From assembly GCA_019359315.1 (NCBI GenBank), contig JAHHHO010000047.1, forward strand, positions 1 through 42,254: a stretch of DNA of 42,254 bases, written 5' to 3'. Below are positions 1 to 42,254 of this stretch, one piece after another; position 1 is the first letter of the stretch, and every line of letters begins with the position of its first letter. This DNA comes from Myxacorys californica WJT36-NPBG1 (lineage in GTDB: Bacteria > Cyanobacteriota > Cyanobacteriia > Leptolyngbyales > Leptolyngbyaceae). The notes under the pieces were generated by a model. It did not search any database and was not told the origin of the DNA. It was given only the letters and a program-made list of their open reading frames with translations. Position numbers and translations under genes: made by a program.

Positions 1-132
1 GTAGAGCCAAACGCAGTAGCTAATAATTTCGCCAGGGAATCGATGACGGGAATACATCGGCAAGTCGGTGCGATCAACGTTGAACCAGTACGATTATTCT
101 ACATTCCGGTTAACCTGACATTACCGTCGTGA
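1..132 (+). CDS. C-terminal end of an unidentified protein (cut by window edge)
   Basis: Frame 1 of the + strand is open from the first base to a TGA at 130-132, giving 43 residues that end in YIPVNLTLPS. The other two + frames hit stops within about 20 bases. The composition (QVGAINVEPVRLFYIPV) looks like a beta-rich protein end, but I do not recognise a family. The downstream amidase-like gene runs on the opposite strand, so the two genes converge in the short spacer 133-172. An open run of this length can occur by chance, so confidence is limited. Confidence 0.4.
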   Translation, partial: VEPNAVANNFARESMTGIHRQVGAINVEPVRLFYIPVNLTLPS

Positions 133-172
133 GTAGTTTGTGTTGAGTTGTTTTGGCTTTATCGAATCCCAA

Positions 173-1675
173 TCAAAGTAAACCTGCCGACTGGTAAAGC
201 TGTCTCACGATCGCCAAAATTCTTTCTCCATACATCGGATCGGCGGAGTAGCGCCCACTCAGTAATCTAACTCGGGGAGCAGAACCTCGGATCACAAAGC
301 GAAACCGTGGAGTCACAACTTCTTGAGCCAAGGGTTCAAGACTGGCATAGGTTTTAAGCTGTTGAATATGTGCGCGTACCCCCAGGCGGGCACTGGGAAA
401 AGAGGCCGCTTCAAGTCCGCCAACCGATCTCAACGCACCAAAGTTATTTTGGCTCGGCTGAATATTGCCGCTAAAGCGAAAAAAGTTTGTTTCGAGCAAA
501 GCTTGGGCAAAAGCAATATCTGGATTGACACCTTCGATCGCGGCTTCCTCCAAGTACAGTTCGACAATCTCAGGAAACTGTTCCAATACCTGCGGATTTA
601 CCTTTTTGAGAAGCGCTTTTAGAGCCTTTCGCGACAGATACCCCCGTCCTATAATTTGTTCGATTTTGTCGAGAGCAAGGCGCGGAGCCGTTCCTAGAAC
701 CACCGTGCGAGCTGTTGGAATCCAACCAACGAAAACGTCTGCTCCTCGTAAATCGATCGCTCGAATATAAGTCGTGTTTCTATAGTTAATCCGTCTCGCA
801 TTCGGAATTTTCGCTAAGTTGACTTTTAATTGAGCAATACTGTTAACCGGAATATAAGCGTTACCATTAACGATAATGCCTTGCTGATCATTAACTAAGC
901 CATTCACACTAACGTTGACTGGTGAATAAACACGAGCAAGTGCAGACAATGCACGGCTCCAAACGGCTAATCCGTTCACAATGCCTTGAGCAACTTCTTG
1001 GGGATTCCGCAGAATAAGGGCGCGATCGCTGGGACTCGTTTTAAAGCCAACCGTGAGAACGATCGAGGGAATCCTGACTTGCCGTGTAAATGTTAGATAC
1101 CCCAACGCTGTTTCGGTATCCGGTCTTGCACCTCGATTCGCCAATCCTGCAACATCTCTGACCAGTTGTTGCAGGAGCCGTTGGGCTTGCTGCTGCCGTT
1201 CTCGATTGCCCACAATGTAAAATGCACTCGCACCCCGCGCATCCGGATTAAAAAACGCATCCGTCTGAATCGACAGTGCAACATCTCCTTGAACCGCACG
1301 CTGATTGATCCACGCGATCGCCTCTGCCAATTCTAGCCCACGCGGAACTTCTAAAACGGTAAACCCTTCTGCCCTTAACCGCTCCGCCACTAGATTCTGA
1401 ATCAGAACCAATGCCGCCTCAATTGGTTGATTTGCAGGTCCTACAGAATTTGTGAAGAGAAAGACGCGTCCCACCTCTAGGGTTTCGCTGCGAGTGATTT
1501 TAGCGTCTGTTTGCTCCGCGCGGAACATTACATCTGTCAGCTTTTCTGGAGTAATAGTGTTTCGACTCGGTTGCTTTTGAATAGCGATTGTTTTTTTACT
1601 CGGTTGAACTTTTTTACTCGGTTGAACAACGTCTGTACCATTGCAAGTCGGGCAGGGAATCGGATCGAGAACCAT
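173..1675 (-). CDS. Amidase_3-like domain (degenerate) fused to a glucosaminidase domain, cell-wall protein
   Basis: A 500-residue protein. Residues 1-45 hold a CPTC motif and three QPSK/R repeats; no signal peptide is visible. Residues about 70-240 follow the fold of N-acetylmuramoyl-L-alanine amidase (AmiC/CwlV type), ending in a segment like the usual LVEvGFlsN block. Residues about 250-330 resemble a copper-amine-oxidase-N-like beta domain. Residues about 370-500 match a GH73-type glucosaminidase, with the expected catalytic Glu at about 395 in QALLETNFF, followed by NNFGAL. The zinc ligands of the amidase domain appear lost: the GHGG motif is absent, the usual SIHaN reads SIQTD (135-140), and the catalytic Glu of VEvGF is Thr in VLTVGF (206-211). 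The protein may therefore bind peptidoglycan through the first domain and cut glycan with the last. Start ATG at 1675. The fusion is confident; substrate and activity are inferred. Confidence 0.8.
   Translation of the reverse strand: MVLDPIPCPTCNGTDVVQPSKKVQPSKKTIAIQKQPSRNTITPEKLTDVMFRAEQTDAKITRSETLEVGRVFLFTNSVGPANQPIEAALVLIQNLVAERLRAEGFTVLEVPRGLELAEAIAWINQRAVQGDVALSIQTDAFFNPDARGASAFYIVGNRERQQQAQRLLQQLVRDVAGLANRGARPDTETALGYLTFTRQVRIPSIVLTVGFKTSPSDRALILRNPQEVAQGIVNGLAVWSRALSALARVYSPVNVSVNGLVNDQQGIIVNGNAYIPVNSIAQLKVNLAKIPNARRINYRNTTYIRAIDLRGADVFVGWIPTARTVVLGTAPRLALDKIEQIIGRGYLSRKALKALLKKVNPQVLEQFPEIVELYLEEAAIEGVNPDIAFAQALLETNFFRFSGNIQPSQNNFGALRSVGGLEAASFPSARLGVRAHIQQLKTYASLEPLAQEVVTPRFRFVIRGSAPRVRLLSGRYSADPMYGERILAIVRQLYQSAGLL
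1592..1627. repeat. Two perfect 18-bp tandem copies in the amidase-like gene
   Basis: Two identical 18-bp units (1592-1609 and 1610-1627) encode VQPSKK twice near the N-terminus of the amidase-like protein. A third, diverged copy encodes KQPSRN just after it. The unit keeps the reading frame, so the change is tolerated, probably as a flexible basic linker. Confidence 0.9.
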
Positions 1676-1831
1676 CGTGTGTACTCTACGGTGTCGGCAT
1701 ATCTTCTATTACCTTGGTAGAGCCACACTTCTGGATTTTTTCCAACTCGACTTTAATCAACACCAATTCTCTGGGTACGCAGAGTTGTTGGCCTATCCAG
1801 AGAATTAGTGCAATTGAAGACTCAATAAAAT

Positions 1832-1856
1832 ACCCCATCCGCTTACAGGATGGGGT
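1832..1856 (-). terminator. Rho-independent terminator after the methyltransferase gene
   Basis: A 9-bp stem (ACCCCATCC paired with GGATGGGGT) with a 7-nt loop. Read on the minus strand it is followed by the T-rich run ATTTTATT. It sits 68 bases downstream of the methyltransferase stop and would separate that gene from the amidase-like gene. A second 8-bp hairpin (1864-1883, arms ATTCTTCT and AGAAGAAT) lies between this one and the methyltransferase stop. Confidence 0.7.
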
Positions 1857-1923
1857 TTCTGTAATTCTTCTAGATAGAAGAATGGCTCGGGACTAACGTC
1901 CACAGTGAATTAAACGCAGTAGA

Positions 1924-3150
1924 TTAAGCGCAAAGAAAGCCCGGTGCTAAATCCAAATCTGCAACCTGAGCTTGAATCTCACTCAGATAATTTGGATTCA
2001 TGAGAATTACAATGTCGGGCTGGTAGTCTTTTAGAAACTCGGGAGAAACAATCTGCTGACCTGTTCCTGCAACGTATTTGCCTTGCTTACGAGGATTAAT
2101 ATCCACAACATATTCGACATGCGCTTCATCTCCTAGCGTGTTCAAGAAGGTTACACCCCTTGCTCCTGCTCCCCAAACAACTGCTTTTTTACCTGAACGT
2201 TTGATTTGCTTAAATTGATTTCGCCAGGTCTCAATGCGATCGTGATACCGCTCAGCAAATCCTGCAACGTCATTTCGCGTTTGGGTTGGATCGATCCAAG
2301 GAACAGAGGATAGATGACGCGGTTCTTCAGCAGGTTTAGCTTCAATGTAGAGAAACTGACGCCCAAATGACTCGCCAATCTCATGCACAATAAAACCGCA
2401 ATTGGCAAATAAGTAAGCAAGTGAACTGTAAGTGAAGTAAGAATAATGTTCGTAAAAGATATTCCAAATATCAAGTTCCTGCATCATAAACGACATATTA
2501 GGCACTTCAAAATACAAAACCGTATCTGACCGTTGCTCAATCGTTCGTCTTAATTCTTTAAGGAAAGTTGTTAAATCCAAAATATGTTCTAACACCTGCC
2601 GACAAATAATCAAGTCTGCATCGTAGCTGGCGTAATGCTCAGAATAAAAATCTTGAATAAATTCAACCTGATTTTCAGTCTCAGATTGATTGGGTGCTGG
2701 CTCGTAACTTGGATCAAAACCAATGCCAGAGTTGTTGCCAAGTTGACAAAAGAGCTTAATAAAATCGCCTTTACCACAACCAATCTCAACTACAGTTTTA
2801 TGACGAAGTTGATGTCGCTCGATTAGTCGATGCGATAAAGTTTCAGCATATTGTTGAAAACGCTGTGAGAAATGTAGCGAGTTATCATAGTGCTGGCTGT
2901 ATTCCATTAAGCTGGAATCGAATTTAAGATTAAAAGCATGACCACAATTTTCGCAGAAGCCCAAGTGCATTGCACAACGCTGGGCACTCAGCGCTTGCGA
3001 TCGAGTGGTGTAAAGCAACAAGCTATTAACAGGAATAGCCGGAATGTCTGCGATCGTTGTGATCTGGGTTAGGCAGACACAAACGGGACAGCGGCTTTCC
3101 AACTTCTGGTGGCTCAGAATCGGAAGAGAAACAATATCTGCGATCGTCAT
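1924..3150 (-). CDS. SAM-dependent C-methyltransferase-like protein with N-terminal zinc domain
   Basis: A 408-residue protein built like the sugar C-methyltransferase family (NovU/TylCIII architecture). An N-terminal zinc-binding domain has CPVC (21-24) and CENC (66-69). The central class I methyltransferase domain has the SAM motif VEIGCGKGDF (121-130) and the following acidic FDPS. A C-terminal domain has a second nucleotide-binding-like motif, WGAGARG (326-332). In that family the enzymes methylate a carbon of dTDP-keto-deoxysugars. No deoxysugar synthesis genes are adjacent, so the substrate is unknown. ATG at 3150 is preceded by a clear TGAGGAG ribosome-binding site. It is separated from the next minus-strand gene by 572 bases and appears to be transcribed alone. 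Confidence 0.8.
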   Translation of the reverse strand: MTIADIVSLPILSHQKLESRCPVCVCLTQITTIADIPAIPVNSLLLYTTRSQALSAQRCAMHLGFCENCGHAFNLKFDSSLMEYSQHYDNSLHFSQRFQQYAETLSHRLIERHQLRHKTVVEIGCGKGDFIKLFCQLGNNSGIGFDPSYEPAPNQSETENQVEFIQDFYSEHYASYDADLIICRQVLEHILDLTTFLKELRRTIEQRSDTVLYFEVPNMSFMMQELDIWNIFYEHYSYFTYSSLAYLFANCGFIVHEIGESFGRQFLYIEAKPAEEPRHLSSVPWIDPTQTRNDVAGFAERYHDRIETWRNQFKQIKRSGKKAVVWGAGARGVTFLNTLGDEAHVEYVVDINPRKQGKYVAGTGQQIVSPEFLKDYQPDIVILMNPNYLSEIQAQVADLDLAPGFLCA

Positions 3151-3722
3151 TAGTTATCTCCTCAAAAGATAAGAAAACATTGTTACAGTTGTCTGTGAAC
3201 ATGCGCCCGAAAACTAAGCACCGTTGAGGCTGCTTGTAATCTTGATGCTGTTCGATTAAGTTTGAAATTCAATCTTTGATTGCTGACACTTGATTGCTTA
3301 CAAGTGTAATTTAGGCTGCACAGCCTTGGCTTGTACAGCAATCTTTTATAATACAAAAAACAAATTTGCTCAAGTTGACTAGGGCAATGCCAACATCAAC
3401 TTAACGTTCAAAAATAAAAAGGAAAAATTCACGGTGGAGTTACCGCAGCTTGGTATTCCTTGAAAGAAGTTCTTTCTGCAAGCTTCAGGGGAGCAAAACT
3501 TTGATGATATTGTGGTTGCCGACTTCGTTCAATGACGATCATTCTGGCTCCTACAGGTTAAACGTTGAGCAACCGCTACAAATGCGATAAGCAGAAGTTG
3601 GTAAAACTGTTGCCTTATCACCTGAAGGTAAACTTAAATGAACACTTCTTTCTCAACGTCTATCATTGGATAGATAAAAACTAATTTATAGAACGGAACC
3701 TCTATACTTGTGAGGGTAAATG
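3151..3722. other. Gene-free spacer, upstream region of the methyltransferase
   Basis: No gene can be supported here. A 7-bp hairpin (ACACTTG at 3286-3292 with CAAGTGT at 3301-3307) and the short palindrome GGCTGCACAGCC (3314-3325) lie at 140-175 bases from the methyltransferase start. A TATAAT box faces the + strand at about 3354. The stretch 3420-3700 has fragmentary open frames in several registers that look vaguely coding, but I could not join them into a recognisable protein. Confidence 0.5.
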
Positions 3723-4085
3723 TTATGGTGCGATCGCATGTTGCTTCAATTCGCTCAGTGACATGTATTCGATAGCAGCCGCATGGGTCGATTCCAACAC
3801 CACTGGAGGCGCAACGCCTGCGTCAAATGCTTCCTTCCATCGCGAGGCACAGAGACACCAGCGATCGCCAGGTTTAAGCCCTGGAAAATTTGACCTTGGT
3901 GTAATTAAGTCGTTTCCACGGGAGCGGCTAAATTCTAAAAATTCTTGGGTCACTTGAGCGCAGACCACGTGAATTCCAACATCCCCTGCACCTGTGCTGC
4001 ATACTCCGTCTCGGTAGTAGCCCGTCATTGGAGAGGTGCAGCAGACTTCTAACGTACCACCGAGAACATTTTTTCCTGAAGTCAT
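3723..4085 (-). CDS. DUF2237 family protein
   Basis: A 120-residue protein beginning MTSGKNVLGG. It has the features of the DUF2237 family: the CCTSPMTGYYRDG segment, a GxHVVCAQVT block, a TPRSNFPGLKPGDRWCLCASRW segment and a C-terminal Ala-rich helix. Function is unknown in the family. The conserved cysteines (CC, C after DGV, WCLC) suggest metal binding or redox chemistry. I start at the ATG at 4085; an in-frame TTG at 4124 overlaps the stop of the upstream ArsC/Spx-like gene (TTGA), so translational coupling is possible but would add 13 unconserved residues. The two genes are very probably co-transcribed. Confidence 0.8.
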   Translation of the reverse strand: MTSGKNVLGGTLEVCCTSPMTGYYRDGVCSTGAGDVGIHVVCAQVTQEFLEFSRSRGNDLITPRSNFPGLKPGDRWCLCASRWKEAFDAGVAPPVVLESTHAAAIEYMSLSELKQHAIAP

Positions 4086-4120
4086 GAGTTTTTTGTAGAA
4101 TGCATTTCGTTTACTGTAGA

Positions 4121-4483
4121 TCAAATATCTAGATCTAATGTCTGCCGGAGTTCGTCCTCCGATGCTCTAAATCCGACCAATACCGCCGCTCCATCTTTGA
4201 CAAAAAGTGGACGTTTGAGCAGCATCGCATCCGCTGAAAAGGCGTTGATCCACTGCTCGTCTGTCCAGCTTTGTTTCTCGTCGCTCAACGCTCGATAGGA
4301 TTGTCCAGACGTATTTCGCATCGGCTTAGTGCCAAACGTCTCCACCCAGTTTGCAATCATTTCGCGAGTCGGTGGATGGTCTTTTGTGTTGACAAACTTG
4401 TACTCTACTTCGTTAGTTTGCAGCCATTGCAGCGCTTTCTTACACGTACTGCACGTTGGAATTCCGTAAACTTCTAATGACAC
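4121..4483 (-). CDS. ArsC/Spx-MgsR-like thioredoxin-fold protein
   Basis: A 120-residue protein with the ArsC/Spx fold. It opens with a beta strand and the motif IPTCSTCKKALQWL (C-x2-C at about residues 11 and 14), and later has the KRPLFV strand and a VGFRASE segment typical of the YffB/Spx/MgsR group. In Spx the CxxC pair is a redox switch and the protein binds RNA polymerase alpha; in ArsC the single Cys reduces arsenate with glutathione or thioredoxin. With CxxC, this one resembles the Spx/MgsR or YffB side, and no arsenic resistance gene is near. The start is GTG at 4483. It is the first gene of a pair with the DUF2237 gene. The family is sure; a transcription role is not established for cyanobacteria. 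Confidence 0.8.
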   Translation of the reverse strand: MSLEVYGIPTCSTCKKALQWLQTNEVEYKFVNTKDHPPTREMIANWVETFGTKPMRNTSGQSYRALSDEKQSWTDEQWINAFSADAMLLKRPLFVKDGAAVLVGFRASEDELRQTLDLDI

Positions 4484-4565
4484 TTCTAACGATCCCTCTC
4501 ATGACATCGTGAATTGATTTTTAACTCACTTTGCGATCGCTCATTCGCAGTTCTCTTCAATCCTC

Positions 4566-5207
4566 TCACACCGCGATCGCAGGACGCTTCTGCACCAGTT
4601 CTACAAAGTTTGACAGAATGTCTAATCCTGCCGTTGATGATTTTTCTGGGTGAAACTGAACCGCCATCAGATTATCCTTTGAAATGGCGGCTGTAATCGT
4701 CTGAGTTCCGTGAGTAATCGTCGCTGCTGTCACATCTGCATTGAGCGGGTCAACATAATATGAATGCACAAAATAGACCCAAGATGAGCTTGAGAGCTTT
4801 CGCCAAAGCGGGCTCTCTGGGCGAGTAAACTCTAGCTGGTTCCACCCCATGTGCGGAATCGTGATCCCCGGTTCTGGACGAAATCGTCGCACAACACCTG
4901 GAATAATTCCCAGTCCTGGCTCTGTTCCTTCTTCACTAGAGTCAAACAAAATTTGTAAGCCGAGACAAATGCCCAAGAAAGGTTTACCGCTTGCGATCGC
5001 GGCTTTAATCGGCTGTTCTAATTGGCGCGATCGCAGGTGCTGCACCGCTGGATCAAACGAGCCAACTCCCGGAAGCACTACTGCATCTGCCCGTTCAATC
5101 TCCCGCGCAGAATCTGTTACGGTGGGCGTTGCGCCTGCCCGTTCTAACCCTTTACACGCCGAGTGGAGATTTCCCATATCGTAGTCAATCACGGCGATCG
5201 TTGACAT
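4566..5207 (-). CDS. hisH: Imidazole glycerol phosphate synthase, glutamine amidotransferase subunit
   Basis: A 213-residue class I glutamine amidotransferase that supplies ammonia to HisF in histidine synthesis (PRFAR to IGP and AICAR). Visible features are the start IAVIDYDMGNLHS, the oxyanion strand VLPGVGSFD, the nucleophile Cys81 in GICLGLQ and the His186/Glu188 pair in QFHPEKS. Length matches HisH. ATG at 5207 follows an AAGGA ribosome-binding site 8-9 bases upstream. No other his gene is nearby, which is usual in cyanobacteria, where his genes are scattered. It is divergently transcribed from the C15 peptidase across a 71-bp spacer. Confidence 0.95.
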   Translation of the reverse strand: MSTIAVIDYDMGNLHSACKGLERAGATPTVTDSAREIERADAVVLPGVGSFDPAVQHLRSRQLEQPIKAAIASGKPFLGICLGLQILFDSSEEGTEPGLGIIPGVVRRFRPEPGITIPHMGWNQLEFTRPESPLWRKLSSSSWVYFVHSYYVDPLNADVTAATITHGTQTITAAISKDNLMAVQFHPEKSSTAGLDILSNFVELVQKRPAIAV

Positions 5208-5234
5208 AGCTTCAATCCTTAGTGGCAGTACTTA

Positions 5235-5262
5235 AAATTGTAGTGGGTAAATTGTAGTGGGT
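5235..5262. repeat. Perfect 14-bp tandem duplication in the hisH / peptidase divergent spacer
   Basis: The unit AAATTGTAGTGGGT occurs twice head to tail, ending 16 bases before the peptidase start codon and within 55 bases of the hisH start. It is placed where it could alter the promoter or leader of the peptidase gene. Confidence 0.9.
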
Positions 5263-5278
5263 ATAGCCAGCACCACAA

Positions 5279-5833
5279 ATGAAAATTTTATTGACATCCT
5301 TCGATACTTGGGAAGCGCATCAGCAATCCAATTCGTCTGATGATTTGTTAAACGCGCTGATTGAGCGAAAGGTGTTGTGCGACGATTGTTATTTTCTCAA
5401 AAAGATTCTAGTTGATTTTGAGGTTGCCCCTCAAACAGTCATCGATCAGATCACCAAGTTGGAGCCAGAGCTTGTGATTTGCTGCGGCATGGCAGAGTCG
5501 CGGCCCTTTCTATCGGTCGAGTCAACCGGAACCCATCTAGGTGAAACATGGAATATTGAGTTGGATTTAGAGATGTTGCTTGAAGGCACACGTTGTCCGC
5601 CTCACATTTCCCAAGAAGTCGCCACTCGTGTTAGTCACGATGCGGGTAACTTTGTGTGCAATTATCTTTACTACTCGGTACTCAAACACAGCCAGGAACA
5701 GAATCCCAACTATCGTTGTCTGTTTATTCACGTTCCAGTATTAACAGATGACAATCTTGAAACTGTGATTCACGACTTCTTGGCGATCGTGCAAAACAGC
5801 AAGCGTCAGCTTCTACTTCTAGAGCAAAGATGA
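5279..5833 (+). CDS. Peptidase C15 (pyroglutamyl peptidase I-like)
   Basis: A 184-residue cytosolic cysteine peptidase of family C15, which removes N-terminal pyroglutamate from peptides. It begins with the family strand ILLTSFDTW. All three expected catalytic positions can be seen: Glu81 in FLSVES, Cys127 in DAGNFVCNYLYY and His151 in LFIHVP. Overall length is slightly shorter than the classic enzyme of about 215 residues. The usual GQAgGR loop is CGMAESR, a divergent version, so specificity may differ. A 7-bp hairpin (5835-5852) follows the stop without a T-tract. Confidence 0.8.
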   Translation: MKILLTSFDTWEAHQQSNSSDDLLNALIERKVLCDDCYFLKKILVDFEVAPQTVIDQITKLEPELVICCGMAESRPFLSVESTGTHLGETWNIELDLEMLLEGTRCPPHISQEVATRVSHDAGNFVCNYLYYSVLKHSQEQNPNYRCLFIHVPVLTDDNLETVIHDFLAIVQNSKRQLLLLEQR

Positions 5834-5888
5834 AAGAAATCTGTTGATTTCTATGACCAGAATGCTCTCTCACTGTCTCTAAACCGAT

Positions 5889-7280
5889 ATGATCAGTTTC
5901 GCTCCCTTTACCGGACTTCCGCGCTTCGTAATGGTTTTATTCCTTCCGTTGACCTTGGCACAAGCAACCCCGGCTCCGACTCCTCAAGAAATTGTCCAAC
6001 CCCAAGCGGTGCGATCGCTGCCGGGTCAACTCGATTCGACACTGGTGTTTAATAGCAACAGTCCAGAAGTCGTGCAGACCGAAGGGATTTTACTCTCTAC
6101 ACTTCCTCCCACCGGAAAGCGCGTTCCCTCTGCTCATCTCGATCAAGCTTTTAACGGACGGTTTGACATTTTCGCTCATCACATTGCAAATGCAGTGAGC
6201 GATCCGAGCAATCTGCGCTCCCTCTATCTCGGCATTTTGATCAACAATCCGGGAACGCAGCCCGTCACGATCGATGTTCTGCAAGCCGCCAGCTATTTGA
6301 GCCAGCCAGATGCGCCCTTTCTTCCCATGCCTGCGTATCAAGACAATCAAGATGGCAAGGTGTTTGCAGGGCCAGGCGGGCGAGCGGTTGGGGAAGTATT
6401 ACGCGGGCAACGGCAAAACATTTTTCCGGCGCAACTGGTGATTCCGCCAGGGCAAAGTCGCATGATTTTGAATTTGCCGATTCCGGTAAAGGGTCTGACG
6501 CCGCCGATCAATGGGCGATCGACGTTGATGCGTTTACGCAGCACAGGTTCGGTGTATGTGGCAAGTTTGGGTATGTTTGCTAAAACCGACACCACTGGCG
6601 CTGAGCGATCGCCAACCTTAGAGGAGTGGCAAACCTTGCTCAATACAGGTGATGTGGCAAGTCCAAGAGATAAAACGCCGACGCCGCTCGATGCGAAAAG
6701 TGGAGCAGTGATTTATGGACGAGTCGCAGGCGTGGCGGTGGGTTCTCAATGGACGGCTCAAGTGGTTGATCCGGGGAGCCGTTCTCTCAGCATTCCAAAG
6801 GCGGGAGAGGCGTTCTCTTACGGTTTGAGTACGCTACATAAAGGAACGTTGGGGACAGGACAAAATCAAAACGCTGAGATGGTGAAGCGCTATCCTGACA
6901 CGGCTTATCAAGCTCATGGCAATTATGCCATTGAGTATCGACTGAGCTTGCCTCTGCAAAATTCGACCAATCAGCCTCAACGGGTTGCGATCGCATTTGA
7001 AACGCCGCTAAAACGTGAAGACACAAAAGCAGGAGTCCGCTTTTTGCAGCCTCCTGGCAACCAGACCTCTTTTCGAGGAACAGTGCGGCTACGCTACAAC
7101 ACCGATCAAGGTTTACCGCAGACGCGCTACATTCATTTGGTGCAAAAACGTGGACAACAAGGCGAACCCTTAGTCACGCTGCAGTTAAAACCAAATGAGC
7201 AGCGTTTGGTGCAGTTTGACTACATTTATCCTCCTGATGCAACACCACCACATGTTCTAACGGTCAAAACACTCAACTAG
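5889..7280 (+). CDS. DUF3370 family secreted protein
   Basis: A 463-residue protein of the cyanobacterial DUF3370 family. An N-terminal hydrophobic segment (FVMVLFLPLTLAQA) is a probable signal peptide with cleavage near residue 25. The mature part is beta-rich and contains conserved stretches such as GRFDIFAHHIANA, LYLGILINNPG and NGRSTLMRLRSTGSVYVASL. Function is unknown. The start is ATG at 5889, 55 bases after the peptidase stop, so the two could share a transcript. A weak stem (CGATTTTT with AAAAATCG, about 7333-7355) lies 50 bases after the stop. Confidence 0.85.
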   Translation: MISFAPFTGLPRFVMVLFLPLTLAQATPAPTPQEIVQPQAVRSLPGQLDSTLVFNSNSPEVVQTEGILLSTLPPTGKRVPSAHLDQAFNGRFDIFAHHIANAVSDPSNLRSLYLGILINNPGTQPVTIDVLQAASYLSQPDAPFLPMPAYQDNQDGKVFAGPGGRAVGEVLRGQRQNIFPAQLVIPPGQSRMILNLPIPVKGLTPPINGRSTLMRLRSTGSVYVASLGMFAKTDTTGAERSPTLEEWQTLLNTGDVASPRDKTPTPLDAKSGAVIYGRVAGVAVGSQWTAQVVDPGSRSLSIPKAGEAFSYGLSTLHKGTLGTGQNQNAEMVKRYPDTAYQAHGNYAIEYRLSLPLQNSTNQPQRVAIAFETPLKREDTKAGVRFLQPPGNQTSFRGTVRLRYNTDQGLPQTRYIHLVQKRGQQGEPLVTLQLKPNEQRLVQFDYIYPPDATPPHVLTVKTLN

Positions 7281-7431
7281 TTACCATAGCAGTTTGAATT
7301 CGGCAGATTGAAGTCCGTTAGTCCGTGTCCAGCGATTTTTAATGCTCAAAAATCGTTCAGAACTAGTTGTTGCGTAGAGTACCAAAAACTAAATGAAAAT
7401 TTGCTTATCTTGCAAACTCTGACACAATTGA

Positions 7432-7922
7432 ACAACTAGTTTTTGTTCAAAAACGCACGCCAGCTACTTTTTAATACTGATTTTTAATACTGATCGTCCC
7501 ATTCATCGAAATTTATTTGAGAAGAACTGGCTCGATCACTCTGCGATCGTACGGTTAGTGCGACGAGCTTGGGCACAGCGACATCTTGATCGTCTAGAGA
7601 ATGGAATTCACTCTGATAAAGGCTTTGCTAAGAGGAGGTATCTGTGCTGCAAGCGATGGTGAGTGACTTTGCGGCAACAGCTCGTCAAGACGGTAAATTC
7701 CCGATTGTGGTGGTGCTAAACGATAAAGGTTACGAGGATCATTTGATTCAAGTGCTGTTGCCCCGGTTAGGTCAAGAAGCCATTCCCTATGTCAGTACGC
7801 ATGCGATCGCGCCTGCCTCAAATCTGAGTAACTTTGTTGGCGATGGCCACTTTACACAATCTGCCAATCAACGAATTGCGACCGTACTGACCGTAATCAA
7901 TCCGTCCCTCGTAAGCCTGTAG
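7432..7922 (+). pseudogene. Broken SGNH/GDSL hydrolase remnant
   Basis: Frame 1 from 7432 reads on through FEKNWLDHSAIVRLVRRAWAQ and DRLENGIHSDKGFAKRR, then must shift to the frame of GTG 7644 to continue as VLQAMVSDFAATARQDGKFP. The C-terminal piece holds VVVLNDKGYEDHL and the block NFVGDGHFTQSANQRIA, the D-x-H catalytic end of SGNH hydrolases. The N-terminal part with the GDS nucleophile block is not found upstream. The two frames join at about 7630-7645, which implies one frameshift plus an N-terminal deletion. A good Shine-Dalgarno-like AGGAGG precedes GTG 7644, so a 92-residue fragment could still be translated, but it would lack the nucleophile. Confidence 0.65.
7469..7494. repeat. Perfect 13-bp tandem duplication in the SGNH remnant
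   Basis: TTTTAATACTGAT occurs twice in a row, at the upstream end of the recognisable part of the hydrolase remnant. A 13-bp duplication would itself shift the frame, so it may be one of the inactivating events. Confidence 0.85.
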
Positions 7923-7984
7923 GCCGTCAGAACGTATCCAAACAGAAGGTGTCCAAATAATAGTCGAAGACCTCCCTCATCCCC

Positions 7985-8686
7985 TTAAACAGGAAGCTGG
8001 TCAATGTCCTCATTCGCCCCAATCACGACGATCGCCGTCCCTCTAGGAAGCTTAGTGTCAGGCTCAGGATTGATGATAAATTTGCTGTCATGACTAAAGG
8101 CAAGTAAGTTCAGCCGATAGCGCGATCGAAGCTTTAGTTCTGCGATCGTTTTGCCACTAAAACTTTCAGGAATAATCAGTTCAACGATGCTATGTTCTGG
8201 ATCGAGATCAAACCGCTCTAGAATGCCAGGTTTTGTCAGCGCTCGCGCCAAGTTGTGCCCCATTTCATGCTCTGGAAAAACCACATGATCGGCGCCGACT
8301 TTCTTAAGCACCTTCTCGTGAATCTCTGATGAGGCTTTAGCCACTACATGAGGAACGCCCCCTTCTTTTAGGTTGAGCGTTGTGATGATGCTCTCCTGCA
8401 CATAGTTTCCGATCGCCACAATCACCGTATCTTGCTCAAAAAGTCCAGCTTCTCTCAACGCAGCAGGCTGAGTCGAATCGATTTGCCTTGCGTGGGTGAC
8501 AATCCGATCAGACAATGCCTGATCGACTCGACTCATATCGGTATCAACTGCCAGAACTTCATGCCCGGCCCTATGCAGCGTGCCACAGACAGCACGCCCA
8601 AATCGTCCTAGACCAACCACAGCAAACTGCTGATTCCGACGATCGGAGCGCAGATTATGAAAGAAACTGAGTGAAGACAGATTCAC
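7985..8686 (-). CDS. ktrA: Potassium uptake regulatory subunit KtrA/TrkA (RCK protein)
   Basis: A 233-residue cytosolic RCK protein that gates the KtrB channel subunit. It has an RCK_N Rossmann domain with the nucleotide motif VVGLGRFGRAV and the acidic residue at the end of the second strand (LAVDTD), then an RCK_C domain (about 150-233) with SIVELIIPESFSGKTIAEL. I choose GTG at 8686 because GGAG lies at good spacing before it; a TTG at 8698 is the other option and adds four residues. KtrB lies immediately upstream on the same strand (104-base gap), forming a ktrB-ktrA unit. In other bacteria RCK_C domains of KtrA bind c-di-AMP, which is relevant because a PgpH-type enzyme lies 9.5 kb away. 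Confidence 0.9.
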   Translation of the reverse strand: MNLSSLSFFHNLRSDRRNQQFAVVGLGRFGRAVCGTLHRAGHEVLAVDTDMSRVDQALSDRIVTHARQIDSTQPAALREAGLFEQDTVIVAIGNYVQESIITTLNLKEGGVPHVVAKASSEIHEKVLKKVGADHVVFPEHEMGHNLARALTKPGILERFDLDPEHSIVELIIPESFSGKTIAELKLRSRYRLNLLAFSHDSKFIINPEPDTKLPRGTAIVVIGANEDIDQLPV

Positions 8687-8790
8687 AACCTTCTCCAAGC
8701 CAACGATGGGTAACCGTTACCGAAGGACACGTCAACAAGGTGAGGCGACCGACAGATAACAGGGGTAGATCCAATCATAGTTTGAATGGG

Positions 8791-10131
8791 TCAACCGACA
8801 AGCAAATTTTCTTCAGGATAGTTTACAAAGCTAGGTTTAGAGTCGCCTAAAATTGCGCCTACCAGCAGCAAGACTCCAACCCGGCCGACATACATCACTA
8901 GAACAAGCACCAGTTGCCCTGGAACCGATAGATTTGCGGTTCCAATTGCCGAAAGCCCTACCGTTGCAAAGGCAGAAACAACCTCAAACACAATGCGAAT
9001 AAAGTCAACCCCAGGGTCAGTTAAGGTAATTAAAATCGTCGCGATCAGCACCGTTGCAGTTGATCCCATCAACACTGCGATCGCTTTAAAAATCAAGGCA
9101 GTCGGAATCTGGCGATGATAGCACAGCACCTCTTCTTTGCCTTGCAATACAGCTTTGGTACAGTTCACCAGCACTCGTAGTGTGGTTGTTTTGATGCCGC
9201 CGCCCGTACTGCCCGGATTTGTGCCAATAAACATCAGCAAGATTGTGATGCATAATCCTGCGCTCGTCATCTTAGTAATGTCAATCGTATTGAAACCGGC
9301 TGTTCGTGGGACCACCGCTTGAAACCAAGCCGCCAAGACTTTTCCCGATAAATCCATGCTTCCTAGCGTTTGGAAATTGCGAAACTCGGTCATGAAGATG
9401 GCAACGGTGCCCGTTACTAATAGAAACAGGGTTGTACTAGTGGCGACTTTGAAGTTGAGCGAAAAGACTGGTTTACAAGGCAACCGCTTGAAGCGATCGC
9501 GCCCCCACAAATAGGCCTCCATAATCACTTGATAGCCGATGCCCCCAAGAATAATCAGCCCGGTAACGATCGCAACCAACCCAGGATTGCTGGCATACTG
9601 AATCAAGTTGTCAGAAAATAGGCTAAAGCCTGCATTGTTAAAGCTGTTGACGCTGTGAAAGATCGATTGCCACAAGGCTAAAGCGGGGCGATCGCGAAAT
9701 TGGGGCAGAAAAATCGGCATCAGCAGCAGAACGCCCGTGATTTCAATAAACAGGGTCGTGGCGATGATCGACTGTATCAACCCTGCTAGTCCAGACAATC
9801 CTTCTACATCCAACGATTGCTGAACGGCAATTTTATCTCGCAATCCCAATCGTCTTCTCAAAACTAACAGCAAGACGGTAGTTGCCGTCATGTACCCCAA
9901 GCCGCCAATTTGCACTAAGAGGACAATAAACAACTGTCCCCAGAACGAGTAAAACTTCCCGACATCAACAATTGAGAGCCCGGTCACACACACTGCGGAA
10001 GTAGCGGTAAATAGGGCAATGATAGGGGAATTCGAAGAGCCATTAGTAGTCGAGAAAGGCAACATGAGGAGCAATGTGCCAGTCGTAATCACCATTAAGA
10101 AGCCCAGACAGATGGTACGCGAGACAGTCAT
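8791..10131 (-). CDS. ktrB: Potassium uptake transmembrane subunit KtrB/TrkH
   Basis: A 446-residue polytopic inner-membrane protein with the four M1-P-M2 repeats of the Trk/Ktr/HKT family. The four pore loops with their selectivity glycines can be seen: TSAVCVTGLS, NSFNNAGFSL, PRTAGFNTID and SAFATVGLSA. An intramembrane gating loop with small residues (IGTNPGSTGGGIKTTT) follows the third. It imports K+ (with Na+ in known Ktr systems) under control of KtrA. ATG at 10131. It starts the ktrBA unit, divergent from a histidine kinase gene 281 bases away. Confidence 0.95.
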   Translation of the reverse strand: MTVSRTICLGFLMVITTGTLLLMLPFSTTNGSSNSPIIALFTATSAVCVTGLSIVDVGKFYSFWGQLFIVLLVQIGGLGYMTATTVLLLVLRRRLGLRDKIAVQQSLDVEGLSGLAGLIQSIIATTLFIEITGVLLLMPIFLPQFRDRPALALWQSIFHSVNSFNNAGFSLFSDNLIQYASNPGLVAIVTGLIILGGIGYQVIMEAYLWGRDRFKRLPCKPVFSLNFKVATSTTLFLLVTGTVAIFMTEFRNFQTLGSMDLSGKVLAAWFQAVVPRTAGFNTIDITKMTSAGLCITILLMFIGTNPGSTGGGIKTTTLRVLVNCTKAVLQGKEEVLCYHRQIPTALIFKAIAVLMGSTATVLIATILITLTDPGVDFIRIVFEVVSAFATVGLSAIGTANLSVPGQLVLVLVMYVGRVGVLLLVGAILGDSKPSFVNYPEENLLVG

Positions 10132-10412
10132 GAGGAGTGATATTAGTTGAGACAGTCCGATAGATCATCAAAATAGATCTCAAAGATAACGCTATCACAG
10201 TGTGCATTCTTCAGTTCTTTAGTCCAGAAACAGCTCTCAACTGGCAGCAAATGCGATAACAGATGTAGTAAATGAACTTTTGATTTTCCTTTGTTCTTAG
10301 CGAAGGCATTTGCCCGATGTGCTACCTCTGAAATGATTAAAAATAGGGCAAGATCTAAAGTTGTAATAATAGAGGTGTAATAGAGGCTAGACCTCGAATC
10401 TTGCTAACCCTG

Positions 10413-11699
10413 ATGTTTCAAACGACCCGTCGCCGTCTCGCACTCTGGTATACCACTATTACGGCGGTACTTCTGCTCGTTTTTGCAAGCGGAGTTTACT
10501 TCTATGTTCGCAGCACCTTGATTGAGCGTATTGATGACACCTTAGATCACGTTGTAGAAGTCGTCCAGCGATCGCTGGTGATTCAACCAGAAGGCACTCA
10601 GATTCGCGTCAATGTAGAAGAAAGTTTTCGGGATAATGCCATTGCTTTAGAAGATGATCACATCGATTTGGAATGGATTAGTCCTATCGGAGAAACGTTG
10701 TGGTCTACATTTGCAGAGCCGATTTTCGTTCCGTTACATGTCAATACTACAGGTGAGACGGTTCATGTCTCCGAAACGCAATTGCTGCGTCAGGTAACGC
10801 AGCGAGTGCAGATTGGGCGGCAAGTATTGGGCTATTTGCGGGTGAGTCACCCTTGGTTTGAAGTGACCAAACCTGTTCGTCAACTCGTCTTCGATCTGAG
10901 TATTGGAACCACGATGATGATCGGCATTGTTGCTGCAATTGGTTGGTTTTTGTCCGGCATTGCGATGCAGCCGATTCGAGAATCGTACCAACAGTTAAAA
11001 CAATTTACAGCCGATGCCTCTCATGAGTTGAGAAACCCGATCGCAGTCATTCAGACCAATGTTCAAGTTGCACTTTCTGATCCAAACCCTGATCCGCAAA
11101 GTCAACGTCATCATCTACAGGTAGTAGAACGCCTAACAAGACGCTTAGGGAAACTAGTAGATGATCTATTGTTTCTTGCTAGACAAGATAGTGGAATTGT
11201 CCAACCCCATTGGACAACGGTTGATCTGAGTGATTTGTTAGCAGAAGTGTTAGAAGAACAAGAAACAGTGGCGGAAGAAAAAGCGATCGCACTCTCGCTC
11301 GATCTCAAAGATGAAGCTGACTGGATGACGCAATGCGATCGCGATCAGCTATCTCGTCTATTTACAAATCTAATCAGCAACGCGGTGCAATACACACCCA
11401 AAGGCGGAACGGTTGCACTAAATGTAACTCGTCCGAAGCGCTCTAATGGTTCTGTCCTGCAAGTCAAAGTGATTGATACCGGAGTTGGCATTGCTGAAGA
11501 GGCGCTGCCGAAGTTGTTTGATCGGTTCTATCGGGTTGATTCGGCAAGAACAAAAGCAACGGGCGGCTCGGGGTTGGGATTAGCGATCGCTCATGCCATT
11601 GTGGAAAATCATCACGGACACATTCAAATTGAAAGTAAAACAAATCAAGGCACAACCGTAACCGTAACGCTACCGCAAACAGCACAAGATCCACCTTAA
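10413..11699 (+). CDS. Two-component sensor histidine kinase
   Basis: A 428-residue membrane kinase with two transmembrane segments (about residues 12-32 and 160-182) around a periplasmic sensor loop of about 125 residues, then a HisKA domain with His204 in FTADASHELRNP and a HATPase domain (N box NLISNAVQYTPKGG, G1 VIDTGVGIAEE, F box LFDRFYRVD, G2 GGSGLGLAIAHAI). It resembles the RppB-like OmpR-class kinases of cyanobacteria. No response regulator gene is adjacent, so its partner is unknown. ATG 10413 is chosen; an in-frame TTG at 10401 is the other possibility. It is divergent from ktrB, which could place potassium uptake under its partner, but that is only suggestive. Confidence 0.9.
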   Translation: MFQTTRRRLALWYTTITAVLLLVFASGVYFYVRSTLIERIDDTLDHVVEVVQRSLVIQPEGTQIRVNVEESFRDNAIALEDDHIDLEWISPIGETLWSTFAEPIFVPLHVNTTGETVHVSETQLLRQVTQRVQIGRQVLGYLRVSHPWFEVTKPVRQLVFDLSIGTTMMIGIVAAIGWFLSGIAMQPIRESYQQLKQFTADASHELRNPIAVIQTNVQVALSDPNPDPQSQRHHLQVVERLTRRLGKLVDDLLFLARQDSGIVQPHWTTVDLSDLLAEVLEEQETVAEEKAIALSLDLKDEADWMTQCDRDQLSRLFTNLISNAVQYTPKGGTVALNVTRPKRSNGSVLQVKVIDTGVGIAEEALPKLFDRFYRVDSARTKATGGSGLGLAIAHAIVENHHGHIQIESKTNQGTTVTVTLPQTAQDPP

Positions 11700-11989
11700 T
11701 TAAGCTAATTTCCCTTATTTTAGCTAACGGATCTTCAATTTATTTAGGTCATAAATCTTTTAGATAGTTCCGCCTTTAGGCATACATTCTGATGAGGCAA
11801 ATCTCTCAACATTAGTAGCCAATGCTTGAACACACTAATTGGTTCTCGTGCAACAGATCTGAGAGGGAACGCAGCAAACCTAACAAGTCTGATTGGTGCT
11901 GAAATTTTAACTCTCGCAATTTCAACTTCAACTCTCTAACTCTCAGTGCAAAGTCCCAGTGCAAACTCTACCAGCGCGGAGGAACAACA

Positions 11990-12613
11990 TTGCAATTACA
12001 ACATTTGCCGCAATCTCTTATCTCTAGCATGGCTGCTTTCGCAGCGCTGACCACCTTAGCGATCGCGCCCGTCCGTGCTGCTGACTTCAACCTCTCAGGA
12101 AAGTTCTCAGCTCCACGCTCACCCGACTTTCTTCAGCTATATCCTGATCTGGCTCCATTTGTCGGGGGTTCATTTGATGGCACTTACTCGGCTGAAGGTC
12201 TTCCTCCAAAATACGAACAAGTGATTAATTTTTCTGACTGGCAAATCAATCTGCGCAACCCAGCGGGAACTGTTTTGGCTACTAGTTCACCTACTGTTTC
12301 ACGAAGTCCAGGAGTTGCAAGTGGCACCCATTCTCGTGACCCTTTTGCAATCCGCCTACTCTTTGAGTTTCCCACCGAGCGAAACAATCTCACCCTCGAT
12401 ATAGAGTTCCCACCGGACTTTAATGGTGAAGGAATCGCGATCGACGATGGAATCGCCGGCAGACCAGGATTGCGAACCCGAGAAGCACTTCACGGTGATG
12501 CTTTGCCTTACCAAGATACGAGTAGTACCCCAGTTCCAGAACCCAGTACTTTTTTGGGTGCTGCGATCGCGAGTGGTATGGTTTGGCGGATGAGAAAAAG
12601 AATAAGACGCTGA
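11990..12613 (+). CDS. PEP-CTERM sorting domain protein
   Basis: A 207-residue exported protein. A signal peptide ends near APVRAAD (about residue 30). The C-terminus has the PEP-CTERM pattern: VPEPST, a hydrophobic helix (FLGAAIASGMVW) and the basic tail RMRKRIRR. Such proteins are cut by an exosortase and placed in the envelope or extracellular matrix. The middle has no recognised domain but resembles the beta-rich part of other cyanobacterial PEP-CTERM proteins. The start is TTG at 11990, supported by GGAGG at 11978-11982. No exosortase gene is in the window. Confidence 0.8.
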   Translation: MQLQHLPQSLISSMAAFAALTTLAIAPVRAADFNLSGKFSAPRSPDFLQLYPDLAPFVGGSFDGTYSAEGLPPKYEQVINFSDWQINLRNPAGTVLATSSPTVSRSPGVASGTHSRDPFAIRLLFEFPTERNNLTLDIEFPPDFNGEGIAIDDGIAGRPGLRTREALHGDALPYQDTSSTPVPEPSTFLGAAIASGMVWRMRKRIRR

Positions 12614-12889
12614 GCAGAAGATGGTTCCCTTAGAGCAACGCAGGGACCACTCGAACGGGCCAAGGAGACGACCTTGAAGTCTGCTACAAAACGGGTTAAC
12701 CCACTGCTAATGCGCTCTAACTGACGTAGCTTGTATGAGCTAAATTGACCAACGTTGACAAAGTTTCTGTTAATTTGCTCAGATTTATCGCCTAACGGTT
12801 TCTTTTTGCGCTAACGTACGGACTTATAGTGGGATCTACCAAGGGAGTCTATAGAGCGAAATCTATAGAGTTTGGATAGAAGAGCTTGG

Positions 12890-12948
12890 GTAATTTTTCT
12901 ACTTCCACAACAAAACTATTTGTTTTGTTGTGGAAGTAGAAAAATTAC
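12890..12948. repeat. Perfect 27-bp inverted repeat with 5-nt loop
   Basis: The left arm 12890-12916 begins GTAATTTTTCTACTTCC, and the right arm 12922-12948 is its exact reverse complement. The loop is TATTT. The inner part is ACAACAAAAC/GTTTTGTTGT. It is too long and too AT-rich near the base to be an ordinary terminator, but a 3' run GAAAAATTAC follows the stem. It could be a cruciform-forming element, a small palindromic repeat family, or a bidirectional processing site. Confidence 0.9.
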
Positions 12949-13100
12949 AAAGGCAAAATGCAATTTCGGAAGAATCGCAAAGATGCACTTAAATCTGCTC
13001 CCTCTGTTCCCCCTTCAAAGGTGTAATAACCGAACACGTAGAAGTACGGTTGAATTCGAGAACACATAAATCTGCCTTTAAGGCGATAGAAATACCTATT

Positions 13101-13133
13101 TAGACTGAGATGCGCCTCCAAAAAATCAGTCTA
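13101..13133. other. Hairpin in the leader of the glycosyltransferase gene
   Basis: TAGACTGA (13101-13108) pairs with TCAGTCTA (13126-13133), leaving a 17-nt loop that contains CGCCTCC, a pyrimidine-rich stretch able to pair with Shine-Dalgarno sequences. It is 235 bases before the start codon. Role unknown. Confidence 0.5.
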
Positions 13134-13368
13134 GCAGCGCCCTGTAAATCTATCAGCAGGTCGGTACTTTTGCATATGCAATTTTGTAGCCTTCTATATA
13201 TTACGAGCGTAGGAACAAAGGTAAAGTCTAAAATGTCAAGTCGAAATTTCCGTCTTGGCAAAAAACAGATTCTCCCGTAGATATTGCTTAGCTACCTTGC
13301 TGCATCTAGCAAGTAAAGCTTTCACTCGTGATGAGGCTACCGAACCATTAACCTTGTAGGAGGTTTAT

Positions 13369-14454
13369 ATGCGGATTGCTCAAGTTGCCCCATTGTGGGA
13401 GCGGGTTCCCCCCCCAGCTTATGGCGGCATCGAACTGGTGGTAAGTTTGCTAACCGATGAGTTAGTGCGACGCGGACATGAAGTGACGCTGTTTGCAACT
13501 GGCGATTCGCTCACCCTCGCGAAACTTGAATCAGTTCACGCTCGTGCAGTGCGTCTTGATCCACTCGTAAAGGAGTATCAAATTTATGAAATGCTGCAAT
13601 TGACGCAGGTTTATGAGCGTGCCCATGAGTTTGATGTAATTCATTCTCACATGGGGTGTTCTGCTTTGCCCTACGCAAAATTTACGAAAACTCCGACCGT
13701 TCATACGCTACATGGCGTATTCAGTTCGGACAATGAGAAAATTTACGCTTATGCTCGCACTCAGCCCTTTGTGAGCATCTCAGATGCACAGCGAGAGGCT
13801 CGCCTAAATCTTAATTGTGTTTCAACGGTTTACAACGGGATTGATGTAGACAGCTATAAATTCTATTCCAAACCCTCTGATCCTCCCTATCTTGCCTTTT
13901 TAGGTCGGTTGTCGCCTGAGAAAGGTCCACATATTGCGATCGAGATTGCCAAGCGTACTGGCTGGCGGCTCAAGATGGCAGGAAAAGTAGATATTGTTGA
14001 TGAAGAATTTTATGAAACCGAACTTAAACCCCATATTGACGGTGAACAAATTCAATATTTAGGTGAAGCTAACCACATTCAAAAAAACACATTGATGGGT
14101 AACGCTTATGCGACCCTCTTCCCGATTACTTGGCGCGAACCGTTCGGCTTGGTCATGGTGGAATCGATGGCATCGGGAACGCCTGTGGTTGGAATGAATT
14201 TGGGATCTGCCCCAGAAGTCATTGCTCACGGCAAGAGTGGATTTTTGTGTGAGTCAATTGATGACTGCATTGCTGCCCTTGATCAAGTTTCGAGTCTTGA
14301 TCGGGCCGTCTGTCGTCAGCACGTGGTTGACAACTTTAGCGTCGAGCGCATGACCAATGGTTATGAGGCGGTTTATCGTCAGTTAGTTGGTGAACGCTTT
14401 AAACACAATGGTCGTTTATTGAGTTTGAGTGCACTGTCAGATCAACGGAATTAA
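13369..14454 (+). CDS. Glycosyltransferase family 4 (GT-B fold)
   Basis: A 361-residue cytosolic glycosyltransferase. The N-terminal domain has the GT4 start VAPLWERVPPPAYGGIE and the loop HEVTLFATGDS. The C-terminal donor domain begins at FLGRLSPEKGPHIAIEIAK and has the E-x7-E motif in EPFGLVMVESMASGTPVV. Donor and acceptor cannot be told from sequence. ATG 13369 follows an excellent TAGGAGG ribosome-binding site. A terminator follows 2-30 bases after the stop, so it appears to be monocistronic, although a second GT4 gene lies 267 bases further on in the same direction. Confidence 0.9.
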   Translation: MRIAQVAPLWERVPPPAYGGIELVVSLLTDELVRRGHEVTLFATGDSLTLAKLESVHARAVRLDPLVKEYQIYEMLQLTQVYERAHEFDVIHSHMGCSALPYAKFTKTPTVHTLHGVFSSDNEKIYAYARTQPFVSISDAQREARLNLNCVSTVYNGIDVDSYKFYSKPSDPPYLAFLGRLSPEKGPHIAIEIAKRTGWRLKMAGKVDIVDEEFYETELKPHIDGEQIQYLGEANHIQKNTLMGNAYATLFPITWREPFGLVMVESMASGTPVVGMNLGSAPEVIAHGKSGFLCESIDDCIAALDQVSSLDRAVCRQHVVDNFSVERMTNGYEAVYRQLVGERFKHNGRLLSLSALSDQRN

Positions 14455-14455
14455 G

Positions 14456-14484
14456 AAGGTGGGTCTAGGCATCCGCCTTTTTTT
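14456..14484 (+). terminator. Rho-independent terminator after the first glycosyltransferase gene
   Basis: AAGGTGG (14456-14462) pairs with CCGCCTT (14473-14479) with one G-U pair and a 10-nt loop, followed directly by a run of seven T. It starts one base after the stop codon. Confidence 0.75.
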
Positions 14485-14721
14485 ATCCTCATTTTTAGGG
14501 AATCTTCTGGCGCTCCGATAGACGGCTTGCAATCGGCAGGGCAGACGGGCGGAAACATTAGTTAGACAAGGCCAATAGACAGCCCCGTTTGCTTAAAATC
14601 TGCTGCTGACCTACGGTTGCAAGAAGTTCGATGACCCGTGTTTTGTTCAGGTGAGGCAGGAGGTGTAGCGGCTTTGTGCCCTCTCCTAGCGCCTCTACTT
14701 TGTCTTCATGAGGTGAACGTT

Positions 14722-16173
14722 ATGGTATTTGTGAACGGAAAGTCATTAAATGATGGTTCTACAGGGTTGCGATCGACATTCTTTACGTCCCGATCAAACA
14801 CGCCCAGTCGGCAGGCGATCGCACTGATCTCGGATCATGGCGATCCGGCTGCTGAGATTGGAAAAGAAGAGGCAGGCGGCCAGAACGTGTATGTGCGGCA
14901 AGTGGGTGAAGCCCTCTCGAAGCTGGGTTGGCAAGTGGATATGTTTACCCGCAAAGCGAATGCAGACGATCCAACGATCGTGCAACACAATCCATATTGC
15001 CGCACGATTCGGTTGAGCGCTGGACCGGAAGAATTTATCCCGCGCGATCGCTTGTTTGAGTACATGCCGCAGTTTGTTGAGGAGTTCCAGAAGTATCAAG
15101 CCAAGCATCACTATCCATTAATTCACACCAACTATTGGATGTCAGCTTGGGTTGGGTTAGAAGTGCAAAAGACCCATAACGTTCAGCTGATTAATACCTA
15201 TCATTCTCTCGGTGCTGTGAAGTATGAGGCGGTTCCCGATCGTCCTGCGATCGCTGATACTCGATTAGCAGTTGAAAAGGCAATTCTGGAACAAGCGCAC
15301 TGCACAGTTGCAACCAGTCCTCAAGAAGCCGAGATGCTGCGATCGCTCGTTTCCAGTTTGGGACACATCGAAGTGATTCCGTGCGGAACCGATGTGAGTC
15401 GATTCCACGCCATTCCAAAAGCAGACGCCCGGATTCAGCTTGGCTTAAATCCGACCGATGAGGTCATGCTGTATGTGGGCCGTTTCGATCCGCGCAAAGG
15501 AATCGAAACGTTCGTGAGAGCGGCTGGATCAATCAAACAAAATGCTGTAGACGCCTCTAATCTACGTTTAGTGATCGTCGGTGGTAGCGATCCAACAAAA
15601 TCGGATGGACAGGAACGCCAACGCATTGAGCAACTCGTTAACCAATTAGGATTGGCAGATCACACTACTTTTGCGGGAAGAGTCGGACACGATCTCTTAC
15701 CGCTTTATTACACGGCAGCCGACGTCTGCGTGATTCCAAGTCACTACGAGCCGTTTGGATTAGTTGCGATCGAAGCAATGGCGTGCGGCACTCCGGTTGT
15801 TGCCTCTAATGTGGGTGGGCTGAAGTTTAGCGTTGTTTCTGAAGAGACAGGATTGCTCGTTCCGCCCCAAAATGAGGTTGCCTTTGCTACAGCAATTGAG
15901 CGCATTTTAACGGATGAACTGTGGGCAAGGAAGTTAAGAAAACGCGCCTGCGAACGAGTGCAACAAAATTTTAGCTGGACAGGAGTAGCAGCTCAATTGA
16001 GTGATTTATATCGACGGATGCTGGCTCAGTCGATCATGAGTGACAGCAGTTCATCCAATCAGCTTGTCATTAGTGCACCGCCTAACCCAGACGAAACCGC
16101 CGCATCATCGCGCAAAACGATTTCAACAACTGCGACAACAGCTTCGTCAAAGAGTTTGACCAAGGTGTCGTAG
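14722..16173 (+). CDS. Glycosyltransferase family 4, sucrose-phosphate-synthase/MshA-like
   Basis: A 483-residue GT-B glycosyltransferase. The N-terminal domain has LISDHGDPAAEIGKEEAGGQ followed by NVYVRQVGEALSKLGW, the donor-loop arrangement seen in sucrose-phosphate synthases and MshA-like enzymes. The C-terminal domain has YVGRFDPRKGIETFV and the E-x7-E motif in EPFGLVAIEAMACGTPVV. The last 45 residues are Ser/Thr/Ala-rich and probably disordered. I start at ATG 14722 (MVFVNGKS) because GAGGTGAA precedes it by 5 bases; an upstream GTG would add 28 unconserved residues. A strong terminator follows. It may act in soluble sugar or exopolysaccharide synthesis, but that is not decided by the sequence. 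Confidence 0.85.
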   Translation: MVFVNGKSLNDGSTGLRSTFFTSRSNTPSRQAIALISDHGDPAAEIGKEEAGGQNVYVRQVGEALSKLGWQVDMFTRKANADDPTIVQHNPYCRTIRLSAGPEEFIPRDRLFEYMPQFVEEFQKYQAKHHYPLIHTNYWMSAWVGLEVQKTHNVQLINTYHSLGAVKYEAVPDRPAIADTRLAVEKAILEQAHCTVATSPQEAEMLRSLVSSLGHIEVIPCGTDVSRFHAIPKADARIQLGLNPTDEVMLYVGRFDPRKGIETFVRAAGSIKQNAVDASNLRLVIVGGSDPTKSDGQERQRIEQLVNQLGLADHTTFAGRVGHDLLPLYYTAADVCVIPSHYEPFGLVAIEAMACGTPVVASNVGGLKFSVVSEETGLLVPPQNEVAFATAIERILTDELWARKLRKRACERVQQNFSWTGVAAQLSDLYRRMLAQSIMSDSSSSNQLVISAPPNPDETAASSRKTISTTATTASSKSLTKVS

Positions 16174-16210
16174 TTGGACTGTAAATAAATACGTGAATCC
16201 CAAAAACTGC

Positions 16211-16255
16211 GTACAAAAATCTCCGCTTCCTTCAAGGAAGCGGAGATTTTTGTAC
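16211..16255 (+). terminator. Strong bidirectional terminator (22-bp perfect stem)
   Basis: The arms 16211-16232 and 16234-16255 are exact reverse complements around a single central base, with ATTTTTGTAC on the 3' side. It follows the second glycosyltransferase stop by 38 bases and also faces the end of the GH13 gene, 117 bases away, so it can end transcription from both sides. Confidence 0.85.
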
Positions 16256-16371
16256 AACAAAAGAGGCAATTGATTTTGACTTAAAGTGGCAACAGATTCA
16301 CTGAGTAAATGGAATAGACGAACCTATCTGTTCCTTTACATCCACTATCAAATCCGTTGCCAATCCGCGTC

Positions 16372-18030
16372 TTATTGCCAAACAAACACCTTTGCTTCAA
16401 ACGCTCCTAGGTCGGTCGTCAGAGCATTGTCGTTCACCTCGACATCATAGTTTCCCGTCCACTCGTGCCAGGTTCCATTCTCTGGAAAATCAGCCACGGT
16501 GTATCCCGCTAGGAACTGCTCCGAGAAATTGGCCACCACCACTACCCGCGAGCCTTCATCATTCCACCGCGTGTATGCCAGCACCTTGCCGTCTGAATTC
16601 TCGTGGAAGAACGTTACATTCTCGGTATAGAGCGCGTGATTTTCCTTCCGCAATAAAATTAGACCTTTGTAATACTCAAACAGTCCACGATTGAGATCAC
16701 CCCCCAACAACGTCCAATCAATCTTGGCTTGCTCTTGGGTTTTGTGCTTGTACTCACCAAATTCTTCTCCCATCCAAATTAGAGGCACACCCACAGCCGT
16801 CATGAGGACAGCGGCTCCGAGCTTTGCGCGTTGAAAGGCAGCTTCATCTAGAATTTGGCGATCGCCCAACTCTGCCATCACATGACTGTGATCATGATTG
16901 GTCAGGTAGTTGACGACATTGGTTGCGCCCATGAAGCCTTGGCGTTTGCAATCGATCGCGTCCTTAAGCCGATCCAAATCAAACGTCTCGCCCGTCATGT
17001 GTTCTAGCAAGCAGTGATAGAAGCTATCGTGCCAGCAACCGTCCATCGGGCCATCGATATTGGTAATGCTAGTAGTTTCGGGAATATGTTCAGCAATGTT
17101 ATAAAACGGTTTTTCACCCGCCGCTTCTTTGGCTTGTTGCACAATCCAATGCAGAAAATCATAATTGGCAATTTGCCGAGCCGCATCATAGCGAATGCCG
17201 TCGAGATGAAATTCGGAAACCCAATAGCGAACGGTATCGCCAACAAAACGACGAGCCGGAAAAGTATCTAAGTTCTCATCGTGGAATTCATAGTTAAATT
17301 CAGGTCCCCAGTTGTTATCGGGGTCGCGTGGCTCATGATGATACCAATAGTCATGATCAATCTGTGTGAGCGGCGAAGAAGATTCAGAATGATTGTAAAT
17401 TCCATCCATGATGACGCGGATACCGCGACCGTGGCATTCATCTACAAAGCGCTTTAGATCAGCGGTTTCGCCATAGCTCGATTCTGTTGCAAAAAAGTGG
17501 CGCGGATTATATCCCCAACTATAATCACCGGGGTACTCCTTGACCGGCATTAGCTCGATCGCATTCACACCTAACTCGGATAGATAATCGAGCTTTGCGA
17601 TCGCATCTACGTAGCGTCCGCGAACTTTAGGATCATCTTCACCGCCAGAAAAATCGGCGATGTGCATTTCGTAGATCACCAGTTCGCGATCGGCAGGCAA
17701 CGGATGACCATCGTTTTTCCAAACGTAAGTATCGACGATGCGATTACCATCTTTAATCAGCGCGATAGAATTTTCGCTTGCACTTTGACCATCAATGTTA
17801 GTTGCGTAAGGATCGGTGACATCAACCCATTGATCGGCTTCAAAAAACCAGCTTTTCGACTGCACGCGAAATTTGTACTGGTAAGTCCCATCCTCTAAAT
17901 CGACCGTTACTCGAAAATATCCATCTTTTCCCTTCTGCATTGGAATCTCTTGCCAATCGGAAAAAGAACCTACGATCGCAGCTCCCTTGTTGTAGGGAGC
18001 AAACAAGTTGAATTCGATAGGACTTGCCAT
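16372..18030 (-). CDS. GH13 alpha-amylase family enzyme with N-terminal CBM48
   Basis: A 552-residue alpha-glucan enzyme. Residues about 1-90 form a CBM48/E-set domain (GSFSDWQEIPMQKGKDGYF). The TIM barrel follows with the family regions VIMDGIYNH, DGIRYDAAR (nucleophile Asp282), NIAEHIPE (acid/base Glu314) and TNHDHS (Asp380). A C-terminal beta domain ends at VFVWQ. The layout resembles branching enzymes and maltooligosyltrehalose trehalohydrolases; hydrolase versus transferase activity cannot be decided here. No signal peptide is seen, so it probably acts on glycogen or maltodextrins in the cytosol. ATG 18030 lies 211 bases downstream of the c-di-AMP phosphodiesterase gene on the same strand. 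Confidence 0.9.
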   Translation of the reverse strand: MASPIEFNLFAPYNKGAAIVGSFSDWQEIPMQKGKDGYFRVTVDLEDGTYQYKFRVQSKSWFFEADQWVDVTDPYATNIDGQSASENSIALIKDGNRIVDTYVWKNDGHPLPADRELVIYEMHIADFSGGEDDPKVRGRYVDAIAKLDYLSELGVNAIELMPVKEYPGDYSWGYNPRHFFATESSYGETADLKRFVDECHGRGIRVIMDGIYNHSESSSPLTQIDHDYWYHHEPRDPDNNWGPEFNYEFHDENLDTFPARRFVGDTVRYWVSEFHLDGIRYDAARQIANYDFLHWIVQQAKEAAGEKPFYNIAEHIPETTSITNIDGPMDGCWHDSFYHCLLEHMTGETFDLDRLKDAIDCKRQGFMGATNVVNYLTNHDHSHVMAELGDRQILDEAAFQRAKLGAAVLMTAVGVPLIWMGEEFGEYKHKTQEQAKIDWTLLGGDLNRGLFEYYKGLILLRKENHALYTENVTFFHENSDGKVLAYTRWNDEGSRVVVVANFSEQFLAGYTVADFPENGTWHEWTGNYDVEVNDNALTTDLGAFEAKVFVWQ

Positions 18031-18241
18031 AGAACCTTTGATAGTTTGATTTTACTTATACTCAGAGGGAATCGTGTGCATTGTCTGATGCAAATATAGA
18101 TTCGTGTATCTGGCTTCAGACCTTGACGAGACTAAATTCATTATCTCTTTAGATAGAAATCAAGTTAGAAGAAGTCAAAATATTTCTCAATGGGCAGCTA
18201 AAATTGCTAAACGCGAAAGCTCAATAGCACGCTCATCCTCT

Positions 18242-20656
18242 CTACAATTTGCAAGCCTTTGGATAAGCAATTCGCTGGTGATTAGACTGCTGCCACACTC
18301 GCACAAACACTTCAGCAATTTTAGACATATCTTCGCGAGTCAGCCCAGAATCGTCTAACTGACCATCTTTCCAACGGGCACCCAAAATTTTATTGATCAT
18401 ATTCAACGCCTCTTCAGGTGTCGCCTCTTTCAGCGATCGTAGTGCCGCTTCCGCCGAGTCTGCTAACATCAGCAGTGCTGTTTCCCGCGACTGCGGCGCA
18501 GGCCCGTCGTAGCGAAAATCTGCTTCATTCACGGTAATGGTGTGGTCGGCTTTTGCCCGTTCTTTGGCTTGGTGGTAAAAGTATGCGATCGTCATCGTGC
18601 CTTGATGCTCAGGAATAAATGCTTGCACCGCTTTCGGCAACCGCGCCTTTCGCGCCATGACCAACCCCTCGGTCACGTGTTTTTTGATAATACAGGCGCT
18701 GCTCCACGGGTCATTGATCAAATCGTGTTTGTTAATTCCGCCCATCTGATTTTCGATAAAACCGAGCGGATCATGCATCTTCCCGATGTCGTGATAAAGC
18801 GTGCCTGTTCTGACCAGTTCGACATGACAGCCTAATTCACGAGCAGCCGCTTCTGCTAAATTCGCCACAAATAACGTATGTTGGAACGTTCCGGGCGTTT
18901 CGGCAGCAAGTCGTTTGAGTAACGGACGATTGGGATTGGCTAGTTCGACCAATCGGATCGTCGTCACCAAATCAAACGCATGTTCCAAATAGGGACTAAT
19001 TCCGCTTGCCGCAATGCTCCACGCTAACCCTAGCAATGCATAGATCGCCGCCTGCCGGATGAGACCATACCACACGACGCCAGAAACGGCTCCGATCAGT
19101 AAATAGAGCGTGCCTTGAATCAATCCGATCGCTAACCCCAGCCATGCTAATTCTTCGCGCGATCGCATCCGTCTGCCGAAAATCGCGGCTACCAATCCTC
19201 CGGCGGCGCAAGGTAGCCATTGACTCACGCCGATTGTCATTCCAAGCGGCATCAGCCCACTCAAAAATCCAACCAGGGGAACCGCTAACAACGGGCCGTA
19301 GAACGTACTCATCAACAGCGCGATCGCGGGTAGATTGGTTGCAGGAATGCCCAATAGCACGATCACTGGCGTACTGACCGTCATAAGCCAGACCAGCCCA
19401 TAATCGCGAGGACGCAACCCTTCCGAATGGAATCGCTGCTCAATCTGCCAGAACAAAACTACTGCTCCGCTTACGAGAAATCCAAAACTGACCAAGCCGA
19501 CCCAATTTGTTTCTCGACGACTCAACTGGAAATAATCCAGGATTAAGAAATCTTGACGGCTAATTGGTTCTCCGACCTCTGCAATTACCTCGCCTCGATG
19601 CACAGCGATCTGTTCTAACGGAACGTCTTGCGCCGCTTTTTCAGCTTGAACTCGCGATTGTTCTTCGTCTTTCGCTAGGTTGGGTTTCAGGGTGGTTAAC
19701 AGAAGTTTGGCCGCGATCGCTTTTGTTTCTGGCGGCGTCGCAATCTCTAGATTCAAATTGATCGCCGCTTCTAACTGACTCGGGGGCAAGCCCGGCGGAA
19801 TGCCTTGCGTCAGCATGCGATTGCTGATTTGAATCACTTCATTCTGCATCTTCTGCCACGTTGGTTCTGGAATGTCTAGAACCGAAAAGTCATACACAGA
19901 TTGCATTACTGGTGTTTGCAGTGTGTTAAGGGTCATAACATACTGCTGCCGCGCTTGAGTAATTTGGCTCACCAGCATTGAAAAAGTCTTCTCAACCGTG
20001 CGATGTTGCTGTAGCTCTGCGATCGCGCTGAGCTGAGCCGGATCGCTAAAGAGTGTGGCGTCTTTTTGAGCGGCAGGTTGCCCAGACAGGGCTAAAATCC
20101 GTTGCCATTCCCACTCCTCGGCACGGCGTAGGTATTTCTGAGTCGCTTCTGAGAGCAACTGCGTATCGGCAGGCAGCGTTCCTACTTGTTGTCTTAGTTG
20201 ATTCCCCTTCGCTAAGACGGCCTGTAACTCCTGCCGAATCTGTTCAGTCGTTGCCGAATTTACCATCCAAACCGCCATTGCATCGGTTCGAGCGGCTTTC
20301 CGTTTTTCTTCCGTCGCCTGTTTATCTTCTACTGTGGCATCGGCTGGCGCTTCAATCGTCTGAGGGGCAAATTTACCGACGCTAAGTTGAGGCTGATTGT
20401 AAAAGCCATAGCCCAAGGCACTCGTGAGGGATAAAGCGGCGAGGGTCAGCGCGATCGGCTCTGCCAATCTTTGAGGAATTCTAGAAGGGACGCCAGCTTT
20501 TCTCAATCGTTTGCGAAGCGTCTTCACCCGACTGAACGACGTGATAGAAACCAGTAAATACTGTATTTGATCCACCGAAACGGCGCGATGCAGGTGTAGA
20601 CCGCAATCACTGCACGCTTGTTGGAGTTGTCGAGTCAATAACCAAAAAGATCGCAT
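18242..20656 (-). CDS. 7TM-HD family phosphohydrolase (PgpH-type c-di-AMP phosphodiesterase)
   Basis: An 804-residue membrane protein with the PgpH/YqfF layout. A first transmembrane helix (about 68-85) is followed by a long extracytoplasmic 7TMR-HDED domain (about 90-380), a block of seven helices (about 387-550) and a cytosolic HD domain (about 580-790) with FQHT (His593), LYHDIGKMHDP (His622-Asp623), further histidines in IIKKHVTEG and PEHQGT, and LMLADSAEAALRS. Known members hydrolyse c-di-AMP to pApA. In cyanobacteria c-di-AMP is linked to potassium, osmotic balance, night survival and glycogen control through SbtB. Its neighbours here, a GH13 glucan enzyme downstream and KtrBA further along, fit that picture but do not prove it. 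ATG at 20656. Confidence 0.9.
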   Translation of the reverse strand: MRSFWLLTRQLQQACSDCGLHLHRAVSVDQIQYLLVSITSFSRVKTLRKRLRKAGVPSRIPQRLAEPIALTLAALSLTSALGYGFYNQPQLSVGKFAPQTIEAPADATVEDKQATEEKRKAARTDAMAVWMVNSATTEQIRQELQAVLAKGNQLRQQVGTLPADTQLLSEATQKYLRRAEEWEWQRILALSGQPAAQKDATLFSDPAQLSAIAELQQHRTVEKTFSMLVSQITQARQQYVMTLNTLQTPVMQSVYDFSVLDIPEPTWQKMQNEVIQISNRMLTQGIPPGLPPSQLEAAINLNLEIATPPETKAIAAKLLLTTLKPNLAKDEEQSRVQAEKAAQDVPLEQIAVHRGEVIAEVGEPISRQDFLILDYFQLSRRETNWVGLVSFGFLVSGAVVLFWQIEQRFHSEGLRPRDYGLVWLMTVSTPVIVLLGIPATNLPAIALLMSTFYGPLLAVPLVGFLSGLMPLGMTIGVSQWLPCAAGGLVAAIFGRRMRSREELAWLGLAIGLIQGTLYLLIGAVSGVVWYGLIRQAAIYALLGLAWSIAASGISPYLEHAFDLVTTIRLVELANPNRPLLKRLAAETPGTFQHTLFVANLAEAAARELGCHVELVRTGTLYHDIGKMHDPLGFIENQMGGINKHDLINDPWSSACIIKKHVTEGLVMARKARLPKAVQAFIPEHQGTMTIAYFYHQAKERAKADHTITVNEADFRYDGPAPQSRETALLMLADSAEAALRSLKEATPEEALNMINKILGARWKDGQLDDSGLTREDMSKIAEVFVRVWQQSNHQRIAYPKACKL

Positions 20657-20948
20657 AGTCGCAAACGTCTCACGTTAATGAATATTAGTCCGAATGGAAG
20701 TGATGACGCCAAGGCTAAGGCAGTAGAAATGGATTGACTCCTTCAATGTTTTTTATAGATAACAAGTTTCTATAGAAAAAATAAAAATCGATGCGCTTCC
20801 TAGATGCATTTCTGATACCAAGACTCCGCAACCAAACGTCAGGTCTCAATTCCTTAACGATTCTTCAACACCACGTTCATCTCACATTTATCTTTAAGTT
20901 CGTCGTTCGCTTCATTATAGAAACGGCGCTCAAAAAACGAGCTTTGTT

Positions 20949-21878
20949 TCAAGATTTGTGACCAACGCGGATCACATGCGGCGCAGCAACCAACGGCAGT
21001 GTAGTCGAAGTAGCCCGCTTAAGGTCATGAACTCCAGACCACTGAGCCAAGAGTTGGGTTGCTAGGTGCAGCGTCGCTTGTTGAGTATCGCCTGTGCTGA
21101 GTCGCCACTCAACGGGGATTCCAATCATACTGTTGTACGCCCCGGACATTGCCCCTGTAAGGCTACAGACGATCGGAGCTTCGTAGGCGGCTTGGGCTGC
21201 CCGCAAGACTGAAAGCCGAAAGTCTCCGATCGTACTCAAGAAACAGTAGAGCGCGATCGCAACACAAGCGTCTGAAGGCCTGGCTGAATTAGCCTGAACC
21301 GCCAGAATTGAAGCTACGGCGTCCTCCAAACCTATGGGTTGGGCCAACAGGGTTTGAACCTGCTGGAGTGTTTCTTTTGAAACGTGTGCCTCTGGTGCTA
21401 ATCCCAGCATTGACCCTTGCTCAATTCCGCTCACCGCCACTATTTCAGGAATGCAAGTTGGTGCTTTCAGCGTTTCTAGCAGCGCTTGAGCAATAGTGTG
21501 TGCGATCGCAAGCAAATAGGGCAACGACGGTTGCTCGGTTTGCCAAACCTTCAGCACCTCTTGCACATTTTGCCGCAGTTTCCGGGTGTCCTCGTGAAAA
21601 AACAGAAAGACGGGAAGAAGCGCGATCGCGGCTTCGGCAGTGTTAAGCGGCATCTGAAAGATCGGATCAGACGGCTGCTCGACACGCTGCGGGGTAATCA
21701 ACGACTCGGCATAAAAGCGAGTTACAGGAATCAGCGATTGATTGGACTTCGTGGCGCAAACCTGTTTGGAGGCTGACGTTGCCAGACGAGATGTGGATGA
21801 GATCTGCTGCCCGACTGTTTCGCCGATCGCGGCTCCGAGCAGGGTTGCCTGAAACCGTTTGAGAAGCCCATACTGCAT
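20949..21878 (-). CDS. ADP-ribosylglycohydrolase-like protein, probably inactive
   Basis: A 309-residue protein that keeps the ADP-ribosylglycohydrolase (DraG/ARH) frame: the start RFQATLLGAAIGETVGQ, the helix LLAIAHTIAQALLE, the segment IALYCFLSTIGDFRLSVLRAAQ (205-229) and the end TGAMSGAYNSMIGIPVEWR (241-259). In active members the start reads GxxxGDaxG and the stretch before TGAlaGA reads GGDTDT, supplying the Mg ligands. Here those positions read ETVGQ and EAPIVC (233-238), so the metal-binding aspartates seem absent. A poorly conserved insert (about 25-85) replaces the loop after the first helix. It may act as a binding protein. The family call is good; loss of activity is inferred. Confidence 0.75.
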   Translation of the reverse strand: MQYGLLKRFQATLLGAAIGETVGQQISSTSRLATSASKQVCATKSNQSLIPVTRFYAESLITPQRVEQPSDPIFQMPLNTAEAAIALLPVFLFFHEDTRKLRQNVQEVLKVWQTEQPSLPYLLAIAHTIAQALLETLKAPTCIPEIVAVSGIEQGSMLGLAPEAHVSKETLQQVQTLLAQPIGLEDAVASILAVQANSARPSDACVAIALYCFLSTIGDFRLSVLRAAQAAYEAPIVCSLTGAMSGAYNSMIGIPVEWRLSTGDTQQATLHLATQLLAQWSGVHDLKRATSTTLPLVAAPHVIRVGHKS

Positions 21879-22061
21879 GATTAAAGCGCTCTACCGTAAC
21901 TGTTGTAGTTCAATCTTCGCCGATTTGATTGATTTCGCGGCTGCTCTTCACTGATAAAACTGAATCCCTAGACACCCAAAATTTCAATATGGCAATCTCA
22001 ATATGTGGTAGTTCTTGGCTAATTTATTGGAAACAATGCGCTATATTTGGATTTTACCCTC

Positions 22062-22067
22062 TATAAT
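22062..22067 (+). promoter_or_regulatory. Candidate -10 box of the peptidoglycan-binding gene
   Basis: A perfect TATAAT lies 71 bases before the ATG at 22139. No good -35 hexamer is seen at 16-18 bases upstream, so this is only a candidate. Confidence 0.35.
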
Positions 22068-22138
22068 TGGGCGCATCCTAAAGAGATCGCAACCGTAATC
22101 GGTTTCTCATGTTCTTCCATTGGCTGAGGTTAAATTAG

Positions 22139-22810
22139 ATGGACTTCCCGCGAAAATTGCCCGCAATGTCTGTAGCTCGAAGACGTAACGCCACACCGAA
22201 AGGTTCAGTGTGGCGGCGTTACAGTCTATTAGTCGGGGTACTCACCATCAGTTGTCTAGTGCCAACCTGTCTAGTGCCAACCATAGCGCTGAGCCAAACC
22301 GGAGGCGTGACGCGATCGCTACTAAGAGAAGGCAGCCAAGGAGCAGAGGTGACTGAATTGCAAGCGACTCTAAAGTTGCTCGGATTCTTTAACGGCAATG
22401 TAGATGGCGTGTTTGGAGATGGTACAGCAGAAGCAGTGACTCGGTTTCAGCAAGCGGCTAGTCTAGATCAAGATGGCATTGTTGGGCAGGCAACCTGGGA
22501 CAAACTGTTTCCGCCGACCTCTATTAGTGCGCTCCCGGCTCCATCTCAATTTCCGAATTCGTCAGTTCCAAATTTGCCAGCTCCAGCGGGTTCTGATTAT
22601 GAGCCTTATCCAATTCTGAGAAAGGGAGCGAGGGGTGCAGCAGTGATTGGCTTGCAGTCAAGACTAAGGGCGATTGGCGCGTTTAGTGGCGAGGTCGATG
22701 GAGTATTTGGAGATGAAACTCTATCGGCAGTAGAAGAGGCTCAGCGCCGATTTGACCTTGATCCGGATGGTATTGTCGGTCCCTCTACATGGGAGGCACT
22801 CCGCCGCTAG
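22139..22810 (+). CDS. Peptidoglycan-binding protein with two PG_binding_1 domains
   Basis: A 223-residue exported protein. After a basic N-terminus (SVARRRNATPKGSVWRRY) comes a hydrophobic signal segment ending near TIALSQT (about residue 53). Two PG_binding_1 domains follow, residues about 62-124 and 154-223, each with the pattern LR.G..G..V..LQ..L...G.F.G.VDG.FGD.T..AV and DGIVG..TW. A Pro/Ser-rich linker (125-150) joins them. It probably anchors to the cell wall; no catalytic domain is present. The signal segment holds a perfect repeat CLVPTCLVPT, from a 15-bp duplication. ATG 22139 has a weak GAGG upstream. Confidence 0.9.
   Translation: MDFPRKLPAMSVARRRNATPKGSVWRRYSLLVGVLTISCLVPTCLVPTIALSQTGGVTRSLLREGSQGAEVTELQATLKLLGFFNGNVDGVFGDGTAEAVTRFQQAASLDQDGIVGQATWDKLFPPTSISALPAPSQFPNSSVPNLPAPAGSDYEPYPILRKGARGAAVIGLQSRLRAIGAFSGEVDGVFGDETLSAVEEAQRRFDLDPDGIVGPSTWEALRR
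22253..22282. repeat. Perfect 15-bp tandem duplication within a signal peptide
   Basis: TGTCTAGTGCCAACC occurs twice head to tail and lengthens the hydrophobic core of the signal peptide by five residues (CLVPT) without breaking the frame. Confidence 0.9.
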
Positions 22811-23277
22811 ATCATAAGCTTGTTGGCCGATCGTTGCGGCAGATAAACAGATGTTAACTTTGGTGAAACAAGCGCGATCGCAGCTTAGCCGAATGCTACT
22901 TTAAATGCAGGCACACAGGAAGCCAACTTGCTTCTCAAACATTCTTAGATTAAGGCTTGTGCCTCCTGCTTTAATCAAATCGCAACGGTCGATTCTGGTA
23001 GTGACATCACTGATTCTTAGCGTTAGACAGTTCTTAACCTTACACTCCACATTCTGATCGCTTAGGAAAAAACGTCTAGCTAAAACTACAGTCTGAACAG
23101 GCTGGAACATCACTACCCGATGAATTCTGTAGCGAAGTAGTCCACCTTAGTTAGTGATTGAACGTTATTCATTGAACCAGCTACAATCCAACAAAACTAC
23201 TGTTCTAAGGGTTCGCCGTATCGGTCGAACCCTTCAATAGTTTTTAGGATCTTTGTTTTAGAATCTTTTACAAGAGC
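22811..23277. other. Gene-free spacer between convergent genes
   Basis: Between the stop of the peptidoglycan-binding gene and the stop of the TPR gene no supported gene was found. A 70-codon open frame on the minus strand (22901-23113) lacks family resemblance and was not accepted. The only clear structure is the hairpin at 23207-23234. Confidence 0.5.
23207..23239. terminator. Hairpin, probable terminator between convergent genes
   Basis: AAGGGTTCG (23207-23215) pairs with CGAACCCTT (23226-23234), and the loop can pair further (CCG with CGG). On the + strand CAATAGTTTTT follows. It is 43 bases from the TPR gene stop. The T-tract is a few bases late, so strength is uncertain. Confidence 0.5.
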
Positions 23278-24372
23278 TTAGGTGCGACGAACGGCTGCAA
23301 GATTGCTATAGAGATGAAACGCTGAATTCCAGAGGCTAATGTCTTGCCCAAATAGATGAATGTTGGACGGTAACTTTTGCAGCAATACTGGAAAATCGAT
23401 TACTGTTTCTGCAAAACTCGTGAATTCTGACCAAACGGGTTGGCTGGGCAATATCTGACTCAAAAACGAAGTTAAGCTATTCCAATGAATGCGATTGACG
23501 GCTTGATCTAGCTCAATCACGTTCTCTCCTAAAGCGGCGAACTCGATACCCTGATCAAAGTTGTACTTCCAATCGCAAAGCCTCAGAATGCAGCCTCTTT
23601 CAGGTAAATGGAGGTCACAGATGCGAGCAAAATCTTGAGTTTGTTCTTTGCGCTGACGCTGAATCCCTTCACGCGGGGTAATGTCCACCACCCGTTCATA
23701 GATCGGTAGCATTCCTTCCACGCGCTGACTGACTTCTGACCAGTCGAATTTGAGTGTACCTAGTTGCCCATGTTCGTTTTCGCACAGGGCAAGGGCGTGA
23801 GGCTCATATTCTTGAAAACTATGGACCTGAAATACTGAGCGAGTTTGAATGTCGGTCACGGTTGCCCAAAAGCTAGGAATGTTTGCTGCTTGGAGTTGTT
23901 GTCCGTAAAGCCTCAGTTCTCCGATCGCGCCAATGCGGTAGAGTTTCCAGCCTTTGTTTGGCAACTGCAAACGGGCAGTGTAGGCGTCGATCTTCATAAT
24001 CTGAGCAAATGCGATCGCGGCTTTCGATTTAGCCTCTGGGGGCATGGCTTCAAGCACCAGCATTCCTAGTTCAGCGTTCTCAGGATTAGCCGTTGCTTCT
24101 GCGATCGCGGCTTGATGCTTTGCTTGTTCTAGGTCATGAATTCGCTGAAGCGCTTGTCTGGTTTGAAGCGCAATTTTAGGATTGAGAACGTCGCGCAAGA
24201 CGTGCTGATAAATTTCTTTTGCGCCCTCCCAGTTTCCATACGCTTCATACAATCGACCGCGATAGAACCGTCCCCACGGATTTTGAGGAGACTCTTTTAG
24301 AAAAGTTTTCAGCAATTGAGCCGCCGTTTTATATTCTTGGCGATCGAAGGCCGCAGCGATTTGATCCAGCAT
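23278..24372 (-). CDS. TPR-containing protein of unknown function
   Basis: A 364-residue protein. Residues 1-80 form two tetratricopeptide-like helical pairs (LLKTFLKESPQNPWGRFYRGRLYEAYGNWEGAKEIYQHVL). A linker rich in Ala/Glu follows (80-130). The remaining 230 residues are a conserved-looking domain with GWKLYRIGAIGELRLYGQQL, FWATVTDIQTRSVFQVHSFQEYEPHALALC and LCDWKYNFDQG that I associate with cyanobacterial TPR proteins without known role. No signal peptide or membrane segment is seen. ATG 24372 is directly preceded, on its own strand, by an STRR heptamer repeat only 5 bases upstream, and no Shine-Dalgarno sequence is visible. Confidence 0.75.
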   Translation of the reverse strand: MLDQIAAAFDRQEYKTAAQLLKTFLKESPQNPWGRFYRGRLYEAYGNWEGAKEIYQHVLRDVLNPKIALQTRQALQRIHDLEQAKHQAAIAEATANPENAELGMLVLEAMPPEAKSKAAIAFAQIMKIDAYTARLQLPNKGWKLYRIGAIGELRLYGQQLQAANIPSFWATVTDIQTRSVFQVHSFQEYEPHALALCENEHGQLGTLKFDWSEVSQRVEGMLPIYERVVDITPREGIQRQRKEQTQDFARICDLHLPERGCILRLCDWKYNFDQGIEFAALGENVIELDQAVNRIHWNSLTSFLSQILPSQPVWSEFTSFAETVIDFPVLLQKLPSNIHLFGQDISLWNSAFHLYSNLAAVRRT

Positions 24373-24377
24373 GGGAA

Positions 24378-24398
24378 GAGATGAGGGATGAAGGATGA
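24378..24398. repeat. STRR heptamer repeat, three units
   Basis: Three head-to-tail heptamers: GAGATGA, GGGATGA, AGGATGA. It lies 6 bases upstream of the TPR gene start and in inverted orientation relative to a second copy at 24480-24500. Short tandemly repeated heptamers of this kind are known in filamentous cyanobacteria. Confidence 0.8.
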
Positions 24399-24479
24399 GG
24401 AGTTCTAGCGTCTCCCTACAACTTCAGCTTTCCCAAAAATCTCCCCCGTTCATTTCAGTTAATCTTATTCTTCATCGTT

Positions 24480-24500
24480 TCATCTCTCATCCCTCATCCC
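24480..24500. repeat. STRR heptamer repeat forming the 3' end of rsmE
   Basis: Read on the minus strand it is GGGATGA, GGGATGA, GAGATGA. The last unit supplies the TGA stop of rsmE, and the repeat encodes the C-terminal MRDER, so it has replaced or extended the original end of the gene. Confidence 0.8.
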
Positions 24501-25199
24501 TATTTCAACTGCTCCTGCAATCATGGACATGACTGCCACTGGTGCTGTCACGGCTCGAAGAATGCGCCGACCCAATGAAACAGGCTGATAGTCGTGTGCG
24601 ATCGCGCTCATTTCTTCCACTTCTGTCCAGCCGCCTTCACAGCCGATGGCAACACAAGTTGAGCGGGCCGCAGACACGCACTGAAGCAGATGCGGTGGCG
24701 TTCCTCTTGCCAGACAAATCAAGCGTTGCTCTGCTTCGACTGTTTCTAGCGCGGCTGCAAAAGATAGCGGATCGAGAATTGTTGGCACAAATTGCCGCTC
24801 AGATTGTTCAGCGGCTTCTTGAGCGATGCGACGCCAACGTTCTAGTTTGTTAGAGCTAGGATTAAGCAGTGTACGATCGCTGATAATAGGCACAACACAC
24901 GCGACGCCCAATTCGGTGACTTGCCGAATGACATCATCCAAACCAGTTTTGGGTAACGCTAACATCAACGTCACCGCGATCGGGACTTCAGATTCAAAAA
25001 CAACAGGTTCGGTCAGGGTGGCTTGATCGCCCTGCAATTGAGCGAACCAACTGTTGCCGTGTCCATCCATTGCAATGAAGCGATCGCCCGATTTTAATCT
25101 CAACACACGACTTAAATAATGCTGCTGCTCGGGTGTAAGAATGACGATCGAAGCATGTAATTGCGAGGCGGTGAACACTAACCGTTGTAGCTGAGCCAA
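24480..25199 (-). CDS. rsmE: 16S rRNA (uracil-1498-N3)-methyltransferase
   Basis: A 239-residue SPOUT-fold enzyme that methylates U1498 (E. coli numbering) of 16S rRNA. The N-terminal PUA-like part has HYLSRVLRLKSGDRFIAMDGHG. The knotted domain has LALPKTGLDDVIRQVTELGV, the SAM loop IGCEGGWTEVE and SLGRRILRAVTAPVAVM. The usual ILRaETA reads ILRAVTA, a change at a well-conserved Glu. The start is TTG 25199, supported by AGGAGA six bases upstream. It lies 14 bases after the Uma2 gene, probably co-transcribed. The last five residues and stop (MRDER) are encoded by an STRR heptamer repeat. Confidence 0.9.
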   Translation of the reverse strand: MAQLQRLVFTASQLHASIVILTPEQQHYLSRVLRLKSGDRFIAMDGHGNSWFAQLQGDQATLTEPVVFESEVPIAVTLMLALPKTGLDDVIRQVTELGVACVVPIISDRTLLNPSSNKLERWRRIAQEAAEQSERQFVPTILDPLSFAAALETVEAEQRLICLARGTPPHLLQCVSAARSTCVAIGCEGGWTEVEEMSAIAHDYQPVSLGRRILRAVTAPVAVMSMIAGAVEIGMRDER

Positions 25200-25213
25200 G
25201 CTTTTCTCCTGTC

Positions 25214-25852
25214 CTAAATCGAGTTCTGAAGCAACATCTCGAATTCTTCAAGTGATTGACTGACGCCAACTTCTTTAGCGCGTTGTAAATATTGCGGAAT
25301 TAGAGCTGCGATCGCAATCTCAGGAAAAATCAAGCTCGATTGAGATTCAACGTATTGGCCTTGATCCAAAATGTTGATTGACAACATTCCGCTACTGTAA
25401 ATCCACAATTCTGGCACGCCTAACGCTTCATAAGCATTCCGTTCTGTTTTAGATGTAACATCCGTTTCGATCGCTAAATCAGGCGGTGGATCAACCGATA
25501 GATCTATCCGATCCTTACCGATTACGGCTTGGTAATTTTGAATATAAAAGCAATCGTCCGGTTCAATGCCTGCTGCCATTCCCTCGCGCTTAAATGTTGT
25601 AGAGCCAAGCGGCTCCCAGCGTCGCTTTTGCAACCGCAGCACGATTTTGACCAAATCTGAAATAGCGACTTTTGAGCGCTCATGTTCTGGCAAAGGAGCC
25701 ATAATCTCTAGAATTCCATCTGCGTAGGCAACCCGTGACGATCGACGATCGCTAAGTTCATCCAAAATCTCTTCAAACCTCTGCCACGACACAGGTTGGA
25801 GCGTTACTTTCTGACCGGGCGCTAGCTGGAGGTTGATCGAAGTAGCAGTCAT
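25214..25852 (-). CDS. Uma2 family (DUF820) putative nuclease
   Basis: A 212-residue protein of the Uma2/DUF820 family, abundant in cyanobacteria and assigned to the PD-(D/E)XK nuclease fold. Visible features: VSWQRFEEILDEL, the YADGILEIMAPLPEHE segment, and the core PPPDLAIETDVTSKTERN with the expected acidic residues, followed by YEALGVPELWIY. Biological role is not known. ATG 25852 is chosen because the sir terminator lies just upstream, and a longer reading would run through it. It is followed after 14 bases by rsmE, likely in one transcript. Confidence 0.85.
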   Translation of the reverse strand: MTATSINLQLAPGQKVTLQPVSWQRFEEILDELSDRRSSRVAYADGILEIMAPLPEHERSKVAISDLVKIVLRLQKRRWEPLGSTTFKREGMAAGIEPDDCFYIQNYQAVIGKDRIDLSVDPPPDLAIETDVTSKTERNAYEALGVPELWIYSSGMLSINILDQGQYVESQSSLIFPEIAIAALIPQYLQRAKEVGVSQSLEEFEMLLQNSI

Positions 25853-25884
25853 AAAAGCCACGATTACGCTATTGCCATAATGCC

Positions 25885-25909
25885 AAAAAAGGGCGTTTGT
25901 AGACGCCCT
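25885..25909 (-). terminator. Rho-independent terminator after sir
   Basis: On the minus strand AGGGCGT and ACGCCCT form a 7-bp stem with a 6-nt loop followed by six T. It lies 30 bases after the sir stop and before the Uma2 start. Confidence 0.85.
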
Positions 25910-25938
25910 CATTTATGCAGCAGAAAATCAAATTGACA

Positions 25939-27696
25939 TCAATAGGTTGAGGCGAATTGATGAATCGCATCAAGACCAACGCGATCGCAGAAATCACCGA
26001 AACTTTCACCCAATTGACGCTCTTTCTTAAAGTAGGTAAACACAGGCTCAAGCACCGTTTCTAGATCATCAATGTTCAATTTTTCTAGATACACTTTTGC
26101 CAACCGGGTCTGATTGGGAGCTGCACCCATCCACACTTGGTAAGTGTTCGGGCCGTTGCCAACAAGCCCTAATTCTGCCAAATATGGGCGCGCACATCCG
26201 TTTGGACAACCCGTCATCCGCAGGAAGAAATGCTCATTCGGCAAGCCGACTTTATCTAATAGCGATCGCACCCGAGCCAGAATACTCGGACTGACGCGCT
26301 CCGCTTCGGTTGTTGCCAGTCCGCAAGTTGGCAACGCCGGACATGCCATCGAGTAGCGGGCTAACGGATCGATTTTGGTGGGACGAATAACTTTCGCGCG
26401 ATCGAGAATCGCTTGAATCTTGCTTTTATCTGCCGGATCAATATCAAACAGAATCACATCTTGGCTCGGCGTTAACTTGAGCGGTAGATTAAATCGCTCA
26501 ACAATTCGCTTTAGAGCGCTCTTGAGTTTGAAATCTCCTTCGTCTTTGATCCGACCGTTCTGAACCGCAAGTCCTAAGAACAGCTTGCCATCGCCTTGCT
26601 GTTGCCAACCCAAAAAGTCAAGATATTTCCACTGAGGTAATGGCTTGGAAGGCTCAATTTTCTGACCAAAATACTCTTCAACCTTGGCGCGGAATTTTTC
26701 AACGCCCCACTCTTCGACTAGGTATTTCATACGCGAGTGACGCCGATCGCAGCGATCGCCATAGTCACGCTGAGTGGCGACGATCGCTTTCACCAAATCA
26801 TACACATCGGCTTTATCAACATATCCGATCGGATCAGCGAGGCGCGGAAAGGTTTCTTCTTTATTGTGAGTCCGCCCTAGACCACCACCTGCAAATACAT
26901 TGAAGCCTTCAAGCTCACCTTGCTCGTTCGTCAACACCACAAGACTGAGATCTTGCGAGAACAGATCGACTGAGTTATCGCCCGGAACCGTGACGCAAAT
27001 TTTGAACTTGCGCGGCAGGTAGTGAGGACCATAGATTGGTTCGATCGAACCCTCTACATTGCTGCCGTTGATATTGCGCTTCCGTGCGGCAACGACTTCC
27101 GGATCTTCTTCTCCAGAAACGACTTTCTCTCCATCCAGCCAGATTTCGTAATATGCGCCCGACTGCGGTGTAAGCAGATCTGCGACATTGTTCGCATAGG
27201 TGCGAGCGAGATCATACTCCGGGCGATTGCGGTATGGTGCAGCCGGAGACATGACGTTGCGGTTCACATCACCGCACGCGGTCAAGGTCGATCCCATGTT
27301 GTGAACAATCTCGGCGATCGTCTGCTTCAAATTCTTCTTGAGAATGCCGTGAAGCTGAAACGCTTGCCGCGTCGTAATCCGCATCGTGTGGTTGCCGTAC
27401 TGATCCGACAGGCGATCGAGCGTCAGATAAAGCTGCGGTGGCACAAACCCTCCGGGCGTGCGAGTCCTTAGCATCATCGAGTAGTCCTTTTCCTGCCCTC
27501 GGACACGGTTATCCCGATTGTCTTGCTGATACGAGCCGTGAAACTTGAGCAGTTGAATGGAATCTTCTGTGAAGTGGGTCGTGTCGAGCAACACTTCAGA
27601 TGCCATAGGTTCCCGCAGCAGATTACTGCGGTCTTTGATGCCTTCTACTTTAGAAAGCTTGCGGTCGGTGGATGTCGGCTGTGAAGAAATAACCAT
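25939..27696 (-). CDS. sir: Ferredoxin-sulfite reductase
   Basis: A 585-residue enzyme that reduces sulfite to sulfide with six electrons from ferredoxin, using siroheme and a 4Fe-4S cluster. The cluster-binding cysteines are visible as [11 protein letters not shown] (Cys452 and Cys458) and [10 protein letters not shown] (Cys497 and Cys501). Siroheme and sulfite-binding regions include [35 protein letters not shown] and [10 protein letters not shown]. The GCAR motif and overall length fit sulfite rather than nitrite reductase. I start at ATG 27696 (MVISSQPT); the open frame continues 16 codons upstream without conservation. A 14-bp inverted repeat lies 30 bases before the start. It is transcribed alone. 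Confidence 0.93.
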
Positions 27697-27726
27697 GAAT
27701 CTGCTGCGATCGCTTAGAGACAACAA

Positions 27727-27767
27727 TTGGTAATGGGCAACCAAACTAGCAGATTGCCCATTACCAA
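27727..27767. promoter_or_regulatory. 14-bp perfect inverted repeat in the sir leader
   Basis: TTGGTAATGGGCAA (27727-27740) and its exact complement TTGCCCATTACCAA (27754-27767) are separated by 13 bases. The near arm starts 31 bases upstream of the sir start codon. It could be a leader hairpin or an operator for a dimeric regulator of sulfur assimilation. Confidence 0.65.
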
Positions 27768-27995
27768 GACAAAACCTATTCCCGGTAAATCGGTCGGAAT
27801 TATGATGAATGCCTTCAGTCTAACATCCGTTTCTTGCTGACCGAATATTCTTACAAAACATTTCAAGGTTGTCATCCTTATTCTAAACCTGACATTCCTC
27901 ATACGAAATTAAGACAAAAGAACGCTTTCAAGTTGAAATCAAATGTTCTAGTCTCAACCCACTAAAATGAAAACGCTTCAAAAAGGGTGAGAGCA

Positions 27996-28747
27996 ATGGC
28001 AACTCAAACTCGTGCAGCAAAGCCGTTCAATGAACTCGTAATCACTTGGGAACCCTTGCCCAGCGATTTTGTGTTAGAGGATGATCCCGTGGACAATGAA
28101 GGACAGCCCCTCTTGGCCAGGGCACTGCGAGAAAGTTTAGAACTCGATGGGTTCATTCAGCCGCAGATGCTGATCGTTTCAAATTTTGGACTTTGTGCGA
28201 CGGTGAATGACCAAATTGTGGTCAAAGCTCCTGACTGGCTTTACGTGCCTTCTGTGTCACCACTTGCAACGCCAAAAATTCGCAGAAGCTACACTCCGCA
28301 TGCTGAAGGAGACGTGCCTGCGATCGTTATCGAGTTTTTATCAGAAACCGAGGGCGGAGAATATTCCTTCAAACGCACTTATCCGCCTGGAAAGTGGTTT
28401 TTCTACGAGCAGATTCTCAAAGTTCCGCTCTATGTCATCTTTGACCCAGAGGTGGGATTGCTGGAGTTCTATCAACTTCAGAACGATCGCTACGAACTGC
28501 AACTTCCAAACTCGAATGGTCGCCATTGGGTGCCGTCAATGAACTTGTTTTTGGGCACTTGGCGCGGCACAAAAGAAGGGCTAACAGGCTATTGGCTACG
28601 CTGGTGGGACGCGACAGAGCGGTTGCTCCCCTAGGCAGTAGAACTGATTGAGGAGGAACGCCAGCGTGCTGAAGCAGAACGCCAGCAGAAAGAAAAGCTG
28701 ATGGACTATTTAAGGTCACAGGCGTTGACCCAAATGACGTTCTCTAA
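27996..28747 (+). pseudogene. Uma2 family gene with a nonsense codon and a 1-bp deletion
   Basis: A Uma2/DUF820 gene beginning at ATG 27996 (GGTGAG just upstream) and reading 212 codons to TAG at 28632. The core IEFLSETEGGEYSFKRTYP and YVIFDPEVG is intact. Directly after the TAG the same frame continues as AVELIEEERQRAEAERQQKE and then LMDYLRSQ, the coiled-coil tail that usually ends this protein family. A further 1-base shift then gives VDPNDVL and TAA at 28745-28747, again the usual family end. So one nonsense change and one deletion appear to have cut off the tail. The nuclease core may still be made, and sequencing error must be considered for both lesions. Confidence 0.75.
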
Positions 28748-28796
28748 AATTAGCAAGCTGCGGAACTTAGTGGCGCAGATCGTAGAATTGCTTCTT

Positions 28797-29075
28797 TCAA
28801 CTACTTTCCCAATCTGGACAGTCTGACTCTAGTTGCCAGCCATAAGGATGAAAGCCACAAACCAGCATTGCCCGATTGCAACGGGTGTACCCGTAGCTAA
28901 TGCCGTGATAGTTAGCGCAGCCTTGACAGGGTTGAGGACGTGACGGCGTGATCTCACTAAATCCCTGCTGCGATCGCAAAATCTGCTGATTACTCTGCTG
29001 ACGATGCCAGTTCACATAGTCAGCCTTACGCAATAGGTAATCAATCCGTTGGGACGGGCTTCTAGCTGCATCCAT
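28797..29075 (-). CDS. Small cysteine-rich protein, possible zinc site
   Basis: A 92-residue protein with ATG at 29075. The C-terminal 45 residues hold QPCQGCANYHGISYGYTRCNR, followed by LVCGFHPYGW and SDCPDWE, a pattern of Cys and His that I recognise as a recurrent small cyanobacterial protein type. The spacing C-x2-C and later C and C-P-D-W suggests a single zinc or iron site. The N-terminal half is basic and helical. It is isolated, pointing away from the sulfur-carrier gene. No function is known to me. Confidence 0.65.
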   Translation of the reverse strand: MDAARSPSQRIDYLLRKADYVNWHRQQSNQQILRSQQGFSEITPSRPQPCQGCANYHGISYGYTRCNRAMLVCGFHPYGWQLESDCPDWESS

Positions 29076-29371
29076 CGTCTTAGGAAAAGAAGGGACAATA
29101 CTTATAGCGTACTCATCGCGCCCTAAAAAGCTGTCACTCTAACGTCTGGTTTTTATGAAAAACTAGGAAGATATTTTTCAAATTTTGATGCTGTTATCAG
29201 AACTATCAATCCCAGTAACAGTAGTTGTTATCGGAAGGCATTTTACCCGCATTTAGGTCAGTCAAACGCTCGCTCAACATTGTCTTCAATCAACAAAGTT
29301 TTCAAATCACAAACAGTAGCCTCTCATTTTTACTGTCGCCCTCATTTAAGTTAAGTGCGTACCCAATTCTT

Positions 29372-29626
29372 ATGTCTGTCATTACAATCACGGTCAAACT
29401 GTTTGCCGCCTATCAAGATGCTTACGGCGTTCCAGAACTTCAGTTCGACCTTCCAGAAGGAAGCACAGTCGAGACAGTGTGCGATCGCTTGATCCGCGAT
29501 CGCCCCGAATTAGCTCAATGGCGCGATATCACTCGCTTCGGTGTCAATTTTCAGTTTGTTCAATCTGATACTGTTTTGCAGTCGGGAGACGAAGTGGTGT
29601 TCATTCCACCAGTGAGCGGAGGGTAA
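29372..29626 (+). CDS. MoaD/ThiS-type sulfur carrier protein (first copy)
   Basis: An 84-residue beta-grasp protein starting MSVITITVKLFAAYQDAYG and ending in VFIPPVSGG. The free C-terminal Gly-Gly is the part that is adenylated and thiocarboxylated in MoaD, ThiS and CysO. The VKLFAAYQDAYG start and GDEVVFIPPVSGG end resemble MoaD, the small subunit of molybdopterin synthase. No moaE or other molybdenum cofactor gene is near; the next gene is threonine synthase. I use ATG 29372; longer readings upstream are not family-like. Function in Moco or amino-acid sulfur transfer is open. Confidence 0.85.
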   Translation: MSVITITVKLFAAYQDAYGVPELQFDLPEGSTVETVCDRLIRDRPELAQWRDITRFGVNFQFVQSDTVLQSGDEVVFIPPVSGG

Positions 29627-29721
29627 AAAGGGGCGATCGCATTGCTATATAGAGTTCTCTCCTGACAACTTCATATCAAAAGTCCATCTCAAAAGCGTCT
29701 GTGATCTATGCTGATTCAATC

Positions 29722-29782
29722 CCGACAAAAAAAGTCGGCTTTATTTGACTCAGTATTTTTGCCGTGTTAGGATTCGGCAAAA
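29722..29782 (+). promoter_or_regulatory. Two successive hairpins before thrC
   Basis: CCGAC (29722-29726) pairs with GTCGG (29734-29738) across an A7 loop and is followed by CTTTATTT. TTTTGCCG (29757-29764) then pairs with CGGCAAAA (29775-29782). The first looks like a weak terminator for the sulfur carrier gene; the second ends 40 bases before the thrC start. They could give a partial stop or attenuation between the two genes. Confidence 0.45.
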
Positions 29783-29821
29783 TCACAGAAACAAAGCGTT
29801 TGTAAGAAGGAATTTTCAGTC

Positions 29822-31129
29822 ATGGCCCAGGCAACACAAGACAAGGCGATAAACAGCGTAACGACCGCATTTCAGGCACTCCAGTGTAAAGAGTGCGGTG
29901 CAGAGTACGAACCGAAGGCGACCCACGTTTGTGAATTGTGTTTTGGCCCGCTGGAAGTGAAGTATGACTATGACTTCTTGCGGCGCACAGTGACCCGCGA
30001 AACGATTCAAGCGGGTCCTCACTCGATTTGGCGCTATCGTCCCTTCCTGCCTGTAACTAGCGAGAACCCGATCGACGTCGGAACGGGCATGACTCCTCTG
30101 CTGCAAGCAAATCGTCTGGCTCGGCGGTTGGGGTTGAAGAAGCTTTACATCAAAAATGACGCGGTGAACATGCCGACCCTCAGTTTTAAGGATCGGGTTG
30201 TGTCGGTTGCGCTAACCCGCGCACGAGAGTTAGGCTTCACCACGGTTTCTTGTGCTAGTACTGGAAACTTGGCAAACTCAACAGCCGCGATCGCGGCTCA
30301 TGCCGGTCTCGATTGTTGTGTGTTCATTCCGTCTGATCTAGAAGCGGGAAAGGTGTTGGGGACGCTGATTTATAATCCAACGCTAATGGCCGTTCACGGC
30401 AACTACGATCAGGTGAATCGCCTCTGTTCTGAAGTGGCCAACACTCACGGTTGGGGCTTTGTCAACATTAATCTGCGTCCTTATTATTCTGAAGGCTCTA
30501 AGACGCTGGGCTATGAAGTGATTGAGCAATTGGGCTGGCAACTTCCCGATCACATCGTTGCACCGTTGGCGTCGGGTTCGTTATTTACCAAGATCTACAA
30601 AGGATTCCAAGAGTTTGTCAAAGTTGGCTTAGTGGATGAGAAGCCCGTTCGGTTTAGCGGCGCTCAGGCGGAAGGCTGCTCTCCGATTGCCCAAGCATTT
30701 AGCGAAGGGCGCGACTTTATTTCTCCAGTTAAGCCAAATACGATCGCCAAGTCTCTCGCCATTGGCAATCCGGCAGACGGAGTTTATGCGATCGATATTG
30801 CTCAAAAGACGAACGGCAACATTGAATCTGTTACGGATGCCGAGATTATCGACGCAATGAAGCTATTGGCTGAAACCGAAGGCATCTTCACCGAAACCGC
30901 AGGCGGAACCACGATCGCAACCCTTAAAAAATTGGTAGAAGCGGGCAAAATCAATCCTGATGAAACCACAGTTGTCTACATCACGGGTAATGGTCTGAAA
31001 ACTCAAGAGGCCATTCAGGGCTATATCGGCGAACCTTTGACCATCGAGCCAAAACTTGAGAGCTTCGAGCGTGCCTTAGAGCGATCGCGCACCTTAGACC
31101 GCCTGGAGTGGCAGCAAGTTTTAGTCTAG
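29822..31129 (+). CDS. thrC: Threonine synthase
   Basis: A 435-residue PLP enzyme that turns O-phosphohomoserine into threonine. The N-terminus has a zinc-ribbon-like CxxC...CxxC (Cys22, 25, 37, 40), as in many threonine synthases of bacteria and archaea. The PLP lysine is Lys123 in LSFKDR. Phosphate-binding loops include ASTGNLANSTAA and ASGSLF, and the C-terminal TGNGLK. ATG 29822 follows AAGGA. Both flanking genes encode beta-grasp sulfur carriers in the same direction (195 bases before, 82 bases after). Confidence 0.95.
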   Translation: MAQATQDKAINSVTTAFQALQCKECGAEYEPKATHVCELCFGPLEVKYDYDFLRRTVTRETIQAGPHSIWRYRPFLPVTSENPIDVGTGMTPLLQANRLARRLGLKKLYIKNDAVNMPTLSFKDRVVSVALTRARELGFTTVSCASTGNLANSTAAIAAHAGLDCCVFIPSDLEAGKVLGTLIYNPTLMAVHGNYDQVNRLCSEVANTHGWGFVNINLRPYYSEGSKTLGYEVIEQLGWQLPDHIVAPLASGSLFTKIYKGFQEFVKVGLVDEKPVRFSGAQAEGCSPIAQAFSEGRDFISPVKPNTIAKSLAIGNPADGVYAIDIAQKTNGNIESVTDAEIIDAMKLLAETEGIFTETAGGTTIATLKKLVEAGKINPDETTVVYITGNGLKTQEAIQGYIGEPLTIEPKLESFERALERSRTLDRLEWQQVLV

Positions 31130-31211
31130 AGATGACGGGATGAAGAAATTTCTGGCAGCTTCATCCGGTATGATTCAATTTCTGTAATTCAATCTTTCAT
31201 TCCTCCTAGTT

Positions 31212-31484
31212 ATGGTCAAAGTTCTGATTCCGACACCCCTTCAAAAGCTAACGAACGATCAAGCCGTTGTAGATTGCAACGGTAGCAATATTTCTGAGTT
31301 GCTAGAATCTCTAGAAAGCAGTTGCCCTGGTATCAAAGCGCGGTTGTGCGATGACCAAGGCAAACTCCGCCGCTTTGTGAACTTCTACGTCAACAGCGAA
31401 GACATTCGATTTCTTGAGAACGAGAACACTAAGCTGAACGACGGGGATGAAGTGAGTATCATTCCTGCGATCGCGGGCGGCTAG
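31212..31484 (+). CDS. MoaD/ThiS family sulfur carrier (second copy, ubiquitin-like)
   Basis: A 90-residue beta-grasp protein that starts [17 protein letters not shown] and ends IIPAIAGG, with a free C-terminal Gly-Gly. The pattern IPTPLQKLT and [14 protein letters not shown] is that of the CysO/ubiquitin-like small modifier group rather than classical MoaD. CysO donates sulfide for cysteine synthesis in Mycobacterium, and a related carrier serves homocysteine synthesis in some bacteria. It follows thrC by 82 bases and probably shares its transcript, ending at a strong terminator. No Mec-like JAMM protease or CysM partner is visible in the window. Confidence 0.85.
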
Positions 31485-31843
31485 TCCGAGTTGTTTCTTG
31501 TCGAACCAAAAATCCCTCCACTTTTGAAGTAAAGATGGAGGGATTTTTGCTGGCTGTAGAACCACGGAGACCAAGGCGGGTTTGAGAAGCTTCTTCTAAG
31601 ACAAGAGCCGGGAGATATATAAAAGCAAATACGGGCGGCATGTCCGCATTTGCCTGTACTAAAGATGTCATGAATAAGAGTGCGATCCGCGCATTTCACC
31701 CAAGATTTCACTGTCAGGATAAGGGTTAGTAGGTTATGTGTAGGTTGTGTGAATTCAATACCCAAGTTTCCAGATTCGACCTTTTGATGAGTGAAGTCAC
31801 CATGTTTGTCTTCCCTAACCTATATCTTCTCTAACCTGAAAGG
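31485..31843. other. Spacer of 359 bases after the sulfur carrier gene
   Basis: It contains the terminator at 31508-31548 and an imperfect 10-bp hairpin at about 31623-31652 (GCAAATACGG with CCGCATTTGC, one mismatch). The remainder up to the methyltransferase stop shows no supported gene. Confidence 0.5.
31508..31548 (+). terminator. Strong bidirectional terminator after the thrC cluster
   Basis: AAAAATCCCTCCA (31508-31520) and TGGAGGGATTTTT (31536-31548) are exact complements with a 15-nt loop; A and T tracts on both sides make it active in either direction. It starts 23 bases after the sulfur carrier stop. Confidence 0.9.
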
Positions 31844-32599
31844 TTACTGGGGTAGATCGCCAATGAACACAGTGGTCTGGTACTTCAGAAATACTCGCCC
31901 TTGAGGGTCTGCGTAGCGATCGTACAATGCCTTTAGGTCGTTCAGCAGTTTCTCATACGCCGCTCCTGCGCGAGGAACATAAGATCGGCTCTTTGCATTA
32001 CCAATCAATCCTGCTAAATCATGAACTTGTGTGATGGTAAATCTGTAGTCTTGCACGGTTGGAAAGAGTGAATGGTCGGGGAAGCTTTCAGAGCGATCGA
32101 GAGCGGGATGCTTGTCTGAAACCTGGCGCATGAGTTCACCAAATTCGTTGGTAAATGGATCGCTGCGATCGCGACCATTCCACGCTAATGCTAACCGCCC
32201 AGATGGTTTAAGAATGCGATGAAATTCGGTCAGAGCCACTTCTGGATTAAACCAGTGAAACGCTTGAAAACACGTTACTAGATTGACGGACTGATCCGCT
32301 AGGCCCGTTTGTTCTGCGGTTCCTAAGCGATACTCGACATTAAGATGAGGTTCGGCTGCGGCTTGCATCGCGGCATTTGGCTCAATTGCCCAAACGCGGC
32401 AACCGCGCTCACCAAACAAGCGCGATGAAATTCCGGTTCCCGCGCTAATATCGGCCACGACCAATTGAGATAGATCTCCTAAGCCAGAGAGAATTTGAGC
32501 GATCGCGTCAGGTGGGTAACTCGGACGATGGTTAACGTAGTCCGCCGCGCGATCGGAGAAACGATTGAGTGGATCAAGCTGATGGAGAGGAGCCGTCAT
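31844..32599 (-). CDS. Class I SAM-dependent methyltransferase
   Basis: A 251-residue methyltransferase of the Methyltransf_11/UbiE-like type. Motif I is VADISAGTGISSRLF, the acidic motif II is AIEPNAAM, and motif post-I/III is VTCFQAFHWFNPEVALTEFHRILKPSGRLALAWN. The substrate is unknown. ATG 32599. It lies downstream of the candidate small RNA on the same strand, whose terminator would isolate the two units. Confidence 0.85.
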   Translation of the reverse strand: MTAPLHQLDPLNRFSDRAADYVNHRPSYPPDAIAQILSGLGDLSQLVVADISAGTGISSRLFGERGCRVWAIEPNAAMQAAAEPHLNVEYRLGTAEQTGLADQSVNLVTCFQAFHWFNPEVALTEFHRILKPSGRLALAWNGRDRSDPFTNEFGELMRQVSDKHPALDRSESFPDHSLFPTVQDYRFTITQVHDLAGLIGNAKSRSYVPRAGAAYEKLLNDLKALYDRYADPQGRVFLKYQTTVFIGDLPQ

Positions 32600-32646
32600 A
32601 GTGTGTGATGGCGTTTGCGTTCACCCTCATTGAACCATAAACCTAC

Positions 32647-32683
32647 AAAAAGCCCCCAGCCGCGAAGCCAGGGGTGAATCATC
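32647..32683 (-). terminator. Terminator of the candidate small RNA / PHP gene
   Basis: On the minus strand CCCCTGGCT pairs with GGCTGGGGG (nine pairs, three of them G-U) around a TCGC loop and is followed by C and five T. It lies about 85 bases after the PHP stop codon. Confidence 0.75.
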
Positions 32684-32730
32684 AGGGTGCATCTACCATT
32701 CCTCTATACCTGGAGAGGGACGGCGCATCC
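32647..32730 (-). ncRNA. Candidate independent small RNA, about 84 nt
   Basis: Between the PHP gene stop and the methyltransferase there is a complete transcription unit on the minus strand: a promoter (TTGAAC, 16 bases, AATAAT), a start about 7 bases later near 32730, a body with a 5-bp hairpin (CCTCT with AGAGG, 32701-32718), an unpaired-looking stretch GAATGGTAGATGCACCCTGA, and a strong terminator. No open reading frame is seen. The body does not match any cyanobacterial small RNA that I can recall with confidence (6S, Yfr1, Yfr2, PsrR1). A 3' UTR-derived RNA of the PHP gene is an alternative. Confidence 0.5.
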
Positions 32731-32736
32731 GGAGAA

Positions 32737-32764
32737 ATTATTCAGTTTTTTGGCAAACGTTCAA
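32737..32764 (-). promoter_or_regulatory. Promoter of the candidate small RNA
   Basis: On the minus strand TTGAAC (32759-32764) and AATAAT (32737-32742) are spaced by 16 bases, close to a sigma-70 consensus. It begins four bases after the PHP stop codon. Confidence 0.5.
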
Positions 32765-32767
32765 ACC

Positions 32768-33643
32768 TTAGGTCAACGCACCCAATGGCATCGCGGCTTG
32801 CAACTTGTCATGTAATGCTTCAGAAGAGCGCACGGCTGCCATTTTGATCGGCTCTAGCAACGCTAACGGAACCTGCAAACGGTTGAGCCCACAGTATTCA
32901 TCGCGTTTTGTCTCCCGATTGGGACCGTGATAGTCGCTGCCTCCGGTCATTAGTAAGCCATACTCGTGGCACAAAGTTTTCAGTTTATCGACCTGATATA
33001 GGGTGTGGCTTGGATGATAGACTTCTAAGCCCATGAGCCCAGCGTCTACAAGCTCGGGCAGTATCGTTTCGACCCTACCCCCTCGAAACAGATAGGGATG
33101 TGCCCAAACCGGCACTGCACCGCACGATCGCAAAAGCCCAATTCCTTCTGCTGTGCTAAATTTTTCGTACTGCACAAACGCAGGCTTGTCGTCGGCTAAG
33201 AAGCGATCAAAGGCATCCCGCGAAGATTCGACATACCCCGCTTTGACCATCATGGTGGCAATGTGTGGACGCCCGGGAGCCATGCCTTCTCCCATATCAG
33301 GCAATTCCAACGGATAGCCTAAGTCAGCCAGCTTGTTTAGCATGGCTTGAGCGCGACGCTTACGCCCTTCTAGTCGTTGAGCTAAGGGCGGAATTAACTG
33401 TTCTCGATCGGGATAAAAGCCCAGAACATGAAGCGATCGCTCGTTATACACGGTGCTGAGTTCTAGTCCCGGTACGATCTCTAATTCGGCAGGAGCGGCA
33501 TTCAGCGCTTCATCCCAACCGGAAACTGTATCATGATCGGTAATTGCCAATGCCTTAACACCTGCTTTTACCGCCGCGTCTACCAACTCTGTTGGCGTTA
33601 GCGTTCCATCGGAAAAGGTTGTGTGACAGTGAAGTTCTAACAT
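32768..33643 (-). CDS. PHP domain phosphoesterase (YciV/TrpH type)
   Basis: A 291-residue metal-dependent phosphoesterase. Motifs of the PHP domain are present: LHCHTTFSDGTLTP at the start, ITDHDTVSGW, EIVPGLELST, VPVWAHPYLF and GSDYHG. The E. coli homologue hydrolyses 3',5'-nucleotide bisphosphates (pAp) and shortens RNA 5' ends. Substrate here is inferred from family only. ATG 33643. It is divergent from the endonuclease VIII gene; the spacer holds an STRR repeat. Confidence 0.9.
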   Translation of the reverse strand: MLELHCHTTFSDGTLTPTELVDAAVKAGVKALAITDHDTVSGWDEALNAAPAELEIVPGLELSTVYNERSLHVLGFYPDREQLIPPLAQRLEGRKRRAQAMLNKLADLGYPLELPDMGEGMAPGRPHIATMMVKAGYVESSRDAFDRFLADDKPAFVQYEKFSTAEGIGLLRSCGAVPVWAHPYLFRGGRVETILPELVDAGLMGLEVYHPSHTLYQVDKLKTLCHEYGLLMTGGSDYHGPNRETKRDEYCGLNRLQVPLALLEPIKMAAVRSSEALHDKLQAAMPLGALT

Positions 33644-33666
33644 GGGTATAGGCTAACGCAAATCGA

Positions 33667-33687
33667 GGGATGAGAGATGAGGGATGA
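33667..33687. repeat. STRR heptamer repeat, three units
   Basis: GGGATGA, GAGATGA, GGGATGA in the spacer between divergent PHP and nei genes, 24 bases from the PHP start. Same family as the copies at 24378 and 24480. Confidence 0.8.
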
Positions 33688-33794
33688 AATAGGATAATGA
33701 TCTTGAGAGCGCTGATCTTTGTGTAGGGTTCTCGTAATCGTCCTGCGTGGAAGTGGGGCAATGCTCTCTATTACATCCCTCACTCCTACTATTT

Positions 33795-34625
33795 ATGCCC
33801 GAAGGTCCTGAAATTCGGCTGGCGGCAGACACGATCGCAATTGCACTCCTCGATCAACCCATCATAGACCTATTTTTCGCGTTTGAGCATCTCAAACCTT
33901 ATGAAGAAGCATTTGTGGGTGAGCGGGTGACGGCTGTGAAGACTCGCGGTAAGGGAATGCTGATGTGCTTCTCGAATCAGCTTTACATTTACAGCCACAA
34001 CCAGCTTTACGGAAAATGGTTTGTGCGGCGATTGCGCTCTTACCCTAAGACCAATCGGCAGCTTCGGCTTGCCATTCATACCGCTAAAAAATCGGCACTG
34101 CTATATAGCGCGTCAGATATTGAGGTTTTGCGGGAAGAAGACTTACCTCATCATTCATTTTTGAGTCGAATCGAAGTGGATGTGCTGGATCAAGCAGTGA
34201 CTATTGAACAGCTTGAGTTGCGGTTTTTGGAGAAGCGGTTTTATCGGCGTCAGTTGCCGTCATTGCTCTTAGATCAGCATTTTTTAGGTGGATTGGGCAA
34301 TTATCTTCGTAGCGAAATCTTGTTTGTTGCCAGAGTTTATCCGATGTTACGTCCGATTGATTGTTCTGTTGCACAAATTCGTGCGTTAGCATCAGCTGTG
34401 CTATCTGTTACTTATCAGTCTTATCAAACTAAAGGCATTACTAATAATTTAGAATTAGCATTGCAGTTAAAGTCACAGGGATATAAACGAAGCGATTACC
34501 GTCACTATGTTTTTAATCGTGAAGGTAGACCCTGTTTTGTTTGTGGCACTGCGATCGCAAAAGAGATCTTGGCGGGACGACGGCTCTACTACTGTCCGCA
34601 CTGTCAAATGTTGACCTGGCAGTAG
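33795..34625 (+). CDS. nei: Endonuclease VIII / formamidopyrimidine-DNA glycosylase family
   Basis: A 276-residue base-excision DNA glycosylase. After removal of Met the N-terminal Pro and following Glu (MPEGPEIRLAAD) are the catalytic residues that attack oxidised bases and cut the strand. The LGNYLRSEIL helix-two-turn-helix and the C-terminal zinc finger CFVCGTAIAKEILAGRR...CPHCQ are intact. PEIRLAAD fits Nei rather than MutM. I start at ATG 33795 because Pro2 must follow the start; an upstream reading adds 16 residues that would block catalysis. Confidence 0.92.
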   Translation: MPEGPEIRLAADTIAIALLDQPIIDLFFAFEHLKPYEEAFVGERVTAVKTRGKGMLMCFSNQLYIYSHNQLYGKWFVRRLRSYPKTNRQLRLAIHTAKKSALLYSASDIEVLREEDLPHHSFLSRIEVDVLDQAVTIEQLELRFLEKRFYRRQLPSLLLDQHFLGGLGNYLRSEILFVARVYPMLRPIDCSVAQIRALASAVLSVTYQSYQTKGITNNLELALQLKSQGYKRSDYRHYVFNREGRPCFVCGTAIAKEILAGRRLYYCPHCQMLTWQ

Positions 34626-34975
34626 GGTAAACGCATCTAAATTAGATACTGTGAATCTTAAATGGCTCTGAAGATATAGTTGCCCGCAGATTTAGAATTA
34701 ATTGATGACCTCTATAAAGCGGTGTTATGGTGCTTCTGCAAAGTGCTGTTGTGGCAACGTTTTCTATCCAAATCTAAATATTCATAGAGCTTAGTCTATG
34801 TAGTGGATTTGAGAAATCTTGTCTTAACGACCACCAGATAGCTGGACTTTTCAGAGAAATTCAGAGTATCTTGATTTTTAACAAATCAGTTAATTTCATT
34901 AGCTGAACGTGTTAACAGTCTCAAGCAATGACTGCCAGTGCTGGTCTATTCTTTGCAAAATTTAAGGGCGTTAAT

Positions 34976-35008
34976 CCTTAATCTATTAACTCCCTTAATC
35001 TATTAACT
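34976..35008. repeat. Two direct copies of a palindromic TTAAT-ATTAA element
   Basis: CCTTAATCTATTAACT occurs at 34976-34991 and 34993-35008 (period 17). Each contains TTAAT-CT-ATTAA, an inverted repeat that resembles the TTA-N7/8-TAA type of LysR-family sites reported for CmpR/CbbR, though with a shorter gap. Two helical-phase-related sites suggest cooperative binding. Confidence 0.6.
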
Positions 35009-35107
35009 TCTTGTCATCTTCTGCCCGGTATTTTGAGCTGGAGTGAGCGTCGTTGAGATGCATTACTCTGACGAATCAGACTTTCGTGTTTTAAATATTT
35101 CACATTC

Positions 35108-35148
35108 AGCAAATCCGCTTGAAAACGCGTTTTTATAAGCGATTTGCT
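35108..35148 (+). other. Hairpin in the cmpA leader
   Basis: AGCAAATCCGCTT (35108-35120) pairs with AAGCGATTTGCT (35137-35148) with one bulged base, and its loop contains the smaller palindrome AAAACGCGTTTT. It ends 70 bases before the cmpA start. Confidence 0.6.
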
Positions 35149-35218
35149 GAGCGAAATTTGATTGTCTTTAATCAGCAATCAATCTGTTCACTACCGATAT
35201 TGTAGTTAGGAGTTAGAA

Positions 35219-36580
35219 ATGGAACGCTTTTCGTCTGCCATGTCCCGGCGGCGCTTTCTCTATACAGCAGGTGCAACCACTGCATCTTCAATTTTCTTGA
35301 AAGGTTGTCTAGGTAATCCGCCTGCTGAACTAGTGGGAGGTAGAACCCAAGCAGCTCCTGTTGCAGATGCAGATTCTGGTGTAAAAGCAGGGCAAGAACC
35401 GGAAGTTAAAACTGCTAAATTAGGCTATTTTCCCATCGTGGAATCTGCTCCTTTAATCATTGCGAAAGAGAAAGGATTTTTTGCTAAACATGGCATGGGA
35501 GAAATTGCTTTAGATAAGCAAGCGAACTGGGGCGCTGCTCGTGATAATGTCAAAATTGGTGCATCTGGAGGCGGAATTGATGGAGGTCAGTGGCAAATGC
35601 CAATGCCGTATCTGATCTCGGAAGGAATCATTACCGATAACGTTAAGATTCCCATGTTTGTGTTAGCGCAATTGAATACTCAAGGAAATGGAATTGCGAT
35701 CGCAAGCAAGCACATTGGTAAAAACATTGGGTTAAAGCTAGCGGATCAAACGGCCTTCTTTAGCGGTCTAAAGTCCCAAGGCGGACAATTCAAAGCCGCC
35801 TATACGTTTCCTCGCGCCAACCAAGAATTTTGGATTCGATATTGGTTAGCAGCAGGAGGCATTGACCCAGATACCGATGTGGAATTGTTGACCGTTCCGA
35901 CAGCGCAAACCGTTGCCGATATGAAGCGGGGAGCAATGGATGCATTTAGCACGGGCGATCCTTGGCCTGCCAGAATTGTTGCAGATAAGACAGGATTTGT
36001 TGCAGCCCTCACGGCTGAAATTTGGAAAGCGCATCCCGAAGAATACTTTGCAATGCGAAAAGATTGGGTAGATAGCCATCCCAAAGCTACGAAAGCGATT
36101 CTGAAAGCAATCATGGAAGCACAACAGTGGTGTGATGATTTTAACAATCGTGCAGAAATGGCTAAAATCTTGGCTGGACGAGAATATTTCAACATGCCAG
36201 AAGCAGTTATAGCTGAGCCATTAATGGGTAAGTACAACCTAGGAGAACGAACGATCGACGATCGCTCGATGGCGGTACTGTACTGGAAGGATAGCAAAGG
36301 CAGTGTTTCCTATCCTTATAAGAGCCATGACCTTTGGTTTTTGACTGAGAGCGTTCGTTGGAACTTCTTGCCCAAAGAAACGTTGACCAATGCTAAGAGA
36401 TTGATTGATCAAGTCAACCGAGAAGACCTCTGGAAGCAAGCAGCACAGGAGTTGGGCCTTGCAGCTTCTGATATTCCAAGCAGCACCTCTCGTGGCGTTG
36501 AAGAATTTTTTGATGGGGTCAAGTTTGATCCAGAAAATCCTCAAGCTTATCTAAATAGTTTGAAGATCAAGAAAGCTTAG
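35219..36580 (+). CDS. cmpA: Bicarbonate-type ABC transporter substrate-binding lipoprotein
   Basis: A 453-residue periplasmic binding protein of the CmpA/NrtA family. It begins with a twin-arginine signal ([16 protein letters not shown]) and a lipobox ending at Cys30 (FLKGC), so it is a membrane-anchored lipoprotein. Conserved stretches [14 protein letters not shown] and [12 protein letters not shown] agree with CmpA as I remember it, whereas NrtA has GGIDGAHILSPMP and FCVGEPWN. No nirA, narB or nrtP is near. It captures bicarbonate for import under low CO2; nitrate, nitrite or cyanate binding cannot be fully excluded. ATG 35219 follows TTAGGAGTTAGAA. Confidence 0.85.
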
Positions 36581-36710
36581 AGATTTGAGCATAAGACGTT
36601 AGTAGATAAAGAAGCATGAAAACTAACGCAAGGTAAGCGAAAATCTGGCAATTATTGCAATTCGCTCTCAAACATATCCATGATTATGCAGTTAATAGGA
36701 GTAAAAAATC

Positions 36711-37544
36711 ATGACTATTGCTCGGAAGCAATTCAACAAACCGTCCTTTATTCTCGACAAGAAGCTAAAACAACGGCTTGACGATATTGCAACACCGCTT
36801 GGAACAATCTTAGTTCTGCTGTTAATTTGGCAACTTCTGACGATGATTTTGCCAACCGACTTGCCAGGACCGATTAAAGTTGTTCAAGAAACGTGGGTCT
36901 TGATTTTGTATCCGTTCTTCGACTTCGGCGGCACGAATAAGGGCTTATTTTGGCAAGTTCTTAGCAGTTTGCAACGGGTTGCGATCGGCTATTCGTTTGC
37001 TGCTGTTGTGGGCATTGGGCTCGGAATCTTAGTGGGCTTGAACAAGCGCTTGTCGAAAGGACTTGATCCAATTTTCAACATTTTACGCACCGTTCCGCCG
37101 CTTGCCTGGGTACCGATCGCACTTGCTGCATTAAAACAGAATCAGCCTGCCGCTTTGTTCGTAATCTTCATTACTGCGATTTGGCCGATTTTGATTAACA
37201 CGGCAGTTGGCGTCCGGCAGATTCCCCAAGATTTCAACAACGTGGCTCAAGTTTTGCAACTCCCGAGAACGGAGTACTTCTTCAAAATTTTGATTCCGTC
37301 CGCGTTGCCTTATATTTTCACAGGGTTACGGATTGCAATCGGGTTGTCATGGCTAGCGATTATTGCCGCAGAGATTGTGATGTCTGGAATTGTCGGAATT
37401 GGGTTCTTTATCTGGAACGCCTATCAAAACAGTCAGATTAGTGAGATTATCGTGTCCCTGGTCTATATCGGTTTAGTCGGGTGGTTGCTCGATAGCCTGA
37501 TGGCATGGGTGCAGACCTTGATTTTGCCGCAGAGCCAGCGATAA
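36711..37544 (+). CDS. cmpB: Bicarbonate-type ABC transporter permease
   Basis: A 277-residue inner-membrane permease of the NrtB/CmpB/SsuC family. It has five to six transmembrane segments and the cytosolic EAA-like coupling loop (VAQVLQLPRTEYFFKILIPSALPYIFTGLRI). The first 25 residues are cytosolic and basic. ATG 36711 follows a good TAGGAG 12 bases upstream. It forms the channel for the substrate delivered by the CmpA protein and is energised by the two ATPases downstream. Confidence 0.87.
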   Translation: MTIARKQFNKPSFILDKKLKQRLDDIATPLGTILVLLLIWQLLTMILPTDLPGPIKVVQETWVLILYPFFDFGGTNKGLFWQVLSSLQRVAIGYSFAAVVGIGLGILVGLNKRLSKGLDPIFNILRTVPPLAWVPIALAALKQNQPAALFVIFITAIWPILINTAVGVRQIPQDFNNVAQVLQLPRTEYFFKILIPSALPYIFTGLRIAIGLSWLAIIAAEIVMSGIVGIGFFIWNAYQNSQISEIIVSLVYIGLVGWLLDSLMAWVQTLILPQSQR

Positions 37545-37546
37545 TC

Positions 37547-37615
37547 ATTTCACTCAGCACCATTTCACTCAATATTGGCATCCCGCGCAACATCGGCATT
37601 CCACTCAACATTGTC
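37547..37615. repeat. Imperfect 18-bp repeats between cmpB and cmpC
   Basis: Three 18-bp units (37562-37579, 37580-37597, 37598-37615) share the pattern ATTYCACTCAACATTGGC, preceded by a 15-base partial unit at 37547-37561. They begin three bases after the cmpB stop and end 45 bases before the cmpC start. The frame stays open through them, but no protein role is likely. Confidence 0.7.
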
Positions 37616-37660
37616 ATTACTGATTTACGTCCTGTTCTGTTCTTCATTCGGCAATCCATC

Positions 37661-39661
37661 ATGACTTCTTTTGTAACAGTTGAGAGTCTTGAGAAGACCT
37701 TCTCCTTAGAAAATGGTGGGCAATATGTTGCTCTCAAAGGAATTGATCTACAAATTCAAAAAGGCGAATTCATTTCACTGATTGGGCACTCTGGTTGCGG
37801 TAAATCCACCCTGCTAAATATGGTTGCAGGATTGGATTTGCCCACGGATGGATTAGTGATGCTTCAAGGTGAAGAAATCCTGCGTCCAGGCCCCGATCGC
37901 ATGGTTGTATTTCAAAACTATTCTCTACTCCCTTGGATGACCGTTCGCCAAAACATTGCATTAGCTGTAAATAATGTGTTGAGCAATCTATCAGTGGCAG
38001 AACGAAATGAGATTATTGAACGCAATATTGATCTCGTTGGGCTTCGCCATGCAGTAGATAAACCACCGGATCAGTTATCGGGTGGAATGAAACAGCGGGT
38101 GGCGATCGCACGTGCCCTGGCTACTCGTCCCAAGCTCTTACTGTTAGACGAACCCTTTGGAGCATTGGATGCGCTCACTCGCGGAAACCTGCAAGAGCAA
38201 CTGATGAAAATCTGCGAAGAGAGCCATATCACCGCAATTATGGTGACGCACGATGTGGATGAAGCCCTATTGCTCAGCGATCGCATCGTCATGCTGACGA
38301 ACGGACCTCAATCTAAAATTGGGCAGATCATGGACGTCGATCTGCCGCGTCCGCGAAAACGCATGGAAGTGATCAATCATCCTAATTACTACAGTTACCG
38401 AAGTGAAATCATTTATTTCTTGAATCAACAAAAGCAGATCAAGAAGTTGAGAGCCAGAAAAACTACGGCGATTGCACGCCACGGTTTAGAGAAAATCAAT
38501 CTCGAAATCGGATTTGTGCCCTTAACGGCAGCGGCTCCGGTCGTGATCGCGAAGGAAAAGGGATTCTTTGAGCATCACGGATTGGATGCTGTGAATTTGG
38601 TGCGAGAGTCCAGTTGGCGCGGAATTCAGGATGGGATTGCGGGCAGCTACCTTGATGCAGCGCAAATGCCTTCTGGAATGCCAGTTTGGTTGACCGCAGG
38701 TGGTTTAAATGGGGAACCGTTGCCGGTTGTCAGTGCCTTAACGATGACCCGCAACGGCAACGCCATTACACTCGACAAGCGGTTCTACGAACAAGGAATT
38801 ATCACCCTGGCTGACTTAAGACGGATGCTCCTAGAAAGCCGCGATCGTCAGCATACTTTTGGGGCGGTTCATCCGGCTTCGATGCACAATCTGTTGCTGC
38901 GCTATTGGTTAGCGGCGGGCGGCATTGACCCAAATAAAGATGTCACGGTCTCCACGATTCCGCCTGCTCAAATGGTGGCAAACTTGGAAGCTGGCAATAT
39001 TGATGGTTATTGTATTGGTGAACCTTGGAATGTGCGGGCTGCGATCGACAACATTGGATATACGATCGCAACCGACCTGGAAATTTGGGATGGTCATCCT
39101 GGCAAGGTTTTGGGGGTTCGCGAAGATTGGGCAAATGCCTACCCGAATACTCACATTGCATTGGTGAAAGCACTGCTTGAAGCTTGTGCGTACTGCGCCA
39201 ATCCAGCGAATCAAGAAGAAGTTCGGATGATTCTGTCTCGTCCAGAGTATCTCGATTGTGAGATGGAATACATTGACCTTGGTGATGGCAGTCATAACAC
39301 CTGTGGACTGCATCCTTCGCCGCGCGAGTATGCCCACCATCAGTTCTTTGGCGCAGGCGTGAATCGTCCTAGCCGCACCGAGCATCTGTGGATTATGACC
39401 CAACTCGCTCGCTGGGGAGAGGTGCCATTCCCCCGAAACTGGGTTGAAATTTTGGAGCGCATTTGTAAGGTGAGTGTGTTTAGCATTGCGGCTCGTGAAT
39501 TGGAGTTGGATATTTCCTACAGCCGAGGTCCGATTCACTTCTTTGATGGCACTACCTTTACAGCAGATGATCCGATCGCCTATCTGAATCATTTACAAAT
39601 CAAGCATGACATTTACATGGCTGATGTGCCGTTAAAAGCGCCAGGAATACAGGCTGCCTAG
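37661..39661 (+). CDS. cmpC: ABC transporter ATPase fused to a substrate-binding-like domain
   Basis: A 666-residue protein of the CmpC/NrtC type. Residues 1-260 form the ATPase: Walker A GHSGCGKST, Q-loop VVFQNYSLLPW, signature LSGGMKQR, Walker B LLLDEPFG, and the switch His. Residues about 270-666 resemble the substrate-binding protein ([39 protein letters not shown]) without a signal peptide, and therefore lie in the cytosol. In the NrtC and CmpC systems this domain senses the transported ion or nitrogen status and inhibits transport. I start at ATG 37661 because the upstream open frame is only the spacer repeat. Confidence 0.88.
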   Translation: MTSFVTVESLEKTFSLENGGQYVALKGIDLQIQKGEFISLIGHSGCGKSTLLNMVAGLDLPTDGLVMLQGEEILRPGPDRMVVFQNYSLLPWMTVRQNIALAVNNVLSNLSVAERNEIIERNIDLVGLRHAVDKPPDQLSGGMKQRVAIARALATRPKLLLLDEPFGALDALTRGNLQEQLMKICEESHITAIMVTHDVDEALLLSDRIVMLTNGPQSKIGQIMDVDLPRPRKRMEVINHPNYYSYRSEIIYFLNQQKQIKKLRARKTTAIARHGLEKINLEIGFVPLTAAAPVVIAKEKGFFEHHGLDAVNLVRESSWRGIQDGIAGSYLDAAQMPSGMPVWLTAGGLNGEPLPVVSALTMTRNGNAITLDKRFYEQGIITLADLRRMLLESRDRQHTFGAVHPASMHNLLLRYWLAAGGIDPNKDVTVSTIPPAQMVANLEAGNIDGYCIGEPWNVRAAIDNIGYTIATDLEIWDGHPGKVLGVREDWANAYPNTHIALVKALLEACAYCANPANQEEVRMILSRPEYLDCEMEYIDLGDGSHNTCGLHPSPREYAHHQFFGAGVNRPSRTEHLWIMTQLARWGEVPFPRNWVEILERICKVSVFSIAARELELDISYSRGPIHFFDGTTFTADDPIAYLNHLQIKHDIYMADVPLKAPGIQAA

Positions 39662-39744
39662 AATTACTTGCGCTTGATTCATGACTGCTCACTCCTTCTG
39701 ATTCTGATCCATTCCTGCAAACTACTAAACCCCCTCAAACGCAA

Positions 39745-40578
39745 ATGGTTACATCGCTCAAGTCTGCAGAACGTTCCTTTTCACACGAGGCCGCTCCTTT
39801 CCTAGTCGTAGACCAAGTTTCCAAAGTTTACCCGACCAAAACTGGTGATTACACGGTTCTTAAAGACGTGAATCTTGCGGTTAATCAAGGGGAATTCATT
39901 TGCGTCATTGGGCACTCTGGCTGTGGCAAATCTACCCTGCTCAATATGGTGAGCGGATTTGCAAAACCCACCACCGGAAGGGTTCTGTTACAAGGTAAAC
40001 CAATTGAGAAACCGGGTCCCGATCGCATGGTCGTGTTTCAAGGCTATGCCTTACTGCCCTGGCTCACCGTTTTTGAGAACGTTTACTTGGGCGTTAATGT
40101 TGTTTATCCCCAAAAATCTAAATCCGAGAAAACCCAAATCGTCAAAGAGTTTTTGGCAATGGTGGGACTAGCCGACGCGATGGAGAAGAAGCCGCCTCAG
40201 ATTTCGGGTGGGATGAAGCAACGGGTGGCGATCGCCCGTGCCCTGGCTCTCTGTCCAGAAGTTCTGATCTTAGACGAGCCTTTCGGCGCATTAGACGCGA
40301 TTACCAAAGAAGAATTACAGGAAGAACTGCTAAAAATTTGGAACACCCACAAATGCACCGTGTTGATGATCACGCACGACATTGATGAGGCGTTATTTCT
40401 GGCAGATAAATTAGTCATGATGACCAACGGGCCTGCTGCCGCGATCGGAGAAGTAATGGAAATTCCGTTCCGACGTCCTCGCAATCGGACCCGGATGATG
40501 GAAACGCCGGAGTATTACAAACTCCGCAACCATGCTCTAGATTTCCTTTACAATCGCTTTGCTCATGATGATGAATAG
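39745..40578 (+). CDS. cmpD: Bicarbonate-type ABC transporter ATPase, second subunit
   Basis: A 277-residue ABC ATPase of the CmpD/NrtD type: Walker A GHSGCGKST, Q-loop VVFQGYALLPWLTVFENV, signature ISGGMKQRVAIARAL, Walker B LILDEPFGALDA and switch H-loop ITHDIDEALFLADK. It pairs with the ATPase half of the fused protein upstream. The first 20 residues are an extra N-terminal extension. It lies 83 bases after the fused gene and ends the operon; the next gene is convergent. Confidence 0.88.
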   Translation: MVTSLKSAERSFSHEAAPFLVVDQVSKVYPTKTGDYTVLKDVNLAVNQGEFICVIGHSGCGKSTLLNMVSGFAKPTTGRVLLQGKPIEKPGPDRMVVFQGYALLPWLTVFENVYLGVNVVYPQKSKSEKTQIVKEFLAMVGLADAMEKKPPQISGGMKQRVAIARALALCPEVLILDEPFGALDAITKEELQEELLKIWNTHKCTVLMITHDIDEALFLADKLVMMTNGPAAAIGEVMEIPFRRPRNRTRMMETPEYYKLRNHALDFLYNRFAHDDE

Positions 40579-40651
40579 CGTCATCTTGAGCAAATAGCCG
40601 CACAACTGCTGAACGCCACTTGTAAACATTGGCTTTGCAATTGACTTGGAT

Positions 40652-41734
40652 TTAGCTTGGAACCGTCACCCACGTTCCCGTTTCATTCGATTCGTGCGCT
40701 AAATCCATGAGCAGTTGAGTGTATACGCCTTCTTTCAGCGACGGCGGCAACGTTTCTTGTCGGTCAATGCTTAGCACCCACTGATCGACCACGCGAATGA
40801 ATGGGGCAATGCGTCCATCAGGAAACACTTGAGGAAATGCCAATCGCTTGGGAATGTCGAGTTCGGTCAGCTCTTTTCCGCCTTGACTTCCCCACAGCTT
40901 AAAACCGTGAACATAGTCTTTCTGATTGTCGCTGCCCAAAACAAGCGCGCCGCGATCGCCATACACTTCGACCCAATGCCCGCGCCCTTGGGTTGTGACA
41001 GAACTGAGGCAAATTTGACAGGGCGTTCCATCTGCTAATTCCAGCATGATGGTGCAGGTATCGTCCGAATCGACGGGTTTCAGTTCTCCAGTCGTTGGAT
41101 CAGGGCGGGCTGAAATCGAGGTGCTGAGGTGGGCTGAGAGCCGCCTCACCGAACCGAATAGCCACGCAACATAGTCAAATGCATGAGACCCGATCGCGCC
41201 CAGCGCACCACCACCTTGATCCTTGCGAGCATACCAATTCCACGGGCGGCTGGCATCGGCTCGACTTGACACCAGCCAATCAATTTTGATCAGTCGTTTT
41301 TGTCCGACATATCCTTGAGACAGAAGCTCTGCTAAATGCTGCCATGCCGGAACAAAGCGAAACTCAAAGGTCATGCTGGTCGCTATTCGCTGCTTGAGCG
41401 CCAAGTTATAAAGCTCTTTTGCCTCTGTGTAGTTTAGCGTTGTCGGTTTCTCTAATAACAAGTGCTTTCCAGCATTCAATACTGTTTTCGCCATCTCATA
41501 ATGCAAAAATGGCGGCGTTGAGATACTGACCGCATCGACATCCGATCGCGCAACCATGTCTTCTAGCGTTTGACTAGCATAAGCAATATTGTGTGTTTGA
41601 GCGATCGCCTTCGCCTTCTCTAAATCCCGATGGTAGACCGCTACTACACGCGTCCGCGACTGGGCTTGAAAGCCTGGAATGTGGACTTTTTGACCGAACC
41701 CTGTTCCTGCGATCGCAACTCGAATGTCAGACAT
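40652..41734 (-). CDS. Gfo/Idh/MocA family oxidoreductase
   Basis: A 360-residue NAD(P)-dependent oxidoreductase. The dinucleotide motif is VAIAGTGFGQKVHIPGF, the family EKP motif is in LLLEKPTTLNYTEA, and the second domain begins at FEFRFVPAWQHLAELL. The catalytic-lysine region of sugar dehydrogenases (EKP) is present. The substrate is unknown (sugar, inositol or biliverdin-like ring). ATG 41734. It is convergent with cmpD and probably transcribed alone. Confidence 0.88.
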   Translation of the reverse strand: MSDIRVAIAGTGFGQKVHIPGFQAQSRTRVVAVYHRDLEKAKAIAQTHNIAYASQTLEDMVARSDVDAVSISTPPFLHYEMAKTVLNAGKHLLLEKPTTLNYTEAKELYNLALKQRIATSMTFEFRFVPAWQHLAELLSQGYVGQKRLIKIDWLVSSRADASRPWNWYARKDQGGGALGAIGSHAFDYVAWLFGSVRRLSAHLSTSISARPDPTTGELKPVDSDDTCTIMLELADGTPCQICLSSVTTQGRGHWVEVYGDRGALVLGSDNQKDYVHGFKLWGSQGGKELTELDIPKRLAFPQVFPDGRIAPFIRVVDQWVLSIDRQETLPPSLKEGVYTQLLMDLAHESNETGTWVTVPS

Positions 41735-41743
41735 AAATCAATA

Positions 41744-41767
41744 GTGTGGAAGACTGGTGTGGAAGAC
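41744..41767. repeat. Short tandem duplication upstream of the oxidoreductase
   Basis: GTGTGGAAGAC occurs twice with a period of 13 bases, 10-33 bases upstream of the start codon, where the ribosome-binding site or leader would be. Confidence 0.8.
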
Positions 41768-41798
41768 GGGTTGAATTAAGTTAGGTTTATTATACTGA

Positions 41799-42173
41799 TT
41801 AACTGCCTAGAAATCTTAGCGAGAAAGGATAGCGGTAAGACTGCCCTCTGGACGCTTTAATCGCAGCGAAGATAGTAATAACAACCTGAAAGACAACGAA
41901 TATGGCAACACCAATTAAGAATGTATAACCTATCCATATCAACGCGTTCTCAAATGTATTAGTGGCATTAGCATTTGTGTAAATAAATACACTACATGTT
42001 GCAAAAAACAAGAACGCGGGTAAAACACCAGCAGCAATGCCATAGAGCGTCATTGAAATCAGAAAATTCATTATTTCGCGTCCCTGCTGATCAATAAATG
42101 GATGGCGATCGCGCCCGCTACGCCACACAATAGACTTAATCGGAAATAGGCAGTAGTCGAAGCCAGACAACAA
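41799..42173 (-). CDS. DUF4870-like small membrane protein, N-terminus uncertain
   Basis: A 124-residue membrane protein. Residues 25-124 match the DUF4870 pattern: HPFIDQQGREIMNFLISMTLYGIAAG, one helix (about 42-66), a loop, a second helix (about 78-102) and a basic end IKASRGQSYRYPF. The family normally has an additional hydrophobic N-terminal helix; here the first 24 residues (LSGFDYCLFPIKSIVWRSGRDR) are a poor version. The frame is open upstream of TTG 42173 to a stop at about 42231, but with no ATG. So the gene may be 5'-truncated or rejoined. Function unknown. Confidence 0.55.
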   Translation of the reverse strand: MLSGFDYCLFPIKSIVWRSGRDRHPFIDQQGREIMNFLISMTLYGIAAGVLPAFLFFATCSVFIYTNANATNTFENALIWIGYTFLIGVAIFVVFQVVITIFAAIKASRGQSYRYPFSLRFLGS

Positions 42174-42193
42174 GAGGCTTTCATCTGTCCAAC

Positions 42194-42254
42194 CTAAGCA
42201 GTTGCTAACTGACGATGCTTCAAGCGAAAATTATGCAGTCCACAAGCAGTTTCC
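42194..42254 (-). CDS. Tail of a transposase-like protein entering from the right edge
   Basis: On the minus strand a frame enters from the right edge and reads ETACGLHNFRLKHRQLATA before TAG at 42194-42196. The GLHNFR motif is common at the C-terminus of IS4/IS5-like transposases of cyanobacteria. Only 19 residues are present, so the call is tentative. If true, an insertion sequence abuts the damaged start of the DUF4870-like gene. Confidence 0.35.
   Translation of the reverse strand, partial: ETACGLHNFRLKHRQLATA

Follow-up and report, generated by a model that had tools for sequence, protein, structure and literature searches.

The window considered here is the whole 42,254-nucleotide stretch of DNA from Myxacorys californica WJT36-NPBG1, and the element under study is located on its minus strand between two protein-coding genes. 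Upstream lies a gene for a PHP-domain phosphoesterase (Pfam PF02811; 32768..33643, minus strand), and downstream is a gene for a SAM-dependent methyltransferase (Pfam PF08241, Methyltransf_11; 31844..32599, minus strand). The small RNA NsiR1, ~54 nt in length, occupies positions 32645..32698 of the minus strand, directly past the stop codon of the PHP reading frame, which is where the initial annotation had placed a minus-strand element. This PHP-side place is shared with the congener G288, in whose ORF list no reading frame of 80 or more amino acids was found at the position of the methyltransferase downstream of NsiR1. Among the named loci, PHP-linked copies are also present in Phormidium tanganyikae FI6-MK23 (L146), FACHB-471 (L158), and LEGE 13415 (L166). 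On the plus strand, a gene for an NMT1-like substrate-binding protein (PF13379; 35219-36580) starts ~1.6 kb past the PHP gene, and the plus-strand reading frames that come after it possibly form an uptake operon.

A covariance model search matched the minus-strand segment 32698-32645 to Rfam family RF02399 (NsiR1) with a score of 55.5 bits versus a gathering score of 39. The match spans all 60 model positions (1-60) and is not truncated, with E-values of 2.1e-8 for the window and 7e-10 for the whole genome. It is the sole Rfam match above gathering score within the 42-kb window. By homology, the window element belongs to the NsiR1 family of small RNAs, and the initial annotation, which could not match it to any recognised small RNA, is superseded on this point. 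The resemblance of the element to SorX (RF02784) is below threshold, with 18.1 bits versus a cut-off of 46.6 and an E-value of 0.13, and is at chance level.

The predicted fold of the window copy has a small stem-loop at its 5' side and the terminator hairpin at the other, joined by a stretch that is mostly unpaired. The 5' segment, UGGUAGAUGCACCCUGAU (32681..32698, minus strand), is conserved in the cross-genome alignment, largely single-stranded in the fold, and presumed to be the pairing (seed) region. Positions 3-16 of NsiR1 are identical across 64 genomes with one copy taken from each, an invariance that is partly selected because the copies were found by a pattern over those very positions, allowing up to two mismatches, and from each genome the best one was kept. 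An intrinsic terminator hairpin (32653..32674, minus strand), supported by a hairpin scan, the fold, and paired changes, has a stem of nine pairs from 32674 to 32653 and is followed by the U run CTTTTTGTAG; here the initial annotation was correct. The folding energy of the window copy is not unusual (z = -0.18), and therefore the case for an RNA rests on homology and not on stability. The initial annotation had raised covariance in the stems. In an alignment of 22 copies, hand-chosen from several families, five of nine predicted pairs were changed on both sides with pairing kept, all five in the terminator hairpin, although some of these pairs are broken in other sequences and covariation contributes little (-0.26 kcal/mol).

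Upstream of the RNA, the minus strand carries a DIF1 (DIF+) box, TCCGGA, at 32728..32733 (-35 to -30), a distance at which the box is matched family-wide. A -10-like element, TATAGA, is found at 32703..32708 (-10 to -5) and aligns with the conserved G at -11 and A residues at -9 and -7 of the family promoters. Together these two elements place +1 at ~32698 and thus give an RNA of ~54 nt; the 5' end in Myxacorys californica WJT36-NPBG1 is accordingly one modelled from the family alignment. TCCGGA at -35 is described as the DIF1 motif found in heterocyst-specific promoters, and the nsiR1 promoter of Anabaena as well studied (PMC6133370, PMC7377430). As judged from these motifs, the window NsiR1 has its own DIF1-type promoter at the canonical distance. 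The proposal of a stand-alone regulatory RNA between the PHP and methyltransferase genes is supported. The internal hairpin assigned to the RNA in the initial annotation, probably CCTCTCCAGGTATAGAGG, sits instead in the promoter spacer and -10 region, outside of the RNA.

The DIF1 box is widespread in the family. TCCGGA with at most one mismatch was found at the -35 distance, three adjacent offsets being allowed, in 273 of 287 distinct NsiR1 copies from 64 genomes. Control windows farther upstream gave 0/1435 exact matches and 14/1435 with at most one mismatch. By group, the box with at most one mismatch was present in 83/90 copies from genomes with HetR but no nifD above cut-off, 165/172 from family f7, 19/19 from other HetR-bearing genomes, and 6/6 from genomes without HetR; the corresponding exact counts were 52/90, 130/172, 18/19, and 0/6. 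These statistics excluded end-cut copies, copies with fewer than 60 upstream bases, and those with more than two mismatches in the 15-base core, and copies identical in upstream region and body within one genome were counted once. The loci from a TCCGGA-based scan (at least 118) were also excluded because they had been selected on that motif. For the congener G288 and the PHP-linked loci L146, L158, and L166, the shared upstream features are TCCGGA and the -10 region adjoining the RNA.

The genome from which the window derives (G000; 5.97 Mb, 128 contigs, 99.98% complete) contains four dispersed NsiR1 copies above the cut-off together with two weak matches. One copy each is found on contigs C25, C5, C44, C8, and C15, and the other weak match lies on C125. 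The 5' segment and the DIF1 box, in one case with a single mismatch, recur in three other copies. The match at G000:C125:77281 (33.1 bits) has neither a DIF1 box nor the conserved 5' segment and was treated as chance. HetR is encoded in this genome with a score of 552.6 bits versus the equivalog cut-off of 489, as are one HetP-family protein and, on contig C76, a HetF that scores 821.9 bits with the NCBIfam model CellDiv_HetF, below its curated cut-off of 1200. The search for nifD returned at best a distant match of 45.7 bits versus a cut-off of 653.55. Since nifD was not found above the cut-off, nitrogen-fixing heterocysts are not expected, nor is the heterocyst specificity of NsiR1 expected to apply as such. 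No NsiR1 copy was found on C76, and no tandem array was found upstream of or divergent from hetF; such an array is a feature of the Nostocales locus and not of family RF02399.

Fourteen of the NsiR1 copies in the promoter survey lack a DIF1 box, and six of these have instead the sequence GGGN5CCC, five at -38/-39 and one at -29. This is the sequence that HetR requires according to crystal structures (PMC4192349). Its frequency was 0.3% in mononucleotide-shuffled upstream stretches, and not one of the 273 DIF1-bearing copies has it. The copies in G195 and G288 were recognised by eye from the sequence, G334 has two such sites, and further copies of this type are present in G058 and G083; G118, G201, G352, and G039 also have copies with this sequence. 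Seven of the eight copies with neither box belong to family f7, including one in G383 whose TCCGGA is displaced, and the eighth is an array member in G201. The copy with the putative HetR-type box adjoins gatB in G000, G288, G195, G058, and G083; in G334, gatB was not found inside the 3-kb locus of that copy. In the window genome this gatB-side paralogue (G000:C15:30266-30323; L190:5324, minus strand) scores 32.9 bits, which is below the Rfam cut-off, and its 3' hairpin differs. The window genome thus has NsiR1 promoters of two kinds: DIF1 in four copies, one of them mismatched at a single base, and a HetR-type box in a fifth. The gatB-linked loci L190, L227:3877, L274, L275, and L284 all show GGGN5CCC at approximately -38 in place of DIF1.

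NsiR1, HetR, and nifD were searched for across 386 genomes of the phylum, 377 of which have a completeness of 90% or more and a contamination of 5% or less. NsiR1 was above the cut-off in 79 genomes and HetR was present in 79, with both in 77; in other words, 77/79 genomes with HetR have NsiR1 compared to 2/307 without it. The Fisher p of 3e-76 is not a probability of independent events because the genomes are related, with 42 of the 79 HetR-bearing ones in family f7. At the family level, all 15 families with HetR also have NsiR1 above the cut-off in at least one of two NsiR1 searches. NsiR1 was detected above the cut-off in 19 of the 21 genomes with HetR but no nifD, and in 0 of the 15 with nifD but no HetR. 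Thirteen genomes with interrupted, partial, or strong below-cut-off nifD matches were classed as nif-positive, among them G116, whose best match (7.7e-101) is no stronger than would be given by nifD paralogues. These distributions suggest that the presence of NsiR1 follows that of the filament regulator HetR and not that of heterocysts.

The two HetR-bearing genomes that fall short of the NsiR1 cut-off, G058 and G083, both have a copy below the threshold whose promoter carries a HetR-type box. NsiR1 above the cut-off accompanies no HetR in G227 (11 matches) and G306 (one copy, in the lgt/cobM position described below); neither yielded HetR in a search, run without a positive control, with the HetR protein of the window genome as the query. 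Five core-bearing copies of G227 were read, and all have one-mismatch DIF1 boxes. At E <= 0.001, 94 genomes match NsiR1, namely all 79 with HetR plus 15 without it, 13 of the latter below the cut-off. The 386-genome search used stricter filters than the smaller searches, such that weak matches can be lost, and an E. coli control gave below-cut-off matches in the NsiR1 searches. Of the 13 sub-cut-off genomes, five were inspected. The 15-base core was absent within four mismatches at the matched place in G199, G264, and G079, and was exact in G095 and G235, where neither a DIF1 nor a HetR-type box is present. The loci of the latter two (L276 and L273; family f6, genus g29) carry the exact segment GTAGATGCACCCTGATGA with a different hairpin, and the element is possibly an older or repurposed relative.

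Many families of HetR-bearing cyanobacteria share the 5' segment, and the body is thus conserved beyond close relatives, a point left to be decided by the initial annotation. A scan of named genomes (GTDB) for an exact TCCGGA, a gap of 29-33, and GTAGATGCACCCTGATK, a pattern that avoids the usual f7 sequence, yielded at least 118 stretches. The taxa include Leptolyngbya sp. PCC 7375, Nodosilinea nodulosa PCC 7104, Microcoleus vaginatus HSN003, and Phormidesmis priestleyi ULC007, as well as Spirulina, Oscillatoria, Okeania, Symploca, and a Trichodesmium MAG. These genera are not known to form heterocysts. At least three records are from heterocystous genera, namely Cylindrospermum, Calothrix, and a Richelia MAG.

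Several genomic positions of NsiR1 recur. In G282 (L226) the array and hetF are divergent, an arrangement also described in Nodularia (PMC3610870) and Anabaena (PMC8406250), and single copies divergent from hetF within 212-355 nt were observed in at least five genomes (G060, G062, G358, G027, and G008). Single hetF-divergent copies are present in genomes outside family f7. Among the matches listed, NsiR1 lies 1-2 kb upstream of hetF in G195 and G227. The search for HetF covered 39 genomes and matched 37, the match in G306 being to a shorter paralogue only. A second position is at lgt: the copy on contig C8 of the window genome and seven others picked by eye (G195, G209, G253, G306, G062, G039, and G027) all sit at the 3' end of this gene and are encoded on the strand opposite to it; cobM lies on the other side in six of these eight as judged by BLAST. 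These lgt-facing copies occur in seven families and include that of G306, which lacks HetR by the search described above. Among the matches listed for the 118 named loci, which are not equivalent to genomes since several come from the same genome in some cases, hetF is within 600 nt of NsiR1 in 15, always on the opposite strand, and lgt and/or cobM in 18. The hairpin of the lgt-facing copy (L188:6279; L227-L233) could terminate transcription in both directions. In the plasmid collection there was one NsiR1-like match, at NC_019741.1:498-558 of Allocoleopsis franciscana PCC 7113 (81% over 63 query bases, with no listed feature), and in the phage collection there was none.

Such a distribution must be weighed against other readings of the locus. 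The element might be a dispersed repeat or mobile cassette, consisting of a promoter and a terminator, that has spread in the manner of REP or MITE sequences and has no role of its own. The several dispersed copies per genome, the plasmid-borne copy, and the 120 of 160 named-set copies that, among the matches listed, have no tested marker gene within 600 nt are all in keeping with this. A mobile cassette would not be expected, however, to hold positions common across families (the lgt 3' end in seven families, hetF, and gatB), to retain its promoter box and 5' segment while the spacer and stem sequences diverge, or to be so tightly coupled to HetR, and we consider it improbable. Equally improbable is that the element is mainly a terminator or 3' UTR of the PHP transcript. 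Its strand, its place directly past the PHP gene, and its terminal hairpin would fit, but it has its own DIF1 promoter, as do the PHP-linked copies of G288, L146, L158, and L166, and PHP is near NsiR1 in just 3 of the 118 named loci among the matches listed.

In a rival reading built on the initial annotation, the element would be an unrelated, independent small RNA of ~84 nt with a start near 32730 and a sigma-70 promoter TTGAAC-16-AATAAT. These hexamers do exist on the minus strand (32737..32764, read from 32764 to 32737), but they fall outside of the promoter proposed here and match at 9 of 12 positions, which is at chance level: two such sites occur in 32000-33500 compared to 1.4 (sd 1.1) in shuffled sequence. 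The Rfam match begins at 32698, the RF02399 alignment gives ~54 nt, and it is TCCGGA and the -10 region that G288 and the PHP-linked named copies share upstream. This version of the promoter, start site, and length is thus replaced, and we regard the reading as highly improbable. Least probable of all is a near-leaderless micro-ORF (MHPD...) in place of a non-coding RNA: the ATG at +7 is conserved, with MHPD-stop in 46/90 copies from genomes with HetR but no nifD and MHPDN-stop in 114/172 copies of f7, but the six bases before it are too few to hold a typical ribosome binding site, no in-frame stop occurs inside the RNA in the window copy, the invariance of wobble positions 12 and 15, in part a product of the search pattern, points to conservation at the nucleotide level, and pairing of NsiR1 in trans has been demonstrated in Nostoc (PMC9045159). 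The peptide reading from +7 is probably a by-product of the conserved 5' segment.

The element is thus best considered as NsiR1, the regulation and targets of which are described in Nostoc (PMC9045159, PMC7377430). In Nostoc PCC 7120 there are 12 tandem copies with their own DIF1 promoters, and their expression depends upon HetR; NsiR1.4 binds to the start region of alr3234, a hetP-like gene, whereas NsiR1.1, which is transcribed antisense to the leader of hetF, inhibits translation of that gene (PMC9045159). The hetF start site is at -256, inside nsiR1.2 with nsiR1.1 behind it, and when the -10 box of nsiR1.1 was replaced or removed in Anabaena, the fluorescence of a hetF reporter changed little (PMC8406250). 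This small change weakens the link to hetF.

Possible targets were tested by pairing 26 nt of the window-copy 5' segment, used for all genomes, against leaders, with 100 dinucleotide shuffles each and accessibility outside the model. By this measure, p <= 0.05 was obtained for the hetF leader in one of 18 genomes (G284, 0.04) and for three of eight hetP-family genes in seven genomes (G288, 0.03; G062, 0.04; G253, 0.04). The latter fraction is above chance expectation, yet the positions differ and are inconsistent. For the window genome itself, the p values were 0.13 and 0.88. The complement of the 5' segment with at most two mismatches occurs at 30 places in G000 and 22 in G288, the five exact ones in each being NsiR1 copies. 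With these copies set aside, 25 and 17 places remain versus 8 and 7 for a reversed-pattern control, an excess that may stem from either composition or targets. No conserved target was recognised among the near-complements of these two genomes when they were compared by coordinates with known genes. The one at G288:C20:10712 is within or just behind a hetP gene and has no counterpart at the hetP gene of G000. A one-mismatch complement at G000:C119:55720 is inside a hetF paralogue, but its strand does not allow pairing with the mRNA.

By analogy with Nostoc, the proposed pathway would lead from HetR via HetZ and the DIF1 promoter to NsiR1 and then to a translational block of targets in trans, and the gatB-linked paralogue would be bound directly by HetR. 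The 54-nt RNA would act through its single-stranded 5' segment, preventing translation of target mRNAs as for alr3234 and hetF. In this organism, where no nitrogenase gene was found, NsiR1 may serve an older use of the HetR circuit, such as a decision of cell fate or division in the filament, for example fragmentation, with the ancestral circuit recruited for heterocysts later on. The hetF-divergent copies of other genera point to the divisome protein HetF as a possible ancestral target, but none was found beside hetF in the window genome. From the sequence comparisons, the window copy is probably a base-pairing small RNA controlled by HetR and HetZ that belongs to an ancestral multicellularity circuit later adopted for heterocysts. 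More tentatively, and with somewhat less than even confidence, NsiR1 may be the ancestral small-RNA output of HetR, retained in HetR-bearing filaments through DIF1 (HetZ) or, for the gatB paralogue, HetR bound directly, and the paralogues positioned at hetF and lgt/cobM would be ancient; it would tune HetF-dependent division or terminal cell fate (necridium, fragmentation) without heterocysts, and the tandem array would be a later expansion in heterocyst formers.

The window NsiR1 resembles that of the Nostocales in its covariance model, 5' segment, length of ~54-60 nt, terminator architecture, DIF1 promoter at -35, and occurrence in several copies per genome. Unlike there, the host has no nifD above the cut-off, the copies are dispersed with no 12-fold tandem array, none was found beside the host hetF, the window copy lies behind a PHP gene, and one further paralogue has a HetR-type box in place of DIF1. 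The published picture of NsiR1 is that of an RNA specific to heterocysts and dependent on HetR, encoded in tandem arrays beside hetF; in the Nostocales its transcription depends on NtcA as well. Both NsiR1 and the DIF1 promoter were already known, and an NsiR1-like RNA in the non-heterocystous Limnospira had already been noted (PMC8400943). That RNA, RNA162 of Limnospira indica PCC 8005, is 57 nt long, is described as NsiR1-like, and is discussed as responsive to gamma radiation in Limnospira morphotype P6 (PMC8400943). Like the window NsiR1, it is found in a filamentous cyanobacterium said to lack heterocysts and N2 fixation, the likeness being one of description, and the portion of the account available discusses hetR-patS in Limnospira, with no promoter or phylum-wide HetR coupling found in that portion (PMC8400943). 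In the literature searched, no mention was found of a phylum-wide NsiR1-HetR link, of lgt/cobM or gatB paralogues, or of a HetR-box class, an absence that is weak evidence.

PatX differs from NsiR1 in that it is a small protein with an RG(S/T)GR motif and not an RNA. The PatX/HetR pair was reportedly described by Elhai and Khudyakov in 2018. Like NsiR1, PatX goes with HetR in filamentous cyanobacteria, has DIF1 promoters, and is thought to predate heterocysts (PMC7761841, PMC11298460). HetR together with PatX, and a predicted patX-hetR DIF1 promoter in Leptolyngbya, are known in filaments without heterocysts (PMC7761841, PMC11298460), in which the role of hetR and patX was called a mystery in 2024 (PMC11298460). 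A 54-nt RNA associated with a DIF1 or HetR-type box provides a concrete and assayable output for the question of what hetR and patX do in the absence of heterocysts. The question becomes one of when and where in Leptolyngbya-like filaments NsiR1 acts, and on which mRNAs; genetic work is feasible in at least one such strain, and hetR, patX, and double deletions have been published for Leptolyngbya sp. BL0902 (PMC11298460). If the proposed reading is true, NsiR1 would change from a "heterocyst-specific" marker to a marker of a pre-heterocyst circuit.
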